A DNA stretch of 64,000 bases from Methanosarcinaceae archaeon. GTDB lineage: Archaea > Halobacteriota > Methanosarcinia > Methanosarcinales > Methanosarcinaceae. The notes under the pieces were generated by a model. The model saw nothing but the letters and a program-made list of their open reading frames with translations, was not told where the DNA came from and searched no databases. The position numbers were made by a program, and so were the translations under genes. Shown in pieces: positions 1 through 64,000 of the stretch (position 1 is the first letter of the stretch; the number at the start of each line of letters is the position of its first letter). The stretch is taken from assembly GCA_030611265.1 (NCBI GenBank), contig JAUWQD010000006.1:1-64000 (forward strand). Direction: 5' to 3'.

Positions 1-1
1 C

Positions 2-1966
2 AGGCTGACTGCGGGGCATCAGGCAAAGGTGGAAACGAAGCCAGAGGTTAAAAAAGCCGGTGGCGTGTATTATACGCCTCAGTATATTGTTGATTATATT
101 GTCAGGAACACGGTTGGTAAACTGGTGGAGGGGAAGACGCCGGAAGAGATTGCAGAGATAACGATACTGGACCCTGCATGCGGCTCCGGAAGTTTTCTTA
201 TTGGTGCATACACGTATCTTTTACAGTATCACCTGGACTGGTACATGAAGAACAAGCCGAAGAAGCACAAGAAGGCGGTTTTTCAGGTCAGGGATAATGA
301 ATGGTATCTGACAACGGTTGAGAAGAAGAGGATTCTTCTGAACAATATCTACGGTGTTGATATTGACTCGCAGGCGGTTGAGGTTACGAAGCTGAGTTTG
401 CAGTTGAAGGTGCTTGAGAATGAAAACAGGGAGAGCATTGACCAGCAGGTGAAATTGGGGATGGAGGGTGTGCTTCCAAATATTGGGGGGAATATCAAGT
501 GTGGGAATTCGCTGATTGGGCCGGATTTTTACGATACTGGGCAGATGAGACTTTTTGATGAGGATGAAATGCGGCGGGTCAATGTGTTTGATTGGGCTGA
601 TGAAGTGAAGGGTTTTGGGGCGATTATGAGTGGGGGTGGGTTTGATTGTGTGATTGGGAATCCACCGTATGTGCGGCAGGAACTGCTGAAAGAGCAAAAG
701 GAATATTTTAAGGATCATTATCAGGTGTATCAGGGAACTGCTGACCTGTGTGCCTACTTTATTGAAAAGGGGGTTTCACTGCTCCAGTCTGGCGGTTTCT
801 TCTCGTATATTGTTGCGAATAAGTGGATGCGTGCGAATTATGGCAAACCGCTCAGGCAGTGGCTTAAGGCAAAGCGGATCGAGGAGATTGTTGATTTTGG
901 CGACCTTTCGGTGTTTAAGAATGCCACAACTTACCCCTGCATTATGCGGATTTGCAACGGGGAACCCCGCTCGACATTTGAAGTGACGCAGGTTGAAACG
1001 CTGGGTTTCTCCGACCTTGGGGTTTATGTGGAAGAGCATCGGTATGGGGTGAATCAGGATGAACTGGATGATAGTGGTTGGTCGCTGGTTGATGAGCAGA
1101 CCCAGGCAGTACTGGATAAGTTGCAGCAGGTTGGGATTCCGTTTGGGAACTATTTGCAGGGAAATAGCTATCGAGGTATCGTAACGGGTCTGGATAAGGT
1201 ATTTGTTGTCGATGCAGAGACACGTAAACGACTTATTGATGAAGATCCCAAAAGTGCTGAAATCATCAAACCGTTTCTAGCAGGGAAGGATATAAAACGG
1301 TATCAATTGCCACAAACGGATAAACATCTAATTTTTACTCGAAGAGGAGTAAATATCAAAAAATACCCGGCAATAGAATCATATTTGACACAATTTAAAG
1401 GAAAACTCATGCCAAAGCCAGACGATTGGCGTGGAGATAAATGGCAGGGAAGAAAGCCAGGTTCATACAAGTGGTATGAAGTCCAAGATTCTATTGATTA
1501 CTACCTTGAATTTGAAAAACCAAAAATTGTGTATCTAAAGTTTCAAGTAAAACCTGCATTTACATTTGATAATGAGGGCAATTATTGTAATAGTGCAACT
1601 TTTGTAATTCCGAATGAAGATTTGTTTTTGTTGGGAATACTCAATTCAAAACTTGGTTGGTTTTTGATTTCTAGCTATTGTACTCAAATACAGGGTGGTT
1701 ATCAACTTATTTTCAAATATTTTGAAAAAATTCCCATCCGCACGATAGACTTCTCCAGTCCCACCGAAAAAGCTCAGCACGATAAACTTGTTTCTCTGGT
1801 TGAAAACATGCTCGATCTGCAAAAGAAATACGATGAGACAAGAATGGAGCGAGATAAAGAACTCTATGAGCGGCAGATAAAGATTGTTGATGCACAGATT
1901 AACGGGCTGGTTTATGATTTGTATGGGCTGACGGAGGAGGAGATTAAGGTGGTGGAAAGGCATTAG
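2..1966 (+). CDS. Type IIG restriction-modification protein (Eco57I-like adenine methyltransferase), 5' truncated by window edge
   Basis: The protein methylates adenine in DNA and in this family usually also cuts it. Counting from the GTG at 29, the segment GGVYYTP (11-17) opens the methyltransferase domain, DPACGSGSF (48-56) is the S-adenosylmethionine-binding motif I, and NPPY (211-214) is the catalytic motif IV of N6-adenine methyltransferases. The later half, about 380-590, fits a TaqI-like target-recognition region, and the end (about 600-645) is a charged helical tail. The frame is open to the left edge and the upstream residues (RLTAGHQAK) look coding. The true start, and any nuclease domain, therefore lie outside the window. 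A decayed copy of the tail occurs at 3511-3632. The neighbours are a HEPN protein and an AlbA_2 protein, which suggests a defence island. Confidence 0.88.
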   Translation, partial: RLTAGHQAKVETKPEVKKAGGVYYTPQYIVDYIVRNTVGKLVEGKTPEEIAEITILDPACGSGSFLIGAYTYLLQYHLDWYMKNKPKKHKKAVFQVRDNEWYLTTVEKKRILLNNIYGVDIDSQAVEVTKLSLQLKVLENENRESIDQQVKLGMEGVLPNIGGNIKCGNSLIGPDFYDTGQMRLFDEDEMRRVNVFDWADEVKGFGAIMSGGGFDCVIGNPPYVRQELLKEQKEYFKDHYQVYQGTADLCAYFIEKGVSLLQSGGFFSYIVANKWMRANYGKPLRQWLKAKRIEEIVDFGDLSVFKNATTYPCIMRICNGEPRSTFEVTQVETLGFSDLGVYVEEHRYGVNQDELDDSGWSLVDEQTQAVLDKLQQVGIPFGNYLQGNSYRGIVTGLDKVFVVDAETRKRLIDEDPKSAEIIKPFLAGKDIKRYQLPQTDKHLIFTRRGVNIKKYPAIESYLTQFKGKLMPKPDDWRGDKWQGRKPGSYKWYEVQDSIDYYLEFEKPKIVYLKFQVKPAFTFDNEGNYCNSATFVIPNEDLFLLGILNSKLGWFLISSYCTQIQGGYQLIFKYFEKIPIRTIDFSSPTEKAQHDKLVSLVENMLDLQKKYDETRMERDKELYERQIKIVDAQINGLVYDLYGLTEEEIKVVERH

Positions 1967-2051
1967 AGGGGAGGAAGTTTAATGAAAAGAAGGCAAATTA
2001 AGAATAAGAAGTTACGCGTAGGATGCGATGGCTTTTTGAGGAGGTGATTTT

Positions 2052-3524
2052 ATCGTCGTAGAAAGTGATGGAATAATAAAAATAGAAGGAGAAGGGCATT
2101 TAATCAATAAGGGGTCAAATAAACGTTTTCCGGTCAAATTTGAAGTAAGGCAAATACACACGGGGGAGATATCGGGTAAGTGCACGTTATCTGGATTCGA
2201 ATATGAAGACATTCTAAGTCCATCTCAATTAGAAAAATGCCGTTGTATGTCAGGAGGACTAATAAAAATTAGAGAATATGAAATGTATGAGTACATATTA
2301 GAAAATTTCCGTAATTCATCTCTAAAGGGCAAAACGAAAAATCAAGATGAGGTGATAATTAAAGATATCTTTCCTTATGGATGTACAAATCATTCTACTT
2401 CTATATTGGATTTGAAATTTTCAGCCGAAAAAGTAGATATCTCTTACGAAACGATTTCTACGAAAGACCAACTGTGGATTCAATACGGTATTATCAATCT
2501 TGACTTGACGCGTCTTCTTATTGGACATGGTGAAACAGATATTGGAAAAATAACTTTATCAACGTGTAAAGATCACAATGAAGTTATCAAGAAAATGATG
2601 ACTTTCAAAACTCCATTATTATCTGGATTCATCAATATTAAAGATACAAATATGGGGCAATTTGAGTCATTCGATTCTTACTTCAATGCATTGGATGAAA
2701 ACATTGGTAAAGTTCTTGAGCTTTTATCACTGGCACAGAGCACCTATCTATCTCATTGCCGGATATGTATTTATACCAAAACTCCAAATTTAAATTATCA
2801 GGACGACTATAAACTCAAGAAATTGATTATGTTGCATGCTAAAACGAAGGCACCAAGTCTTGGGCAACCGCTAATAAAATATGGGGAGGATCTATATAAA
2901 TTTATATCAACAAGAACTCTCCAGAAGTATACCGATTTAAGAGAAAAGTCTGATCTTAATATCGCCTTTGAATGGTATCTTGAATCATTAAGTCATGGTG
3001 TTATACAAAGTAAATATCTCTTAGCTTGTACGTGTCTTGAACTTTTAAAAGACAGGTACAACGGTAATACACCTATCCTCCCAGAAAAGTTATTTAGTAA
3101 ACAATATTATCCCGATTTGAAAAAAAATATGCGAACAGTGTTAAATGGAAAAGGAATAAACGAAGACTCCGAAGAACATAAGAATATACGAGCAGAATTT
3201 TATGCTAATTTGAAAGGGATTAATAGAACAAGCTTTTTAAGCAGCATTTTACGGCTTTTAAACGACTTGCACATCATTTACGACGATCTATTTCCAAATA
3301 TTAAGATTATACCGAAAACACGGAATCAAATAACTCATAGGGGTACTCAAGAAACAAGTCCTGAAGAATTATTCGATATTTATGAAAAATTGATTTGTTT
3401 AATTCAAAGAATTTTTCTTACATTGATGGAATATGATGGATATTTCCTTGATCGAAATGACTTATATAAGCGAAAGATTTTTACTGATTTCATAAGTCTG
3501 CGAGGCGAAAATGAAGCGAAATGA
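2052..3524 (+). CDS. HEPN-domain protein resembling ApeA-type antiphage proteins; no canonical start codon
   Basis: The first ATG of this frame is at 2247 (425 residues), but the frame is open back to 2040 and the extra 65 residues look coding. A strong ribosome binding site, GGAGGTGA (2040-2047), sits just before an ATC at 2052, and no ATG, GTG or TTG exists in frame. Translation from ATC, or loss of the start, must be assumed. The C-terminal third is helical and ends with RNQITH (359-364, counted from 2247), the Rx4H signature of HEPN ribonucleases. The N-terminal half is beta-rich and resembles the ApeA N-terminal domain. HEPN proteins of this type act in antiphage defence by RNA cleavage, and the RM-like neighbour supports that role. 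HEPN is seen from the motif; the ApeA link is a resemblance only. Confidence 0.6.
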   Translation: MVVESDGIIKIEGEGHLINKGSNKRFPVKFEVRQIHTGEISGKCTLSGFEYEDILSPSQLEKCRCMSGGLIKIREYEMYEYILENFRNSSLKGKTKNQDEVIIKDIFPYGCTNHSTSILDLKFSAEKVDISYETISTKDQLWIQYGIINLDLTRLLIGHGETDIGKITLSTCKDHNEVIKKMMTFKTPLLSGFINIKDTNMGQFESFDSYFNALDENIGKVLELLSLAQSTYLSHCRICIYTKTPNLNYQDDYKLKKLIMLHAKTKAPSLGQPLIKYGEDLYKFISTRTLQKYTDLREKSDLNIAFEWYLESLSHGVIQSKYLLACTCLELLKDRYNGNTPILPEKLFSKQYYPDLKKNMRTVLNGKGINEDSEEHKNIRAEFYANLKGINRTSFLSSILRLLNDLHIIYDDLFPNIKIIPKTRNQITHRGTQETSPEELFDIYEKLICLIQRIFLTLMEYDGYFLDRNDLYKRKIFTDFISLRGENEAK

Positions 3525-3632
3525 AGAGCTTTACGAGCGTTGATAAGAATTGTTTATGAATAGATTGACAAGCTTGTTCATGATTTGTATGGGGTGACAG
3601 AGGAGGAGATTAAGGTGGTGGAGGAAAAATGA
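3511..3632 (+). pseudogene. Remnant of the C-terminal tail of a second type IIG methyltransferase
   Basis: This segment repeats the last 123 bases of the methyltransferase gene (1844-1966) with many changes. Reading across it gives an ELYER-like stretch, then two stop codons, then IDKLVHDLYGVTEEEIKVVEEK in two blocks. The intact gene has INGLVYDLYGLTEEEIKVVE. It overlaps the last codons of the HEPN gene and the start codon of the AlbA_2 gene. It marks a decayed duplicate methyltransferase, and suggests that the HEPN gene lies between a full and a degraded copy of the same tail. Confidence 0.75.
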
Positions 3633-4810
3633 GTATATTTGTTAAACCAATAAACGAGATTGAATTTAAAGATGTGGAAGCATTTTGTGCCGAACAGATT
3701 GAAGAAAATCACAGAATCGAATATAAAAAGACTTTTTCTAGCAAGGATGAGAAGAAACAGATAGCAAAGGAAATTTCATCTTTTGCCAACACCAATGGTG
3801 GCATCATCTTGGTCGGCGTAGGTGAAAAGGACAGAAAACCAAAATTACCAATAGAGGGAATAGATTATGTAGAGGGCTTTAATGAAAAAGTAACCTCAAT
3901 CGCATTAAAAAATATTTATCCACCAGTTTTTCCAGAAACTAAGGTTTGTAAATTTGGGAATAACCTTGAAAAAGCGGTAGTTGTCATCAGGGTGCAAGAG
4001 AGTGATGAAACACCGCACACTGTTGAAAATACAACGGGAATCTATGTGCGCGTGGATAGTCAAAACGAACCTCAACGAGCACGCTATGAAGAAATTGAAT
4101 GGTTGATAAATAGACGAAAAAAAGCAGTCGAAAATCGAGAAAGACTTTTGATGAGAGCAGAAGAGCGATTTGATAATCAACCAACAAGAAAGAATTTTGA
4201 AGCATTTCAATGTGTTTCAATAATTCCTGTATATCCTCACGCGCCGTTGATTGCTCTCGAAAACTTAAGTGATATGGCAAATCAATCTAAAGTCTCAGTA
4301 CATAATGGTTTTCCACTGACAAGCCAATATAAAACATCTCATGAGAGTATTATCGATGATTTTGTTTTAGACCAGTTTCTAAATTACACCGAAATAAATC
4401 GATTCGGTCTGATTTTCAGCAAACAAAGCTTATGGAGACATCACAACGAAAAAAAAGTGAATATATTCGAAGTTGCACACATGTTAGAGAAAGTGCTTAG
4501 ATTCTCTCTGAATTTTTACGAAAATACAGGCTATTGGGGCTTAATATCAATTAATTTGTCTTTGGAAGGAATAAAAGGAGGGGGTTTAACAAATCCCAGT
4601 TCAATAATGGGGTCTAACAATAATGAGCGGCGGTTAGGTAGCTCAAACTTTGATAATTCTATAATACTTGAGAGAAAAGTAACTGTGTATGAGTTATCAG
4701 AACGTTTTGATGAGATACTTAAGGGCTTGTATAATGAATTTTTATGGTCTTTTGGAGTGGCTGAAGATCACTCTCGGAAAAATATAATAGATGATATTTT
4801 AAAAAAGTGA
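3629..4810 (+). CDS. AlbA_2 (Schlafen-like) domain protein
   Basis: The N-terminal 150 residues match the AlbA_2 fold: RIEYKKTFS (29-37) is the ExK-type entry, followed by a helix and SFANTNGG (51-58), then GGIILVGV and a region ending with an ARYEEIEWL-like segment. This domain occurs in Schlafen-like and ATP-binding regulators and binds nucleic acid. The remaining 240 residues match no family I recognise and no ATPase motif is visible. The start is an ATG at 3629 preceded by GGTGGAGG, a good ribosome binding site inherited from the methyltransferase remnant. A defence or regulatory role is inferred from the neighbours. Confidence 0.75.
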   Translation: MSIFVKPINEIEFKDVEAFCAEQIEENHRIEYKKTFSSKDEKKQIAKEISSFANTNGGIILVGVGEKDRKPKLPIEGIDYVEGFNEKVTSIALKNIYPPVFPETKVCKFGNNLEKAVVVIRVQESDETPHTVENTTGIYVRVDSQNEPQRARYEEIEWLINRRKKAVENRERLLMRAEERFDNQPTRKNFEAFQCVSIIPVYPHAPLIALENLSDMANQSKVSVHNGFPLTSQYKTSHESIIDDFVLDQFLNYTEINRFGLIFSKQSLWRHHNEKKVNIFEVAHMLEKVLRFSLNFYENTGYWGLISINLSLEGIKGGGLTNPSSIMGSNNNERRLGSSNFDNSIILERKVTVYELSERFDEILKGLYNEFLWSFGVAEDHSRKNIIDDILKK

Positions 4811-4956
4811 TAACATGACCGCAACTCACTCCACATCCGAAAAACCCACCGATTCAGCAAACACGTCATGGTCTACGGCATGAGAGCTATCGCAGGCGTT
4901 CAAGAGATAAAGGCAGAAGTGTAAATGAAAATAGCTAAACAACAAGAGGGATAAAC

Positions 4957-5754
4957 ATAACAGAGAATACTATCGACACTGCCTTTTTCCATTCATGGTT
5001 TCGAAATTACGTAAAAGGTTTTTACTCGGAAGATCCAAAGATCCAGATGAATATCAGACTTAAAGAAGAACACTCGTTACGTGTTTGTAAGGAGATCCTT
5101 CAGTTAGGCAGATCCCTGGATCTCAATCAAAATGCACTTCGTCTGGCTGAGATTATCGCATTATTTCATGACATCGGTCGCTTTGAACAATTCAGGACCT
5201 ATGGCACTTTCAATGATAAGGTATCGGAAAACCACGCAACTCTCGGGCTGAAGGTTTTAGAAGAAACAAACATATTAAGCCGGCTCACAAAAACACAACG
5301 CTCCATCGCTTGTAAAGCCATAGGGTATCACAATGTACGTAAACTTCCCGACCCCGCTGATGAAAACCCTGATTGTTTGCTGTATTCAAAACTGTTACGG
5401 GATGCGGACAAATTGGATATATGGCGGGTTGTAACAACTTATTATGCACAACGTCATAAGCACCGCAACCCTGCATTGGAGCTTGAACTTCCTGATACAC
5501 CTGAATATTCACTTTGTTTTGTTGAAGACATCCTTAACAACCGGATTTCAAATTCCCATAATCTGAAAACATATAATGATTTGAAACTCCTGCAACTGGG
5601 TTGGATATTTGACATAAATTTCACCCGGACATTCCATCATATTCAACAAAGACAGATTATTGAAAAAATCATTACCACTTTGCCTGATACTGAAGATATA
5701 CGAAAAATTCAAAACCATTTAAAAGAATATCTGGAAAAAACAGGCAATTCCTGA
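4957..5754 (+). CDS. HD-domain phosphohydrolase; start codon unclear (non-AUG?)
   Basis: This is a metal-dependent phosphohydrolase of the HD superfamily. Counting from the ATG at 5047, His9 and the pair His41-Asp42 (LFHDIGRFEQF) form the metal site, with NHATLG and DADKLD further on. Families of this kind normally begin about 30 residues earlier with a Phe/Trp-rich segment. That segment is present here in frame (FHSWFRNYVKGFYSEDPK), yet no ATG, GTG or TTG precedes it after the stop at 4936. An AGAGGG site (4945-4950) lies six bases before an ATA at 4957. I therefore place the likely start there; 5047 is the conservative choice. The substrate is unknown. The stretch 4811-4956 before it shows only short fragments of coding-like sequence. 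Confidence 0.75.
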   Translation: MTENTIDTAFFHSWFRNYVKGFYSEDPKIQMNIRLKEEHSLRVCKEILQLGRSLDLNQNALRLAEIIALFHDIGRFEQFRTYGTFNDKVSENHATLGLKVLEETNILSRLTKTQRSIACKAIGYHNVRKLPDPADENPDCLLYSKLLRDADKLDIWRVVTTYYAQRHKHRNPALELELPDTPEYSLCFVEDILNNRISNSHNLKTYNDLKLLQLGWIFDINFTRTFHHIQQRQIIEKIITTLPDTEDIRKIQNHLKEYLEKTGNS

Positions 5755-6119
5755 TTCAAAACAGGCAGATGGCGCGCGTCTTTTGTGCTCGCTTCTAAGT
5801 TCGCACCCAGCACCCACCTCGTTGCCTGTGTCCAGACCGCGCGCAGTCGGCATGTACGTGTTGATAGGGATGCGCCGCCAGCTCGATTGCAAGGATGGCA
5901 AAGGATGCAGACGCGACAGGGTAGCGGATTATGAAGTACGCGCGAGGTGTGGAGTATGTGAAACGGGGCGGCTAACGCACGGAACGCGCCGCCTTCCTCC
6001 GTCACAAAGCAGAATGTGCATCAAAATTTCAAATTAAACACTGCTATCGTCGCGTGCGTGTGGAGGCAGTGGAATGCGCCGCCTTCGGCGAGATTGTTGC
6101 TTCGGTTTGATATCTAGCC
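5755..6119. other. GC-rich non-coding stretch between convergent genes
   Basis: About 365 bases, clearly richer in G and C than the surrounding DNA, separate the HD gene from the end of pyrG. CG-rich words (GCGCGC, CGCCGCC) recur, and a short hairpin with arms CGCCG/CGGCG lies at 6077-6090. Open frames exist on both strands but have neither family resemblance nor ribosome binding sites. I looked for RNase P, SRP and tRNA signatures and saw none. It could be an unrecognised structured RNA, a decayed gene or imported DNA. Confidence 0.4.
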
Positions 6120-7718
6120 TCAATCACACACATTCCTTTTTTCCATCATCGCTTCAACAAGTGCCTTGAATGGTGGGGATGGACGACCGGGTCTGGATTT
6201 GAATTCCGGGTGGAACTGGGATGCAAAGAAGAACTTATTTTCAGGAACTTCCACAATCTCCATCCTGTTCTTGTTCTTACCTGAAAACACTGCACCTTTT
6301 GCTTCTATCCTGTCAATAAAATTCGGATTAACCTCGTACCTGTGCCTGTGTCTCTCAACAATATTACTGGCTCCGTATATCCGTTCTGCGATCGTGCCGC
6401 TCTTCAAAGCCGCATCATAGTCGCCAAGACGCATTGTTGCACCCATGTCAAGCACACCTTCCTGCTCGGGAAGAATATCGATTACAGGATATGGAGTATT
6501 CTCATCAAATTCAGTGCTGTTCGCACCACTCAGACCAACGACATTCCTTGCAAACTCAATAACTGCAAGTTGCATTCCCAGACACAGTCCAAGGTATGGG
6601 ATATCATTCTCCCGCGCATACCGGATTGCAAGTATCTTGCCTTCAGTACCGCGTTCTCCAAAACCACCGGGAACAAGTATACCATCGAATTCGGACAGAC
6701 CTTTCACTGTACCGGGATCATCTTCAAGTGTCTCGGCGTTTATCCAGGTAGTATCAACATTGCAGCCACACTCGATGGCAGCATGTTTTATGGATTCACG
6801 AATGCTTATGTATGAATCTTCAAGATGGGTGTACTTTCCAACGATCGCAAGTTTGACTTCATCTGTTATGCTGTTCATGCGAGTTATCATATCACTCCAT
6901 GATGTGTCTTCACCCATTGTTTTGAGGTTCAATTTATCCATCAAATAATCGGTGAGTCCTTCCTGTTCCATCAAAAGAGGAACTTCATAGATGTCTTTTG
7001 CATCATGTGCACTAACAACAGCCTTCTCAGCAACGTCACAGAAAAGTGCGATCTTTGCTTTTGAGTCAGCAGAAAGAGGTTCTTTGCATCTGGCAACAAT
7101 TACGTCAGGAGTCAAACCAAGTTGCCTCAATTCTTTTACAGAATGCTGGGTCGGTTTTGTTTTCTGGTCTCCCTGTGCATCGATGGGCACCAGTGTCACA
7201 TGAAGGAAAGCAATATCATCTTCTGCTTCTTCCCTGTGCATCTGCCTGACTGCTTCTAAGAACGGCATACTCTCAATGTCACCAACTGTACCTCCTACTT
7301 CGATTAAGCAAATATCTGCACCACTTTTTGCGGCGACTCTTCGTATGCGGTCCTTGATCTCATTTGTGATATGTGGAATAATCTGAACGGTTTTTCCAAG
7401 ATATTCGCCTCTTCTTTCCTTTGAGATTACTGACTGGTATATCTTACCAGTTGTCAGGTTATGATCCCTGGTAAGTTCGGTATCAAGAAAACGCTCGTAG
7501 TTACCAAGGTCAAGGTCCGCCTCTCCACCGTCCTTTAATACATACACTTCACCGTGCTGGAACGGGCTCATCGTACCTGCATCGATATTGATGTAGGGAT
7601 CGATCTTGATAGCTGTGACTTTATGCCCTTTATTTTTCAGGTTTCTTCCGGTAGAAGCAGTTGTTATTCCTTTTCCAAGCCCACTCATTACTCCGCCGGT
7701 TACAATTATGTATTTCAT
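6120..7718 (-). CDS. pyrG: CTP synthase
   Basis: The enzyme converts UTP to CTP using ATP and glutamine-derived ammonia, the last step of pyrimidine nucleotide synthesis. The 532-residue protein has the usual length and both domains. The amidoligase domain opens with [12 protein letters not shown] (P-loop-like) and contains GGTVGDIES. The class I glutamine amidotransferase domain carries GGFGERG, the nucleophile Cys in GLCLGMQ, and the His/Glu pair in FHPEFKSRP. The start is an ATG opening with KYIIVTGG, which is the conserved N-terminus. It is followed in the same direction by a small membrane protein gene ending 24 bases upstream. Confidence 0.97.
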
Positions 7719-7742
7719 ATGAATTCAACTACCTCGTGATTT

Positions 7743-8456
7743 TTATTTAAATATTGGAAGTTTAATAATCAAATATGCTATCAGTGCTGTAAATAAAATG
7801 GAAACTGCTGTTGCCACATAAAAGATCGGGAATTGTAATGTTGGGTTAAACGTTATTGGCTCAATGTTAACTGTTACTGCCTTCATAATAAAGTATAATA
7901 TAATCAACAAAACACTTGCTGCACCAAATAACGAAACTACTCTTGGTGTCAATGAATCTAAAATGCCGCCAAGTAGTTGGTTTGACATTTCAGACAATTG
8001 TATATTCCAGTCATTTTCCCTATTAGATGGACTGTTGTCGTATGATGTTACATGTGGAGTGTATAGATCATCTGCTACATCTACCTCCATAATCCCATCA
8101 TCTGGATCTGATATGCCGATCTTAAGATTGAAACTTTCTTTTTTGGAACCATACCCTACTGCAACATGCATTTGACCGCTATTGAAAAGCCTTCCACCAG
8201 GAGGAATGCGCATGACTACAGGTACGTATTCCTCATGTCTGACATAAGGATTGTCATCTAAAAGAGTAACATTATCTGCGAGTGATTCACTTGTAGAAAG
8301 GTGAACATGTGTTGGTGAACCGTAGTTGATAATAACTATTTCAGAACTGCTCTCACCGCCGGGTGACAATGGAATCTCAACAGTATCAGTATCAAATTCA
8401 ATAGAGTTTACGCTAAGCCTGTTGATGTGCACTTGTTGCAATTTAGGCATCCTCAC
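7743..8456 (-). CDS. Conserved euryarchaeal membrane protein (DUF7524-like)
   Basis: This 237-residue protein has a soluble beta-rich N-terminal region of about 160 residues followed by two hydrophobic segments near the C-terminus (about 170-195 and 210-232), so it is a tail-anchored membrane protein. The N-terminal half contains PLSPGGESSSEIVIINYG and a later MRIPPGG turn, as in an immunoglobulin-like fold. I recall similar short proteins in haloarchaea and methanogens under the name DUF7524, but cannot confirm this. It is probably co-transcribed with the Trm112-like gene upstream (5-base gap) and pyrG downstream. No function can be given. Confidence 0.6.
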   Translation of the reverse strand: MRMPKLQQVHINRLSVNSIEFDTDTVEIPLSPGGESSSEIVIINYGSPTHVHLSTSESLADNVTLLDDNPYVRHEEYVPVVMRIPPGGRLFNSGQMHVAVGYGSKKESFNLKIGISDPDDGIMEVDVADDLYTPHVTSYDNSPSNRENDWNIQLSEMSNQLLGGILDSLTPRVVSLFGAASVLLIILYFIMKAVTVNIEPITFNPTLQFPIFYVATAVSILFTALIAYLIIKLPIFK

Positions 8457-8461
8457 TTAGT

Positions 8462-8644
8462 TTATTCTCTCAGGTCTGGAGGGAGCATGTTTGGAATCCC
8501 ATCTTCGATTGGATAATGCTCATCGCATTTGGAACAATATATCGTTCCGCTCACAATCTCTTCATCGTTCTCTTTGGTGACATTCAATATAAGGTCACTT
8601 TTACATATAGGACATGCCAGAATATTCATTAATTCTTTTTTCAA
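8462..8644 (-). CDS. Trm112-family zinc-ribbon protein
   Basis: The 60-residue protein has the layout of Trm112-like proteins: an N-terminal helix with LMNILACPICK, a second CSKC pair, and YPIEDGIPNMLPPD at the end. In archaea and eukaryotes Trm112 binds and activates several methyltransferases that modify tRNA, rRNA and release factor. The four cysteines can bind one zinc ion. It lies between the fpo terminator and the DUF7524-like gene. Confidence 0.85.
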   Translation of the reverse strand: MKKELMNILACPICKSDLILNVTKENDEEIVSGTIYCSKCDEHYPIEDGIPNMLPPDLRE

Positions 8645-8751
8645 CGTATCTCACCATTCCAAAAATACATTGCCTTGTAATATGAACTTTTCCTATTAAC
8701 AATATATATCAAAATATACAAATAAAAAATAAAAAATAATAAATAATAAAT

Positions 8752-8784
8752 AAAAAAAAAGATTGGTCTGGTAAACAGACCAAT
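8752..8784 (-). terminator. Hairpin plus T-run terminator of the fpo operon
   Basis: Directly after the stop of fpoO, the arms ATTGGTCTG (8762-8770) and CAGACCAAT (8776-8784) form a perfect 9-bp stem with a 5-nt loop. Read on the minus strand, nine T residues follow (8752-8760). This is a convincing end for the long operon transcript. Confidence 0.8.
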
Positions 8785-9131
8785 TAATGATGTTCGCTTT
8801 TCGGTTCGTTCTCTTTCCGAATCTGTGCCTCAGTGCACCCTTCAAGACATCCTTTGCAAAGGTTTGCTACATCAGGGTCAACACCTTTACTTAAGGATGG
8901 AAACTCAATATCCACGGGATAGAGTTCGGTTTTTGCACCACAAAGGTCACAATCACCATTCGAACTACTTAGTGAGGATGTGTTTCCATTAACCTCATGA
9001 GCACTCTTAAGACAATCATCACACAAGCCTACCCATGTACCTTTCGGGAATGCGGAAGCAAACCTTGGCATTACGACTTTTACCGGATTAAGGGTCGGAA
9101 GAGACACACTACATAGATCACAATCTGCCAT
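8784..9131 (-). CDS. fpoO: F420H2 dehydrogenase subunit FpoO
   Basis: The protein is the last gene of the fpo operon and has no counterpart in bacterial complex I. Its 115 residues contain repeated cysteine pairs (CDLC near the start, CDDC, CDLC and CKGC later), consistent with zinc or iron-sulfur binding in a duplicated ribbon. FpoO is found with the Fpo complex in Methanosarcina and its relatives; its exact task there is unsettled. The gene follows fpoN by 15 bases and is followed by the operon terminator. Confidence 0.8.
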   Translation of the reverse strand: MADCDLCSVSLPTLNPVKVVMPRFASAFPKGTWVGLCDDCLKSAHEVNGNTSSLSSSNGDCDLCGAKTELYPVDIEFPSLSKGVDPDVANLCKGCLEGCTEAQIRKENEPKSEHH

Positions 9132-9146
9132 ATTTTATCAACTCCA

Positions 9147-10592
9147 TTAGATCATAAGTACTTTTGCTGCTTCCATTGCCCAGTACACGAATGGTTCCGG
9201 CCAGATTCCTATTACCAATACTCCTGCAAGTGCAAGGATTATTGCAATTGCATACGGGACTGGTTCGGAAACTTTGCCGCCACTTGCCGGTAAGAAGTAC
9301 ATGTACTTTACAATACGGGCATAGTAGTACAGTGAAAGCGCACTGTTCAATATCGCAATCACGGCAAGCCATACAAGACCTGATTCAATGGTTGATGAGA
9401 ACAAGATAAACTTGCTCATGTATCCGGCCGTTGGTGGAATACCAGCCAGTGCGAATACGAACACCATCATTGAAAATGCTGTTAGTGGCATTCTCTTGGC
9501 AAGTCCTTTGAAATTGTCAATATGATCAATGTCCTTTGCATTCTTGTTATCAGACAAAACCATGTATCCGACCACAGCTACTACAAGAAATGCTCCAGTC
9601 TTCATAAATGCATGTGACAGTGTGTAAAGGATACCACCTGTAAGTGCCATTGGTGTCATTACGACAAATGCCATTGAGATGTATCCGGCCTGTGCAACTG
9701 ATGAATATGCAAGCATTCTCTTGATACTTGTCTGGGATACTGCTACCACATTTCCAAGTGTCATAGTAATGATCGCCAGTGCTGCAAACGCTGTCTGCCA
9801 TGTGGGACTTAGTACTGCAAGAGCAACTACAAGAACCCTGAATGCTGCAACGAATCCCATCTTTTTGGAACCTGCTGCGAGCAGTGCAGATACCACTGTT
9901 GGTGCACCCTGATATGTATCCGGTGCCCACATGTGGAATGGTACAAGTGCCATCTTAAATCCGAATCCTGCGATCAACATTACTACAGCGATCAAACCGA
10001 TCGGACTTGCTGCAAGCGCACCTGCATTTTCTGCAATTCCAGGTATACTTGTTGTACCTGTCATTCCATAGACAAATGAGATACCGAACAACATCAGTGC
10101 AGATGAAAGTGAACCGATGATGAAGTACTTCATTGCTGCTTCTATTGATTTAGGATTATTTTTCTCAAATCCTGCAAGAGCATAAGTGGAAAGACTTGCA
10201 AGTTCAAATCCTACAAATAACGTTATAAGGTCATTTGCAGATGCAACCACCATCATACCGACTGTTGAAAACAACAACAATGTGAAGAACTCATCAGTAT
10301 TTTTGTTTCCTTCAGTGTATTTGATAGATGCAATGGTCACAAGCAAAGATACTGAAATGAACACGATCTTGAAGAATTGGGACAATGCATCGATTGTTAT
10401 TGTCCCATAGAACATTGTTTCATTCACACTAATATTACTAATGGTCAAACAAAGTGCGGCAATAAGACCCGCACTTGCGATGTAACCAAGAATGTTCTTA
10501 TTGTTCGTACCAATTAATAATCCTGCAAGCAATATTGTCAATCCGACTAATGCCAATATAATTTCAGGTGCCAGTAACATATAATTTTCCAT
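9147..10592 (-). CDS. fpoN: F420H2 dehydrogenase subunit FpoN
   Basis: This is the NuoN-type antiporter-like subunit of the membrane arm of F420H2 dehydrogenase, which oxidises F420H2, reduces methanophenazine and pumps protons. The 481-residue protein is almost entirely transmembrane (about 14 helices). It has the family segment with ALVPFHMWAPDTYQGAP, where a His and a charged Asp lie next to a broken helix, and the Lys in KRMLAYSS further on. The length is normal. The gene follows fpoM with a gap of three bases. Confidence 0.95.
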   Translation of the reverse strand: MENYMLLAPEIILALVGLTILLAGLLIGTNNKNILGYIASAGLIAALCLTISNISVNETMFYGTITIDALSQFFKIVFISVSLLVTIASIKYTEGNKNTDEFFTLLLFSTVGMMVVASANDLITLFVGFELASLSTYALAGFEKNNPKSIEAAMKYFIIGSLSSALMLFGISFVYGMTGTTSIPGIAENAGALAASPIGLIAVVMLIAGFGFKMALVPFHMWAPDTYQGAPTVVSALLAAGSKKMGFVAAFRVLVVALAVLSPTWQTAFAALAIITMTLGNVVAVSQTSIKRMLAYSSVAQAGYISMAFVVMTPMALTGGILYTLSHAFMKTGAFLVVAVVGYMVLSDNKNAKDIDHIDNFKGLAKRMPLTAFSMMVFVFALAGIPPTAGYMSKFILFSSTIESGLVWLAVIAILNSALSLYYYARIVKYMYFLPASGGKVSEPVPYAIAIILALAGVLVIGIWPEPFVYWAMEAAKVLMI

Positions 10593-10595
10593 TGT

Positions 10596-12086
10596 TTACA
10601 CCCCCGCCAGAGCCATCAGGCTAACGATCTGTTCGGCGTTCGTAGTCATCATATCCAGTACCGGACTTGGATTCAATCCAAAGTACAATACAAGCAGTGC
10701 CAGAATACCCATTGAAATGGTTTCGTAGTTGGTAATATCATGGAGATGCCCCAGTTTAGCATTAAGTACTCCAAACATTGATCTTTGTATTGCCCACAGG
10801 TGATAACCTGCAGTCACAACAATTCCAAGCAATGCGAGTAACACATATCCTGGAAGTGTTATGTACGAGAATGTGAGTATCATGAATTCTGCGATGAATC
10901 CACTAAGTCCTGGCAGTCCAAGTGATGCCATGAAACCAAACATCATTAGAACTGTAAGTTTTGGCATCTTCTGTGCCAGACCACCAAGATCGGCAATAAT
11001 CCTTGTACCTGCAATGTGCTGAATTGCACCACATGACATGAACAAAAGACATGTGATCAAACCATGTGAGAACTGCTGGAACATTGCACCTGATACTGAT
11101 AATGGCACAAGTGCTGCTGCACCAAGTGTGACATATCCCATGTGGCTGATACTTGAGTATGCAACCATTTTCTTAAGATCTGTCTGGGCCAGTGCAAGCA
11201 TTGCACCGTAAAGGATACTGAGTACTCCAATAAATGCCAGAATTGAGATCATCATATTTGGTGATCCTGTGAATGGCAACAATGGAAGCATTACCCTGAA
11301 CAATCCGTATCCACCCATCTTAAGCAAAACTGCTGCAAGCAATACACTGCCTGCAGTTGGTGCTTCAACGTGTGCATCCGGCAGCCAGGTATGGAATGGT
11401 ACTGCTGGCATCTTTACAATGAATCCAAACAGCAGTGCAAGGAATATGGAATCCCTGAGCAGGCTTGATTCAAGGAACTGGAACTGTTCAAGAAGATATG
11501 GAATTTCGAAACTTGGAACTCCAGTTTGTGCCCATACTGCGAAATATATTGCAAATATACCGAGCAACATCACAAGAGATGCGACGTGTGTATAGATGAA
11601 AAATTTAATTGCTGCATACTCTTTCTTTGGACCTCCCCATATACTTATCAAGAAGTACATCGGAATGAGTGTCAATTCCCAGAATATGTAGAACAGGAAA
11701 AAGTCAAGTGATGTGAATACACCCATAACTCCTGCCTGAAGTGCCAGTATCAAACCAAAGAACTGATTTGCATCCTTATCTTCGCCCCATGAATAGATGA
11801 TTGTCGCAGGCACCACTATTGCGGCCAACAACACAAGAGGCATTGCAATTCCGTCAACACCAACTTTGTACAAGATACCAAGAGATGGTATCCAATCAAA
11901 CGACTCTACAAACTGCATAGCAGGAGTCAAACTATTAAATTGCATTATCATATACAAAGCACCTGCAAGAGGTGCAAGTGAAAATACTAATGCAATTACA
12001 CGTGCCTGTTCTTTTGTTTGTGTTAATAATGTTAGTACTGCTCCAATAAGAGGTACTAAGATCATAAGTGATACTATAGGCATCAT
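10596..12086 (-). CDS. fpoM: F420H2 dehydrogenase subunit FpoM
   Basis: This is the NuoM-type proton-pumping subunit, 496 residues with about 14 membrane helices. Diagnostic segments are EWELTLIPM-like FWELTLIPMYF (key Glu in helix 5), KMPAVPFHTWLPDAHVEAPT, and KKMVAYSSISHMG with the pumping Lys. The start codon overlaps the stop of fpoL by one base (TAATG), so the two are translationally coupled. Confidence 0.96.
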   Translation of the reverse strand: MMPIVSLMILVPLIGAVLTLLTQTKEQARVIALVFSLAPLAGALYMIMQFNSLTPAMQFVESFDWIPSLGILYKVGVDGIAMPLVLLAAIVVPATIIYSWGEDKDANQFFGLILALQAGVMGVFTSLDFFLFYIFWELTLIPMYFLISIWGGPKKEYAAIKFFIYTHVASLVMLLGIFAIYFAVWAQTGVPSFEIPYLLEQFQFLESSLLRDSIFLALLFGFIVKMPAVPFHTWLPDAHVEAPTAGSVLLAAVLLKMGGYGLFRVMLPLLPFTGSPNMMISILAFIGVLSILYGAMLALAQTDLKKMVAYSSISHMGYVTLGAAALVPLSVSGAMFQQFSHGLITCLLFMSCGAIQHIAGTRIIADLGGLAQKMPKLTVLMMFGFMASLGLPGLSGFIAEFMILTFSYITLPGYVLLALLGIVVTAGYHLWAIQRSMFGVLNAKLGHLHDITNYETISMGILALLVLYFGLNPSPVLDMMTTNAEQIVSLMALAGV

Positions 12087-14098
12087 TATTGCACCTCCAC
12101 GATCAACTTAAGCAGTATTATCAGAAGTCCAACTCCTGCGATAACTGCTGTTGCATAACTCTGGACAACACCGGTCTGGACTTTTCGTATAATCTCTCCA
12201 ATTGCAATTGTACCATCACTGATACCATCAATAATCCCATCAATGATCTTGCGGTCAATGAATTCACCAACAAGAGACAATCCGTATGTCAAATGAAGTG
12301 AGATTATTTCAATGAATATCTGGTGCTGGTAGTACCTGTTGTACAAGAGTTTGAATACTACATTATTTCTTGAGACTATCTTGCTCATGTCTACTACATT
12401 CAAGTAATAGATCAGGAACGATATCAAAAGACCTGCAACACCTACGATGATAGGCATCCAAAGAATAAGCAATGGTTCCCCATGATGCCCATGAACAAGA
12501 TGGTAATTTCCTAACTCTGCCAAATGTTCGATATTCACATGAACAAAGCTATTCTCAAATGTACCTTCAAGGAAGTGATAGAACTTTGTTTGGGTCAGAG
12601 CACCAAAGAACAATGCTAACACTGCAAGAATACTCAGTGGACCTGTCATGGAACTGGGAGATTCATGCCCGCCGTAATCAGTACGTGGTTTTCCTGTAAA
12701 GGTCATGAACAACAACCGGAAAATATAGATTGATGTGAGCAGTGCCGCAACGATTCCGAATATGTATGGAATATAGTTGCCGGTATGTTCTCCAAACAGA
12801 TACGTTGTTTCGATAATTGCATCCTTACTGAAGAACCCACTTGTACCAATCTGTGTACCTGGGATACCGAATCCGGCAAGTGCAAGCGATGCGACCAGCA
12901 TTGTGATAAAAGTAATTGGCATCACTTTACCAACTCCTCCCATCTGCCTCATATCCTGAGTACCCACCGAGTGAATAACACTACCAGCACACAAGAAGAG
13001 CAATGCTTTGAAGAATGCATGGTTGATCAGATGGAACATTGAAACACCAACTGCTTCCATTCCAACTACCGCACCCATTCCAAGACCAAGCATCATATAA
13101 CCCAACTGACTGATAGTTGAGAATGCAAGCACTCTCTTGATATCGTTCATCACAATACCCATTGTTGATGCGAACAGTGCTGTAAATCCTCCAACATAAG
13201 CAACCACGATTAATGCATCCGGTGCTCCCATGAACATTGGGAATGTTCTTGCAACCAGGTATACACCCGCAGTAACCATTGTTGCTGCATGGATAAGTGC
13301 TGAAACAGTTGTTGGACCTTCCATTGCATCAGGTAACCACACATGTAATGGGAACTGACCTGATTTACCAACTGCACCACCGAAAAAGAGCAATGCAATA
13401 ATAGTCAACATGCTCACTTCAGAACCAAGGATAGTTGTGTGCATTGCTGAAAGTTCAGGAATCAGTTTGAATATCTCATTGAACTGGAGCACATATACGC
13501 CTTCAGGAAGGTTTCCATTGTATATTGTAAAGATACTTGAGAATAAAATTATGATCCCAGTAAGGAACATAACATCTCCCACACGGGTTGTCAGGAACGC
13601 TTTCTTTGCAGCTGCTGCTGCAGAAGGTTTCTGGAACCAAAAACCGATAAGCAAGTATGAACACAATCCTACAAGTTCCCAGCAGATAAACAACTGCAAA
13701 ATATTATCTGAAAGAACAACACCAAGCATTGCCGCAGTGAATAATGCGGTTTCTGCAAAGTATCTTGGTTTAGCAGGATCATGTGACATGTATCCTACAG
13801 CATAGATATGGATCAACAAACTTACGAATGAGACCATACAAAGCATCACTCCTGCAAGCGGATCGATCAATATACCAAGGTTAAGTATTGCAAACCAGTG
13901 GAATGATTGATGTACTACTTCTTCAGGATTTTGTAATAAATTAATTGTGATCAGTATCGATATGATACATGATATGGCAATTGCTCCTATTGGTATCAAT
14001 GCACCACCGGAATACATCTTCTTTCCGAAGAAGAATGTAATTACAAAGGCAAGTGCAGGCAAAAGTGGTATTAAAAATGCAAGATATTCTATTGCCAT
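12086..14098 (-). CDS. fpoL: F420H2 dehydrogenase subunit FpoL
   Basis: This NuoL-type subunit, the largest antiporter-like member, ends with the long lateral helix that braces the membrane arm. The protein has about 670 residues. It contains CWELVGLCSYLLIGFW, GKSGQFPLHVWLPDAMEGPT and KRVLAFSTISQLGYM, which carry the conserved Glu, His and Lys. I start at the ATG encoding MAIEYLAF (14098), because GAGGTGG lies at a normal distance before it. A GTG three codons earlier would overlap this site. Confidence 0.95.
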   Translation of the reverse strand: MAIEYLAFLIPLLPALAFVITFFFGKKMYSGGALIPIGAIAISCIISILITINLLQNPEEVVHQSFHWFAILNLGILIDPLAGVMLCMVSFVSLLIHIYAVGYMSHDPAKPRYFAETALFTAAMLGVVLSDNILQLFICWELVGLCSYLLIGFWFQKPSAAAAAKKAFLTTRVGDVMFLTGIIILFSSIFTIYNGNLPEGVYVLQFNEIFKLIPELSAMHTTILGSEVSMLTIIALLFFGGAVGKSGQFPLHVWLPDAMEGPTTVSALIHAATMVTAGVYLVARTFPMFMGAPDALIVVAYVGGFTALFASTMGIVMNDIKRVLAFSTISQLGYMMLGLGMGAVVGMEAVGVSMFHLINHAFFKALLFLCAGSVIHSVGTQDMRQMGGVGKVMPITFITMLVASLALAGFGIPGTQIGTSGFFSKDAIIETTYLFGEHTGNYIPYIFGIVAALLTSIYIFRLLFMTFTGKPRTDYGGHESPSSMTGPLSILAVLALFFGALTQTKFYHFLEGTFENSFVHVNIEHLAELGNYHLVHGHHGEPLLILWMPIIVGVAGLLISFLIYYLNVVDMSKIVSRNNVVFKLLYNRYYQHQIFIEIISLHLTYGLSLVGEFIDRKIIDGIIDGISDGTIAIGEIIRKVQTGVVQSYATAVIAGVGLLIILLKLIVEVQ

Positions 14099-14100
14099 TT

Positions 14101-14403
14101 TTACCACCTCAATATATTAATATCGTCAATGTTGATCATATCCCGCATCCTGAATATTGACAGGAGTATCGCAAATCCAATTACTGCTTCGGCTGCTGCC
14201 AATGCAATTGAAAATAACGTGAACACCTGCCCACTCATGTCATCATTATAACTTGAAAATGCCACAAGGTTGATGTTCGCCGAATTCAACATGAGTTCAA
14301 CACTCATAAGAAGCCGGACACCGTTTCGTTGTGACATGATCCCATACAGTCCGATTGAAAAAACAATCGATGATAGAATCAGGTAATATGTAAGAGGAAT
14401 CAT
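14101..14403 (-). CDS. fpoK: F420H2 dehydrogenase subunit FpoK
   Basis: This NuoK-type subunit has 100 residues and three membrane helices. Two buried glutamates characteristic of the family are visible in [15 protein letters not shown] and in [13 protein letters not shown]; they belong to the proton path. The start overlaps the stop of the upstream fpoJ part by four bases (ATGA), and fpoL follows at once. Confidence 0.94.
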
Positions 14404-14648
14404 TTTTCCACCTCACTTTTTGCTATATATACAGCACCAATCAGTGCACCCAAAAGTACAAGTGAAAGTACTTCAAACGGAATTACGAATTGTGTGAAAA
14501 TCTGTACACCAATCGCTTCAATGTTACTCTGATCTGCCAGATTTTGAGGCAATTCATCCACAGTTATCCATGTAGTGGTAACAACAGCCAGTGCAACCAC
14601 TGCCAAAAACAGTAATGCCACTGCTCCATTTATTGCTTTACTAATCAT
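14400..14648 (-). CDS. fpoJ: F420H2 dehydrogenase subunit FpoJ, C-terminal half
   Basis: The NuoJ subunit is one protein in bacteria but is encoded here by two genes. This is the second half, 82 residues with two hydrophobic segments. One is near the N-terminus ([17 protein letters not shown]) and one near the C-terminus ([20 protein letters not shown]), the latter matching the last helix of NuoJ. I start at 14648, where GGTGG precedes ATG by five bases; an alternative ATG/GTG lies three codons upstream. It overlaps the end of the first half by eight bases. Confidence 0.9.
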
Positions 14649-14925
14649 CAGAACCACCTTTTAATTCCTGTGTAGTCAACATCACAGCAAACAAGATCAA
14701 TACACCTATTGCACCAACGTATATGAGTATCTGAACCATTCCTATGAACTGCGCATTCAACAAAACATATATTCCTGCCACACTAACCAGTGCAACAATC
14801 AATGACAATGCAGCCCGCACAATATCTTTTGCTGTAACGACAAGAATTGAAAATACGATAGTCAGTATTGATACTACCGCAAACATAATTAGTTCTCCAA
14901 TACCTGCAATATCTACTGTCATCAT
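14641..14925 (-). CDS. fpoJ: F420H2 dehydrogenase subunit FpoJ, N-terminal half
   Basis: This is the first half of the split NuoJ subunit, 94 residues and three membrane helices. The highly conserved segment MVQILIYVGAIGVLILFAVML is visible in pieces (MVQILIYVGAIG, then VLILFAVML). In complex I this helix carries a pi-bulge needed for coupling. It overlaps the fpoI stop by four bases and the next fpoJ gene by eight, so the two halves are translated together. Confidence 0.92.
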   Translation of the reverse strand: MMTVDIAGIGELIMFAVVSILTIVFSILVVTAKDIVRAALSLIVALVSVAGIYVLLNAQFIGMVQILIYVGAIGVLILFAVMLTTQELKGGSDD

Positions 14926-15308
14926 TCCTCACCTTCCCCTCTTAATGGTACCTCACGTGCTAACATTGCAGGTGTAAACAACAATGTGTGACGATCCCAT
15001 GTAACAAGTTCCGTTGTGTATATCTTTGTACTTGACAATGCATCCTGTGGACACTGGTCAATACAAAGTCCGCAAAACATGCAATGACCTATATCAATTG
15101 CAGGGAACCATCTCCGATCTCTCACAATCTTGATTGCATTGTTAGGACAAGTATTTGCACATATCCCACATCCTATACACTTGTCTTTATCAAGCTTTTG
15201 TAAACCCCTGAATCTATCAGGGAGATCAGAAGGCACTTCCGGATACAAGCGAGTAACACTTGGCGTGTACACGGTTTTTAATGCCCTGATCATATTTTTA
15301 ATTACCAT
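14922..15308 (-). CDS. fpoI: F420H2 dehydrogenase subunit FpoI (2[4Fe-4S] ferredoxin-like)
   Basis: This NuoI-type electron-transfer subunit carries electrons from the F420-oxidising side toward FpoB and methanophenazine. Two full [4Fe-4S] motifs are visible: CIGCGICANTCP and CMFCGLCIDQCP. I start at the ATG encoding MVIKNMIRAL (15308), which gives 128 residues. An ATG nine codons earlier would overlap the end of fpoH by more than 20 bases. Confidence 0.95.
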   Translation of the reverse strand: MVIKNMIRALKTVYTPSVTRLYPEVPSDLPDRFRGLQKLDKDKCIGCGICANTCPNNAIKIVRDRRWFPAIDIGHCMFCGLCIDQCPQDALSSTKIYTTELVTWDRHTLLFTPAMLAREVPLRGEGEE

Positions 15309-15312
15309 ATAA

Positions 15313-16356
15313 TCACGCTCCAAAGAACATATCAAATACCAAACTGAGTGCTACTGCCCATATCAGGTTTAATACTGATAGCGGGAAAAGTACTTTCCAG
15401 CCAAGGTCAACAACCTGGTCAATCCTGAAACGGGGCAATGCCCACCGGAGCATAATGATTATGAACACAATCGCTACAACCTTTCCAACAAACCAAAATA
15501 TCGGCATTAAAGATCCAAGTACAAAGATGCCGGTCAGGAATTTTGGTAGGTTCCAGCCTCCGAGATATAAAAGTACCATAATACATGCACCAAGGACCAT
15601 GTGAATATATTCTCCAAACAGTCCAAGTCCCCATCGCAGTCCACTGTACTCCGTACCCCATCCTGCAACCAGTTCTTCTTCTGCTTCATTCTGATCAAAA
15701 GGAAGTCGTCCCATATCAGCAAGAATCGATATAAAGAATATCACAAAACCAAGTGGTTGCAAGAATACGAACCACAGCGGGCTTTGCGCTTTTGCAATCT
15801 CCACAATATCAAGCGACTGGGCCATAACTGCCACACCGATTATACAAACACCTAATGGAACCTCATAACCTATCATTCGTGCCGTATTCCTAAAAGCAGC
15901 GATCATTGAATATTTATTATTGGAACCATATGCTGCCATAAAAATACCAAGAACAGATAATGCTGACACAGCTTCTAAATAGATAATACTGATATCCATC
16001 TGGGTAGCTGCAATAGGATATACATTATCTCCAATTACTATCGCACCAAATGGAATCGCGACAATCATCATAAATCCTGATCCCAGCACAATTATCGGAG
16101 CAAGCACAAATAACAATCGATCAGCTTTTGCAGGGATTATGTCCTCTTTTGTAAACAACTTGATCGCATCTGCAATCCCTTGCAAAATCCCATATCTGCC
16201 ACCAACACGATTTGGACCTATCCTTGACTGGATATCCGCTCCAAACTTACGTTCAAGCCAGACTGCAAGTATTGCACATACAAACACAATACCAATCAAA
16301 ATAAGTCCAACTATACCACTAAACCATGGATTGTATACAATATCTACAATATTCAT
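15313..16356 (-). CDS. fpoH: F420H2 dehydrogenase subunit FpoH
   Basis: This NuoH-type subunit links the peripheral and membrane arms and forms part of the quinone (here methanophenazine) cavity. The protein has 347 residues and eight or nine helices. Family signatures are ERKFGADIQSRIGPNRVG near the start, the Glu-rich loop DQNEAEEELVAGWGTEYSG, and LRWALPRFRIDQ near the end. The start at 16356 is preceded by GAGGTG with a six-base spacer. A longer frame beginning at 16422 would run back into fpoD and is not needed. Confidence 0.95.
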   Translation of the reverse strand: MNIVDIVYNPWFSGIVGLILIGIVFVCAILAVWLERKFGADIQSRIGPNRVGGRYGILQGIADAIKLFTKEDIIPAKADRLLFVLAPIIVLGSGFMMIVAIPFGAIVIGDNVYPIAATQMDISIIYLEAVSALSVLGIFMAAYGSNNKYSMIAAFRNTARMIGYEVPLGVCIIGVAVMAQSLDIVEIAKAQSPLWFVFLQPLGFVIFFISILADMGRLPFDQNEAEEELVAGWGTEYSGLRWGLGLFGEYIHMVLGACIMVLLYLGGWNLPKFLTGIFVLGSLMPIFWFVGKVVAIVFIIIMLRWALPRFRIDQVVDLGWKVLFPLSVLNLIWAVALSLVFDMFFGA

Positions 16357-16366
16357 ATTATACACC

Positions 16367-17491
16367 TCATCTGTCTGCCTCGCTGGTACATCCATCCATA
16401 CTTGCTGCGATTGCAGCCACATCCGCTATATAAGTATTTAGGATCAGAGGTGGTAATGCTTGCATTGTCGGGAAGACCGGACCTCTTATCTTGACCCTGT
16501 AGGGTGTATCGGAACCGTCTGATATCATATACATACCCATTTCTCCTCTTGGATCTTCGACTCGATAAAATACCTCACCTGGTGGCACTCTCATAACCGG
16601 AGTCCTGCGACCATATGGTGTTCCTTCAGGGAACAATGGTCCCTGTGGCATCTGGTCGAATGCCTGTTCTATCATGTAAATACTCTCACGAACCTCATCC
16701 AGACGTACCTTTATACGCGCAAAGATATCACCATTTTTCTGGGTACATACCTTGAAATCAAGATCATTATATACAAGATACGGGTCATCCTTGCGAACAT
16801 CAAATTTCACACCTGTTGCCCTGAGCGGTGGTCCTGCAACACCTAATTCCGTTGCCACTTCCTTAGTAAGGGTGCCCACACCCACTGTACGCTGCCTGTA
16901 TATTCTGTCAGTGTTGTAGAGTTCTTCATGTTGATCAAGTTTCTTATTAAGATCATTCAAAACAGACATGGTTTTTTGTTCATAACCTTCGGGGAAGTCT
17001 TCACGAACTCCTCCGAATCTCAAATAAGTCTGGGTAATACGTGAGCCTGTAACAGTATCGATCAAATTAAGAACCTCTTCTCTCTCCCTGATCATATACA
17101 GGAACATAGTAACAAAACCAAGATCCGTCGAAAACTCTCCCAAACCCAATAAATGACTCTGGATTCGTGAAAGTTCTTCCATGATCACTCTTATGTACTG
17201 GGAACGTTCCGGCGGCTCAATTCCAACAAGCCTTTCAACACAACCGCAAAATACTTCGTTGTTGCTCATTGCAGCCAGATAACATATCCTGTCAGTTATT
17301 GTAATACCCTGAAGATAAGTTTTGTTTTCCAGAATTTTTTCAATTCCTTTGTGAATGTAACCCATCTTAAGCTCAGCATCAACAACAGATTCCCCTTTCA
17401 ATCGAAGATCCAATAAATATGGTCCTGGCTGGATTGCATGCTGGGGTCCAAGATGCATTAACATTTCCGATGGTCCAATATTTGTATCCAT
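16367..17491 (-). CDS. fpoD: F420H2 dehydrogenase subunit FpoD
   Basis: This NuoD-type subunit is related to the large subunit of NiFe hydrogenases and forms the methanophenazine-binding site with FpoB and FpoH. The 374-residue protein begins with the GPQH segment (MHLGPQHAIQPG) and contains KGIEKILENKTYLQ, NNEVFCGCVERL and RIQSHLLGLG. It ends with GPVFPTMQALPPLILNTYIADVAA-like sequence in which the metal-binding cysteines of hydrogenases are missing, as expected for complex I relatives. Confidence 0.96.
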   Translation of the reverse strand: MDTNIGPSEMLMHLGPQHAIQPGPYLLDLRLKGESVVDAELKMGYIHKGIEKILENKTYLQGITITDRICYLAAMSNNEVFCGCVERLVGIEPPERSQYIRVIMEELSRIQSHLLGLGEFSTDLGFVTMFLYMIREREEVLNLIDTVTGSRITQTYLRFGGVREDFPEGYEQKTMSVLNDLNKKLDQHEELYNTDRIYRQRTVGVGTLTKEVATELGVAGPPLRATGVKFDVRKDDPYLVYNDLDFKVCTQKNGDIFARIKVRLDEVRESIYMIEQAFDQMPQGPLFPEGTPYGRRTPVMRVPPGEVFYRVEDPRGEMGMYMISDGSDTPYRVKIRGPVFPTMQALPPLILNTYIADVAAIAASMDGCTSEADR

Positions 17492-17501
17492 TATTATTCA
17501 C

Positions 17502-17990
17502 CTACACTAAATTCTTGGAAGTCTTATTCGGGAACCCTTCGTAATCCTTTCGAAGTGGCCAATCACCAAGCATCTCATCTATCAGAAGAAGCGGTTTTAA
17601 ATCCGGGTGATTTTTGTACATAATCCCATACAATTCATATGTTTCCCGTTCGTACCAGTTCGCATTCCAGTAAACTGAAACAATTGATTCAATTTCCGGA
17701 TCATCCCTTGGCAATTTCACTTTTAAAGTGATAACAACCGGATGTTCATAAGATGCTATATGATAAACGACTTCCAGTTCATTCCGATCCGGATAATCAA
17801 CACCACATTCGCAAGACAGATGGTTGCATTCAAGATTATCAAGCATATGCTTGCATACATTGAAAATCGCATCTTTCTCTACATATGATGTAAGCCTCAT
17901 GTCGGATTCGATCTTTGATTCCGATAAATCATTCGGGAATGTCTTAGTTAAAGAGCTGAGTATATAGTCTGCATCGATCATCTCTTTCAC
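17502..17990 (-). CDS. fpoC: F420H2 dehydrogenase subunit FpoC
   Basis: This NuoC-type 30-kDa-class subunit has 162 residues and is peripheral and structural. The family signature is near the C-terminus: YWNANWYERETYELYGI, then HPDLKPLLLIDE and WPLRKDYEGFP. A CxxxxxCxC-like stretch (CNHLSCECG) occurs in the middle and may be specific to this lineage. It follows fpoB by one base. Confidence 0.93.
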   Translation of the reverse strand: MKEMIDADYILSSLTKTFPNDLSESKIESDMRLTSYVEKDAIFNVCKHMLDNLECNHLSCECGVDYPDRNELEVVYHIASYEHPVVITLKVKLPRDDPEIESIVSVYWNANWYERETYELYGIMYKNHPDLKPLLLIDEMLGDWPLRKDYEGFPNKTSKNLV

Positions 17991-17991
17991 C

Positions 17992-18501
17992 TCAATAGTC
18001 CGTACCTAAATCTTTCTTGGCCATGATCTTCTTTTGAAGTTCAATGAAACCTTGTATCAATGCTTCGGGTCTTGGCGGACATCCTGGAATAAACACATCT
18101 ACAGGAAATATCTCATCAATGTTTTGTACAGTACTATATGACTCATAGAATGGACCGCCACTAATGGAACAGTCACCCATACAAATAATCCATTTTGGAG
18201 ATGGCATCTGATCCCACACTCGCTTAAGAGCAGGGAGATATTTCTTGGTCACATAACCACTTATGACTATAACATCGGCCTGCCTTGGGGAATCTCGTGG
18301 TATGATTCCAAAACGGTCCGTATCATAGTGCGAACAACCTGTAGAGATCATTTCCACACCACAGCATCCCATTGGCTGGGTCAAGAACCAGAGTGAGTTT
18401 TTACGCCCCCAATTTATAATGTCCTGCGCAGGAGTCTTTTTCAAAAAATCACTAATTGCACTTGTGGTAGTAAAACCTACATTTTCAATCACTTCACCCA
18501 T
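17992..18501 (-). CDS. fpoB: F420H2 dehydrogenase subunit FpoB
   Basis: This NuoB-type subunit holds the terminal [4Fe-4S] cluster (N2), which passes electrons to methanophenazine. The 169-residue protein shows the adjacent cysteines in PMGCCGVEM, a third in CMGDCSISGG and the fourth in GCPPRPEALI. The gene starts inside the end of fpoA (13-base overlap). Confidence 0.96.
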   Translation of the reverse strand: MGEVIENVGFTTTSAISDFLKKTPAQDIINWGRKNSLWFLTQPMGCCGVEMISTGCSHYDTDRFGIIPRDSPRQADVIVISGYVTKKYLPALKRVWDQMPSPKWIICMGDCSISGGPFYESYSTVQNIDEIFPVDVFIPGCPPRPEALIQGFIELQKKIMAKKDLGTDY

Positions 18502-18863
18502 TTAAACGCCCCCTTCTTCCACATATACAAATCTCCTATTAGTACACTAACAATAAAGAACAGCAGCATTGCAACCACCGCTATATTTGTTATACCATGG
18601 CCAATATATACCATAGCCCACGGATACATGAAAAGAATCTCAATATCGAATATGACAAATGCTATTGCATATAAATAATATTCAATATTGAACTGTATCT
18701 TTGCATCACCAATCGGCACAGACCCACACTCATATGTTGTGAGTTTATCTGCTGCCTTGCTCCTTGGACTTAAATGATATACAATGAACATCAACACAGG
18801 TGGCACAGCAAGTGCCACTATAAGAAATATTACAACCGGGATATAACTACCAATTATTGACAT
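18489..18863 (-). CDS. fpoA: F420H2 dehydrogenase subunit FpoA
   Basis: This NuoA-type membrane subunit of 124 residues has three helices and is the first gene of the operon. Diagnostic parts are the loop TTYECGSVPIGDAKIQFNIEYY and the helix AIAFVIFDIEILFMYPWA with the conserved Asp/Glu. The soluble F420H2-oxidising subunit FpoF is not in the window, which is normal because it is usually encoded elsewhere in Methanosarcina relatives. Confidence 0.95.
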   Translation of the reverse strand: MSIIGSYIPVVIFLIVALAVPPVLMFIVYHLSPRSKAADKLTTYECGSVPIGDAKIQFNIEYYLYAIAFVIFDIEILFMYPWAMVYIGHGITNIAVVAMLLFFIVSVLIGDLYMWKKGAFKWVK

Positions 18864-18925
18864 ATTGAATCACCTAATAATATTAAGAATAAGTTGATTG
18901 ATTGTTTGTATATAACTATTTCCAA
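18864..18925 (-). promoter_or_regulatory. Promoter and ribosome binding site of the fpo operon
   Basis: Read on the minus strand, GTTATATACAA (about 18906-18916) is a good archaeal TATA box with a purine-rich stretch (GGAAAT) just upstream as a possible BRE. A start site about 25 bases downstream would leave a leader of roughly 20 bases. AGGTGATT lies a few bases before the fpoA ATG and serves as the ribosome binding site. Confidence 0.65.
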
Positions 18926-19094
18926 ATTAAACGGCAGAGTTTGATACCATCAAACACATTGAAGAGCATTTTTTTTTGATAAAATTCAAAAATCCAAGAG
19001 AATCCCCGCGGTTGATTAAATGAACTTGTAATGTGTTCAAAATGTCCAGCTGAGTCCGACTGAGGTCGCTTGACTTTTATAAATTGTGTATGAT

Positions 19095-19130
19095 AAAAAA
19101 GATGCACAGGGCAAAAAGTCACCTGTGCAT
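19095..19130 (-). terminator. Hairpin terminator after the zinc-ribbon gene
   Basis: The arms ATGCACAGG (19102-19110) and CCTGTGCAT (19122-19130) pair perfectly over 9 bp with an 11-nt loop. On the minus strand the stem is followed by six T residues (19095-19100). It ends transcription of the gene at 19139-19642 and insulates the fpo promoter, which lies about 180 bases farther on. Confidence 0.75.
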
Positions 19131-19138
19131 GAAATACT

Positions 19139-19642
19139 TTAAACGACCTTTGGTGAAAAATACTTCTTTATGGCATTTCCGCAATCGGAACAGGAAACCA
19201 CAAGCCAATCACCAACTTCGTTCTTGGAATATTTTTCAAAGATTGATGCCCCACATGTCGGGCATACATAATAATCCCTGAAATAGTAGTGATAGAACTC
19301 AGGACATTTCCTAAGCCAATCAAGGACTTCTTGCATACGCTCAAAATAACGTTGTTTCGAAGGCGTATCGCTATTCTCAATTGCTTCTGCAGCCCGCCGA
19401 CTGACATCCTTTGTATGATGCAGGGATTTTTGAGTGAGTTTTTTGTAGTCGGAAATATATTCCGTAGTATTACCCAGATATTTGAAGTATCCGCTCATTT
19501 CCTTTGGTTCACTGTGCCAGATAGTACGAACAAAGTACTCCCCCATCACATCTTCCATGATGTCTGCACATGACGTGCAGATATTGTAATCATCATAGAG
19601 TTTGGAATCTTGCTCCTGACCGCAGATGACGCATGTTTCCAT
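19139..19642 (-). CDS. Zinc-ribbon protein of unknown function
   Basis: The protein has about 168 residues. It starts with a ribbon (CVICGQEQ, then CTSC) and ends with a second one (CPTCGAS, then CSDCGNA), with a helical middle part rich in charged and aromatic residues. I do not recognise the family. The start at 19642 is set by GGAGGTG six bases before the ATG; a longer frame from 19666 has no such site. It is downstream of the DUF22 gene in the same direction, 32 bases away, so the two may be co-transcribed. Nucleic acid or protein binding is plausible for two zinc ribbons but not shown. Confidence 0.7.
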   Translation of the reverse strand: METCVICGQEQDSKLYDDYNICTSCADIMEDVMGEYFVRTIWHSEPKEMSGYFKYLGNTTEYISDYKKLTQKSLHHTKDVSRRAAEAIENSDTPSKQRYFERMQEVLDWLRKCPEFYHYYFRDYYVCPTCGASIFEKYSKNEVGDWLVVSCSDCGNAIKKYFSPKVV

Positions 19643-19674
19643 TTTCACACCTCCATTGGAGATCACTATTTGTT

Positions 19675-20091
19675 CTATACCTTAACTGGAATTGTTGCTT
19701 CCCGTGTGAACATGATCGGGAATACATTAAGAACTGCAAGCAAGTCACCAGATCTTACCTTGCCGGTCTCCTGTCCGATAATATATGCATATTTGATAAC
19801 CCGGTCTTCCTCGATTAGTGAATTCCCATATTTTGAAGCCACCTTTAGCACGGATGCAACTGCATGATGTGAAAAAGCACATGGTGTTGCAAGCATGTCA
19901 CTCTGAAGGTGAATTTCCTTCACATTGATCTTCTTGAATTCACCTTTTCTAACCCCCACATCCTCATCAGAGACTACCATCTCCCACTTAGCGCGGGTTG
20001 CCATAGTGAACTCATATGGCGATGCCTTTACTTTTTGAGACTTCAATTCCCCGTTTGTGCGGGAAACAACTTGGACTATTTGTGTAGACAT
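19675..20091 (-). CDS. DUF22 domain protein
   Basis: The 138 residues match the archaeal DUF22 family: SPYEFTMATRAKWEMVVSDE near residue 25, then IHLQSDMLATPCAFSHHAVASVL. The family occurs mainly in methanogens and related archaea and has no known function. The conserved Cys-x-Phe-x-His-His element could bind metal. It precedes the zinc-ribbon gene in the same direction. Confidence 0.82.
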   Translation of the reverse strand: MSTQIVQVVSRTNGELKSQKVKASPYEFTMATRAKWEMVVSDEDVGVRKGEFKKINVKEIHLQSDMLATPCAFSHHAVASVLKVASKYGNSLIEEDRVIKYAYIIGQETGKVRSGDLLAVLNVFPIMFTREATIPVKV

Positions 20092-20213
20092 TCAATCACC
20101 AATCAAGTAAATGTTATTCTTCTATTTAAAGTTTGTGCATATTCTTAACGAATAATCATTATAATTATTAATTATATACTGCCCCACAAATATAAGACAC
20201 CTTCGAGATGCAT

Positions 20214-20729
20214 TCAGGATTCGACCACAAATTCGCAATGCTCATCGCCCATGCATGATTTGCGCGGCTGCTTCAGGCGCATATCCGGATTCGCTGCATA
20301 CACAAGACCTTGTGAGTAACATTCACATAAGATATCTTTTGGGAAAATATCCTGCATAGCGCCCTCATACGGGCATCCAAACACATGCAATGTCACCTTT
20401 CCGTCTTCTTTGATCAGATCGGATTCAACTCCCATCAGCATGCATGCAGTCTCAAGCGGCATAATACAGGCTGAAGCGTCTTTTGTACCATCTAATGTTC
20501 CCAGAATCTCCTGTCCCTTTTCAAGTCCTACCAAAAAGAATGCTTTTTTGATAACATCCATCCCCTCATCGTCAAAAGCATCACGGATAAGCGGCAAGAG
20601 TTTGCGCATTATATCTTCAGTGAAACGTTGTTCCTTAAAATCGATTTTTGAGGATACACCAATAAGTTTCCAATTTTTTGCAAATTTGCGAAACTTATCG
20701 CGTTGACCCCATTCGGGCTTATTGACCAT
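20214..20729 (-). CDS. Possible ATC-hydrolase-like or V4R-like sensor-type protein
   Basis: The protein has about 171 residues. The C-terminal third carries FGCPYEGAMQ, a downstream CECYSQGL and a final SCMGDEHCEFVV. This Cys-rich ending is shared by L-2-amino-thiazoline-4-carboxylate hydrolase-like proteins and V4R-type domains. The N-terminal half is helical. I chose the start at 20729, since the frame from 20783 would run into the upstream gene. It is transcribed with the small membrane protein gene before it. Ligand and function are unknown. Confidence 0.55.
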   Translation of the reverse strand: MVNKPEWGQRDKFRKFAKNWKLIGVSSKIDFKEQRFTEDIMRKLLPLIRDAFDDEGMDVIKKAFFLVGLEKGQEILGTLDGTKDASACIMPLETACMLMGVESDLIKEDGKVTLHVFGCPYEGAMQDIFPKDILCECYSQGLVYAANPDMRLKQPRKSCMGDEHCEFVVES

Positions 20730-20757
20730 TGTTTCAAACCTGTGTAAAATACGATTA

Positions 20758-21030
20758 CTATTTGATTGCCGAATAGAGCACAATCAGAATACCCGGAATT
20801 TCAATTCCCAAAGCAACAACCTTTGATGCCTCAACACTGATGTAGTCTGTCAGGATAATGCCTGCCAGCGTATCAAAATTGCTGCCAAATATCATAATGA
20901 ACAGACCTATTGCAAGATACAATAGGTTCTTTTGATGTGTCCTCTGATATGCTTCGTATACAAAAATAATGAATGTGCCGCCCAATAGATAGACGACTAC
21001 TGCAAGAATTGCTTCAAGGTTTGTTACCAT
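20758..21030 (-). CDS. Small membrane protein (DUF7521-like)
   Basis: The 90-residue protein has three hydrophobic segments (about 8-25, 38-57 and 68-87), separated by YEAYQRTHQKN and a short polar turn. The pattern, with a tyrosine- and arginine-bearing loop after the first helix, resembles small proteins found next to transcription regulators in haloarchaea (DUF7521); this is from memory. An Lrp-type regulator gene lies just upstream in the same direction. Confidence 0.55.
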   Translation of the reverse strand: MVTNLEAILAVVVYLLGGTFIIFVYEAYQRTHQKNLLYLAIGLFIMIFGSNFDTLAGIILTDYISVEASKVVALGIEIPGILIVLYSAIK

Positions 21031-21064
21031 ACAAATGCCCCGTGATGATTGCTTTTTGGATATG

Positions 21065-21514
21065 TCACTTTCTCAAGATATTGCATGCCTTTTCTTTATG
21101 GCATTTAGTTGTCAATATACTACTTGAATCTAAAACCCCATCAAGATTGTTAAGCACATGCAGTACATTCTCCTTCAGCGAATGAATATCAAATGTGCGC
21201 ACCTTTATCAAAAGGTCATAAGGCTCCAGAAGTTCATTTATCTCAAGAATGTCATGTATTGCTTTCAATTTGTTAATTACATTGATCCTTTTACTGTGAT
21301 CTATGTTGATACCAATGTAGGTAGTAATATTAAGACCCACACTTGCAGGATCGATCGTTACCGTAAACTCCTTGATAATACCTGAATCCCGCATCTTCTC
21401 AATTCTTTTGTGAACCGTAGATGTTGCCAGTCCTAAATTACTTGCGATCTCTGTACTGTGCATTCTACTGTCCTGTGACAGATGCTCAAGGATCGCAAAG
21501 TCTATCTCATCCAT
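21065..21514 (-). CDS. Lrp/AsnC-family transcription regulator
   Basis: The protein has the two-domain Lrp layout in 149 residues. An N-terminal winged helix-turn-helix (DFAILEHLSQDSRM, then EIASNLGLATSTVHKRIEKM) is followed by an effector-binding RAM domain (about 65-145) with the typical alternating beta-alpha pattern. It is divergent from the ferredoxin/cof operon, with 211 bases between them, so that operon and its own gene are obvious candidate targets. The C-terminus carries two extra cysteines (TKCHKEKAC), which may make it redox- or metal-responsive. Confidence 0.88.
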   Translation of the reverse strand: MDEIDFAILEHLSQDSRMHSTEIASNLGLATSTVHKRIEKMRDSGIIKEFTVTIDPASVGLNITTYIGINIDHSKRINVINKLKAIHDILEINELLEPYDLLIKVRTFDIHSLKENVLHVLNNLDGVLDSSSILTTKCHKEKACNILRK

Positions 21515-21725
21515 ACCATTAAATCATTTACACAATAGTAAGTGATATATTTGTCGTTATTATATCAAATTGATAACAAAATCATTGTTTGCATAACAAA
21601 TTATACAAATATGACAAAATGATACGTAAACTTGAAAATCGCACCAATGATCTGTAACAACAATCCTTTTGTTTATTGAGGTCTTTAATAGACAAACTCC
21701 GTTTAAAACTGCCGGTGAATTATCA
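21515..21725. promoter_or_regulatory. Divergent AT-rich control region between the Lrp gene and the ferredoxin/cof operon
   Basis: The stretch contains several related words, TTGTCGTTAT, TGATAACAAAA and GCATAACAAAT, which form imperfect inverted pairs around 21550-21610. Such degenerate dyads are typical for Lrp-family binding. GGTGA eight bases before the ATG at 21726 is the ribosome binding site of the ferredoxin. I cannot choose a TATA box with confidence. Confidence 0.4.
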
Positions 21726-21887
21726 ATGAAAATAGATCAAACTTGTGTTGGATGTGCCCAGTGCGCAACGTTTTGTAAAACTGACGCAATTAAGGTCAAA
21801 GGAAAGGCACTAATTACAGATGCTTGCATCGAATGTGGCGTATGTGTCAGGTATTGCCCAATGAAAGCCATAGAGGTATCAGTATGA
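21726..21887 (+). CDS. 2[4Fe-4S] ferredoxin
   Basis: The 53-residue protein has two cluster motifs, CVGCAQCATFC and CIECGVCVRYCP, and little else. The ATG at 21726 follows a good ribosome binding site; a longer frame from 21669 is unlikely. Its TGA overlaps the ATG of the next gene (ATGA), so the ferredoxin is translationally coupled to the flavoprotein that follows and is likely its electron donor or acceptor. Confidence 0.88.
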   Translation: MKIDQTCVGCAQCATFCKTDAIKVKGKALITDACIECGVCVRYCPMKAIEVSV

Positions 21888-23185
21888 ACAAGATGCCAAA
21901 ACCCAGAGCACTTGTGATCGGTGCCGGACTCGGCGGTCTTTTAAGCGCAGCAAAACTTGCCACATCCGGTTACGAGGTTGAAGTGTTTGAGCGGCTTCCA
22001 ATGATTGGCGGTCGTTTTACCAACATCGAGTACAAGGGATTTGCTCTTTCAACAGGTGCGCTTCATATGATACCTCACGGACCTGCCGGACCCCTGGCAC
22101 AAATGCTGGAAAGTGTGGGTGCCGATGTGAACATTGTGCGCTCTAATCCCATGGCAGTGATACGCCTGCCTTCAAAAGATGGTGATAATGATTATACGAA
22201 CGGATACAAAGACATTCCTTTTGGAAAGTTCTCAGATCCACTCTCTGCAATCAATCGGCTGAAAATCGCTGTTTTAATGATTGTAACAAAGACATTTCCA
22301 CCAAAAAACGGCTCACTTGAAGAATGGTTTACCCGTTATGTTAAAGACGAATGGCTGGTCAAACTTGCAGATTCGTTCTGTGGCTGGTCTTTGAGTTTAA
22401 AGGGTGCGGACACCTCTGCAAAGGAAGCATTTGCGATATTTTCAAACCTCTATCGCTATAGCGGATCCGGTGTTCCCATTGGGGGCTGCAAGGCGGTTGT
22501 CGATGCACTTGCAGATGTCATTACATCAAACGGCGGCACAATATATACAGATAAAGAAGTTTTGCGTGTATTGGTTGAAAGTAATAAGGCACTCAGTGTT
22601 GAAGTCGATGGAAATGAACATTTTGGTGACATTGTAATTAGCGACATCGGACACATTGAAACGAACAAATTATACGAAGGTGCTGATACATCAGATGAAT
22701 ACCGGCAGTACCTTGAAAAACTAAAAAAAATAAAACCATCCGCCGGTGTAAAGATATGTCTGGCTGCCGATGAACCTTTGATCGGACATGGAGGTGTGTT
22801 GTTGACACCTTATGCGAGGCGGGTAAATGGTATAAACGAGGTCACGAACATTGATCCGAACCTTGCACCTCCGGGCAAACATCTTGCAGTTTCTCACCAG
22901 TGTGTGCAATGGGATAAACTCGATGAACTTGAACAGGAAATCGAGGATGGCTTGCAGGATATCAAGGAGATATTTGCAGGAAAGAAATACGAGGTCTTGT
23001 TAATACAATCCCACTCGGGTGAATGGCCAGTCAACAGGTCAGCATCAGGTTTTGATCTCAATGTCAAAAATACAACCCCTATCAATAACCTCTTTATCGT
23101 TGGCGATGGAGCAAAAGGTGAAGGCGGGATAGAAGTAGAAGGTATTGCGCTTGGTGTGGGCAATGCAATGGAAAATATCCAATGA
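21884..23185 (+). CDS. CrtI-like FAD-dependent oxidoreductase of unknown substrate
   Basis: The protein has 433 residues. It opens with a dinucleotide-binding fold (ALVIGAGLGGLLSAAKLA, with the acidic end VEVFERLPMIGGR). It closes with a second FAD-binding signature, NLFIVGDGAKGEGGIEVEGIALG. The order is that of phytoene desaturase-type amine-oxidase-like flavoproteins. No carotenoid genes are nearby. It starts inside the ferredoxin stop codon and ends inside the cofG start codon, which ties it to deazaflavin synthesis or to the use of F420. A role as a reductase or dehydrogenase on an F420 precursor is inference only. Confidence 0.75.
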   Translation: MNKMPKPRALVIGAGLGGLLSAAKLATSGYEVEVFERLPMIGGRFTNIEYKGFALSTGALHMIPHGPAGPLAQMLESVGADVNIVRSNPMAVIRLPSKDGDNDYTNGYKDIPFGKFSDPLSAINRLKIAVLMIVTKTFPPKNGSLEEWFTRYVKDEWLVKLADSFCGWSLSLKGADTSAKEAFAIFSNLYRYSGSGVPIGGCKAVVDALADVITSNGGTIYTDKEVLRVLVESNKALSVEVDGNEHFGDIVISDIGHIETNKLYEGADTSDEYRQYLEKLKKIKPSAGVKICLAADEPLIGHGGVLLTPYARRVNGINEVTNIDPNLAPPGKHLAVSHQCVQWDKLDELEQEIEDGLQDIKEIFAGKKYEVLLIQSHSGEWPVNRSASGFDLNVKNTTPINNLFIVGDGAKGEGGIEVEGIALGVGNAMENIQ

Positions 23186-24195
23186 GAGATGATGCAATGC
23201 CAGATTTTGTTACATATTGCCGCAATGTATTCATACCTGTGACCAACATCTGTAGGAACAGGTGCGGATATTGCGGGTTCAGGCGCGAACCGGATGACAA
23301 AGATGCGCATCTGATGCCTGTTGAAGAGATTATCCCCCTTCTTGAAAATGGAAAAAAGGCAGGATGTACTGAAGCTCTTTTTACGTTTGGTGAATATGCC
23401 GAGGAGGTTGTAGAATATCGGGAATGGCTCAACGAACTTGGTTATTCAACAACAGTGGAATATGTGGCTGAATTGTGCAAGATTGCAATCAAGATCGGTC
23501 TGGTTCCACATACCAATGCAGGCATACTTGACAGTTCCCAGTTAAAAGTCCTGAAACCTTTGAACGCAAGTCTTGGGCTGATGCTTGAGACTACTGCAAA
23601 ACTTGATGCACATGACGATGCGCACCATAATTGCGTGGGAAAGGATCCTGCTGTTCGACTCGCTGCATTAAAGGCGGCAGGAAAACTTAAGATACCATTC
23701 ACAACCGGAATTTTAGTCGGTATCGGGGAAACTGTGGATGACAGGATCGATTCACTTCAAGCGATTACTGCGATACATGAAAGATATGGGCACATACAGG
23801 AAGTCATTATCCAGAATTTCATGCCAAAACCCGGCACACCTATGAGTCATCGCAAGCCCCCAACCAAACAGGAAATGGTGCAGGCGGTCTCACTCGCACG
23901 CGATATCCTGCCCGATGACGTTGCGGTTCAGGTTGCTCCAAACCTCATTGATCCGTACCTATTGATCCAGTCCGGTGCATCCGATCTGGGTGGTATATCA
24001 CCGACAACCATTGATTGGATAAATCCTGAAGCGCAGTGGCCTAGTGTTTCCAGACTGCAAAATATGGTCAAGAGCGTACAATTGCGTGAGAGGTTACCAA
24101 TATATCCGCAATATATTGAAAAAGGGTGGTGTGGCGGCAGTGTTAAAGGGCTTGTAGAAACTTTAGCCGATGAAGATGGATATAGGAAGACTTAA
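23182..24195 (+). CDS. cofG: FO synthase subunit 1 (7,8-didemethyl-8-hydroxy-5-deazariboflavin synthase)
   Basis: CofG is a radical SAM enzyme that, with CofH, makes FO, the deazaflavin chromophore of coenzyme F420, from tyrosine and a ribityl-uracil. The cluster-binding cysteines are Cys24, Cys28 and Cys31 (CRNRCGYCGF). Other family segments are GILVGIGET, QNFMPKPGTPM and the C-terminal GGISPTTIDWINPEAQWP. Length (337) is typical. The ATG overlaps the stop of the flavoprotein gene; another ATG five codons on is possible. Confidence 0.95.
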   Translation: MRDDAMPDFVTYCRNVFIPVTNICRNRCGYCGFRREPDDKDAHLMPVEEIIPLLENGKKAGCTEALFTFGEYAEEVVEYREWLNELGYSTTVEYVAELCKIAIKIGLVPHTNAGILDSSQLKVLKPLNASLGLMLETTAKLDAHDDAHHNCVGKDPAVRLAALKAAGKLKIPFTTGILVGIGETVDDRIDSLQAITAIHERYGHIQEVIIQNFMPKPGTPMSHRKPPTKQEMVQAVSLARDILPDDVAVQVAPNLIDPYLLIQSGASDLGGISPTTIDWINPEAQWPSVSRLQNMVKSVQLRERLPIYPQYIEKGWCGGSVKGLVETLADEDGYRKT

Positions 24196-24265
24196 AGAGT
24201 ACATGTTGTATTACAGACCACATTCAAATACCATATTTACGATGGATATAATGGACATGATCTGA

Positions 24266-25354
24266 ATGGTGCTTTTATCAAATATCCCGGATGATGTGAT
24301 TCAACGCTCACTTGTTGGAGAATGTACAAAAGAAGACGCTTTGCTGCTTCTTGATGCACAACCACTTGAACTTTTCTCTCTTGCAAACGAGTTGCGAGAA
24401 AAGGCTGTTGGAAACAATGTCACGTACATAGTCAACAGGAATATCAATTTTACAAATATGTGTGTGGGAACCTGTGGTTTCTGTGCATTCAAGGATAATG
24501 GCAATGGAGGATTTCGCCTTAGTCTTGACGAAATAATGGAAAAGGTAAAGAGTGCCGCAAAAACCGGTTCAACAGAAGTGTGTATTCAGGGAGGACTTCT
24601 TTCGGATGTGAGGCTTGATTTTTATCAGGAGATACTCGAAACGGTAAAGGCAGAATTTCCAGACATGCACATACATGCATTCTCTCCAATGGAGGTATAT
24701 CATGCAGCGCGGTTGAGTGACATGTCGGTCAAGGATGCGCTTGTTGAACTCAAAAGAAGTGGGCTTGATACAATGCCCGGCACTGCTGCGGAGATACTTT
24801 CTGACCGCGTGCGGACTGTCATTTGCCCGAAAAAACTCAAAACAGCAGAATGGGTGGATGTTATCACGCTTGCACACAAGACTGGAATACCCACAACTGC
24901 AACGATTATGTACGGGCACATTGAAACAATAGAGGAGCGTATCGACCATATTATGACGATACGAAATATTCAGAAACAGACAGGCGGATTTACGGAATTT
25001 GTGCCACTGCCGTTTATGCCATATAACAACAAGCTCGGTGAAGAATTGTTAAGATCGGGCAAGTTCAGCACGACTGGACTTGAAGACCTTAAGCTGCATG
25101 CAATTGCACGCATACTCTTAAACACTCATGTTGATAATATTCAGGCAAGCTGGGTGAAACTCGGGAAAAAACTTGCCCAATTTGCGCTTAGTTGCGGTGC
25201 CAACGACCTTGGGGGTACCCTCATGGAAGAGAAGATCTCAAGGTCAGCAGGTGCAAACCATGGTGAGTATATGTCACCTGAGGAATTCAAATGGCTTATT
25301 CGGGGCGCGGGCAGAGATCCAAAACAGCGAACCACTTTATATCGAGGTGTATGA
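24266..25354 (+). CDS. cofH: FO synthase subunit 2
   Basis: CofH is the second radical SAM half of FO synthase; it generates the tyrosine-derived radical and couples it to the ribityl-uracil. Cys66, Cys70 and Cys73 ([10 protein letters not shown]) bind the cluster. [10 protein letters not shown]-like [18 protein letters not shown] and [12 protein letters not shown] are standard. The end, [21 protein letters not shown], matches the family. The length of 362 is usual. It lies 70 bases after cofG and one base before cofC. Confidence 0.95.
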
Positions 25355-25355
25355 T

Positions 25356-25985
25356 ATGAGAGCAGTAATACCCTACAAAAAAGAAAATGCAAAGTCCAGA
25401 CTTTCTTCTGTATTGACACTCGGCGAACGCGAGGAATTTGTTGAACTCATGCTAAAAGATGTGCTCAATACTCTTTCTAAGGCTGATGTTAATAAAATTG
25501 ACATCCTCACAACATCTATTTATGGCGTAGCTGATGACATTGAAACGAATGTCATTGTTAGCGAATTAGGATTGAATGAAGTACTCAATCAGTATCTCAC
25601 GAAAATTAGCGAGCCTGTCATGATCATAATGGCAGACCTTCCGCTTGTTACCACACGTCATATCCAGGAGATCACAGCATCTGATAAAGATGTTACAATC
25701 GTGCCCGGGAGAGGCGGAGGCACGAATATCATGTACATAAAAGATCCTGCCCATTTTCATGTTAAGTATTATGGCTCCAGTTTTAGAACCCATTGTGATA
25801 TTGCAAAAGACATGTCACAATCCGTCTATGTATATGATTCATTTTTAGCGAGTACTGATATTGATGAACCACAAGACATTGTTGAACTTTTGTTGCATGG
25901 ACATGGGATGTCAAAGGATTATGTTGAGCAAAAGTTTGGTATTGAAGTTAGCGAGGGGAGAATTAAACTTTCGCATGCGGTTTAA
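25356..25985 (+). CDS. cofC: 2-phospholactate (or phosphoenolpyruvate) guanylyltransferase
   Basis: CofC activates the three-carbon unit of F420 by joining it to GMP; the activated unit is then transferred to FO by CofD (not in the window). The 209-residue protein begins with RAVIPYKKENAKSRLSSVL, where the loop binds GTP. It also has IMADLPLVT with the metal-binding Asp, and PGRGGGTN. The start at 25356 lies just after the cofH stop; a longer frame that overlaps cofH is not credible. Confidence 0.93.
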   Translation: MRAVIPYKKENAKSRLSSVLTLGEREEFVELMLKDVLNTLSKADVNKIDILTTSIYGVADDIETNVIVSELGLNEVLNQYLTKISEPVMIIMADLPLVTTRHIQEITASDKDVTIVPGRGGGTNIMYIKDPAHFHVKYYGSSFRTHCDIAKDMSQSVYVYDSFLASTDIDEPQDIVELLLHGHGMSKDYVEQKFGIEVSEGRIKLSHAV

Positions 25986-26060
25986 TTAATGCACGATGTT
26001 GTAGAATGATTTAAATAATATTGTTCATGATTAATTTTAACAAAAACAAAGATTGATTTA

Positions 26061-26426
26061 ATGGCAACTACAATTGAAAAATTAGATGCTGTGGTGAATA
26101 GCCTCACAAAAACAAAGAATATAACCGCAGTTGCAGTCGTATCAAGAGACGGCTTACTGATGGTGTCAAATACCAAATCTAATCATGCACAGACATTTGC
26201 AGCAATGACTGCAACTATGTTCATAGCTGCTGAAACAGTAACAAAAGAAATTGGGGATTGGATGCCAGATAGGCTTATTGTAGAATCTGACGACTGCAAA
26301 CTGCTAATGGTTACAACTGGTTCAAAAGCTTTGTTGGTTTCTCTGACTGAGGCAAATGCAAACTTAGGTATTGCATTACATGACATGAAAAACGCTGCTG
26401 AAAAAGTTAAAGATGTATTGTCATGA
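26061..26426 (+). CDS. Roadblock/LC7-domain protein
   Basis: The 121-residue protein shows the roadblock pattern: an N-terminal helix (LDAVVNSLTK), a strand with VAVVSRDGLLMVS, a long helix with TFAAMTATMFIAAE, and further strands that include KLLMVTTGSKALLVSL. These small dimers usually regulate GTPases or polarity. No MglA-type GTPase gene is next to it. A TATA-like AATAATATTG stretch lies upstream, and the gene probably forms its own unit. Confidence 0.85.
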   Translation: MATTIEKLDAVVNSLTKTKNITAVAVVSRDGLLMVSNTKSNHAQTFAAMTATMFIAAETVTKEIGDWMPDRLIVESDDCKLLMVTTGSKALLVSLTEANANLGIALHDMKNAAEKVKDVLS

Positions 26427-27009
26427 AACTCAAACCATTATAATCTCAAAAGAGATCATTAGTAGAGATTGTCGCAAAAGTCCGACACTTTCACTGATTT
26501 TATGCCCAGTTACTGTTTAAAATCACATTTGACATAATCTTTGACACTATTCAGCACAAATAAACGCTTGCGTCAGCAAATTTTTTGGATATCCCCAACA
26601 TTGAGTGGGTAAATATTAGACGGGATTAACAGGATTTATATGACGGTGCAAGCCATTTTCATATTCTGTCAATCCTGTCCATTAATTCAGGCAATGCGAT
26701 TCCATGTTTAACAACATATCCCACAATAGTGATGTTACCCACACGATGTTAAAGAGAGCCATAATAATCTCCCGAATCTATGCAATTACTCTCAGTCAGC
26801 AAGTCCTTATTGGCTTGCTTTCACCACTTTGATACGATTTCTTTCATTGACCTCTATAATCTTTTAAGCACTTTCTGTATGTATAGAATTAGTTTAGTTT
26901 GTTTTACGAATGGTGTACGACATCTATTCTATAACACATGTTCTGTAAAAACTAAAATTCCACACACCCTCACCGCGCACCCACCCTTGAACAAAAATGA
27001 CGAAAGGGC
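26427..27009. other. Long intergenic stretch with repeat-like words, no convincing gene
   Basis: No frame here looks coding. Two related words occur: GACGGGATTAACAGGATTT near 26619 and CTGTCAATCCTGTCC near 26665. They are partly inverted relative to each other and resemble the GGATTAACAGGATT words found around decayed mobile or REP-type sequences. A GTCGCAAAAGTCCGAC stretch near 26472 looks like an element end. I read this as a graveyard of decayed elements, but no boundary can be set. Confidence 0.35.
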
Positions 27010-27144
27010 ATGGAATTGCCGATCAATACTATTGTGATTTTTGTCGTCTTATTAGTTCTATTGGCGATCATGCTGGTGCTGATATCTCGCAGAGTGAATA
27101 ATTTTGCAAACCTAAACAATGGAAAAATAGGTAGACACATTTAA
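27010..27144 (+). CDS. Small single-span membrane protein (44 residues)
   Basis: The peptide begins MELPINTIVIFVVLLVLL and continues with a hydrophobic run to about residue 25, then SRRVNNFANLNNGKIGRHI. Very short archaeal proteins with this MELPxxTIV-type opening and one hydrophobic helix are, as far as I recall, common in Methanosarcina and its relatives and resemble class III-signal or pilin-like peptides. No obvious processing site is visible before the helix. The ribosome binding site is weak (AAAGGG very close to the ATG). Confidence 0.5.
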   Translation: MELPINTIVIFVVLLVLLAIMLVLISRRVNNFANLNNGKIGRHI

Positions 27145-27206
27145 TCACTCACTTTCCGCAGTGAGTTATCAACAACTGTTTTAACCAATCATTCCCATGA
27201 ATCCAC

Positions 27207-28427
27207 ATGAACAAACACAACGATAACTCCACCAAAATTCCCGAACTTATAATGGGAGTGAAAAATCCAGCCGCCCTTTCGGTGTGCAAGGATTATGCAG
27301 ATGCCATCTATTTTTCACTGGACAGGTTCAGCCTGCGGTCAAGGGCGAATGACATCACTCCGGAAAACCTCGATGCATTTGTGGAACAGGTGCATGGTTA
27401 TGGATTGCGCGCCAATCTTGCAGTGAACAGTGTGATATATCCCGACGACATCCCGTCTGTCAAAGAAATCATAGAAGCAACATCAAATGCAGGTGTGGAT
27501 GCGATCATCGCATGGGACCCTGCCGTAATTACAAGGGCTGTCGATAGCGGTTTAAGAGTACATATCTCCACACAGGCAAATGTGTCCAATGCCGACACTG
27601 CAAATTTCTACAAGTCAATTGGTGCCAGCCGCGTGGTACTTTCACGAGAGTTATCACTTGAGCAGATCAAGGATATCAGACAGGATACTGACATGGAACT
27701 GGAAGTGTTCGTACACGGTGCAATGTGTCAGGCGATATCAGGAAGGTGTTATCTTTCGGCATACATTCTTGGAAAATCCGGCAACTGTGGGGAATGTTCC
27801 CAGCCGTGCAGGTGGGAATGGACACTGCACGCAGATGATGGAAGAGAAGTGGACCTGAAAGGCAAATACCTGCTCAGTGCAAGAGACCTTTGCATGATAG
27901 AACATGTGCCTGAACTTATCAATGCGGGTGTGGATGCCTTCAAGGTTGAAGGCAGGCTGCGAAATCCCGGTTACACTGCAACTGTGTCCAGATGTTACCG
28001 CGAAGCACTGGACGACTGTCGGGACGGCTCATACACACTTGAACGCGCACGGGAATTGAAGGAACGGATGGCACTGGAGTACAATCGCGGGTTTTCCACA
28101 GGTTTCTACTTTGGTGTGCCCGGACCTGAAGGATTGGCGTACGAGCATAATATGAATGTATCACCTGTGAAGCGGCAGGCTGTCGGCGTTGTGACAAACT
28201 ATTATTCAAAGCAGAATGCTGCGGCTGTGAGATTGTTGGAGCAGGGGTTGGCTGTTGGGGATAATATCGCTATCGAAGGGCATACCACGTATCTTGAGCA
28301 GGAAGTGATGTCCCTGATAGTTGATGGGGAGGCTGCAAAAGAGGCTGGGCGGGGGCAGGAAGTTGGGCTGGGCGTGGATGAGGTTGTTCGGGAAAACGAC
28401 AGGGTGTACAAGATCGAACATGACTAA
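27207..28427 (+). CDS. Peptidase U32 family protein
   Basis: The 406-residue protein matches the U32 family, many members of which hydroxylate RNA bases (RlhA, TrhP) rather than cut proteins. Visible parts are the TIM-barrel start with ELIMGVKNPAAL, ADAIYFSLDRFSLR, and VHISTQANVSN. The core signature EVFVHGAMCQAISGRC is followed by CGECSQPCRWEW, in which four cysteines bind an iron-sulfur cluster. FKVEGRLRNPGY closes the core, and a small beta domain ends the protein. The substrate is unknown. Confidence 0.9.
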   Translation: MNKHNDNSTKIPELIMGVKNPAALSVCKDYADAIYFSLDRFSLRSRANDITPENLDAFVEQVHGYGLRANLAVNSVIYPDDIPSVKEIIEATSNAGVDAIIAWDPAVITRAVDSGLRVHISTQANVSNADTANFYKSIGASRVVLSRELSLEQIKDIRQDTDMELEVFVHGAMCQAISGRCYLSAYILGKSGNCGECSQPCRWEWTLHADDGREVDLKGKYLLSARDLCMIEHVPELINAGVDAFKVEGRLRNPGYTATVSRCYREALDDCRDGSYTLERARELKERMALEYNRGFSTGFYFGVPGPEGLAYEHNMNVSPVKRQAVGVVTNYYSKQNAAAVRLLEQGLAVGDNIAIEGHTTYLEQEVMSLIVDGEAAKEAGRGQEVGLGVDEVVRENDRVYKIEHD

Positions 28428-28432
28428 TTTTA

Positions 28433-28720
28433 GTGATTGTTACACAATTTTGTGATCTTTTATGGCTCTGTTTAGCCGGTGCGAAAAACAATGTGACAAC
28501 CGCACAAGCTACCGCGCAAGATGAACGAACAGTGAAAATTATAGAATTTTGCAAAACTGAAAGAACTGCAAGTGAAATGATGGATTTCCTTGAATTAGCA
28601 CACAGGGAATACTTCCGTTCAAAAATAGTAAACCCACTTCTTGAGCAGGGTTTACTGCATCCAACTATCCCCGATAAATTGACAAGCCCAAAGCAGAAGT
28701 ATTTTTCTTCTTTGCAGTAG
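28433..28720 (+). pseudogene. C-terminal winged-helix fragment of an AlbA_2-type ATP-binding protein
   Basis: The frame encodes a Gln/Thr-rich linker (TTAQATAQDE) and then KIIEFCKTERTASEMMDFL, REYFRSKIVNPLLEQGLL and IPDKLTSPKQKYF. This is the usual end of AlbA_2 or Fic-associated regulators, in which TTQxTTQ linkers precede a winged helix. The expected 350 or more upstream residues are missing. It is either a decayed remnant or a short regulator made from one. A GTG at 28433 lacks a clear ribosome binding site. Confidence 0.65.
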
Positions 28721-28847
28721 ATGCCAACGTTTGACAGTTAAATCGATATAAGTGCTCTTGATTCGCCATACTTTTTCACTTGTTTTTTTTGTTTCAAAAA
28801 AAACGTGTTGAACAAAGATAATATACTGTAATACAAAGTACTGTGCC

Positions 28848-29651
28848 ATGAAAGTAGCCTGCATCCAGATGGACATCCGCCACTGCAAAAAGCAGACCAA
28901 CATCGACCACGCACTTTCAATGACAGGGGAAGCCATAGCAAAAGGTGCAGAACTCATCGTGCTCCCCGAAGTTTTCTCAACAGGATTCTGTTATGACAAC
29001 ATTGAAGAAAATGCAGAGCGTCCCCCGCATCCAACGATAGAAGCACTATGCGGTTTTTCAAAAAAGCATGATTGCATTCTCATAGGTTCGATAATCGAAG
29101 CCGCCGAGAATGTAAAAACAGCTGCGCTGCATGATCGATCGAATTGTTACTACAATCTTGGTTTTTGTATCGAATCCGGCAAACTTGCCGGCACATACAG
29201 AAAAATCCACCCATTCGGCCGGGAAAAATCATATTTTTGCGGCGGGGATACGATCTCACCTATCAAACTGGAAAAGAGCGAACTCACCATCGGACTTGAG
29301 ATATGCTATGAACTGCGGTTCCCCGAAGTCGCAAGAAAACTCTCGCTCGCAGGTGCAGACATACTCGTAACAATTGCCGAATTCCCAAACCCACGGGAAC
29401 ATCACTGGAAAACACTTGCCATCGCCCGTGCGATCGAGAATCAGATCCCGCATATCGCCTGCAATCGCACAGGAGGAGACCCGTACTCAACATTTTTTGG
29501 TGGCTCAATGATAATCGCTGCATGGGGAGATGTCAAAGCACAAGCGGGTGATGAGGAATGCATTATCATGCATGACATTGATATGCGCGAGAAAGATACT
29601 ATTAGAAAAACCATTCCGGTCTTTGATGACAGGCGCCCGGATCTCTATTGA
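28848..29651 (+). CDS. Carbon-nitrogen hydrolase (nitrilase superfamily)
   Basis: This is an amidase-type enzyme that cleaves C-N bonds with a Glu-Lys-Cys triad: Glu41 (VLPEVFSTG), Lys119 (YRKIHPF) and Cys153 (GLEICYELRFPE). The 267-residue length is typical for omega-amidase-like members. The end contains NRTGGDP and GGSMIIAAWGDV, matching the dimer-forming region. The substrate cannot be told from sequence. It appears to be a single-gene unit, with TATA-like AATATACTG upstream. Confidence 0.92.
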   Translation: MKVACIQMDIRHCKKQTNIDHALSMTGEAIAKGAELIVLPEVFSTGFCYDNIEENAERPPHPTIEALCGFSKKHDCILIGSIIEAAENVKTAALHDRSNCYYNLGFCIESGKLAGTYRKIHPFGREKSYFCGGDTISPIKLEKSELTIGLEICYELRFPEVARKLSLAGADILVTIAEFPNPREHHWKTLAIARAIENQIPHIACNRTGGDPYSTFFGGSMIIAAWGDVKAQAGDEECIIMHDIDMREKDTIRKTIPVFDDRRPDLY

Positions 29652-29763
29652 ATTGTAGATCGTTGTATATTAGATCTGCAAAACTAATTACGTACTATTT
29701 TTGTAATTATATAATATTAGACTATGACAAAAGATATAAATATGTACTACTCTACTAATACAT

Positions 29764-31059
29764 ATGATAAACAAACTCGAAGAAATAATAACAGAATTTC
29801 ATAAGGAAAGTATTCCAACAGCATTTGAAAGGGAATTGTCCACACCAACCGATATCGACAAAGTGATAACAATCATCGGGTTGAGGCGAGCTGGAAAAAC
29901 ATATTATCTCTTTCAGATCATCAATGAATTGTTAAACGAAGGTTTGGATATAAATAGGATTTTTTACATCAACTTTGAAGATGAGAGACTCAGCGATATG
30001 TCTGCAGACGACCTATCCAGTATCATTGAACTGTATTACAAAATAAACCCTGATGCAGATAAGCTGTATCTTTTTTTTGATGAGATACAGGAGATCGATG
30101 GATGGGAAAAATTCATCAGAAGACTGACTGAAAGAAAGAATGTAAGGATATTTTTAACCGGTTCATCATCGAAACTTCTCTCGAAAGAAATAGCCACAAA
30201 CCTGAGAGGAAGAACACTGTCATATAACCTATTTACACTTTCATTCAGGGAATTCCTAAATGCAAAAAAATTCAAACCTACTTTTCCATTGATAGAATCC
30301 GAACGCGGAATACTAAAAGGACATCTGGATAAATATATAAAATACGGTGGATTTCCGGAACTATTGGAATATGAACGATTTATCGGAATTCGAACATTAA
30401 AAGAATATATTGATCTGATAATTTATCGGGATCTGGTTGAAAGATTTGGCATAGAAAAAATTGCTGCTCTGAAGTTTATGATCAAATCCTTGATAAGAAA
30501 CTTTGCAAGGGAATTATCAATCAGAAAACTACACAATTTTCTCAATTCCTCAAATGTATCATTGAGCAAGACAAAGGTCTATGAATATTTCTCTTATCTG
30601 GAAGATATCAATTTTGTATTTGTTCTTAGAAAATATGGAAAAGGTGTAAGGGAAGTAGAAGGAAGCATACCCAAGATATATTTGACAGATATTGGTTTTG
30701 TGACACTATACGGCATCGATGATCATGGAAGACGAATAGAAAATATTGTTGCAATAGAACTTTTAAGAAAAAGCAATTATGTAGACCCTTTGCTGAATGT
30801 GTATTATTGGAAAGATAGTTCTGGAACAGAAGTAGATTTTGTCCTAACTGATGGAATGGAAGTTAAGCAATTGATCCAGATATGTTATGATATTGATGAT
30901 GTTCTTACAAAAGAAAGAGAACTAAAATCAATTGTCAAAGCATCAAAGGAACTTGGATGCAATGATCTGCTTGTTATCACATGGGATTATGAGGATGAAC
31001 AAGATTTTAAAGAAAAAAATATTAAATTCATACCGCTATGGAAGTGGCTACTTGAATAG
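29764..31059 (+). CDS. AAA ATPase with DUF4143 C-terminal domain
   Basis: The 431-residue protein has the AAA_14 pattern: the Walker A motif GLRRAGKT (39-46), Walker B LYLFFDEIQ (about 99-107) and the sensor segment IFLTGSSSKLL. The C-terminal part (about 220-400) matches DUF4143, with a nuclease-like arrangement ending in YYWKDSSGTEVDFVL and GMEVKQLIQI (D-x-E-x-K-like). Families of this type are abundant in archaea and often variable between strains. A TATA-like ATATAAATATG lies about 30 bases upstream. Confidence 0.88.
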   Translation: MINKLEEIITEFHKESIPTAFERELSTPTDIDKVITIIGLRRAGKTYYLFQIINELLNEGLDINRIFYINFEDERLSDMSADDLSSIIELYYKINPDADKLYLFFDEIQEIDGWEKFIRRLTERKNVRIFLTGSSSKLLSKEIATNLRGRTLSYNLFTLSFREFLNAKKFKPTFPLIESERGILKGHLDKYIKYGGFPELLEYERFIGIRTLKEYIDLIIYRDLVERFGIEKIAALKFMIKSLIRNFARELSIRKLHNFLNSSNVSLSKTKVYEYFSYLEDINFVFVLRKYGKGVREVEGSIPKIYLTDIGFVTLYGIDDHGRRIENIVAIELLRKSNYVDPLLNVYYWKDSSGTEVDFVLTDGMEVKQLIQICYDIDDVLTKERELKSIVKASKELGCNDLLVITWDYEDEQDFKEKNIKFIPLWKWLLE

Positions 31060-31165
31060 AGAAAATCCAAAGTACCCGGTTTCAACTTGAAACATATATT
31101 GAAAAAATTACCGCATATAGCGATGAGAGTGGCATTCCATCTAAACTCTCAGCGATATTTGCGGT

Positions 31166-31195
31166 TTTAAGTTTAAGTTCAAACTTAAACTTAAA
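31166..31195. repeat. Perfect 30-bp AT-rich palindrome between convergent genes
   Basis: The arms TTTAAGTTTAAGTT (31166-31179) and AACTTAAACTTAAA (31182-31195) are perfect inverted copies separated by two bases. The site lies 30 bases after the end of leuS and 106 bases after the ATPase gene, so it could stop transcription from both sides. A stop-free frame (about 31062-31198) runs through it and reads like a protein end, possibly a decayed gene tail. Confidence 0.6.
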
Positions 31196-31226
31196 TTGAT
31201 TTTTAATTATTTGGGATACAACCAAC

Positions 31227-34124
31227 TTAATTCTCAAGATATATCGCAGGTCTCATCGGAACCGCAAATCTTGCCTTATTTTGCGGGTCGTATTCCGGTT
31301 CATCCGCGCTGTACACTTTAACCGTACATCCAATCTCAGACTCAAGGAAAGCGATAGCTTCATCGAGTATTGATTTCTCATCCATATCAAAACAACAAAG
31401 CAATTCCAGAGTGTCAGAATTCATCGTTGTCACATCAGGAATAAGTTTCTGCACGAACTTGGGTATCTCTTTCCCATACCGCTTCATATCAGGATTCGCC
31501 ATCAATGTCTTGATAAGTGTACCAACGTTCAGATCGCCGTCCTTTTGCATACCGACTGCAAGTTTGAACGCATCTGTCTTCCATGACGGGGATGTGTACA
31601 ACACAACCTCTTTTGGTGACATCTTTGTGACCTTCACGATCTCATCGATGTCAGAAAGCGTATTGCTCACCAACTCCTCTGCAAGTTCCGCAACATTGTC
31701 CACAAGATTCTCATCATATGTGGGATACGAAGCGAACGAGACCAGATCGCCTTCGCCGTGCCCCATCGCTTTCCATATCTCTTCACACAAATGTGGGGTG
31801 AACGGAGAGAGCAGACGCACCCATATGTCCAGCACATCATAAAGCAATGCACTGCCACCACGGCGTTGGTACCATTTCAGGTCATTGAACAACAAGAAAA
31901 ATGAATTCTGAAGCGCATTGCGCGTCAGTATCAAATCAAGAGCATCGTTCGTCTCACGTATCCGGTGCTGGAGTTTGCTGAGCATCCAGCGGTCTATCAA
32001 TTTCAGTTCACCATCCAGACCGGAAATTGAACCTGAATCCACAACATCCCTTGCAAACGAATAGAACCTATCGACTTGTTTTCTTGCAGTCTCGATTCCA
32101 CTGTTCTTCCAGTCTGCATCCTGGGTCTGTTCAGCACTTGAAAGAATATACATCCTTGAAATATCAGCGCCATAATCCCTTACAGCATCACTAAGTGTCA
32201 GAAGAGGACCTTTGGACTTGCTCATCTTCTTTCCTTCAAGTGACACAAAACCATTGACTGCAATGGCTTTTGGCCATTTGTCCTCATCAAATATCGCAAC
32301 ATGGTGGAACAGGAAGAACAACAGATGATTTGGAACAAGATCCTTACCTGATGACCGCAGATCAACAGGATACCAATACTCAAACTCACTCTTCATCTGA
32401 TCAAGTACATCAGCATCAACACCGCTTGCACTTGCAGCATCTTCCACACTGCCTTTTCCAAGCAGCACATAATCGAACAATTGCGGAACAAGTTGTTCAG
32501 TCGTAATATCAATGCCGGCATCAATAAATTTCGCAATAGTATAATATGACATATAAATGGTCGAATCACCCAAAGATTCGATCAACCAATCTTTATCAAA
32601 AGGCAACTTAGTACCAAGTCCTTTCTTTCTGGCACATGCCTTGTCCTTTAGCCAGTCTACCTTATTGTTGAACTCGACCCGAAGATCCTCAGGTAAAATA
32701 TCCATATTCTCAATACAGTGGTAAACCTTATCCTTCCAATCGGGATCGGAATAGTTAAGGAACCATTGTCCCTTTACCATATTGACAACACAAGTAGTAC
32801 CACATCGGCAAACCACAGGTTCGCTGAACTCATAGAACACCTCACCGATACCCTGCTCGATCAAATCCTGCGTGAGTACATCCTTGATCTTGGACACAGC
32901 CATACCCGCATACTTGCCAGTATTATCCTTCAAAACACCGCCGTGGAACTCACGACGATACACCATCTTGGTTGCTTCCTCCGCACGCGGATCATCCTGA
33001 TCCTTGACCTCAAACTTTTCAACAGCCTCAACAGCCGGGAATTCCCCAAACTCCTTAGCCTTGATCAGTGAAATTAACTCTATCTTGCGCAGGTCATCAG
33101 TAATACCAAATTCACTCAGATCCTTATCGTACAGATCACGCAATGCCAGATAATCAAAAGGCGCATGAGCAGGTACGCTCATCACAATTCCACTTCCGTT
33201 CTCTGATTTAACGAAAGATGCCGGAAGTGTGATTAACTCATTACCAGTCAACGGATTTTCAACTTTGATACCAATTAGTGACTCTGACGGCACAGTTTCG
33301 ACAAACTCTACGGTCCTGTCCGTAAATGTAAGTTTATTATATGCATCCTTGCTTACGATCCACAGTTCCTCTTTGCCATCCAGTTCAACCTTGATTTTGA
33401 CATGTTCAATATCAGGGTTCACCCACAAGTTCGTAACACCAAAAACAGTTTCAGGTCGAAGTGTTGCACAAGGCAGAACAACACCATCGAACCTGAATTT
33501 GACAAGTGTATAATCCACAATGTTCGCGCCCTCGCCATGCAGGATATCGTGATCCTCCACAGGATTGTCATCATTCGGGCACCATTTTACAGGGTGCGAT
33601 CCCTTACTTATCAATCCTTTGTCATGAAGCAAATTGAACTGCCATTCAATGAATTTCTTGTACGGAGCATCGGTTGTAGTGAATTTTCGTCTCCAATCAA
33701 TTGAATAACCGATCGAGCGCATCACTTTTTCAGCTTCGACCTTAAAATAATCAACGATCTTTTCAGGTGTATTAAGAGTGTTCAACACATCCTGCGGAAT
33801 GCCGTGGAATTTCGAATACACGTCCATTGTCTGCGGATCTTTGTTCTGGATAAGTTCTGCAAGTCCGACAATTGGCGTGCCGGTTACATGGAATCCCATA
33901 GGAAAGAGCACATTGTAACCCAACATGCGCTTATACCTTGCTACAACATCCCCAATCGTAAAAGTTCGCGTGTGCCCTGCATGAAGGTTTCCATTCAGGT
34001 ATGGATATGGGATAGTAACAAAGAATTTCTCCCTGTCATCAATTTCAGGTTCAAAAACCTTCTCTCCACTCCACAATTCCTGCCATTTCCCCTCAATCTC
34101 GTGCGGTTCGTAATCCTGCTGCAT
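31227..34124 (-). CDS. leuS: Leucine-tRNA ligase
   Basis: This class I synthetase charges tRNA-Leu. The 965-residue protein is of the archaeal/eukaryotic type. HAGH (48-51, the HIGH signature) sits in YPYLNGNLHAGHTRTF. KKMSKSKG is the second ATP-binding motif. The editing domain inserted between them includes TLRPETVFGVTN and PAHAPFDYLAL. Anticodon-binding and C-terminal domains follow. Gene length is normal, with no frameshift. It lies 41 bases downstream of thrC. Confidence 0.97.
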   Translation of the reverse strand: MQQDYEPHEIEGKWQELWSGEKVFEPEIDDREKFFVTIPYPYLNGNLHAGHTRTFTIGDVVARYKRMLGYNVLFPMGFHVTGTPIVGLAELIQNKDPQTMDVYSKFHGIPQDVLNTLNTPEKIVDYFKVEAEKVMRSIGYSIDWRRKFTTTDAPYKKFIEWQFNLLHDKGLISKGSHPVKWCPNDDNPVEDHDILHGEGANIVDYTLVKFRFDGVVLPCATLRPETVFGVTNLWVNPDIEHVKIKVELDGKEELWIVSKDAYNKLTFTDRTVEFVETVPSESLIGIKVENPLTGNELITLPASFVKSENGSGIVMSVPAHAPFDYLALRDLYDKDLSEFGITDDLRKIELISLIKAKEFGEFPAVEAVEKFEVKDQDDPRAEEATKMVYRREFHGGVLKDNTGKYAGMAVSKIKDVLTQDLIEQGIGEVFYEFSEPVVCRCGTTCVVNMVKGQWFLNYSDPDWKDKVYHCIENMDILPEDLRVEFNNKVDWLKDKACARKKGLGTKLPFDKDWLIESLGDSTIYMSYYTIAKFIDAGIDITTEQLVPQLFDYVLLGKGSVEDAASASGVDADVLDQMKSEFEYWYPVDLRSSGKDLVPNHLLFFLFHHVAIFDEDKWPKAIAVNGFVSLEGKKMSKSKGPLLTLSDAVRDYGADISRMYILSSAEQTQDADWKNSGIETARKQVDRFYSFARDVVDSGSISGLDGELKLIDRWMLSKLQHRIRETNDALDLILTRNALQNSFFLLFNDLKWYQRRGGSALLYDVLDIWVRLLSPFTPHLCEEIWKAMGHGEGDLVSFASYPTYDENLVDNVAELAEELVSNTLSDIDEIVKVTKMSPKEVVLYTSPSWKTDAFKLAVGMQKDGDLNVGTLIKTLMANPDMKRYGKEIPKFVQKLIPDVTTMNSDTLELLCCFDMDEKSILDEAIAFLESEIGCTVKVYSADEPEYDPQNKARFAVPMRPAIYLEN

Positions 34125-34165
34125 TGTCCCACCAATTATTGATTGTCGTTATTGACTTATTCACA

Positions 34166-35380
34166 TTATTGCCTGTCAGCGAAAACAGCATCCCTGATTG
34201 CCTCGATTGTCGCATCCACAACGATCGGTTCAGCACAGTTATCGATAGCCGTTTCAGGATCCTTTAACAAATGACCTGTCGTGATACACACAACAGTCTC
34301 ATCCCGCCCTATCACACCTGCATTGACCAGTTTCCTAAGCCCTGCAACAGATGTAGCGCTTGCAGGCTCAACACCGATTCCCTCAAGTTGTGCAAGGTCT
34401 TTCTGCGCCGCGAGGAGTTCCTCATCAGTCACAGTTTCTGCCGTACCGTTCGATTCGCGTATCGCGATCAATGCCTTGCGTGCATTGACAGGATTACCAA
34501 TACGAATTGCAGTTGCAATCGTTTCCGGGTTTTCCACAGGCGTTATATTGTCCGCTCCACTCTTAATAGCATTCGTGATCGGAGACGCACCTTCAGTCTG
34601 GATACCTGTCATTTTCGGAACGCTGTCAGTGACACCCAGTTTCATGAATTCCTTGAAACCTTTGTATATTGCCGTAATATTTCCCGCATTTCCAACAGGC
34701 AGTACAACCCTGTCAGGAACCCGAATTCCAAGTTGGTCAACAATTTCAAAACCGATGGTCTTCTGTCCCTCAAGCCTATACGGATTTACTGAATTCAATA
34801 AATAGAATTTTTCTTCATCACACAGTTTACGCACAAGTACAAGCGCATCATCGAAATTGCCACGTATGCTCAGCACTTTTCCGCCATGCATCAATGCCTG
34901 TGCAACCTTGCCCAGTGCCACTTTCCCCTCAGGCAATAAGACAACTGCCGGAATGCCTGCCTTTGCACCATATATTGCTAACGATGCTGACGTATTTCCC
35001 GTAGATGCACACGCAACAGTCTTCATACCAAGTTCAAGAGCCTTGGATACACCAACGGTCATCCCTCTGTCCTTGAAAGAACCTGTCGGGTTCAAACCCT
35101 CATGCTTGACATAAAGTTCTTTGATACCGATCTTCTCTGCAAGACGATCGCACTTATAGAGCGGCGTACCGCCTTCTCTTATTGATATAGGTTCCCGTTC
35201 AATTGGAAGGAGTTTTTTGTATTTCCAGACAGATGGAGGTACATTTTTGATCTCATCCATGTCAAATCCGATTGACTCGTAATCGTAGATCACGTCAAGC
35301 AGCCCACCGCATTCACATGTGTAGACTACATCCGTTTTTGAATATTTCTTGCCGCATTCGATGCATTTTAAATGGTACAT
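34166..35380 (-). CDS. thrC: Threonine synthase
   Basis: This pyridoxal-phosphate enzyme converts O-phosphohomoserine to threonine. The 404-residue protein begins with a zinc-ribbon-like segment (CIECGKKYSK, then CECGG). The PLP lysine is in TGSFKDRGM, followed by ACASTGNTSASLA, and the phosphate-binding loop is PVGNAGN. This matches the archaeal form with an N-terminal ribbon. It may be co-transcribed with leuS downstream. Confidence 0.95.
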   Translation of the reverse strand: MYHLKCIECGKKYSKTDVVYTCECGGLLDVIYDYESIGFDMDEIKNVPPSVWKYKKLLPIEREPISIREGGTPLYKCDRLAEKIGIKELYVKHEGLNPTGSFKDRGMTVGVSKALELGMKTVACASTGNTSASLAIYGAKAGIPAVVLLPEGKVALGKVAQALMHGGKVLSIRGNFDDALVLVRKLCDEEKFYLLNSVNPYRLEGQKTIGFEIVDQLGIRVPDRVVLPVGNAGNITAIYKGFKEFMKLGVTDSVPKMTGIQTEGASPITNAIKSGADNITPVENPETIATAIRIGNPVNARKALIAIRESNGTAETVTDEELLAAQKDLAQLEGIGVEPASATSVAGLRKLVNAGVIGRDETVVCITTGHLLKDPETAIDNCAEPIVVDATIEAIRDAVFADRQ

Positions 35381-35556
35381 TGAAAATCTCCCGATTTATT
35401 GCAATTTGAAACTTTGAAATGTGTGATGAATGTATGTAATAAATGACACTATAGATAAACTTCTCGGACTTAAAGACTGCTCTTTATATTGATATAATTA
35501 ATTGCAGGAATAAAATAAAAACGAGATATTTGAGCAAACAAACGCTCACCAATCAC

Positions 35557-36153
35557 TTACCAGTCTACTTCCAGATCTAAAACCTTATTTGATCTCGCAT
35601 CAAAATATTTGACAAAACCATTCTCCACACCATAAGTATATACCCCATGAGTAAGTTCCACATTATTCTTGCAGCAGCTAATGATCTTTTCGAGATCGTC
35701 ATCTTTGCACTCATGTGAAATATGCCTGTCCCTCTGGGTTTTGTCTAAACCAAGTGTATGGGGGATCACATCTTCAGCAGATAGATTCAATCCTAAGGAT
35801 TTGCAGATATAATCAACCATATCGATTGTAGAAGGATGAATGTGTGAAATGTTACCGATATATGGTTTGAGCAGATGGTATTCAAAAGACTTGATGTCAA
35901 ATCCGACCACATTATCCTTTTCGAGCGCACTTATGAGTTCATCCATGTCCGATGAAAAGTGATCATCCAGATAAACATCAGGCAGCGTATTCTGAAACTG
36001 CTCAAGACGGGAATCATCTGGAATGAATATTGAACATTCATCAAGGATGTCACTGTAAACTACACATACCGAAATACCCATTTCCTGACAATTTTCCAGT
36101 CCCCCCACATCATACAAGGACCGCTGTGGCTGTATATCTAAAAATAAAGTCAT
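35557..36153 (-). CDS. RNase H-like (3'-5' exonuclease-type) domain protein
   Basis: The 198-residue protein opens with LFLDIQPQRSLYDVGG, where the Asp replaces the DxE of the first exonuclease motif. It also has VVGFDIKSFEYHLL (second motif) and the helix around DLEKIISCCKNNVELT (third). This pattern resembles the RNase H-like domain found alone or with DEAD/DEAH helicases (YprB-like). The first motif is LDIQ rather than DxE, so catalytic activity is uncertain. A composite repeat lies upstream. Confidence 0.65.
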   Translation of the reverse strand: MTLFLDIQPQRSLYDVGGLENCQEMGISVCVVYSDILDECSIFIPDDSRLEQFQNTLPDVYLDDHFSSDMDELISALEKDNVVGFDIKSFEYHLLKPYIGNISHIHPSTIDMVDYICKSLGLNLSAEDVIPHTLGLDKTQRDRHISHECKDDDLEKIISCCKNNVELTHGVYTYGVENGFVKYFDARSNKVLDLEVDW

Positions 36154-36340
36154 ATCACGTTATCTAATCCTGTTTTATAAAAATATATTTTCATGGCTCA
36201 TTAACTTTTCTTTTTGATTATATTCATATAATATATATCTTAAATGTATGTGAAAATACTTGCAATGTATTTATGCAAGTAAAGTGAATGATAAAGTCAA
36301 ATCAAGTATGATCCCTGATTAAACGTTTCGATGTTTTAAA

Positions 36341-36463
36341 TAGTATATAATTTATAGAATTATATAGTTCGAGTTAATTCGACCGGAGGGTGAATTTTCT
36401 CGTAGTATATGTTTTATAAACATATAGTGCAAGTTAATCCGAGCATAGCGAGGATTTTCTTGT
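36341..36463. repeat. Composite palindromic repeat, copy A (two units)
   Basis: Four palindromes alternate about every 30 bp. First is an AT palindrome at 36344-36366 (arms TATATAATT/AATTATATA). Next is a hairpin at 36370-36402 with CGAG/CTCG outer pairs, a TT/TT internal loop, AATTC/GAATT inner pairs and an 11-nt loop. Then comes an AT palindrome at 36406-36426 (TATATGTTT/AAACATATA). Last is a hairpin at 36430-36462 with CAAG/CTTG and AATCC/GGATT pairs and the same internal loop. It matches copy B (62209-62331) at 121 of 123 bases. It lies between uppS and the RNase H-like gene. The other part of this intergenic region (36154-36340) is AT-rich and holds a 7-bp inverted repeat ACTTGCA/TGCAAGT at 36258-36280. 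Confidence 0.85.
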
Positions 36464-36474
36464 ACACCATCGGC

Positions 36475-37308
36475 CTATACTTTTCCGATTGCGCTTACAA
36501 AATTAGCAGCACGATGTATATTATTTTGATGGTGCGCAGTCATACGAGATTGATACACCCGTATAGAGCGCAACAGATCGATCTTGCGAAATTCCGGCCA
36601 GAACGGCGCACAGAAATATGCAGCGCATTCATTGCCATTAGCCTGCCATGAAAGAAAATTGGATACCCTTGTATCTCCACCGGTACGGATGATCAAGTCT
36701 ACATTGGGTACTGCACATCCTCCTGCAGGATAAAGGTGTTCCGATATCGTGAATTCGGTTATTTCATCAAGTTCCAGTCTACCTTTATGTACCTTATTTG
36801 CAATTTCCTGTACAGCCTGCACAATATCTTGCCTTCCCCCATATGCTATCGCAACATTTAGATGAAAACCGTCATAATCACGGGTGACACTCTCTACTGT
36901 TTCAATGGATTTCTGAAGAGACGAAGATACCTTCGATACATCGCCAATTACCCGAACCCTCATCCTGCGTGCGTGGGTGCGCTCATCTTCGCACATCTCA
37001 TCGAATTTCAATCCGATCAGGTCAAAAAGGGCTTCAGTTTCATCCTCAGACCTGTTGAAATTTTCTGTTGAAAAAGCATAGATGGTCAACTGCTCAATAC
37101 CTGCTTCCCACGACCAGTCTATCACTTTCTCTGTAGTATCTGCTCCTCTTGAATGTCCAAAATGGGTGACTTTTTTCATCCTGCCGGCATATCTCCGATT
37201 CCCATCCATAATTACTGCAGCATGCCGTGGAACCTCGCCGCGTGCCACTTCCTGTGTCAACAATCGTTCGTATGCCCGGTATAATGTGCGCCACATGAAC
37301 TTTAGCAT
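36475..37308 (-). CDS. uppS: Undecaprenyl-diphosphate-synthase-like cis-prenyltransferase
   Basis: The enzyme extends a prenyl diphosphate with isopentenyl units in Z configuration; in archaea the product feeds dolichol-type glycosyl carriers. The signature IMDGNRRYAG near the start holds the catalytic Asp. HFGHSRGADT, IYAFSTENFNR and the C-terminal LIIRTGGDTRVSNFL with YFCAPFWPEF are all present. The start is placed at an ATG (37308) opening MLKFMWRTLYRAYERLL, as in archaeal homologues; one at 37344 is also possible. Confidence 0.93.
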   Translation of the reverse strand: MLKFMWRTLYRAYERLLTQEVARGEVPRHAAVIMDGNRRYAGRMKKVTHFGHSRGADTTEKVIDWSWEAGIEQLTIYAFSTENFNRSEDETEALFDLIGLKFDEMCEDERTHARRMRVRVIGDVSKVSSSLQKSIETVESVTRDYDGFHLNVAIAYGGRQDIVQAVQEIANKVHKGRLELDEITEFTISEHLYPAGGCAVPNVDLIIRTGGDTRVSNFLSWQANGNECAAYFCAPFWPEFRKIDLLRSIRVYQSRMTAHHQNNIHRAANFVSAIGKV

Positions 37309-37442
37309 GAAATATTTCCCGCCTGAAAAAGTGTCATTCCACATAACCGCATGGAATCATTAAAAAATTGTTGGTTATATGTTCCAGTAACATATTAGAA
37401 CAATAATACAAAGAATTTGATAACAATCAAATTGTAAATACA

Positions 37443-37754
37443 TTAATAATTTTCAAGAACGGAACGAACTACATCTTTATAGTCTTCCTTAAGCGAATAT
37501 ATATTATGGTCCCCAGTCACATTTATACTGAGAATGCCCAACCGTGTGTTCATGAGTCCTACCATTGCAGAAACTCCCCTGTAACTTACCTCAAAATCAG
37601 TTTTTTCAAGATATTCAAATACATCGCCAGTGGTGAACGTATCACCATTGAGAAACATTTTCAAGACTACCTTGCGTATTCCAGTATCATCGCGACCAAG
37701 ATATTTTACTAATCTTACTTTCACTCGCTCTTCGATTGTTTCCAGTACAAACAC
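37443..37754 (-). CDS. DUF2551 domain protein
   Basis: The 103-residue protein matches DUF2551 of methanogens: VKYLGRDDTGIRKVVLKMFL, TTGDVFEYLEKT, and FEVSYRGVSAMVGLMNTRLGIL. It has the helix-turn-wing outline of a small DNA-binding protein, but this is inference. It is separated from the neighbours by more than 100 bases on each side and likely forms its own unit. Confidence 0.72.
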   Translation of the reverse strand: MFVLETIEERVKVRLVKYLGRDDTGIRKVVLKMFLNGDTFTTGDVFEYLEKTDFEVSYRGVSAMVGLMNTRLGILSINVTGDHNIYSLKEDYKDVVRSVLENY

Positions 37755-37870
37755 CTCTTTTTTTAATAATGCGATTTTTAACTTATAAACCTATGTAAAT
37801 TGTTATGATTCACAAGCCAAGATGCGATTTACCTATACCTGACTCGCATATATATTTTGGGATTTATTTA

Positions 37871-38917
37871 TTAGATTGACATTGTTTCAACTACAAGTCC
37901 ATTCTCAAACGGATATCTTTCAATAATTGACAATGTGCCACCCGCCCTTTTAATATCTTCCGCAATATCTTCAAGTATCCACCATGCGATCTCGATAGTG
38001 CCATCATTTATCTCAAACATATCATCCGGCACTTCCATCTCGCGCAATACCTCAAATACAGTATCATGGTCCTCACTTTCGATCACGCCAACAACAATTG
38101 TCCCATCGTCAGTGATCCCATCAAATGCGCGCGCGGTCTTGTTGGCGATGCGCAGCAGGCGCTTTCTGAGTTGCACAGCATCTTTGTATCTGGATGAGCA
38201 AAAATGCATATTTGATGCATGCGCAGCCAGTTTTTGTGCACATGCGCGCGAGTTGGCTACTGCATTGGACATGTCGTTCACAAGTTCATACCCGCGTAGG
38301 TGCATCGCATCTGCATTAGTGTCCGAGAATTCGAGTTCGTTCAGGTTCAGGAACCCGCCGACCGCATCAAGTAGCGGCAAAACCCCTTCTGCCCCTTCAA
38401 TTGACGGGATCTCGATCCCTGCCGACATTCCAAGTTCAAGCGCAGTTGTGATGGAATCTGCAAATGGCGTTTGTTCGAGGGTGTTCCACATTTTCTGGGG
38501 AGGATGAAATCGTATCTCATCCAATCCTGCATCCGCGAGCGCGGCAAGTGTTCCCTTGTCGGGCGCGATTGATGTGTATAAGTGGATGTGATGCTCAACC
38601 CCAAATTCAGATTTCAACAAGTGCATATAGTGCAAAACGCGCTCTAGTTCAAGAAGCGGCTCACCTCCGGTGATGCCGGTGCCCAGCGCATCCATCTGGC
38701 GCGCCTCGGCTACTACGTCCTCATCCGAGGTCACACGGCGCTCGTTCGCATAGGTTACATCTTTTTTCCGATCTTCCGAAACCGGACAGTAAAAACAGTC
38801 CCGTCCGCAGATACCGGTCACGAAAAGTACCATTTTTGCACCGAGTTTGCAGAGTTTGCAACCTTCGGATAAGTAATTGTGAAACGAACCTGCTTTGTTC
38901 TGGATGATCTCATGCAT
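37871..38917 (-). CDS. Radical SAM protein (COG2108-like, archaeal)
   Basis: The 348-residue protein has the radical SAM triad in CGRDCFYCPVSE and an extra CKLCKLG pair just before it, which may hold another metal. GITGGEPLLELE is the SAM-binding segment. The overall form is that of an archaeal family related to pyruvate formate-lyase activating enzymes whose reaction is unknown. It is divergent from a small ferredoxin gene (39020), 102 bases away, which may supply electrons. Confidence 0.85.
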   Translation of the reverse strand: MHEIIQNKAGSFHNYLSEGCKLCKLGAKMVLFVTGICGRDCFYCPVSEDRKKDVTYANERRVTSDEDVVAEARQMDALGTGITGGEPLLELERVLHYMHLLKSEFGVEHHIHLYTSIAPDKGTLAALADAGLDEIRFHPPQKMWNTLEQTPFADSITTALELGMSAGIEIPSIEGAEGVLPLLDAVGGFLNLNELEFSDTNADAMHLRGYELVNDMSNAVANSRACAQKLAAHASNMHFCSSRYKDAVQLRKRLLRIANKTARAFDGITDDGTIVVGVIESEDHDTVFEVLREMEVPDDMFEINDGTIEIAWWILEDIAEDIKRAGGTLSIIERYPFENGLVVETMSI

Positions 38918-39019
38918 GCATCCATTTATACGTCTGTTTGTACATAAACCTTGTTTAGCGAGTGGTTGTGCGGTTATCGTGCATAACCATTATATATCTT
39001 GCAAACATAACGACTATGT

Positions 39020-39208
39020 ATGACAGAAGAAGAAGGATATATCGTAGTGCTGGGGTGCAAAAAGTGCGGGAAATGCGATAATGTCTGCCCGACAGGCGCG
39101 CTGCAGAAGGATAATAATAGCATGATCAAGATCGATTATGACAAGTGCACGTTGTGTATGAAGTGTGTTGAGGTGTGTCCGAACAAAGCGCTTGTTTATA
39201 TGGAGTGA
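39020..39208 (+). CDS. 2[4Fe-4S] ferredoxin
   Basis: The 62-residue protein carries CKKCGKCDNVCP and CTLCMKCVEVCP, two standard cluster motifs, separated by a short charged insert. An archaeal TATA box ATTATATATC lies about 25 bases upstream of the ATG, which implies a short leader or a leaderless mRNA. It is divergent from the COG2108-like radical SAM gene and could be its partner. Confidence 0.85.
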   Translation: MTEEEGYIVVLGCKKCGKCDNVCPTGALQKDNNSMIKIDYDKCTLCMKCVEVCPNKALVYME

Positions 39209-39285
39209 AACTTCCAGATACAAAAATCCGACAGTCATTGTAGCATAAACATTTATGTCTAAACTCGTCTAAAGATTAATTCGTA

Positions 39286-39343
39286 CGAGAAAATGCTTAC
39301 TTCGTTCGCATTAACTCGCACTATATATTTATAAAATATATAC
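39286..39343. repeat. Composite palindromic repeat, copy C (one unit)
   Basis: A hairpin at 39286-39318 has CGAG/CTCG outer pairs, an AA/AA internal loop, inner pairs AATGC/GCATT and an 11-nt loop. An AT palindrome follows at 39322-39342 (TATATATTT/AAATATATA). The inner-stem base that is T-A in the first hairpin and C-G in the second hairpin of copy A (minus-strand view) is G-C here. The right end meets the start codon of the HicB-like gene (39345). Confidence 0.8.
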
Positions 39344-39344
39344 T

Positions 39345-39545
39345 ATGAAAACCATAATACAAATCCACAAGGAAGGAAAGTATTTCATAGCCTCAGACCT
39401 GATATCAAATGTCGCGGATCAGGGACTTACGGAAAAGGAAGCTCTTGCAAACTTGAAAAAAGGACTTGAAGAACATTATCAAATCCTCATGGAGCTCGCC
39501 CCGAAGGATCAAAATTGCGACATAACACAGCAGGACACAACATGA
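39345..39545 (+). CDS. HicB-family antitoxin-like protein (orphan)
   Basis: The 66-residue protein has the HicB fold pattern: a short strand-rich start (KTIIQIHKEGKYFIASDL) and a helix typified by GLTEKEALANLKKGLEEHYQ. HicB neutralises the HicA mRNA interferase, but no hicA frame is visible on either side. The start codon lies at the end of a composite repeat without a ribosome binding site, which suggests leaderless translation. The stop overlaps the start of the next gene. Confidence 0.75.
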   Translation: MKTIIQIHKEGKYFIASDLISNVADQGLTEKEALANLKKGLEEHYQILMELAPKDQNCDITQQDTT

Positions 39546-40144
39546 CCGAAAACACTGCAAAAGATATAATTTACTACGAAGCATACGGAAACCTGTATCT
39601 TAACATCACAAACCGATGTAGTGCAAACTGTGTTTTCTGTATTCGGGATTTTTCAGATGGTGTTTACGGGTACAACCTGCGCCTTTCACACGAACCAACT
39701 GTCAATGAGATAATAAGTGAACTGAAATCCATCGAACTATCGAAGTACAAGGAAGTTGTATTCACAGGATTTGGCGAACCCACGATACGACTTGATGAAA
39801 TGCTTGAGGTCACACGCTGGCTGACTGAGCGCAACATCGTTGTCAGACTGGACACAAATGGACATGCTGAGCTCATTCACCCGGACAGGAACGTAATTTC
39901 CGAATTAAAAGAAGCAGGACTTAGCGCCGTATCGGTTAGTCTTAATGCCGAGTCTGAAGAATTGTACAACGAACTATGTAGACCTATTTACGACAATTCA
40001 TATCAGGCTATGCTTGATTTCACAAAAGAAGCACGGGACGCAGGAATGCAAACAAGGATGACAGTTGTTGGTGTGCCTGAGATCGATATTGAAAAATGTG
40101 AACGTATCGCACAGGATCTGGGTGCAGATTTTCATGTACGGTAG
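39542..40144 (+). CDS. TatD-linked radical SAM protein
   Basis: The 200-residue protein has the triad CSANCVFC within NITNRCSANCVFCIRDFSDG, the GGEP-like TGFGEPTIRL, and DTNGHAELI. It looks like the family in which a short radical SAM protein is encoded with a TatD nuclease (TIGR04038, by memory). No tatD gene is present here. It is short for a radical SAM enzyme but appears complete. It is coupled to the HicB gene by an ATGA overlap. Confidence 0.75.
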   Translation: MTENTAKDIIYYEAYGNLYLNITNRCSANCVFCIRDFSDGVYGYNLRLSHEPTVNEIISELKSIELSKYKEVVFTGFGEPTIRLDEMLEVTRWLTERNIVVRLDTNGHAELIHPDRNVISELKEAGLSAVSVSLNAESEELYNELCRPIYDNSYQAMLDFTKEARDAGMQTRMTVVGVPEIDIEKCERIAQDLGADFHVR

Positions 40145-40230
40145 AGGATTTTAAATTTCAATTGTAAGAATATCAAATCTGTTAACATATGAATCAATTG
40201 AAGATTGTCTCATCTGAAACCAGAGCCAAT

Positions 40231-40252
40231 ACAACCGCCGTAGGCGGTGTTA
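40231..40252. repeat. Short GC-rich hairpin repeat, first copy
   Basis: ACCGCC (40234-40239) and GGCGGT (40243-40248) pair around GTA. A similar hairpin with CCGCC/GGCGG lies at 63854-63874, and both are preceded by CCAG and an AT-rich word. In this AT-rich DNA such GC pairs stand out and suggest a REP-like dispersed element. Confidence 0.5.
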
Positions 40253-40309
40253 TGCAGTACTTCCGATTATCCATTAAATTAGATTGTACTTGCGAGATAA
40301 AGCAGGTAC

Positions 40310-40846
40310 CTAAATTATCCCTGCATGTAAATCCAAATGATCGGTCTCGATCTCAACCAACGCGCCAAAGAACTCTTTCATCCTCGATTCCACTGCCTCG
40401 TCCCTGAAAGTTGAATATGATTTGATGGCACGATTCTCTCGCTCCCATCCTTCCTTTGTATTTACGGCAGCGTCTATGTTGCATGAGGTGTCAGGAAGAG
40501 TCGGAGTCTCGATCTTTAAAAACTTGCAAATGGCAGAGGCGTGTTCCGCTTCGATCTTCTTCAATGCCTTGAATTTTGCAATATAGTATTCATCGCCTTG
40601 CGCTTTTGCTTTGTTGAGGGCACATTCATAGAACCCTGCATTATTGATTTCAAGTTCAAGTGCAGCTTCAAGATTTGAGCGGGTCTTTTCACTCAGGTCA
40701 ACCTCAAACTCCGAAGTATCCCAATTTGCAGCTTCTGTGAAATAATTTGTTTTGGCACCGCAAAAAGGGCATCTGCTTGGTGCTTCTGTTCCGATGTACG
40801 GGTCGCCGCAAATGCGGCATCTGAATACGTTTACACTTTTTGTCAT
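40310..40846 (-). CDS. Rubrerythrin-like protein with N-terminal rubredoxin domain
   Basis: The 178-residue protein joins a rubredoxin-type iron site (CRICGDPY, then CPFCGAK) to a ferritin-like helical domain (about 55-178). In the helical domain ExxN/H motifs such as ELEINNAGFYE and EAEHASAICKF, and a later EIETDHLDLH, supply the di-iron ligands. In rubrerythrins the rubredoxin part is usually C-terminal, so this is the reversed order. Such proteins reduce peroxide in anaerobes. Confidence 0.85.
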   Translation of the reverse strand: MTKSVNVFRCRICGDPYIGTEAPSRCPFCGAKTNYFTEAANWDTSEFEVDLSEKTRSNLEAALELEINNAGFYECALNKAKAQGDEYYIAKFKALKKIEAEHASAICKFLKIETPTLPDTSCNIDAAVNTKEGWERENRAIKSYSTFRDEAVESRMKEFFGALVEIETDHLDLHAGII

Positions 40847-41333
40847 ATTGTAACTCCTTATTTTAGTTGGCGGTTTGGTAATTTAAGCTTTTTGTAGTGG
40901 ATGTTGTAGTTTGGGCATAAGGTGGCATGGTGTATTTTATCTGTTACCGTTCTTTCTGATCTACATTTTAAATGCATTTGTTTATTCAAAAATGTCAAAC
41001 CTCTATAGTTATATATATTAAAAGTAATTATCTATTGTTTATTGTATAATATATTTTAATAATACGATTTAATCACTTTTATGAAATGAGTATGGGGAAA
41101 TTGCTATGAAAATATGTAACCCAAATTGCAGACACTCCGACTGCAAATGAGATTTGATTCTATTAAAAGGAAGAATCCTATGTTGATATTAATTTCAGTG
41201 CTACTGATTGCCTGCGTCAGTGCTGATCATACTAAATTAAAGATAACTAACTGCCATTAACAAATATTTTCAAACAGGAGTGAGGTATAATAATGACTAA
41301 AGTTATACTAAACCGCATCTATTTTTTGTAACT
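40847..41333. other. Non-coding left flank of the IS element
   Basis: No gene is supported here. Tiny frames such as the one at 41179-41259 (a Leu-rich peptide with a Cys, signal-like) occur but lack a good context. The DNA is strongly AT-rich from 41000 onward. No N-terminal part of the histidine kinase whose tail follows the IS is present, so the left side was rearranged or replaced. Confidence 0.4.
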
Positions 41334-41363
41334 TTTATATACTATGAGCACATTATATAGTAT

Positions 41364-41801
41364 ATGAGAAAAGGTGAACAATTTCAACGAGTTAGCATTT
41401 CAGCCGCAGAGTACGAACAACTTAAAGTTGCTGAGCCGAAAATCAAGTCTGTTAAAGTTCTGAAGCGCATTCAAGCGTTTAAGCTCATATATCTCGGTTG
41501 GAAATATTCAGATATTGCCGAATTATTATCAGTTACAAACAATACCATCACCAATTGGATCAATTACTATAAGGAGGGTGGAATTGATTCTTTACTTGTG
41601 CTCAATTATAAGGGAGGACAAGCAAAATTAAGTGAAGAACAATTATCTGAACTTAGAACCGAAGCCGGCAAAGGTGTATTTGCTATTGCAAAAGACGTAC
41701 AGCATTATATAAAAAAGAACTTTGGTATTGAGTACAATTTGAGTCATGTACAGCGCTTGTGTAAAAAAAACTTCAATTATTCTTTAAGAAAACAGGATTA
41801 A
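41364..41801 (+). CDS. IS630 transposase, N-terminal part (orfA)
   Basis: The 145-residue part carries two helix-turn-helix segments: KLIYLGWKYSDIAELLSV, then the HTH_29/33-like FAIAKDVQHYIKKNFG. It ends at TAA (41799) three codons after a run of four A residues (41789-41792). The protein sequence continues naturally in the -1 frame (SLRK, then TGLIPGKAPSE), so orfA and orfB are expected to be joined by a -1 ribosomal frameshift at this run. Confidence 0.8.
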   Translation: MRKGEQFQRVSISAAEYEQLKVAEPKIKSVKVLKRIQAFKLIYLGWKYSDIAELLSVTNNTITNWINYYKEGGIDSLLVLNYKGGQAKLSEEQLSELRTEAGKGVFAIAKDVQHYIKKNFGIEYNLSHVQRLCKKNFNYSLRKQD

Positions 41802-42415
41802 TTCCAGGTAAGGCTCCAAGTGAAGTTGTACAGAAAGATTTTATTCAACAGATAAAATACCACTCCCAACAAAAAGAAACTGTTTTGCTATTTTTTGATC
41901 CTTGCCATCTTCTTCACAATGTAGTAAATGCAAGAATGTGGCAACCGCGTGGTAAAAATGGCACTATAACAATAAAATCAAATATTGGTAGAAGACGGAT
42001 CAATATACTTGGAGCACTCGATATTGAAGATTTTTCTGTGACTACAACATTAACAGAAGAAACGTGTAATTCCGAGCGTATTGTTGAATTTCTGCAGAAG
42101 ATTAAAGAAAAATATCCAGACAAGAAAATTGTTATTATACTGGACAATGCAAGGTACAACTATGCGATAGTTACAAGAGATTTTGCAGAAGAAAATAATA
42201 TCAAGCTACTATTTTTACCACCTTATGCGCCAAACCTTAATCTGATTGAAAGATTGTGGAAATTTATAAAGAAGCATCTGGTAAACAATACATATCACGA
42301 AAAATTCACTCAATTTGTCAATGCAACTGACAGTTTCTTCTACAATTTAGATGACTATCATCAAGAATTATCCAGTCTTTTTACACAAAAGTTCCAAATT
42401 ATACATGCGGAGTAG
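41792..42415 (+). CDS. IS630 transposase, catalytic part (orfB)
   Basis: The -1 frame continues from 41792 to 42415. It holds the DDE catalytic triad: the Asp in LLFFDPCHLLHN, the Asp in IVIILDNARYNY and the Glu in PNLNLIERLWKFIKKHL. The first in-frame start codon is a TTG at 41885, so independent translation is unlikely. The triad is complete, so the element may still be active if the frameshift occurs. Confidence 0.82.
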   Translation, partial: TGLIPGKAPSEVVQKDFIQQIKYHSQQKETVLLFFDPCHLLHNVVNARMWQPRGKNGTITIKSNIGRRRINILGALDIEDFSVTTTLTEETCNSERIVEFLQKIKEKYPDKKIVIILDNARYNYAIVTRDFAEENNIKLLFLPPYAPNLNLIERLWKFIKKHLVNNTYHEKFTQFVNATDSFFYNLDDYHQELSSLFTQKFQIIHAE

Positions 42416-42416
42416 T

Positions 42417-42722
42417 ATAAATCTGCTGAACAATGCCATAAAATTCACACCACAAGGCGGAAACATAGAAATATCATCTGTTGAATTCGATGATTTTCTG
42501 GAGATGCGAATTAAGGATACCGGCATTGGGATTGCACCCGACCATCTTGACAAGATTTTCGATAAATTTTATCAGATCGACAGTACCTCCACCCGGAAAG
42601 CAGGAGGTGGTGGACTCGGCCTTGTAATCACAAGGAGCATTATTGAAGGGCAGGGCGGGACCATACGCGTTGAAAGTACGCCGGATTTTGGAACTACTTT
42701 TATATTTACATTGGGCAAATAA
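42417..42722 (+). pseudogene. Histidine kinase C-terminal fragment (HATPase domain) beside the IS
   Basis: The frame reads INLLNNAIKFTPQGG (N box), DTGIGIAPDHLDKIFDKFYQ (G1/F box) and GGGGLGLVITRSIIEGQGG (G2 box), ending GTTFIFTLGK. The catalytic ATPase domain is intact from the N box to the end. The sensor, the phosphorylated-His helices and the start are all gone. The frame enters directly from the IS right end, so the IS probably inserted just before the N box. Confidence 0.88.
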
Positions 42723-42876
42723 CAGCATAATGTGATTAGCGGTGGTGTACTTTTCCATTAATTTACAAGTTTAAGTATATTTAGTACACGAAGAGATTCT
42801 TGACAAAAAGAGAAGACATTCTCGATGAAAAAAAGTGGGAACTGTCAAACTTGGGATATCATTATCGCCATCATCT

Positions 42877-43512
42877 CTATTTTGGCAAATACTTGAATAG
42901 ATCGTCACGCTTCAACTCATGTAACTTTTTTCTAATAAGTCCACGAACCGATTTTGTGTCACCTTTCTTTACAGTAATCGGTGCAATTGTATCCAACCAT
43001 TGTCTCCATGGTGGCATCATGCCAAGACAATCGGCAATGCCATCAAGCGTCTCATCAAGTTCATCCGGGTTGATCTTATCGATCTTGTTCACGGCAACAA
43101 CCGTATCAATATCCATCTCACGTAAGAACTCGAACAACTCAATATCAATAGGGATCTCGTTCCTACCTTCCCAACGTTCAACTATATCTAAAAATGTTGC
43201 ACCGTCAACGATCATTACAGCCATCTTGATCCGTTTGAAGTTATCCTCGATATATTCAACGATCGTATCCTTTACAATACTCTGTTTTTGCTCATGCACA
43301 CCACTCATAAACCCAAAACCCGGCATGTCTGTTATCAGCATATCGGAATAACGAATGTGATGAGGAATTAATGTCACACCCGGACGTTTACCGACCCTGA
43401 CCTTTTTTTGACCGGTCAGGTCACGGATAAATGATGATTTACCGACATTCGACCTACCAACAAAAATAATCTCAATTTTTGCACCTTCTTCAAGATCCTT
43501 TCCTTTCTTCAT
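42877..43512 (-). CDS. engB: GTP-binding protein EngB (YihA family)
   Basis: This TrmE/Era-type GTPase takes part in large-subunit ribosome assembly. G1 is GRSNVGKSS (about 19-27), G2 the Thr in RPGVTL, G3 DMPGFG and G4 NKID. The start at 43512 is preceded by GGTG at a suitable distance; a frame from 43539 is longer by nine codons. It lies downstream of the DHH gene in the same direction (gap 33 bases). Confidence 0.93.
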   Translation of the reverse strand: MKKGKDLEEGAKIEIIFVGRSNVGKSSFIRDLTGQKKVRVGKRPGVTLIPHHIRYSDMLITDMPGFGFMSGVHEQKQSIVKDTIVEYIEDNFKRIKMAVMIVDGATFLDIVERWEGRNEIPIDIELFEFLREMDIDTVVAVNKIDKINPDELDETLDGIADCLGMMPPWRQWLDTIAPITVKKGDTKSVRGLIRKKLHELKRDDLFKYLPK

Positions 43513-43545
43513 AATTTTACACCAATACAATTTCTTCAATATCCT

Positions 43546-44553
43546 TCACTTTTCAGAATCTCTTTTTGTGCTATTGTTACTGTTATATCTACCAATCATC
43601 TTATCAAAATCACGCAGGAATGCATCAAGTGAATCGCGAGGTATCCTTGCACCTGCTGCAAATGCATGACCTCCACCCGTACCCCCATGCTCTTTTGTAA
43701 CAATACGCAAAGCCCTATTAATGTCAACAAAGCCTTTTGAACGGATACTCAGATCGTAAGCACGCTTTCTTTGCCTGTACTCAGCTGAAATACCCACACC
43801 TTTTTGGCTATATGATGCAGCATATATCGCAGCTTTTGACATATAACCATTGGCATTGACCACATATCCAAGATTTCGCATAACCTTGACATGTCCCTTG
43901 ATATACAGTCTTAACGTCTCTTCTTTTTCAGAAGCATCCTTTGCATATTCAAGCAAATGCCCTATCTCTGAAGGGGTTTTGTCATGGGACAAGGGGTTTA
44001 TCAATTGTCTCTTAAAATCATAATCCCGCCCAACATACGTAAGTGCCTGAATAAGAGTTCCTGCCTGAAAATAGAGCCCTCTTTTATCCCAGTCATGGCA
44101 CCATTCGTTGATCAGGGGTGTATCATCACAAAAATCGCCAATCGCACCGTAAATGGCAATCCTTCGCATATCGCTGCTTAACCTGTCCTCAAGTACCCTG
44201 TATGTCAACTCTGATGCGCATGGACCTAAGTCATGATAGAACCATTCCGAATCCCAACCCGCCTGAGGCAGTGGATGATGATCAATGTAAATGACATTTG
44301 AAACCTGTGAAAGTACATCCAGCTTATCATATAGTTGCACGCATGTCCGTTCATCTACCGCGATATCACAGATTATAATATTCTTATACCCATCTGCAAA
44401 TTCCAATTTGTTAAGAAGATTTACCGGACTAGTGAAATAGACATGTCCATCAGGATATGCACTCTTTGCAATAGCACCTGCACATACACCGTCCGAATCA
44501 CCATGAGTCAAGATAATAGAATCCGTTTTTATTGTTTTCCTGATATGTTTCAT
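43546..44553 (-). CDS. DHH-family phosphoesterase
   Basis: The 335-residue protein contains HGDSDGVCAG (Asp19, Asp21), a middle Asp in ICDIAVDE, the DHH triad in IDHHP (91-93) and the DHHA1 segment GGTGGGHAFAAGARIP. Members act on oligonucleotides, single-stranded DNA or cyclic dinucleotides. The length and lack of an added domain match archaeal RecJ-like or oligoribonuclease-like members. The precise substrate is open. It sits between a surface-protein gene and engB. Confidence 0.88.
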   Translation of the reverse strand: MKHIRKTIKTDSIILTHGDSDGVCAGAIAKSAYPDGHVYFTSPVNLLNKLEFADGYKNIIICDIAVDERTCVQLYDKLDVLSQVSNVIYIDHHPLPQAGWDSEWFYHDLGPCASELTYRVLEDRLSSDMRRIAIYGAIGDFCDDTPLINEWCHDWDKRGLYFQAGTLIQALTYVGRDYDFKRQLINPLSHDKTPSEIGHLLEYAKDASEKEETLRLYIKGHVKVMRNLGYVVNANGYMSKAAIYAASYSQKGVGISAEYRQRKRAYDLSIRSKGFVDINRALRIVTKEHGGTGGGHAFAAGARIPRDSLDAFLRDFDKMIGRYNSNNSTKRDSEK

Positions 44554-44554
44554 G

Positions 44555-45943
44555 TCACTTCTTCCTTTTATCTATGCTAACTTTTGTAATCCCGGCCCTT
44601 GCACCTGCAACTGCACCCGCACTTAAAATTGCAAACACCAATCCCAATGCACTAAATCCGGGCAACTCCATAGCTTTTGAAGGTAGGGATTTTACTTTGT
44701 CAACCAATGATTGTTCCGTTTCAACCACCGGCACGTCAGGCTGCGTCGCGGGCTGCGAGGTTTCCAAATCATCTTGTAATGGTTCTGGTTTAACTTCCAC
44801 GGGCATTGGTTCTTCAACTGCAACAAGTTCTTCCATTACTGAAATAATCATCTTTTTGGATTCTACTGTACCACCATATCCCTTTGCATCCAAAAATACT
44901 ACTTTTGCCGAAGGGATGATAATATCTCCAATCCTGTCCATCTTTATCGAATACTGCATTGTGTAATTGCTTGAGGGTTGTAACACCATATCAGCGCTTG
45001 TTTCACCGCTTATCTTTGTTGTGCCTGCAGGGATCTCATCTGATATTTTAACATGAGCTGCGCGGTCCCCCTCGTTTCCAACATCAATTGTTATGTTCAA
45101 TACATCATTTAATTTTGCATTTAATGGAACTGCTGATTTTGTTATGTTTATAGTAGGACCATGCACAATCAATTGAAATGAATTCGTGTATTTGTAATAA
45201 GTAATTCCAAGATGTGTTAGCATCAATTCAGTTGCAGGAATTGTGAAATTTCCGGCTCTTGTAGATTTTATACTATACCTGAAAGTCGATTTACTTTTAC
45301 CATCAAGATCAAATGTCCAGCCAATATCCCCATCAGGATCCAATACAAAATTGTTTGGTATAGTTACATTTAGCTTTACATCTTCAAAATGAATGTCTTT
45401 TAGGTTCTCGACCACGATTTCCACATACGCTCGCTCATCAATATATATCTCATAACCCGCAGTTTTTTCCATAGAGATCGTAGTGTTGATCCATGTCCTC
45501 TTCAGATATTCCTCAGGCGGCAATTCCTTTGCAAGATAAACTTTAATCTTTGAATATGGACTTGGGATATTGATGCCAGTGACGATATCGACCACTTCTA
45601 ACTTGAACTTATTATCAAATACATCATAACCCGGGATGTTGCTGTTGTTTACAGAAAGTATGGTACTCCACGATTTCGATGTGTTGGTCATCAGTATGGA
45701 GAGCAGGACATAATCATCAGGTACATCTGAGTAGCGTGGAGTGGAGTATTCAAGTGATTCGATCAAATATCCACTTGCATTTACCTGATCACCCCAATAA
45801 AGTGTATACTCCTCGGCATCAAGCCACTCGATATCTTCTTCAATCTGCGCAGTTGCAATGTCTATACACATTGCTACACTTGTTGCAAATATAGTAAATA
45901 CTGCAAAAATTGCAAGTAAATGAACAAATTTATCAGTTTTCAT
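44555..45943 (-). CDS. Surface protein with signal peptide and PGF-CTERM-like anchor
   Basis: The 462-residue protein starts with a signal-like helix (LLAIFAVFTIFATSVAM) and an extracellular beta-rich region. It has repeated immunoglobulin/DUF11-like domains with NVTIPNNF and the NIGNxGD-like DVGNEGDRAA. A Pro/Glu/Thr-rich linker leads to LPGFSALGLVFAILSAGA and a Lys/Arg-rich tail. This is the layout of substrates for archaeosortase (PGF-CTERM), which cleave and link the protein to lipid. It is paralogous to the gene at 45955, and the two adjoin head to tail. Confidence 0.75.
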   Translation of the reverse strand: MKTDKFVHLLAIFAVFTIFATSVAMCIDIATAQIEEDIEWLDAEEYTLYWGDQVNASGYLIESLEYSTPRYSDVPDDYVLLSILMTNTSKSWSTILSVNNSNIPGYDVFDNKFKLEVVDIVTGINIPSPYSKIKVYLAKELPPEEYLKRTWINTTISMEKTAGYEIYIDERAYVEIVVENLKDIHFEDVKLNVTIPNNFVLDPDGDIGWTFDLDGKSKSTFRYSIKSTRAGNFTIPATELMLTHLGITYYKYTNSFQLIVHGPTINITKSAVPLNAKLNDVLNITIDVGNEGDRAAHVKISDEIPAGTTKISGETSADMVLQPSSNYTMQYSIKMDRIGDIIIPSAKVVFLDAKGYGGTVESKKMIISVMEELVAVEEPMPVEVKPEPLQDDLETSQPATQPDVPVVETEQSLVDKVKSLPSKAMELPGFSALGLVFAILSAGAVAGARAGITKVSIDKRKK

Positions 45944-45954
45944 GTGATATGGTT

Positions 45955-47547
45955 TCAGTTCTTACGCTTGAACAAAATGTAGACGCTTGCAAGTGCTAAT
46001 GCTGATAGCAATGCTTCAAAACCGGGTTCTGTTTGTTCTTCTTCCGGTAAGGATGTAGCGGTAGTTTGTTCATTGTTATCATTTTCTGTCTGCGCGGGTT
46101 CAGATGAAGTTGGTTGTGTGTCTCCAGTTCCTTCAGTTGTCGGTTCAGTTTCAGTGACCGGTTCAACAACAGATACTACAGGCATATTCGATATCTTTTC
46201 ACCTTTATAGCCTTCGAGGTCTATGAAACTCGCAGTGGCAGAAGGTAATTTCACATCACCCGCTGCACCCATACGGATCACATATGAATAGCTCTTTGAA
46301 CTGCTCTTTTTCATCACTTCCTGAAAACCAGTCTCACCACTTACAAGCGATACACCACCTAGTAACGAATCAGAAGCAGTTACACTTGCATCTCTGTTCC
46401 CAGTGTTATCTACTTTAACCGTCACTGTAATTTCAGTTCCGGGAGTTACATTTGATGAACTAACACTTTTTGTAAGGGTGATGTATGGACCGTTTACTTC
46501 CACAGCAGGAGTCCCAGATGAAACACTATATTTTTTCCCATTGGGTGCTGTAAATTCTGCAACTGACGCAGGAGATGTGTATGTTCCGGGTTTTAAGGGT
46601 TTAAGTGAATATTCAAACAACTCATCTGTACTCTCACCTGCCTTTAACGAAATTATTTTTTTAAGAGTAACACTGTCTTTTAATTCCAGTCCATCAACGA
46701 CTGTATCAGTGATTGTGATTGAATTTAGAGTACACACTCCAGCATTCCTAATACTGACGAGAACATAAGCAGTTTCGGTCATGTATATCTCTTCGGTCAC
46801 TGTTTTTGTTGCGATCAGTTCCCACTTATTATCAATCGTCACAGATTTTGAGGCCGTTTTTGTGTGTTCTGCGCCCTTTATGTCATACCCTTTTGCATTT
46901 GCTGAAATTGAAAATGAGGTCTCATCCCACAAAAGTGGTACATCCATTTCCAGAGTGATGGGACTTGTTGTTTCTCCTGTAAGGATTGATAGATAATTGT
47001 GTGTTAGGTCACCGTCAGTTAATGTCAACCCTCCTGTATTGATGGTAAAATCAACATTCTTGGCTTCTGCATGCCCGTTGTTCTTAACCGTTAAAGTGGC
47101 TGTGATTTTTTTTGGTGACGATATATCTTTTGGGTCATATGAACTTTCATCAGTATCAATAGTTATTTCAAAGTCAGGCAACCCTCTTCGAGATATTATG
47201 ATTGATGCAGTAGGGTCTACCATGTCACCAGACCATCCGTCAATATTCGTATTTACAGCTGTTACGGTGACTTTAATCTCATCATCAACAGTTAACTCGT
47301 CGCCGAAACCTAGTGCTTCAATTTTTTTCAATACTCCATCTTTTGATATTGTTATAGAAACATAACCAGCTTTGCTGAAATCTTCAACTGCAATAACATA
47401 ATCGCCGTTTGTTACAGAGTCCCCCCATCCAAGACTGGTAGAATCTACACTTGTTTTCCATTCAATGTCATCCGTTGTGTATGCTAAAGCCTGGGTACTA
47501 AATATGAAAAATATTGTCAATAGCAAAAATATAAATTTTTTAAACAT
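45955..47547 (-). CDS. Surface protein with PGF-CTERM sorting signal
   Basis: The 530-residue protein has a signal peptide (FLLLTIFFIFSTQALA), then several beta-sandwich domains with CARDB/DUF11 character (TLTVKNNGHAEAKNVDF, SIRNAGVCTLNSITITD, KVDNTGNRDASVTASD). A Thr/Glu/Pro-rich spacer and PGFEALLSALALASVYIL with an RKN end follow. That ending is a clear PGF-CTERM. The first domain (residues 30-120), with WGDSV and similar words, matches its neighbour at 44555. Both likely coat the cell or form an envelope complex. Confidence 0.82.
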   Translation of the reverse strand: MFKKFIFLLLTIFFIFSTQALAYTTDDIEWKTSVDSTSLGWGDSVTNGDYVIAVEDFSKAGYVSITISKDGVLKKIEALGFGDELTVDDEIKVTVTAVNTNIDGWSGDMVDPTASIIISRRGLPDFEITIDTDESSYDPKDISSPKKITATLTVKNNGHAEAKNVDFTINTGGLTLTDGDLTHNYLSILTGETTSPITLEMDVPLLWDETSFSISANAKGYDIKGAEHTKTASKSVTIDNKWELIATKTVTEEIYMTETAYVLVSIRNAGVCTLNSITITDTVVDGLELKDSVTLKKIISLKAGESTDELFEYSLKPLKPGTYTSPASVAEFTAPNGKKYSVSSGTPAVEVNGPYITLTKSVSSSNVTPGTEITVTVKVDNTGNRDASVTASDSLLGGVSLVSGETGFQEVMKKSSSKSYSYVIRMGAAGDVKLPSATASFIDLEGYKGEKISNMPVVSVVEPVTETEPTTEGTGDTQPTSSEPAQTENDNNEQTTATSLPEEEQTEPGFEALLSALALASVYILFKRKN

Positions 47548-47663
47548 ATGGGGTGCCTCACATTACAATATTGGCTTGTGTGATAGATATTCATTCGAAA
47601 TTTAACTATTACGTAATTATCTCTTACATATTATATGAATATTATATAATAAATGTCTTTATA

Positions 47664-47722
47664 CGAGAAAATCCTCGCTGACGCTCGGATTTAACTCGGA
47701 CTATATATTTATAAAATATATG
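47664..47722. repeat. Composite palindromic repeat, copy D (one unit)
   Basis: A hairpin at 47664-47698 has CGAG/CTCG outer pairs, inner pairs AATCC/GGATT and a 12-nt loop, so its loop and one side of the internal loop are each one base longer than in the other copies. The AT palindrome at 47703-47721 (ATATATTT/AAATATAT) follows. The loop resembles that of the second hairpin of copy A (TCGCTGACGCTC against TCGCTATGCTC). The unit lies 70-125 bases upstream of the Nif3 gene. Confidence 0.75.
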
Positions 47723-47789
47723 CTATCAAAAAGAAGGGTTGAATCTGCATTCCGATAAGTTGATATTTACTAAAAAACATGGATGTGTA

Positions 47790-48530
47790 ATGAAGATATC
47801 CACTCTCACACCGGTACTTGAACAGATCGCACCACCCGAGCTTGCAGAAGATTTCGATGAGGGGAAGATTGGAGCCATCCTCAACCTTGACAACGATATT
47901 GAAAAGATCGCTGTTGCGCTTGACCCAACCGATTATGTGTTAAACCGCGCAGCCGATATTGGTGCGGATATGCTCATCACGCATCACACACTCATTTTCC
48001 ATCCCATAACAGTGGTCACAAAACCACTTGCAAATACTCTCAAAATTGCTCTTGATAACAATATTTCACTCTACAGCATGCACACCAACTACGATAAAGT
48101 ACAGGGCGGCGTGAACGATGTGCTCGCAGATAGGCTTGGTCTTGTCGATGTCGTTGAACTGGAACTTGGAAGAATAGGCGAAATTCCAGCATGTTCTACG
48201 GATACATTTGCAAAACATGTTTCAAAATCACTTAATACGCATGTACAATATGTCGGGGACAGGGATGACATCTCGCGCGTGATGGTGATCGGTGGCAGTG
48301 GTTTTCGTGCTGAATATCTCGACATAGCACAGGAGAATGATGTTGATGCATTCGTCTCCGGGGAACTAAAACATGATGTGATACGCGCCCGCGGTGATAT
48401 TTCACTTATTGATGCGACACATTACGCGACCGAAAATCCGGCAATGGAACACCTGTGCGGGCGTCTTTTGGATATGCTTGAGACGGATGTGGAATTCATT
48501 GACCACAATCCATTCATCAATGTTATGTGA
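47790..48530 (+). CDS. Nif3-like dinuclear metal-centre protein
   Basis: The 246-residue protein is of the Nif3/YbgI family, which forms toroidal hexamers with two metal ions per subunit. The metal-binding elements are LITHHTLIF (His pair) and the later GELKHDVIRARG and ATHYATENPAMEHL. The family has been linked to GTP cyclohydrolase activity, but its role is unresolved. I start at the ATG encoding KISTLTPVLEQIAPP, the conserved N-terminus; a frame 17 codons longer is unlikely. Confidence 0.88.
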   Translation: MKISTLTPVLEQIAPPELAEDFDEGKIGAILNLDNDIEKIAVALDPTDYVLNRAADIGADMLITHHTLIFHPITVVTKPLANTLKIALDNNISLYSMHTNYDKVQGGVNDVLADRLGLVDVVELELGRIGEIPACSTDTFAKHVSKSLNTHVQYVGDRDDISRVMVIGGSGFRAEYLDIAQENDVDAFVSGELKHDVIRARGDISLIDATHYATENPAMEHLCGRLLDMLETDVEFIDHNPFINVM

Positions 48531-48747
48531 GGGATGTGGATTGGGAAAGGATGAAACTGACGATTCACACGACGTGGACGATGAAGAACTAGATATGGAT
48601 GAGTTGATGATGAAGCAAATTCATCAGCAGAGACGTCCTGTACATCGTCGCGGTGACGGCTATGAGCGCAAGCACATATATCGCGGTGCTGTGGTGAAGC
48701 AGGACAAAAACAATAACACGGATGCGGATTCAAGTAACAATGACTGA
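48520..48747 (+). CDS. Small acidic protein of unknown function
   Basis: The frame overlaps the end of the Nif3 gene by 11 bases and encodes 75 residues. It opens with CEGCGLGKDE, followed by an acidic stretch (DDSHDVDDEELDMDELMMK) and a basic then Asn/Asp-rich end. The two N-terminal cysteines and strong charge bias make it look like a real small protein, but I recognise no family. Translational coupling to Nif3 is likely if it is expressed. Confidence 0.4.
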   Translation: MLCEGCGLGKDETDDSHDVDDEELDMDELMMKQIHQQRRPVHRRGDGYERKHIYRGAVVKQDKNNNTDADSSNND

Positions 48748-48817
48748 ATCCTGTGATTCGAACAGGTTTTTTAAATCTTAAACGTATTTATTTAGCGATT
48801 TTTAATGCCGATTCAAT

Positions 48818-48860
48818 CGCCGAATAAGAAAAGCGATTACTCGCTCTTTCTTATTCGGCG
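48818..48860. other. Strong 43-nt hairpin upstream of the HDAC-like gene
   Basis: A 14-bp perfect stem (CGCCGAATAAGAAA with its complement, 48818-48831 and 48847-48860) encloses a second 5-bp stem AGCGA/TCGCT with a TTAC tetraloop and one bulged C. A further GCGATT/AATCGC pair lies just to the left (about 48795-48820). No T-run follows. It could be a terminator, a processing site or an element relic. Confidence 0.6.
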
Positions 48861-48966
48861 TCACCACATTTGTTTTAACTTGGAACATACAAATAGAAAT
48901 TTGTGTAAAAAATTTGTACCAACTAACTGAAAGGTTATAAATCTCCAGACACACAGATAATTAACC

Positions 48967-49980
48967 ATGACATCCATCATCTACCATCCGGATTACCTTA
49001 AGCACGACACCGGCGCCCATCCAGAAAATGCCGCGCGGCTTACCTCCATCATGAATTTGCTCAATGAACGCGGGTATTTTAACAATGATCCAATAATAAC
49101 GCCGGAACCTGCCACCATCGCATTGATAGAAACCATCCACGACCCGGCCAACATCGAAAAAGTGGAAGCCCATTGCCGCGCCAAGATTCCGCTTGACCCT
49201 GATACTATTGTCTGCAATGATTCCTTCAATGCAGCACTTTTGGCAGCAGGCGGTGCAGTGCAGGCAGTGAGTGAAACCAAGGATGGCGGCACAGCATTTG
49301 CACTCGTCCGCCCACCCGGGCATCATGCTGAACCCAACCGTGCGATGGGATTCTGCCTGTTCAATAACATTGCCATTGCAGCGCGTTATGCACAATCACA
49401 AGGCATGCCGCAGGTGCTGATAGTGGATTGGGATGTGCATCATGGCAACGGCACACAAAATGCATTTTATTCCGACCCTTCGGTTTTGTATTTCTCTACC
49501 CACCAGTATCCATGGTATCCGGGAACCGGAGCACTTGATGAAGTAGGTGAAGGCGGCGGAACAGGATACAACATCAATGTTCCCCTGCCTGCCAGAGCGA
49601 ATGATGCCGATTACATGTACGTGTTCAACAAATTGCTTGTGCCTGTCGCGCTCCAGTTCAAGCCCGACATGATTTTGGTATCCGCCGGACAGGATGGACA
49701 CGTAAACGACCCTCTGTGTGGCATGGAATTGACATCGGCAGGTTTTGGGAAACTGGCATCCATTGTAAAAAGGCTCGCAGATTCAACATGCGGGCGAACA
49801 GCGCTTGTGCTGGAAGGCGGATACAATTTGGAGGCACTGGCTGAATCGGTGTTTGAGATTATAACTGCTTTTGATGAGGAGATGGATGTGTCACTTCAAG
49901 GTGATGCTGATGTGTCGGAGGTGGTCAAAGAGAGAGTTGCGGAAGTGATGGCTGTTCAAGGAAATTGGTGGAATTTCTGA
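48967..49980 (+). CDS. Histone deacetylase-family amidohydrolase
   Basis: The protein belongs to the arginase-like HDAC/AcuC/acetylpolyamine amidohydrolase superfamily. HPENAARL opens the fold. [19 protein letters not shown] carries the two catalytic His, and [12 protein letters not shown] holds the zinc Asp and His. [14 protein letters not shown] supplies the second Asp (SAGFDxH in most members, here Gln replaces Phe). [11 protein letters not shown] ends the site. Acetylated proteins or polyamines are the likely substrates. The length of 337 is normal. Confidence 0.93.
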
Positions 49981-50077
49981 GATAACTAAATATGAGTTAA
50001 TAGAAATCCTCGATATCTCTCACTTTTCAATTTCCAAACCCTTTTTTAATATTAACACATCTTTGTCCTGATCAAAT

Positions 50078-51376
50078 TTGAAACTCATAAAAAGGTTATT
50101 CGGAAAAAAAGATATCGTACCGACTTTAATTTCACTGGAACTCTGCGAACTCCCTGAATGGATGGAAGTCAGGTCGGAAAAGACATTTAGCAGGCTGCAT
50201 CATCATATTCGACAGAAATATGAGATGATTGGTGTTGCTCTTGGTGACCTTGGTGTAAGCAAGGAACATCTGAATGATGCCAATACTGTTGACGATGCAT
50301 ATAAACAAATAGCTAAGGCTGGTATTTCGAACAAAGACAATGTTGTAAAGAACATTGGTATAATAATTGACAGAACAATTATTCCACAGGATGCCACCAT
50401 ATCTGCTGCAAATGAATTTTATACAAGTACCAAGTCCGGTTTAAAAACGCTCATTGAAAATACCATGCGTAGTCAGCAATACGCAAAAGCGCTTTTTCCC
50501 GAAGAGTACAGGGGCGTCATGGATGGTCTTAGCCATCTGGAAACTTTGCTTGATGAACTCATGGCTCCCATCAATGAGGTACGGGATAAGTTGGATGCAT
50601 ATGACAGATTGAAAGAAAGTGTTGAAACTATCAGTCAATACCAACAGCAGATAGTTGGAAATGAGGACCTGATCCTTGATCTTGAGAAGAAATATGATTC
50701 ATTGGAAAATGAATTGCGCAATCTTGAGTCTAAGTTGGAAGGTGTTGTGAAAAGTGAGGAGTTTACAAAGGCGCATGAGTTGGAAAAACAGGTCAAGACA
50801 CTTGAAGGCAGTTTGTCGGATATCGATTCCAATGTAAAGTCAATGTTCGCACCATTATCAAAAGCTCTTTCACGAATGGAAAAACAGGATGCAAGCGGCA
50901 GGCACAAAATGTCGCCAAAGAGTAAGGAGATCCTATTGGCAATAAGGGACAACCCCGTATCAGTCCTTGGAACTGGTATCAACGGTTTCCTCGATGAGAT
51001 AAGGGGGCGTATCGAAGATGGCACTCTTGGCCTCAAACAGCAAAAAATGAATAATACCATTAAACAGCTTAACAAATTGGGGGATTCTGATATTTTGTCA
51101 TCACTGAGCGAAAAAAGAGGATCATGTTCATCAGAGTTGGAAGAGGTAAAAAGTGAGTTGAATAGGCTTACAGTGTATGAGGAAAAGACCAGGTCTGAAA
51201 AAGAGATGTCTGCTTGCCGTAGCAGGATCGATTCGACCAAAAATAATCTGGAGACTGAACGAACGGATCAAGCCGCTTTAAGAGAAAAAATTGAAGGATC
51301 AATTGCGGATTTGAATTCTGACTTGAAGTTCGTTTTTGGAACAGATGTTGAAGTGATCCATCCGTCCGTATCTTGA
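50078..51376 (+). CDS. Coiled-coil protein of unknown function
   Basis: The 432-residue protein shows a short basic start, a globular part to about residue 170, then long heptad-rich helices (about 185-265 and 335-410), with a helix-turn-helix-like segment between them (SPKSKEILLAIRDNP, VLGTGINGFLDEIRG). No ATPase motif is visible, so it is not SMC. The coiled coil with a central winged-helix-like part resembles archaeal proteins of unknown role. It starts with a TTG at 50078 without a strong ribosome binding site. The start of the FxsA gene follows by 48 bases. Confidence 0.7.
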   Translation: MKLIKRLFGKKDIVPTLISLELCELPEWMEVRSEKTFSRLHHHIRQKYEMIGVALGDLGVSKEHLNDANTVDDAYKQIAKAGISNKDNVVKNIGIIIDRTIIPQDATISAANEFYTSTKSGLKTLIENTMRSQQYAKALFPEEYRGVMDGLSHLETLLDELMAPINEVRDKLDAYDRLKESVETISQYQQQIVGNEDLILDLEKKYDSLENELRNLESKLEGVVKSEEFTKAHELEKQVKTLEGSLSDIDSNVKSMFAPLSKALSRMEKQDASGRHKMSPKSKEILLAIRDNPVSVLGTGINGFLDEIRGRIEDGTLGLKQQKMNNTIKQLNKLGDSDILSSLSEKRGSCSSELEEVKSELNRLTVYEEKTRSEKEMSACRSRIDSTKNNLETERTDQAALREKIEGSIADLNSDLKFVFGTDVEVIHPSVS

Positions 51377-51423
51377 AAATAATTACATATCGCCACAACA
51401 ATATCACCATAGAAGGAATAGCC

Positions 51424-51831
51424 ATGTTCGCAAAACTCTTGTTCTTATTTGTAGTGGTTCCATTTGTAGAATTGTATATTCTCATTGAACTTGGTACCCG
51501 CATTGGTGCAATGCCAACGCTTGGTATTGTGATAATAACAGGCATAGCAGGTGCCGCTCTTGCAAAACATCAGGGACTTGAGGTACTACGCCGCATCCAG
51601 ATTGAAATGTCATCCATGCAGATGCCCGGGGATGCAATGTTTGACGGGGTGCTGGTGCTGGTCGGCGGCATCCTGCTCATGACGCCTGGGATATTGACAG
51701 ATATCACAGGGTTCCTGCTTTTGATACCATTTAGCAGGGGTATATTCAAATTATACATCAGGGATTGGGTTAGCAGGAAGATCCAATCTGGAGAAGTGGT
51801 GTATTATTCAAATTCCAGAATTGATATTTGA
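51424..51831 (+). CDS. fxsA: FxsA family membrane protein
   Basis: The 135-residue protein has the FxsA form: an N-terminal helix FLFVVVPFVELYILIELG, an AMPTLGIVIITGIAGAALA helix, a polar loop and LVGGILLMTPGILTDITGFLLLIP. FxsA proteins were found to exclude phage F in E. coli and are widespread with no known general role. I start at 51424, where GAAGGA precedes the ATG. A TTG at 51373 would give an unusual extension. Confidence 0.85.
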   Translation: MFAKLLFLFVVVPFVELYILIELGTRIGAMPTLGIVIITGIAGAALAKHQGLEVLRRIQIEMSSMQMPGDAMFDGVLVLVGGILLMTPGILTDITGFLLLIPFSRGIFKLYIRDWVSRKIQSGEVVYYSNSRIDI

Positions 51832-52302
51832 GGTTGGACGTCTGTTAAATATGTTTTATTGGAGAAGAATAACCAAGTTCTTCACAAAAGTCGATTTATC
51901 ATGATCCCACAGTACAGATATCTACAAAATATCGATTTTCATGTAACGCAGTGCTGTATTGCTTTACTGGCAGTTGCTATGACAAGATTACAAAATGGAA
52001 TAATAGAGAATCTTGCTTCAGTTGCGTATCTGACTTAGGTAGTTGTTGAAATGAAAAATACCAATGGATTTGGGTAGGAGTTGGTAACCACAGTATTTTA
52101 GGTTAGAACAGAGAATAAGGTTTATATGTGATGTAATCCGATTTAATTAATGTGGGGGAATTGATGTAGTGATTCCAATATTATTGGATCTGACTACACA
52201 TTCCAATATTAAAACTATACGTGTAGGTTTGCCTTTAATTACAAGATAAAGGTGTGATCTTCACGCAACGAAATTAAAGAAATGGGGGAGTTGGATAATA
52301 AT
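51832..52302. other. Non-coding stretch with an imperfect palindrome
   Basis: About 470 bases show no convincing gene. A hairpin at 52165-52198 has TGTAGT/ACTACA outer and TCCAAT/ATTGGA inner pairs around ATT, and the word ATTCCAATATT is repeated at 52200-52210. It might be an operator for the small Cys-rich gene that follows, since it lies about 105 bases upstream of it. Confidence 0.4.
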
Positions 52303-52548
52303 ATGTGTGTCATTGAAGAGTTAGGTTACTCCACACAAAATCGGGATCAATATTGTACAAAATGTGTGATATTCAACCGGATAGGTCAATGTGCGTATCT
52401 TAAACAGTGTGAAGTGAAAATAAAAAGAGCCGCGAATTTCAATGCAATCGGCATTGTCGACAGCAAGTTGAATATTAAAACAATATATCCCGGTGACGAA
52501 TCATGTGTGTTCAAAAAAGGATTGGAATCGTTCGAAAAATCCAGATAG
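52303..52548 (+). CDS. Small cysteine-rich protein of unknown function
   Basis: The frame encodes about 81 residues. It has CTKCVIFNRIGQCAYLKQC, whose four cysteines are spaced to bind a metal or cluster, and then a basic region (EVKIKRAANF). It ends without recognisable family resemblance. GGGGAG lies 15-20 bases before the ATG at 52303; an ATG at 52282 is the alternative. A separate frame (52503-52841) overlaps its end but I do not consider it real. The stretch 52549-52855 contains nothing else I can support. Confidence 0.45.
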   Translation: MCVIEELGYSTQNRDQYCTKCVIFNRIGQCAYLKQCEVKIKRAANFNAIGIVDSKLNIKTIYPGDESCVFKKGLESFEKSR

Positions 52549-52855
52549 ATTCGGATAATGAAACAGCAGGCATCAACAAAAGTGGCACGCTTAAGCTTGA
52601 CGGAAGAACTTCATCATTTGCTGCATTTACAAATGCAGTATTTAGCATGGGTGACAGTTCATATAAATCGTCTTATTCCCACATCAAAGATAACGGGGGA
52701 TTTTCATATGGGGATTATTCCCACATGATGATGGTAAGTATTCTGCGTTCAAATATCGGTCATAACAATAAAAATTCAAAAATAAAACCCATTGGGACGT
52801 TGTGTTTTAAAGAAACATTAACCCACCTTTCCCACTGTTAACTTCCTTTTCGTGA

Positions 52856-53146
52856 TGGTTCCATAGCACAAACCCCACAAAAAGGGACCGTGAATATGAC
52901 AATTTGCTCACATTTAAACCACCATTTGGCGCATATCCGGTTAAACTTGGTGAAGTTTATCCCTTCAATGCCGAAGTTGTCGCCACTCCTGACCACGAGG
53001 CACTTGAGCGTGCTCTTGAGAATACCATTCGTTTGATAGAACTTAACCCGGATGCAGAGTTCACTTTTATACACAAGGATGGATTGGAACATCAATTGTT
53101 TGAGAAACTTGCCGGTATTGCAAATGTAATTGATGGTGGTAAATAA
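52856..53146 (+). pseudogene. C-terminal fragment of a protein resembling archaeosine/TGT-type enzymes
   Basis: The frame, open from 52856 after a TGA and without ATG or GTG, reads WFHSTNPTKRDREYDN, then LLTFKPPFGAYPVKLGEVYPFNAEV and further to a Gly-rich end. The PPFG-x-x-P-x-x-L-x-x-x-YP pattern reminds me of the C-terminal part of archaeosine synthase and related tRNA-guanine transglycosylase paralogues. No catalytic domain precedes it. It may be a remnant or a short stand-alone protein begun from TTG at 52904. Confidence 0.45.
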
Positions 53147-53174
53147 CGGATTTGGTCGCAGGTAAGTGATGATC

Positions 53175-53762
53175 TCACCCGTATAACCGCTGAGTTTTCA
53201 TAAATTTCCTTGCAGTAACTGCACACTCAGCCATTGCAAAGAACCAACCTTCACATAATAAAATTGTACCATCCCGAAGTTCTTCATCGCTCAGTGATTC
53301 CATTGAGTACTCATCCACCAGATATATGGTGGCTGCACACGCTGCACTATACTCATACATCTCCGGGTACTCATGTATCAACTGATTGAACAGTCGTTTC
53401 CAGCAAATCCTGAATTTGTGGGTTGGAAGATATGTCCAGTTCTTGTCAGGAGGGGTGACGATCTGGTATTCTCTCAATATATGTTCGATCGCTTCGATCT
53501 TCTCAATTGACCAACGTGCGACGACGTCCTCGATATCCTCTCCGTCTTCATACGATTCCCATACCATCTCAAGTATGCGCATAACCTTGTCCCAGACAAG
53601 TTTTCGTTTATAGAACTCATACTCTATCTGTACATCGCGCCGCATTGATGCATATTCTAAAAAAATGTTCTTCAATTTATCCTCATCCGTATCTCCGGTA
53701 ATACGCATCTTTTTGAGGATATTGTACTGTTCATCACTGAATGTAACTGTAACCACTTTCAT
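53175..53762 (-). CDS. Conserved-looking helical protein of unknown function, RHH-like start
   Basis: The 195-residue protein starts VVTVTFSDEQYNILKKMRI, which looks like the strand-helix of a ribbon-helix-helix DNA-binding domain, and continues with a helical body rich in Trp, Tyr and Glu. The C-terminal third holds several Cys and Ala-rich helices (AACAATIYLVDE, MAECAVTARKF). I do not know the family. The 13-bp tandem repeat array lies 67 bases upstream, and the protein could bind it; this is inference. Confidence 0.55.
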   Translation of the reverse strand: MKVVTVTFSDEQYNILKKMRITGDTDEDKLKNIFLEYASMRRDVQIEYEFYKRKLVWDKVMRILEMVWESYEDGEDIEDVVARWSIEKIEAIEHILREYQIVTPPDKNWTYLPTHKFRICWKRLFNQLIHEYPEMYEYSAACAATIYLVDEYSMESLSDEELRDGTILLCEGWFFAMAECAVTARKFMKTQRLYG

Positions 53763-53828
53763 AAGAACGGTTCCCACCTTTCAATAGCAGAGGATACCAG
53801 TCCTCTACATCCTTTACAATATCTTAAC

Positions 53829-53906
53829 GAGTATTTCTACCGAGTATTTCTACCGAAATCCTCTACCGAAATCCTCTATCGAAATCCTCTACCAAAATCC
53901 TCTACC
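53829..53906. repeat. 13-bp direct tandem repeat, six units
   Basis: Two units GAGTATTTCTACC (53829-53841, 53842-53854) are followed by four of the form GAAATCCTCTACC with single changes (53855-53867, 53868-53880, 53881-53893, 53894-53906). A partial seventh, AAAAGT, follows. CCTCTACATCC and CAGTCCTCTAC occur upstream. The array is between divergent genes (53175-53762 minus and UbiA plus), so it may be a regulator-binding array or an iteron-like repeat. Confidence 0.85.
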
Positions 53907-54025
53907 AAAAGTAATTCTGGCGTGTTGATATTTATAGTTGCTTGAAATGTATTTTGCACTTGTTACTTATAACAAGGCTAATATATAATATGGAAATTAG
54001 GATTTAGTCATATAAGGTGATATAT

Positions 54026-55006
54026 TTGGTATCAACAATAGAATCAAAGCCTAAAAACCCATATATTGAAATGCTGCGACCAGAGATTGCAGATATGGAT
54101 ATGGCACTTCCGGCAGCAAGTGCGCTGTTAGCATCATACCTTCTAGCAGGGGCGTTCCCACCGCTTATACCGTTCATAATTGCAGTGATAGGTGGTTATG
54201 CAGCGATCACGAGTTCGTATGTGTTCAACGACTGCTGTGACATAGATATTGATGAGATCAATCTACCAAATCGTCCGCTTCCCTCATCAAATATATCAAA
54301 AAATCAAGCACTTTTTTATTCACTTTTTCTAGCGATCATTGCTTCTGCGACTGCTCTTTATCTGAATCCTGAATCCTTTGTGATACTATTGATCGCAGTT
54401 ACTACCATCAGCGTATATTCGGTAGTGGCAAAGAGAATGACGTTTTTGAGTTTTGTACCTGTGGGAATTGCTTATGGTCTTGTCCCCATCGGAATATGGT
54501 TAGCCTTTGACCCGGCAGGAATCCTGCTTACTGTACAAGATTCTGTAATGGCTGATTTTGTAATGGGTGTGCAGGATTCTGTAATACTACCTGTTCCGGC
54601 AATCTTTTTGGGCATAATGATGTGTGTCACTGATTGGGGATTTACATTATCCGGCGTTGCAAGGGATGTGGAAGGCGACCGTGCCAAAGGCGCACCAACA
54701 TTCCCGGTCACGTTCGGTATTCCGACAACATCGAAATTCGTGACACTTTGCTGGATTGCAGGTGTAATAGCATCACTTGTCATCGGGTGGACAGCGCATC
54801 TTGGTCCTATTTTCTTTGCAGGTGCAATATTTGCAGGTGCATGGATGCTCATACAGTCATTTGATTTCATAAAGAACCCCTTGCCTGAGCGTGGCGGAAA
54901 ACTGTTTTTACAGGGTTCCAGATACAGGGGCGTGATGTTTGGTTCGCTTATTGTGGATGTAGTATTATCCACAATATCCGCAGGTTATGTTTCACTTTTA
55001 TGGTAA
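54026..55006 (+). CDS. UbiA-family prenyltransferase (DGGGP-synthase-like)
   Basis: This membrane prenyltransferase has eight or nine helices and both Asp-rich motifs of UbiA proteins: NDCCDIDIDEIN after the second helix, and RDVEGDRAKG in the middle of the protein, which bind Mg-diphosphate. Geranylgeranylglyceryl-phosphate geranylgeranyltransferase is the most common archaeal member. A role in methanophenazine synthesis is an equally good guess, since the protein is encoded with a reductase and a radical SAM enzyme. The TTG at 54026 follows AAGGTGAT; a GTG at 54017 is within that ribosome binding site. Confidence 0.85.
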   Translation: MVSTIESKPKNPYIEMLRPEIADMDMALPAASALLASYLLAGAFPPLIPFIIAVIGGYAAITSSYVFNDCCDIDIDEINLPNRPLPSSNISKNQALFYSLFLAIIASATALYLNPESFVILLIAVTTISVYSVVAKRMTFLSFVPVGIAYGLVPIGIWLAFDPAGILLTVQDSVMADFVMGVQDSVILPVPAIFLGIMMCVTDWGFTLSGVARDVEGDRAKGAPTFPVTFGIPTTSKFVTLCWIAGVIASLVIGWTAHLGPIFFAGAIFAGAWMLIQSFDFIKNPLPERGGKLFLQGSRYRGVMFGSLIVDVVLSTISAGYVSLLW

Positions 55007-55021
55007 TACGGAGATGTGTAT

Positions 55022-56179
55022 ATGGATGCAGATATTCTTGTAATAGGTGCCTCTCCTGCCGGGATTATGGCAGCGAGAAATGCGTCCCAAAAGGGCGCGA
55101 ATGTCATTCTGATCGACAGCAAAAAAGAGTTGGGTCACCCTCCGCATCCTGCGAACACATTCTTTAAGGGAATGTTTGACAAAGCAGGTGAAAAAGTAGA
55201 TCAAAAATATGTAAAGCACAATCTCAAAGGTATGCATATCGTTGCACCACACGGTGATGAGATTGTGATCGAGACTCCGGGATATTTCCTTGATCGTACA
55301 AAATTTGATGAACATTATGCAAAGCAGATCAAAAAAGCAGGTGTGGATGTCCGCACAGGCGTTGAATCGTATAATGTGCTCAAGACCGGCAACACGTTCT
55401 CCGTAAGCACATCGGATGGTATGCTAAAATCAAAGATCGTGATTGTGGCTGATGGTATCAATTCAAAGACTGCGGGATTGCTTGGGTTAAAAACTGTCAG
55501 GTATCCCAATGACGTAGCCTGGGCAGTGGAAGCCGAGATCGAAGCAGATGGTGTTGGTGATGCGGATATGTTCGAGTATTATCTCGGCAGTATCGCACCC
55601 GGTTGGAAATCAACATATTCCCCGGGCGGAGGAGATTATGCAACGCTTGGCGTATATGTCAGGAGAAATGGCACGGACGTGTCATCATTCTTTGACAACT
55701 GGCTTGAAAGGTTTAAGCGTATGAAAGGACTTGATGATATAAAGATACTAAAAACGCATGTTGGAGGAGATCCCATCGCAACAATTCCAAACCAGGTCGT
55801 CGCTGACGGTATCATGATTACAGGCGGTGCGGCAGGGCAATCAGGTATCGGGTATGGTATGCGAGCCGGACAGATATGCGGGGATGTGGCTGCAGATGCG
55901 ATAGCAAAAGGAGATGTTTCTGCAAAAGTACTTTCGCAGTACAAAAAACAGTGGAACAGTGAATTCAGGACAGAATATTATCTTGGTCATATCGCGCTTG
56001 AAACACTTCGGAAAATGGACGATCATGAGATTGACAATATGATGAAAACATTCAAAGGACAGGACCTGTCATTTTTACATGGCAGTTCGTTCAACCAGGC
56101 AATTCAGGTAGGACTGTTCATATTAAAGAAGAATCCGGTATCACTGTTATCTTATCGAGCACTGCTTCGAAACAGGTAA
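55022..56179 (+). CDS. Geranylgeranyl reductase family flavoprotein
   Basis: The protein is an FAD enzyme that saturates isoprenoid double bonds, as in archaeal lipid maturation. It opens with ADILVIGASPAGIMAARNA (GxGxxG-like), and contains VIVADGINSK with DGxxS and the closing GDAAG-like segment TGGAAGQSGIGYGMRAG. A Tyr/Trp-rich substrate region lies between. The 385-residue length is normal. The ATG at 55022 is set by GGAGATG seven bases earlier. It starts 15 bases after the UbiA stop, so the two form an operon. Confidence 0.88.
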   Translation: MDADILVIGASPAGIMAARNASQKGANVILIDSKKELGHPPHPANTFFKGMFDKAGEKVDQKYVKHNLKGMHIVAPHGDEIVIETPGYFLDRTKFDEHYAKQIKKAGVDVRTGVESYNVLKTGNTFSVSTSDGMLKSKIVIVADGINSKTAGLLGLKTVRYPNDVAWAVEAEIEADGVGDADMFEYYLGSIAPGWKSTYSPGGGDYATLGVYVRRNGTDVSSFFDNWLERFKRMKGLDDIKILKTHVGGDPIATIPNQVVADGIMITGGAAGQSGIGYGMRAGQICGDVAADAIAKGDVSAKVLSQYKKQWNSEFRTEYYLGHIALETLRKMDDHEIDNMMKTFKGQDLSFLHGSSFNQAIQVGLFILKKNPVSLLSYRALLRNR

Positions 56180-56243
56180 TCTTTAGTTGTAGTTATAATT
56201 TGCAGTTTATTGGTTAAGTTATAGTCATATTATATGGTATATT

Positions 56244-57395
56244 ATGGTGGCAAGTGTTAATATGAAGTATCATCTTTACAAGAACTTTTTTTTCAAAGTA
56301 TATGCCATAGTCGAAGACGGACGTGTCCGAATCAAGACTTCAGGCATTGCTTCATCCCTTATGAAACCAATGGTATCGGGAATGCTCGATATCTTTGACG
56401 GCGAGAAACCTGCAAAAGTAGAAGACGGCAGATTGATATTCTCAACATGGATGCCACCGATCCCGAGTACTCCATTCAGCCGATCGGTAGCAAACCAGAT
56501 AAAAGGTCTGCGTGGCAACATGGTACCGGAACAGGTGACGATATCCATTACTGAAGAGTGCCCAAATAATTGTATTCATTGTGCTCTGCCGGATACCAAA
56601 AATAAAGATCGGCTTTCTCCTGAATTGGTAAAGGATGTGATCGACCAGTCACTTGACATGGGCACAACCTTGATCATATTCGATGGTGGAGAGCCGCTTG
56701 TTTATGAAGGACTTGAAGACCTGATACGATATGTGGATACAAATCGCGCGGTATCAGCCATGTTTACATCAGGGGTCGGACTCACACCAGAGCGTGCCCG
56801 TAGTTTAAAAGATGCGGGACTTTATATGGTGAGTGTGAGTTTTGACAGTGCCAACGAGGAAGGGCATGATTTTATGCGGGGGCGCGCGGGTGTGTACAAG
56901 GATGCTATCAACGCGGTCAAGAATTTAGTTGATGCGGGATTGCTTGTTAATATATATGTGGTAATATCCCCACGCAACATCGATGAGTTGGATGATTTTT
57001 ACACATTGGCGTGTGAAATGGGTGTCCATGAACTATCATTTTATGAGATCGTTCCGACAGGTAGGTGGATAGATCACGAAAATGAGATACTCTCATCCGA
57101 TGACCATCGCAAACTTGATGATTTTGTAGCACGTGCCGATGTTATGGATGGACCGCGTGTTTTTTCGATCCCGCATGTCATGAAGACCACTGGTTGTTTT
57201 GCAGGTCGAAAATGGTTACATGTAACTCCGCAGGGTGATGTTTTGCCGTGTGCATGTATACCGATCCCTTTCGGGAATATACACAAGGATACACTCAAGA
57301 GTGTGTGGAAAAAGATTCGCAAGGACCCTGTCTATAATGCAGACTCATGTCTGATGAGAGACACAGAGTTTCGGACATTGCATATTGATATGTAA
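56244..57395 (+). CDS. Radical SAM/SPASM protein of unknown substrate
   Basis: The 383-residue protein has the triad Cys106, Cys110 and Cys113 (CPNNCIHC), the SAM-binding FDGGEPL segment, and a C-terminal SPASM-like region with GCFAGRKWLHVTPQGDVLPCACIP and a later Cys. The N-terminal 100 residues (KYHLYKNFFFKVY and following) form an unusual extra beta domain. Relatives include heme-modifying AhbC/D-type enzymes. Its place 64 bases behind UbiA and the reductase suggests modification of a lipid or quinone-type product, but this is inference. Confidence 0.8.
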   Translation: MVASVNMKYHLYKNFFFKVYAIVEDGRVRIKTSGIASSLMKPMVSGMLDIFDGEKPAKVEDGRLIFSTWMPPIPSTPFSRSVANQIKGLRGNMVPEQVTISITEECPNNCIHCALPDTKNKDRLSPELVKDVIDQSLDMGTTLIIFDGGEPLVYEGLEDLIRYVDTNRAVSAMFTSGVGLTPERARSLKDAGLYMVSVSFDSANEEGHDFMRGRAGVYKDAINAVKNLVDAGLLVNIYVVISPRNIDELDDFYTLACEMGVHELSFYEIVPTGRWIDHENEILSSDDHRKLDDFVARADVMDGPRVFSIPHVMKTTGCFAGRKWLHVTPQGDVLPCACIPIPFGNIHKDTLKSVWKKIRKDPVYNADSCLMRDTEFRTLHIDM

Positions 57396-57447
57396 GATGG
57401 AAATCTAACAATCACCGATTCAATAAAATTCAAAAAATGTAATAATT

Positions 57448-57518
57448 TGGGTGGTATTGAAACCACCCAGAGTTGCTGAACCATTGGTTCGGTTTTTATG
57501 CAATCCACTTAAAGTGGT
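57448..57518. terminator. Cluster of terminator hairpins between convergent genes
   Basis: Three hairpins are packed here: TGGGTGGT/ACCACCCA (57448-57469), GAACC/GGTTC followed by TTTTT (57478-57497), and CCACTT/AAGTGG (57505-57517), which touches the end of the coiled-coil gene. The middle one is a good terminator for the radical SAM gene on the plus strand. Confidence 0.65.
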
Positions 57519-58376
57519 TTAGAGAAGTCCTGATCTTTGGAGTGTCATAAGTTTTTCCATAGTCAGTTTTTCACCGGATTTGAATTTATCGAAGATATCT
57601 TCAGCATCCTTCTTAGCATTTTCTCGCACACTACCCTTTCTGGAATCGGTCTCGCTCTTTCTGAGTTTACGGACCTCTTTATCGATGTCACGTATCTCTT
57701 TTTGTGCAGCGATGAATTTCTTGTGATGTTCATCAGCCTTTTCCTGCACTTTTACAAAATCCTTATGAGCAATATCTGATTCTGCACGTACTGTATCTGC
57801 TTCCTTAAAGGTAGCAATCATCTGGTCGTGACTTTCCTGTGCTTTTTGTGCATATTCGGACAGGGCTGTGTGGAAAGTAGAAGCCTCGTCCCGAATAGCC
57901 TGTGCTTCATCAAGAAGTGTTTTAAGTTCAGTATTATCATCGATCTCGGCTTTTTTGGAATTGTACAGTTTCTGAAGTTCAGTGATCTTGCTGACCAGTT
58001 CACGTTCCTTGCTTGTGGTCATCACTTCTGTCTGCTGTGCAAATTCCAGACGGTCAATGTCTTTGCGAATATCCTTTATGGATGGTCCACCGAGATTATT
58101 ATCTTTTCGGAGAGCGTCTGCCTTAGCAAAAATTGCGTTAGCTCTGGCATTGATCTCGTCGCGCTGTGCTTTTTGCTCTTTGACATTCTCGTTATTTTCG
58201 TCTCGGAGTTTTTTGAATTCCTGCGCTTCGTTTATGAGATCCTTTGTACGCTTGTTAAGTTCATTACGTTTTGATGCAAGGACACTTGCCTGTGCATTAA
58301 GGTCATTACGTTTGTTCTTACTCTCTTCGGACTGTTCTCTCAGGGTTGTCTTTTTGTCATTTAGTTCTTTCAACAT
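57519..58376 (-). CDS. Archaeal coiled-coil protein (COG1340-like)
   Basis: The 285-residue protein is almost one continuous coiled coil. Charged heptads run throughout (SEESKNKRNDLNAQASVLAS, KELKxxRDENNEN-like, KEIRDIDKEVRKLRKSE) and it ends with a compact segment KFKSGEKLTMEKLMTLQRSGLL. The family is common in Euryarchaeota next to serB and has often been misnamed phosphoserine phosphatase for that reason. A role in chromosome or ribosome processes has been suggested but is unknown. It follows serB in the same direction by 79 bases. Confidence 0.82.
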   Translation of the reverse strand: MLKELNDKKTTLREQSEESKNKRNDLNAQASVLASKRNELNKRTKDLINEAQEFKKLRDENNENVKEQKAQRDEINARANAIFAKADALRKDNNLGGPSIKDIRKDIDRLEFAQQTEVMTTSKERELVSKITELQKLYNSKKAEIDDNTELKTLLDEAQAIRDEASTFHTALSEYAQKAQESHDQMIATFKEADTVRAESDIAHKDFVKVQEKADEHHKKFIAAQKEIRDIDKEVRKLRKSETDSRKGSVRENAKKDAEDIFDKFKSGEKLTMEKLMTLQRSGLL

Positions 58377-58455
58377 TTTCTATTTGTCCTCCTGTTCCAG
58401 CAAAAGGGCTGGTATTCCATGCATTTCTAGTGCACGATACTTCGACGATCATTCC

Positions 58456-59124
58456 TCAATCCAGTGCCTGGATTACCGGAATCACCGCCTTAAGGTCTTT
58501 TTGTGTGATAACAACATCTGCATATTCGCGCAGGATCTCTTTTGAATTGAATGCAATTGAGTATCCCGCTTTTTCGAAAATACATATATCATTGGCACCA
58601 TCGCCGATAACGACACATTCTTCAGGTTTGACCCCATTTTGGCGGGCAATCTCCTCAAAGACATACCCTTTCGAGTTTTGTCTTGTAAGAGGGCCTGTGA
58701 TCTCACCTGTTAAATGTCCGTCATTGACAATAAGTTCATTTGAAAACACATAATCCATATCAAGGAGTTTACCAATACGGTCGGCAGATAATGTAAATCC
58801 TCCAGAGACCATTGCAGTCTTGTATCCGGCATCTTTTACATATTTGACCAGTTCTTTTGCACCTGGCATTAGCGGTATTTTATCTACGGCGTCTTGTGCC
58901 TCCTTAAGAGGCAGACCCTTAAGAAGATCCACTCTTTCTGAAAGTGCCTGACCATAGTCTAATTTACCATTCATGGCACGGTCTGTGATGTCAGCAACCT
59001 TTTTTGCAACATCGGCAGCTCCTGCAAGTTCATTAATGGTCTCAGCATCTATAAGGGTACTGTCCATATCGAAAACAATTACCTTTGCAAATCCGGATCT
59101 AGAATAGTTACTGGTATAGTTCAC
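58456..59124 (-). CDS. serB: Phosphoserine phosphatase
   Basis: This HAD-superfamily enzyme releases serine from phosphoserine. The nucleophile motif is FDMDSTLID (Asp19, Asp21). Motif II is AMVSGGF, Lys is in RTRQNSKGY-like LTRQNSKGYV, and the Mg-binding motif is IGDGANDICIFEKAG. The length (222) is typical of the short form without ACT domain. It precedes the COG1340 gene and is divergent from mtd. Confidence 0.93.
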   Translation of the reverse strand: MNYTSNYSRSGFAKVIVFDMDSTLIDAETINELAGAADVAKKVADITDRAMNGKLDYGQALSERVDLLKGLPLKEAQDAVDKIPLMPGAKELVKYVKDAGYKTAMVSGGFTLSADRIGKLLDMDYVFSNELIVNDGHLTGEITGPLTRQNSKGYVFEEIARQNGVKPEECVVIGDGANDICIFEKAGYSIAFNSKEILREYADVVITQKDLKAVIPVIQALD

Positions 59125-59261
59125 GCAATCAAACCTAATTTTTGGTACTCCTAATAAGAAATAGTATTTACCGTATTAGGATTTATGTGAAATAAATTAC
59201 ATTACTTTTAACCCTTTCGGATAGGATGCTTGTTTTTCTCTAAAAAATCAACATTTCATAA

Positions 59262-59330
59262 TTTATTTATAGCGGAACAATTCCAAAAATAATATAAGCA
59301 ACTCTGTTAATCTCAGTGGTGTGATTTAAA
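59262..59330 (+). promoter_or_regulatory. Promoter and ribosome binding site of mtd
   Basis: TTTATTTATA (59262-59271) is a good TATA box. A start about 25 bases downstream would leave a leader of roughly 35 bases. GGTGTGA (59318-59324) precedes the ATG of mtd by six bases. Confidence 0.65.
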
Positions 59331-60161
59331 ATGGCTAAAATAGGATTTATTAAATTGGGAAATTTAGGGATGAGTCAGGTCATTGACTTGATCCAGGATG
59401 AGATTGCAGCAAGAGAAGGCATTGAGATTATTTCTTTAGGAACCGGTCCAAAGATGGGTAAGGATGAAGCTGCAGTGACTGAATACCTTAAGAAGATGGA
59501 TGCTGACTTTTACGTCATGATCAGTCCAAATTCAAGTGCACCGGGGCCAACTGCTGCACGAGAGTTGTATAAGGACGTGCCATGCATTGTAATCTCGGAC
59601 GGACCGACAAAGAAGGATGACCGCAAGGCACTCGAAGATGCAGGCTTTGGTTACATCGTCATGACCGTTGATCCACTAATCGGTGCAAAGACTGAGTTCC
59701 TTGACCCTGTAGAGATGGCTTCATTCAATTCTGATGCAATGAAAGTGCTTTCAACATGTGGTGTTGTAAGAATGATTCAGGAAGCATTTGACGATGTTGC
59801 TGCACAGGCGGATGCTGGTAAATCCGGCAAGGACCTTGAGCTTCCACACATTCTCGCAAAACCGGAGAAATGTATCGAGAGTGCAGGATTCGCTAACCCA
59901 TACGCAAAAGCAAAAGCACTTGCTGCATTGCATATGGCTGACAAGGTTGCACAGATCAACTTCCCTGCATGCTTCATGATGAAAGACATCGAGCAGGTAA
60001 CACTCACAACCGCAACAGGTCATGAGATGATGCGCGCAGCAGCACAACTCGCGATCGATGCAAGAGAGATCGAGAAATCCAATGATACGGTCTTCAGGCT
60101 GGCTCACTCAAAGAAAGGCAACATTGTAAGAAAGACCAAATTGTACGAGAAACCACAGTAA
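59331..60161 (+). CDS. mtd: F420-dependent methylenetetrahydromethanopterin dehydrogenase
   Basis: Mtd interconverts methenyl- and methylene-H4MPT with F420H2 in the central C1 pathway. The 276-residue protein has the characteristic start AKIGFIKLGNLGMSQVIDL. It then has ISPNSSAPGPTAARE, the F420-region segment PCIVISDGPTKKD, and YIVMTVDPLIGAKTEFLDP. Its end VRKTKLYEKPQ is also typical. It stands alone with its own promoter and terminator, and codon use looks highly biased, as expected of a strongly expressed enzyme. Confidence 0.97.
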   Translation: MAKIGFIKLGNLGMSQVIDLIQDEIAAREGIEIISLGTGPKMGKDEAAVTEYLKKMDADFYVMISPNSSAPGPTAARELYKDVPCIVISDGPTKKDDRKALEDAGFGYIVMTVDPLIGAKTEFLDPVEMASFNSDAMKVLSTCGVVRMIQEAFDDVAAQADAGKSGKDLELPHILAKPEKCIESAGFANPYAKAKALAALHMADKVAQINFPACFMMKDIEQVTLTTATGHEMMRAAAQLAIDAREIEKSNDTVFRLAHSKKGNIVRKTKLYEKPQ

Positions 60162-60186
60162 AGTGTCCACTGGACACTTTTTTTTT
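60161..60186 (+). terminator. Hairpin plus T-run terminator of mtd
   Basis: Right after the stop codon, AAGTGTCCA (60161-60169) and TGGACACTT (60171-60179) form a perfect stem, followed by nine T residues (60178-60186). This matches a classic hairpin-U terminator. Confidence 0.85.
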
Positions 60187-60214
60187 AAATTTTCTTTTTT
60201 TTCACGACTAATCC

Positions 60215-60430
60215 ATGAATGTAATTACCGCTTTTGGGATTGGTGCACTGGTATTTGTTATCGTTGTATTGCTGACGGCATATTCATTAAAATCCGCATC
60301 AGTTTTGACATCTTCTACCAATAAGGGTTATACTGTCGAGACGCAGAAATCTGTTGATGATATGATTGACGATGTGGTGAGTAATGTCAATGATAAAGAC
60401 ACGCCGGAAACCGTGTCAGAGGAATCCTGA
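60215..60430 (+). CDS. Small membrane-anchored protein of unknown function
   Basis: The 71-residue protein has one N-terminal helix (FGIGALVFVIVVLLTAYSL) and a polar acidic C-terminal half. It overlaps the convergent protease gene by 15 bases at its end. No family is recognised; the start has no strong ribosome binding site. Confidence 0.45.
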   Translation: MNVITAFGIGALVFVIVVLLTAYSLKSASVLTSSTNKGYTVETQKSVDDMIDDVVSNVNDKDTPETVSEES

Positions 60431-61027
60431 TATTATCAGGAACATAAATACCAGTGGCAATCCGATAAATCCCCACATTGCAGGATTGTGTTTAAAGACC
60501 TTAGCGCCGTCAAGCGGTCCAAATGGTATCATGTTGAACCCTGCAAGGAAAACATTTACGTATGCTCCATAAAGACCGATGGTTTGCATAAGTGCAGAAT
60601 CCGAGAAAAACAAAACACCCATAAACACAACCGCAAGCGCCACATTGATCAGTGGACCCGCAAGCGCGATCTTCCATGTTTCCCGTGATTGTGTGAGCAT
60701 ATCATAATATCTTTCATCATCTGTACCATAATAGGACTGGCGTTTTCGAATCATGACTGCGCCGGGTGCTGCGAATACAAATCCAGTGATGATCTTTAAA
60801 AAAATAGCAAGCAAGAGTCCCATCGGGCTTGCTTCATATACTGCGGTATAACCAAAATGCTGGGCTGTGAACTTGTGCCCGAGTTCATGGAGTATGAAAC
60901 CACTACCAACACTAAGTGCAATCACAGCTAACATAGTTGGTTCTGTTGAAGGGTATGCGAATGCTACCGTAAGTACCACAAGTGATGCAACAAGATGAAT
61001 GGTTTCTTTTGGATCAATTTTCATCAA
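60416..61027 (-). CDS. Site-2 protease family (M50) membrane metalloprotease
   Basis: The 203-residue protein has about six membrane helices and the zinc signature HELGH (47-51) in GSGFILHELGHKFTAQHFG. The third ligand is in NMIPFGPLDGAKV. This short form lacks PDZ and CBS domains, which is common in archaea. Its substrates are unknown; members cut membrane-bound regulators. Confidence 0.9.
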   Translation of the reverse strand: MMKIDPKETIHLVASLVVLTVAFAYPSTEPTMLAVIALSVGSGFILHELGHKFTAQHFGYTAVYEASPMGLLLAIFLKIITGFVFAAPGAVMIRKRQSYYGTDDERYYDMLTQSRETWKIALAGPLINVALAVVFMGVLFFSDSALMQTIGLYGAYVNVFLAGFNMIPFGPLDGAKVFKHNPAMWGFIGLPLVFMFLIISGFL

Positions 61028-61087
61028 CTGTAACTATTCACTCTGGCATATAACGATTTTGGATATCGTTTTCAAACCATTTAATCA

Positions 61088-61477
61088 CTAATTTCGCTTT
61101 TTAGCCGCTTCGACCTCTGCGATGATCCCTGGATATTCACTGAATGTGCATGAGATGTCTATGGCACCAACAATATCTACGACACCAATAGTGCAAATGA
61201 CTTCTCCATCTTCGTTCCTGATAGGGGCTACTACAACCGGCATACTTTTGTATACGCCTTCATTCGGTACGCGACGCGTGGTCTTATTGGTGCGCAACAC
61301 TTCTTCCAGTACGGGACCTGTGTATTCAACATCCTGCAATTTCCCTTTTTCCATGCGGATGCCTTTTTTGTTAAGGCTGCGCGCAGTGGTCGGTAACCCG
61401 GTCAGTTCATGGATCGCTTTCACTATCGGTTCAAGGTCTGATCCCATCGAATCTGCAGATATAGTTATATCTTTCAT
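61088..61477 (-). CDS. DUF2111 domain protein
   Basis: The 129-residue protein matches the methanogen family DUF2111: SADSMGSDLEPIVKAIHELTGLPTTARS, then VLEEVLRTNKTTRRVPNEG, and IGVVDIVGAID toward the end. Its overall beta-alpha pattern resembles small sensor domains. Its function is unknown. Confidence 0.78.
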   Translation of the reverse strand: MKDITISADSMGSDLEPIVKAIHELTGLPTTARSLNKKGIRMEKGKLQDVEYTGPVLEEVLRTNKTTRRVPNEGVYKSMPVVVAPIRNEDGEVICTIGVVDIVGAIDISCTFSEYPGIIAEVEAAKKRN

Positions 61478-61546
61478 TTACCCACTCCCTTTGTCAGTAA
61501 ATAGAGATTGTCACTCTGTGGTCATATATTTTTCGCGACCTGATCT

Positions 61547-62140
61547 TTAATCTTCCTTCGCGCGCGGCATGGCAATAATTTCCCGGACCTGCATGCTGAA
61601 AAACTCATGGGAATGTGCAGGGCGGACCACAAGCGCCACATCCGCGCCCTCTCGTGTGCCGCCGATCGCGATAATCTCGGTATCTGCTGAAACAGGAATG
61701 TGTCCCGAATCTGCTGCCATCATTGCGACTTCAAGTGCAACTTTGAACCCTTTACCAAAGACCGCGCGCAGGGTGTCAGATATGACATCTATACGGCTGG
61801 CACCGCCAATTCTTTTTGAGATCGCGCGCTCCACTCCTGAGAACATGTGCGACTGTGTGGTAACAATTACCCCCATATCCTCCAGCGTCTTGAGGTTTGC
61901 ATCGTCCATATCCCATTTTCCGCCTTCAAGCAGCCCGTATTGATGGGTCACGGAGATTATTTTTACATCCCTGTCTTTAAAAGCCTGTGCTAGCTTGATA
62001 GCGGTAGAGCCACCTGTGCTGGCAACAACCACGTGTTTGATTCCGAGTTCTTCTGCACGTTTCGCTGTTGCATTGACAAGTTCGTCTGTATTTTGCTTGC
62101 CGACATCGTCAAAATATATAATTGATCTTTCCATGTTCAT
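61547..62140 (-). CDS. Pyruvate-kinase C-terminal-like protein (COG1751-like)
   Basis: The 197-residue protein is related to the alpha/beta C-terminal domain of pyruvate kinase but is encoded alone. It shows HVVVASTGGSTAIKLAQAF, the Gly-rich turn YGLLEGGK, GVIVTTQSHMFSGVERAI and GGTREGADVALVVRPAHSHEFF. Free-standing members occur in archaea and bacteria with no known role. The gene is followed in the same direction by DUF2111 after 69 bases. Confidence 0.72.
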   Translation of the reverse strand: MNMERSIIYFDDVGKQNTDELVNATAKRAEELGIKHVVVASTGGSTAIKLAQAFKDRDVKIISVTHQYGLLEGGKWDMDDANLKTLEDMGVIVTTQSHMFSGVERAISKRIGGASRIDVISDTLRAVFGKGFKVALEVAMMAADSGHIPVSADTEIIAIGGTREGADVALVVRPAHSHEFFSMQVREIIAMPRAKED

Positions 62141-62208
62141 GCCTCTTGTATATTTTCGTATAATTGGTTAGGTTTGCATATATATTTATATGTATTTTTA
62201 TCTTTTTG

Positions 62209-62331
62209 TAGTATATAATTTATAGAATTATATAATTCGAGTTAATTCGACCGGAGGGAGAATTTTCTCGTAGTATATGTTTTATAAACATATAGTGCAA
62301 GTTAATCCGAGCATAGCGAGGATTTTCTTGT
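62209..62331. repeat. Composite palindromic repeat, copy B (two units)
   Basis: This is the same structure as copy A with two base changes in 123 positions (62235 and 62259). AT palindromes are at 62212-62234 and 62274-62294, and hairpins at 62238-62270 and 62298-62330. It lies upstream of the PAC2 gene and the COG1751-like gene, in the divergent region 62141-62448. Nothing else notable lies in that region except AT-rich DNA. Confidence 0.85.
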
Positions 62332-62448
62332 TCAGTTTGTTCTGTGTAACATCGGGTATTTATTTTTTCTATGATAAAGCGATGTATTTATCTATGAGAT
62401 TTGTTTTTATGTATTTGGGAATAAATGGAATCATGCTAAGGTGATTAT

Positions 62449-63195
62449 TTGTCAGATACAGATTATGATGATAGTGATGTTAAGATCGTCACAAAAGACA
62501 TAAAATTAGAAAATCCGGTGCTTATCGAGGGTTTTCCAGGCATTGGTCTTGTTGGGAACATTGCAAGCCAGCAGATAATCGATGAGTTGGATATGGCCTA
62601 CGTTGGTTCAATCGATTCAAGATACTTCCCTCCGATCGCGGTGTTATATGAAGGTCTTATAAATATGCCTGTTAGAATATATGAGAGTGTAGAACACAAT
62701 CTGATAATCGTGGTATCCGATATACCAATCAATCCTTCTGTATCCTATGATGTCAGCAAGGCTCTTGTCGAGTGGGCGAAATCCATAAACGTCAAAGAGA
62801 TCGTATCCATCGCCGGAATTGCGACAATGGGCGAGGATCATAAGGTGTTTGGTGCGGCAACGGATAAGGTCATGCTTGAGAAGATCAAGGACAAGGTAGA
62901 ACTTTTCCAGATGGGTACGATATCAGGCATATCCGGGAGTGTAATGGGAGAGTGTCTTGTGAATGAGATCCCTGCAATAAGCCTTCTTGGCGCAACACAG
63001 AGCCAAAACCCTGATCCAAGAGCAGCAGTTGTTGTTATTGAGGTACTTAACTTGTTATATAAGCTTTCAATAAACACCGAAAGTTTGATCGAGCAGGCAG
63101 AACAAATAGAAATTGAGATGCAAAAACTTGCCGAGGACGTCAGGACAACAGAGCAACCCGTAGCGCCAAGAAAAGAGTTCCCTATGTATGGGTAA
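62449..63195 (+). CDS. PAC2 family proteasome-assembly-chaperone-like protein
   Basis: The 248-residue protein has the PAC2 opening PVLIEGFPGIGLVGNIASQQII, then SRYFPPIAVLYEG, IVVSDIPINPSVSYDVSKALVEWA and the late SGISGSVMGECLVNEIPAISLL. Archaeal PbaA/PbaB proteins of this family bind proteasome subunits. It starts at a TTG (62449) with AAGGTGAT upstream. The DUF473 gene follows by 18 bases. Confidence 0.88.
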   Translation: MSDTDYDDSDVKIVTKDIKLENPVLIEGFPGIGLVGNIASQQIIDELDMAYVGSIDSRYFPPIAVLYEGLINMPVRIYESVEHNLIIVVSDIPINPSVSYDVSKALVEWAKSINVKEIVSIAGIATMGEDHKVFGAATDKVMLEKIKDKVELFQMGTISGISGSVMGECLVNEIPAISLLGATQSQNPDPRAAVVVIEVLNLLYKLSINTESLIEQAEQIEIEMQKLAEDVRTTEQPVAPRKEFPMYG

Positions 63196-63213
63196 TTACA
63201 TGAAAAAGGTGAT

Positions 63214-63606
63214 ATGATGGAGTATATTGCATTAACAGGAATATCTGAAAATGTTATGAAAGAACTCAGGAATCATGTCCTGCGGACAATTGAGATTCGA
63301 AATGCGCAAAATTTCTTTGCTGCACTAAGGCTCAATGCAGGAGATTATGTTTTCCTGACCCATACAAGTGGGCAGGATATTACTGCCGGCACATCTGGCG
63401 TTCTCGCAAGAGTGCTCAAGCATCAGATATCAACACACCTTGTGCTTCAAAGCAATGAGATGTTCTACGAAGAGCGCGAGATGACAATGGCAAGGATCCA
63501 GTTGGAGCCAAAGTATATTACACACATTCGCAAGGTTCTGTGCAGCGAGATTGGTGAAGTTGCACGCGTTATTGCGGATGAATCCTCGTGCTATGAAGCA
63601 CGGTGA
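63214..63606 (+). CDS. DUF473 domain protein
   Basis: The 130 residues match the archaeal family DUF473: YIALTGISENVMKELRNH, RTIEIRNAQNFFAAL, then DYVFLTHTSGQDITAGTSGV and a late helix with KYITHIRKVLCSE. It occurs in methanogens and relatives with no known function. The start is an ATG after AAAGGTGAT; the following ATG could also serve. It forms an operon with PAC2. Confidence 0.85.
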   Translation: MMEYIALTGISENVMKELRNHVLRTIEIRNAQNFFAALRLNAGDYVFLTHTSGQDITAGTSGVLARVLKHQISTHLVLQSNEMFYEEREMTMARIQLEPKYITHIRKVLCSEIGEVARVIADESSCYEAR

Positions 63607-63607
63607 T

Positions 63608-63630
63608 AAAATATATACTACGAGAAAATT
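63608..63630. repeat. Composite palindromic repeat, decayed copy E
   Basis: AAAATATATACTA, then CGAGAAAATT, matches the inner part of the minus-strand form of copies A and B, that is, the right half of an AT palindrome and the left arm of a hairpin. The second arm is not intact (a degenerate GATTAATTC at about 63664). It lies two bases after the stop of the DUF473 gene. Confidence 0.55.
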
Positions 63631-63728
63631 AGTTTGCCTACTGCTTTGCGATATCCTTATAGGCGATTAATTCTATTATGGTGTACTCTACCGACCAACA
63701 TGGTTTTTGGAGATAATTTTTAAAACGT

Positions 63729-63802
63729 GGGCTCGTGGTCTAGCTGGTTATGACGTCGCCTTCACACGGCGGAGGTCCTGAGTTCGAATCTCAGCGGGCC
63801 CA
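63729..63802 (+). tRNA. tRNA-Val (CAC)
   Basis: The acceptor stem GGGCTCG/CGGGCCC pairs over 7 bp with one G-T pair. The anticodon stem TCGCC/GGCGG encloses the loop TTCACAC, giving anticodon CAC for valine codon GTG. The T arm CTGAG-TTCGAAT-CTCAG is canonical. The discriminator is A, no CCA is encoded, and no intron is seen. Confidence 0.95.
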
Positions 63803-63853
63803 TTGTTTTTTGATTATGATTTTTGTATGTTCAATCTAAAACTAAAACCAGCA

Positions 63854-63874
63854 TAACCGCCGCAGGCGGCGTAT
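63854..63874. repeat. Short GC-rich hairpin repeat, second copy
   Basis: CCGCC (63857-63861) and GGCGG (63865-63869) pair around GCA, inside ATAACC and CGTAT. It resembles the hairpin at 40231-40252. The rest of the segment to the window end (63803-64000) is AT-rich and shows no gene. Confidence 0.5.
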
Positions 63875-64000
63875 CCCGCCATTGCCAACGAATTGTAAAT
63901 GCAAACCTATGGTAATCTCATATTTTCGTTTTATTTCCTTTTTATTTTCATTTTTAATCGACAGTTCAAACCGTATTTTTTGAGTATATTTCATCATTAA

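Follow-up and report, generated by a model that had tools for sequence, protein, structure and literature searches.

A repeat of about 60 nt, consisting of an AT-rich hairpin followed by a second hairpin of 33–35 nt, is dispersed through the genome of an ANME-3 archaeon, whose relatives include the Haakon Mosby ANME-3 MAGs. We found that this unit has inserted precisely, in a single orientation and immediately 3′ of TTTTTNA-like sequences, and that both of its hairpins, carried on one strand, are under selection for pairing. Mobility of the element is well supported. On balance, we regard it as a minimal non-autonomous mobile element that may be moved as folded single-stranded DNA by a Y1/HUH transposase. 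Precise movement of a 60-nt element lies close to the minimum size for transposition, and no report of such repeats in uncultured methane-consuming archaea was found in the literature. The covariation seen over many copies can serve as an evolutionary readout of what the enzyme recognizes, namely two hairpins, tandem GA, a GNA loop, and a 4-nt terminus that pairs, and the enzyme could therefore be assayed in vitro with no need for a culture of the host. The repeats are, in addition, markers of insertion polymorphism at the strain level and, possibly, of a gene-exchange network that includes ANME-3, ANME-2, and their relatives.

Anatomy of the unit and selection for pairing

The whole stretch of DNA analyzed (64,000 nt, hereafter the window) was scanned with a covariance model of the unit, R1. 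Six intact units of 60–62 nt were detected (E 3e-14 to 4e-10), arranged as two head-to-tail pairs and two singles; the scan gave no seventh full-length unit and two weak reverse-complement echoes. These positions agree with a sequence-only reading of the window, which had described an array at 36341–36463, a near-copy at 62209–62331, and single units at 39286 and 47664. In the first array, on the plus strand, unit 1 occupies 36341–36402 (86.6 bits, E 6.5e-14), with its left AT hairpin at 36341–36369 and its right hairpin at 36370–36402 (CGAG...CTCG), and unit 2 occupies 36403–36462 (79.9 bits), with the corresponding hairpins at 36403–36429 and 36430–36462 (CAAG...CTTG). The T-rich, target-like sequence TTTTAAA (36334–36340, plus strand; consensus TTTTTNA) lies immediately 5′ of this array. 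The second array, also on the plus strand, is composed of units at 62209–62270 (88.1 bits) and 62271–62330, the latter likewise placed by R1, and is preceded by the target-like CTTTTTG at 62202–62208. Both singles are on the minus strand, at 39286–39345 (78.4 bits), preceded on its own strand by GTTTTCA (39346–39352), and at 47664–47725 (66.0 bits), preceded by TTTTTGA (47726–47732); the latter unit has an additional A, which is the extra base noticed earlier in one copy. A 25-nt remnant at 63606–63630 (minus strand), detected in the inverted repeat I1/I2, is a fragment of a two-unit junction, AATTTTCTCG^TAGTATATATTTTAT (here and below, ^ marks a junction). The two dimers are 98% identical over 126 nt and their flanks are unrelated; with a third copy (97% identity, other flanks), the near-identical dimer is present at three unrelated places, and dimers thus probably move whole. 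Other repeats in the window are a 13-bp tandem repeat, TCTACCGAAATCC, in about five copies (53836–53910), and an 81-nt direct repeat (1876–1956 and 3542–3622, 85% identity) located at or just past the ends of neighboring ORFs.

Each unit begins with T[A/T]G, continues with the AT-rich hairpin, which starts 3–4 nt from the left end of the element, and after 2–5 nt reaches the right hairpin. The 5′ half of the right hairpin reads CRAG, TT, five pairs, GA, and two pairs, followed by a loop of 3 or 4 nt, and the 3′ half mirrors it (two pairs, GA, five pairs, TT, CTYG). The resulting helices comprise 4 bp of CRAG/CTYG, a 2×2 T-T loop, 5 bp, a 2×2 tandem G-A, and 2 bp, capped by a GNA triloop or a GNNA tetraloop, and the TT spacers separate CRAG from the stem. 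The 2×2 internal loop had been recognized in the earlier reading, whereas what was taken there for a plain loop holds the second 2×2 motif, the tandem G-A, and the 2-bp apical stem. GA/GA is conserved in 85 of 113 distinct right hairpins, GNA in 57 of 82 triloops, and GNNA in 22 of 31 tetraloops. The unit has TAG at one end and CTYG at the other, which do not form an inverted repeat. In single copies, NATAG precedes the left hairpin and TAGTG, TAGTC, or TACTC precedes the right one.

Sheared tandem GA and GNA/GNNA loops stabilize hairpins of single-stranded DNA. Since GA/GA and GNA read TC/TC and TNC on the opposite strand, their conservation suggests that one strand is under selection. An excess of G-T over A-C pairs in the 29-nt left hairpins (74 vs 12) also points to single-strand selection; the right hairpins (38 vs 31) and the 27-nt left hairpins (9 vs 8) show no such excess.

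The proposal that folding is selected, made previously from a few hairpins, was borne out in a larger set. The fold energy of the first array was 7.6 SD (as DNA) or 7.3 SD (as RNA) below that of shuffles, with none of 200 shuffles as good, and whichever strand was folded, this array lay 6–8 SD below dinucleotide shuffles. Among 81 distinct 33-nt right hairpins compared with 500 shuffles, 94.4% of pair cells were paired (85.3% in shuffles) and double-sided changes numbered 82 (26 in shuffles), so that pairing was kept above the shuffled level when uncompensated changes were looked for. The covariation score was 0.277, compared with 0.106 for shuffled hairpins, and was reached in none of the 500 shuffles; sliding the right-hairpin partners against each other, as a control, abolished the covariation. 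The outer stem is compensated as CGAG/CTCG and CAAG/CTTG, pair 2-32 being GC in 62 hairpins and AT in 6. The 29-nt class of left hairpins has one strongly covarying pair, and in a mixed set the left and right helices both covary. In other lineages the left palindrome is of unrelated sequence and unchanged shape, as in GTATAGGA...TCCTATAC (L249), TACATGATG...CATCATGTA (L250), and ACATAAAGTATAACTTTATGT (L234). The curated covariance models of Rfam gave no match to the unit.

Distribution and insertion sites

The search for further copies that the earlier reading had suggested returned at least 52 matches in the window genome itself. Every genome of the genus, seven in total, contains the exact core, with at least 37 copies in the window genome and at least 92 in G004. 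R1 matches occur in at least 33 of 186 genomes of the order, spread over four families, and a 393-genome sample of the phylum added two more families with at least a single genome each. One carrier, G040, is an ANME-2 cluster archaeon with at least 30 copies in a genome that is 97% complete. Among the candidates scored, R1 found no unit in most other genera of the window genome's own family. Nearly all carrier genomes are MAGs. No exact hairpin cores were found in IMG/VR, and BLAST searches of phage and plasmid collections gave no match to the unit. Exact-pattern matches at eight loci of unrelated bacteria and at one of an unclassified archaeon had neither palindrome nor hairpin and were attributed to chance. 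Two genomes of genus g25 (G070 and G052) contain further hairpin repeats with GNA loops, AAAATCCGACCGAAGGGAGGATTTT and its relatives (L262, L277, L284, L271), often as inverted pairs and near decayed copies of IS200 tnpA.

Neither mobility, nor a T-rich target, nor a logic of tandem insertion figured in the earlier reading; these emerge from the insertion sites. For 15 units of the window genome, the two flanks were fused with the unit left out and used as queries across the genus, and the fused, empty form was found in many relatives. Base-exact empty sites, six in all, include TTTGTTT^TTCAAC (L003, empty in G003), GTTTTTTA^TGT (L051, G003), CTTTTTRA^TCAAC (L006, G003), TTTTCAA^TAACC (L032, G006 and G004), and ATTTTTAA^TTTTT, the last being a paralog of L025 within its own genome. 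At these five loci zero bases were lost and the target was not duplicated, save for one unassignable T present on both sides. The site of the unit at 47664–47725 is filled in the window genome and G001 and empty in G002, G003, G004, and G005, and the single unit at 39286–39345 is also present at the orthologous place in G003. In the region corresponding to 36341, G002 has a unit of its own elsewhere in the same intergenic region, which is an independent insertion.

The target is evident from the flanks of units that stand first in their arrays, 62 of 81 of which have T at four or more of the five positions from −7 to −3 together with A at −1, a pattern found at 1.1% of window positions and 2.5% of AT-rich positions. 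The base to the right of the insertion is T in 109 of 166 cases. Most tandem junctions read TTTTCTCG^ or TTTTCTTG^ and so are similar to the target; because the element's own end (TTTTCTYG, TTTTCTCG) resembles the target, head-to-tail arrays follow from the same specificity. The distinct arrays comprise 53 of two units, nine of three, and one of four. Sites L006 and L018 differ by one unit, as do L049 and L075, and L006 consists of the first left half of L018 joined to the second hairpin of L018; these differences are as expected from recombination within arrays.

Several loci showed other features. The orthologous hairpins of L047 (minus strand, hairpin at 548; window genome) and L068:1501–1533 (G003) are inverted with respect to each other and belong to different sequence types, although the flanking bases are retained. 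The insertion site shared by L006 and L018 lies within a dispersed repeat, roughly 40 bp long, that occupies some 20 places across the genus. L305 (G000:C108) and L025 represent another multi-copy sequence of the window genome, one copy of which has received a unit.

Relationship to known elements and the mobilizing enzyme

In the IS200/IS605 family, a tetranucleotide located 5′ of the foot of each hairpin acts as a guide by pairing with the site of cleavage, and insertion takes place 3′ of a short target without target duplication (PMC6006769, PMC8266576, PMC3119063). The unit described here has a similar T-rich short target 5′ of the insertion, no target duplication, a fixed orientation, subterminal hairpins, and a terminal tetranucleotide complementary to the one 5′ of the right hairpin; unlike IS200/IS605 elements, it carries neither tnpA nor tnpB. 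The closest known elements are the palindrome-associated transposable elements (PATEs) of Haloquadratum walsbyi, 52-bp "terminal-only" forms of which are possibly still mobile (PMC3119063). PATEs and our unit are both archaeal and non-coding, with palindromes at both ends, no terminal inverted repeats, no target duplication, and a short targeting oligonucleotide, and the unit is too short for a transposase gene. However, PATEs share their palindromes with a traceable IS605-type parent, none of which was found for this unit, whose two hairpins are unlike in sequence and lie almost in contact, whose copies form head-to-tail arrays, and whose tandem GA and GNA loops are conserved. REPs and BIMEs, the substrates associated with TnpA-REP (RAYT), resemble it as short, strand-specific, clustered intergenic hairpins with conserved internal mismatches and high copy number, but the single copies here lack the GTAG (GT[AG]G) tetranucleotide 5′ of the hairpin foot, no tnpA-REP (RAYT) gene is adjacent, and the two-hairpin order is fixed in direct repeats, whereas REPs alternate in inverted orientation. 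No archaeal family like this unit was present in the REP literature examined. The small mobile repeats (SMRs) of Haloquadratum, which are 80–110 bp long (PMC3119063), likewise lack target duplication and a known mobilizing enzyme; they have terminal inverted repeats, which our unit does not. The absence of these repeats and of a multi-base target duplication also distinguishes the unit from MITEs of DDE transposons, and its dispersal, its arrays of two to four, and the repetition of both halves distinguish it from CRISPR arrays. In its behavior, the element resembles a REP or a PATE, the latter being a minimal derivative of IS200/IS605.

As the earlier reading had advised, we looked for a transposase sharing these ends; none was found. 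The IS200 element of the genus begins with (T)AATACTTTCACC and ends with GGGGTATAGTGACT in different flanks, and its tnpA was rejected as the source. Scans with R1 or a second model, R2, of the tnpA loci of twelve carriers and the tnpB loci of eight revealed no matching ends; matches near these genes were isolated units or were explained by repeat density in the hairpin-rich G070 and G052, and no tnpA was bounded by units. Such absence is weak evidence, because multi-copy IS elements are often missing from MAGs. L182 and L188, two contigs of one MAG considered as a longer autonomous element sharing the left end, proved to carry a lone left half, namely the target TTTTTTGA, the palindrome, and CGAGTT; that of L188 lies upstream of a gene resembling tRNA-guanine transglycosylase, as recognized by sequence. 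A 467-aa Y1-Mrr fusion (L102:850–2253, minus strand; G000:C2:28112–29512) contains a Y1_Tnp-like region (PF01797, E 1.3e-5) and an Mrr-like nuclease region that falls short of the cut-off (E 0.002). Across the order it is full length in the window genome only, its nuclease half being matched in two genomes of the same family, and it was not found in viral contigs; as it is confined to the window genome among carriers, it was rejected as the mobilizing enzyme.

Our best bet, not a demonstrated mechanism, is a single-strand transposase of the Y1/HUH class and the IS200/IS605-REP type that either is provided in trans or has since been lost, a reading to which we give slightly more credence than doubt. 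The element would move as folded single-stranded DNA, and the enzyme would cut both the 3′ boundary of the target and the 3′ terminus of the element itself, CTCG or CTTG. The outer stem, CRAG/CTYG, whose pairing is established by covariation, would represent guide:cleavage-site pairing, with CRAG as the putative guide 5′ of the hairpin. New copies would land behind old ones because the element end is target-like, which would yield head-to-tail arrays, and recombination within these arrays would lead to contraction and chimeric units. Besides the lack of a transposase with these ends and the different ends of the genus tnpA, two features argue against this model: the left hairpin lies at the very end of the unit, leaving no room for a canonical IS605 guide and linker, and the right-hairpin stems show no preference for G-T over A-C.

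The same element might instead be moved by another enzyme or route, such as a recombinase of the tyrosine or serine type, a DEDD transposase like that of IS110, a Y2/Helitron-like rolling-circle enzyme, or insertion by way of a structured RNA, which we consider a serious though distinctly less probable explanation. These routes, too, typically leave no target duplication; head-to-tail arrays suit rolling-circle or site-specific recombination; and the A^T insertion and the 3′-terminal hairpin ending in CTYG recall Helitrons, a resemblance that serves as a lead only. Several carriers have reverse-transcriptase genes, but RVT_1 is missing from G040, in spite of that genome's completeness and copy number, and is present in non-carriers, so that the distribution of reverse transcriptase does not match that of the element, and it was discarded as a candidate. 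Nearby copies enclose no recurring partner gene, and the one distinctive candidate, the Y1-Mrr fusion, has the restricted distribution given above. More tentatively still, the units could constitute a two-hairpin class of micro-transposons of methane-oxidizing archaea and their relatives that has no IS605 parent and in which a putative single-strand recombinase recognizes the ends through the covarying 4-nt guide:cut-site pair.

A host functional element, such as a site of RNA processing, termination, or nucleoid-protein binding, retained for its fold, spread mainly by recombination or gene conversion and only incidentally mobile, would account for the strongly conserved structure and for the intergenic location of approximately 94% of units, with hairpins that adjoin stop codons and sit in divergent promoter regions; there is precedent in REPs, which can take on functions for the host (PMC2817692). 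This explanation is nevertheless improbable, given that orthologous sites in relatives are often empty and that precise ends and a fixed target are the mark of a transposing element. In addition, no preference was detected for orientation relative to genes, arrangement of neighboring genes, or class of neighbor; the intergenic placement is consistent with an element that is tolerated between genes, and it lends no support to a fixed role in regulation. Although palindromes are common in AT-rich intergenic DNA, coincidence or assembly artifact is a negligible explanation in view of E values down to 1e-13, the fold energies that no shuffle equaled, a reversed control pattern that gave 0 matches against 37 for the exact core, and the occurrence of the unit in independent assemblies from several sites.
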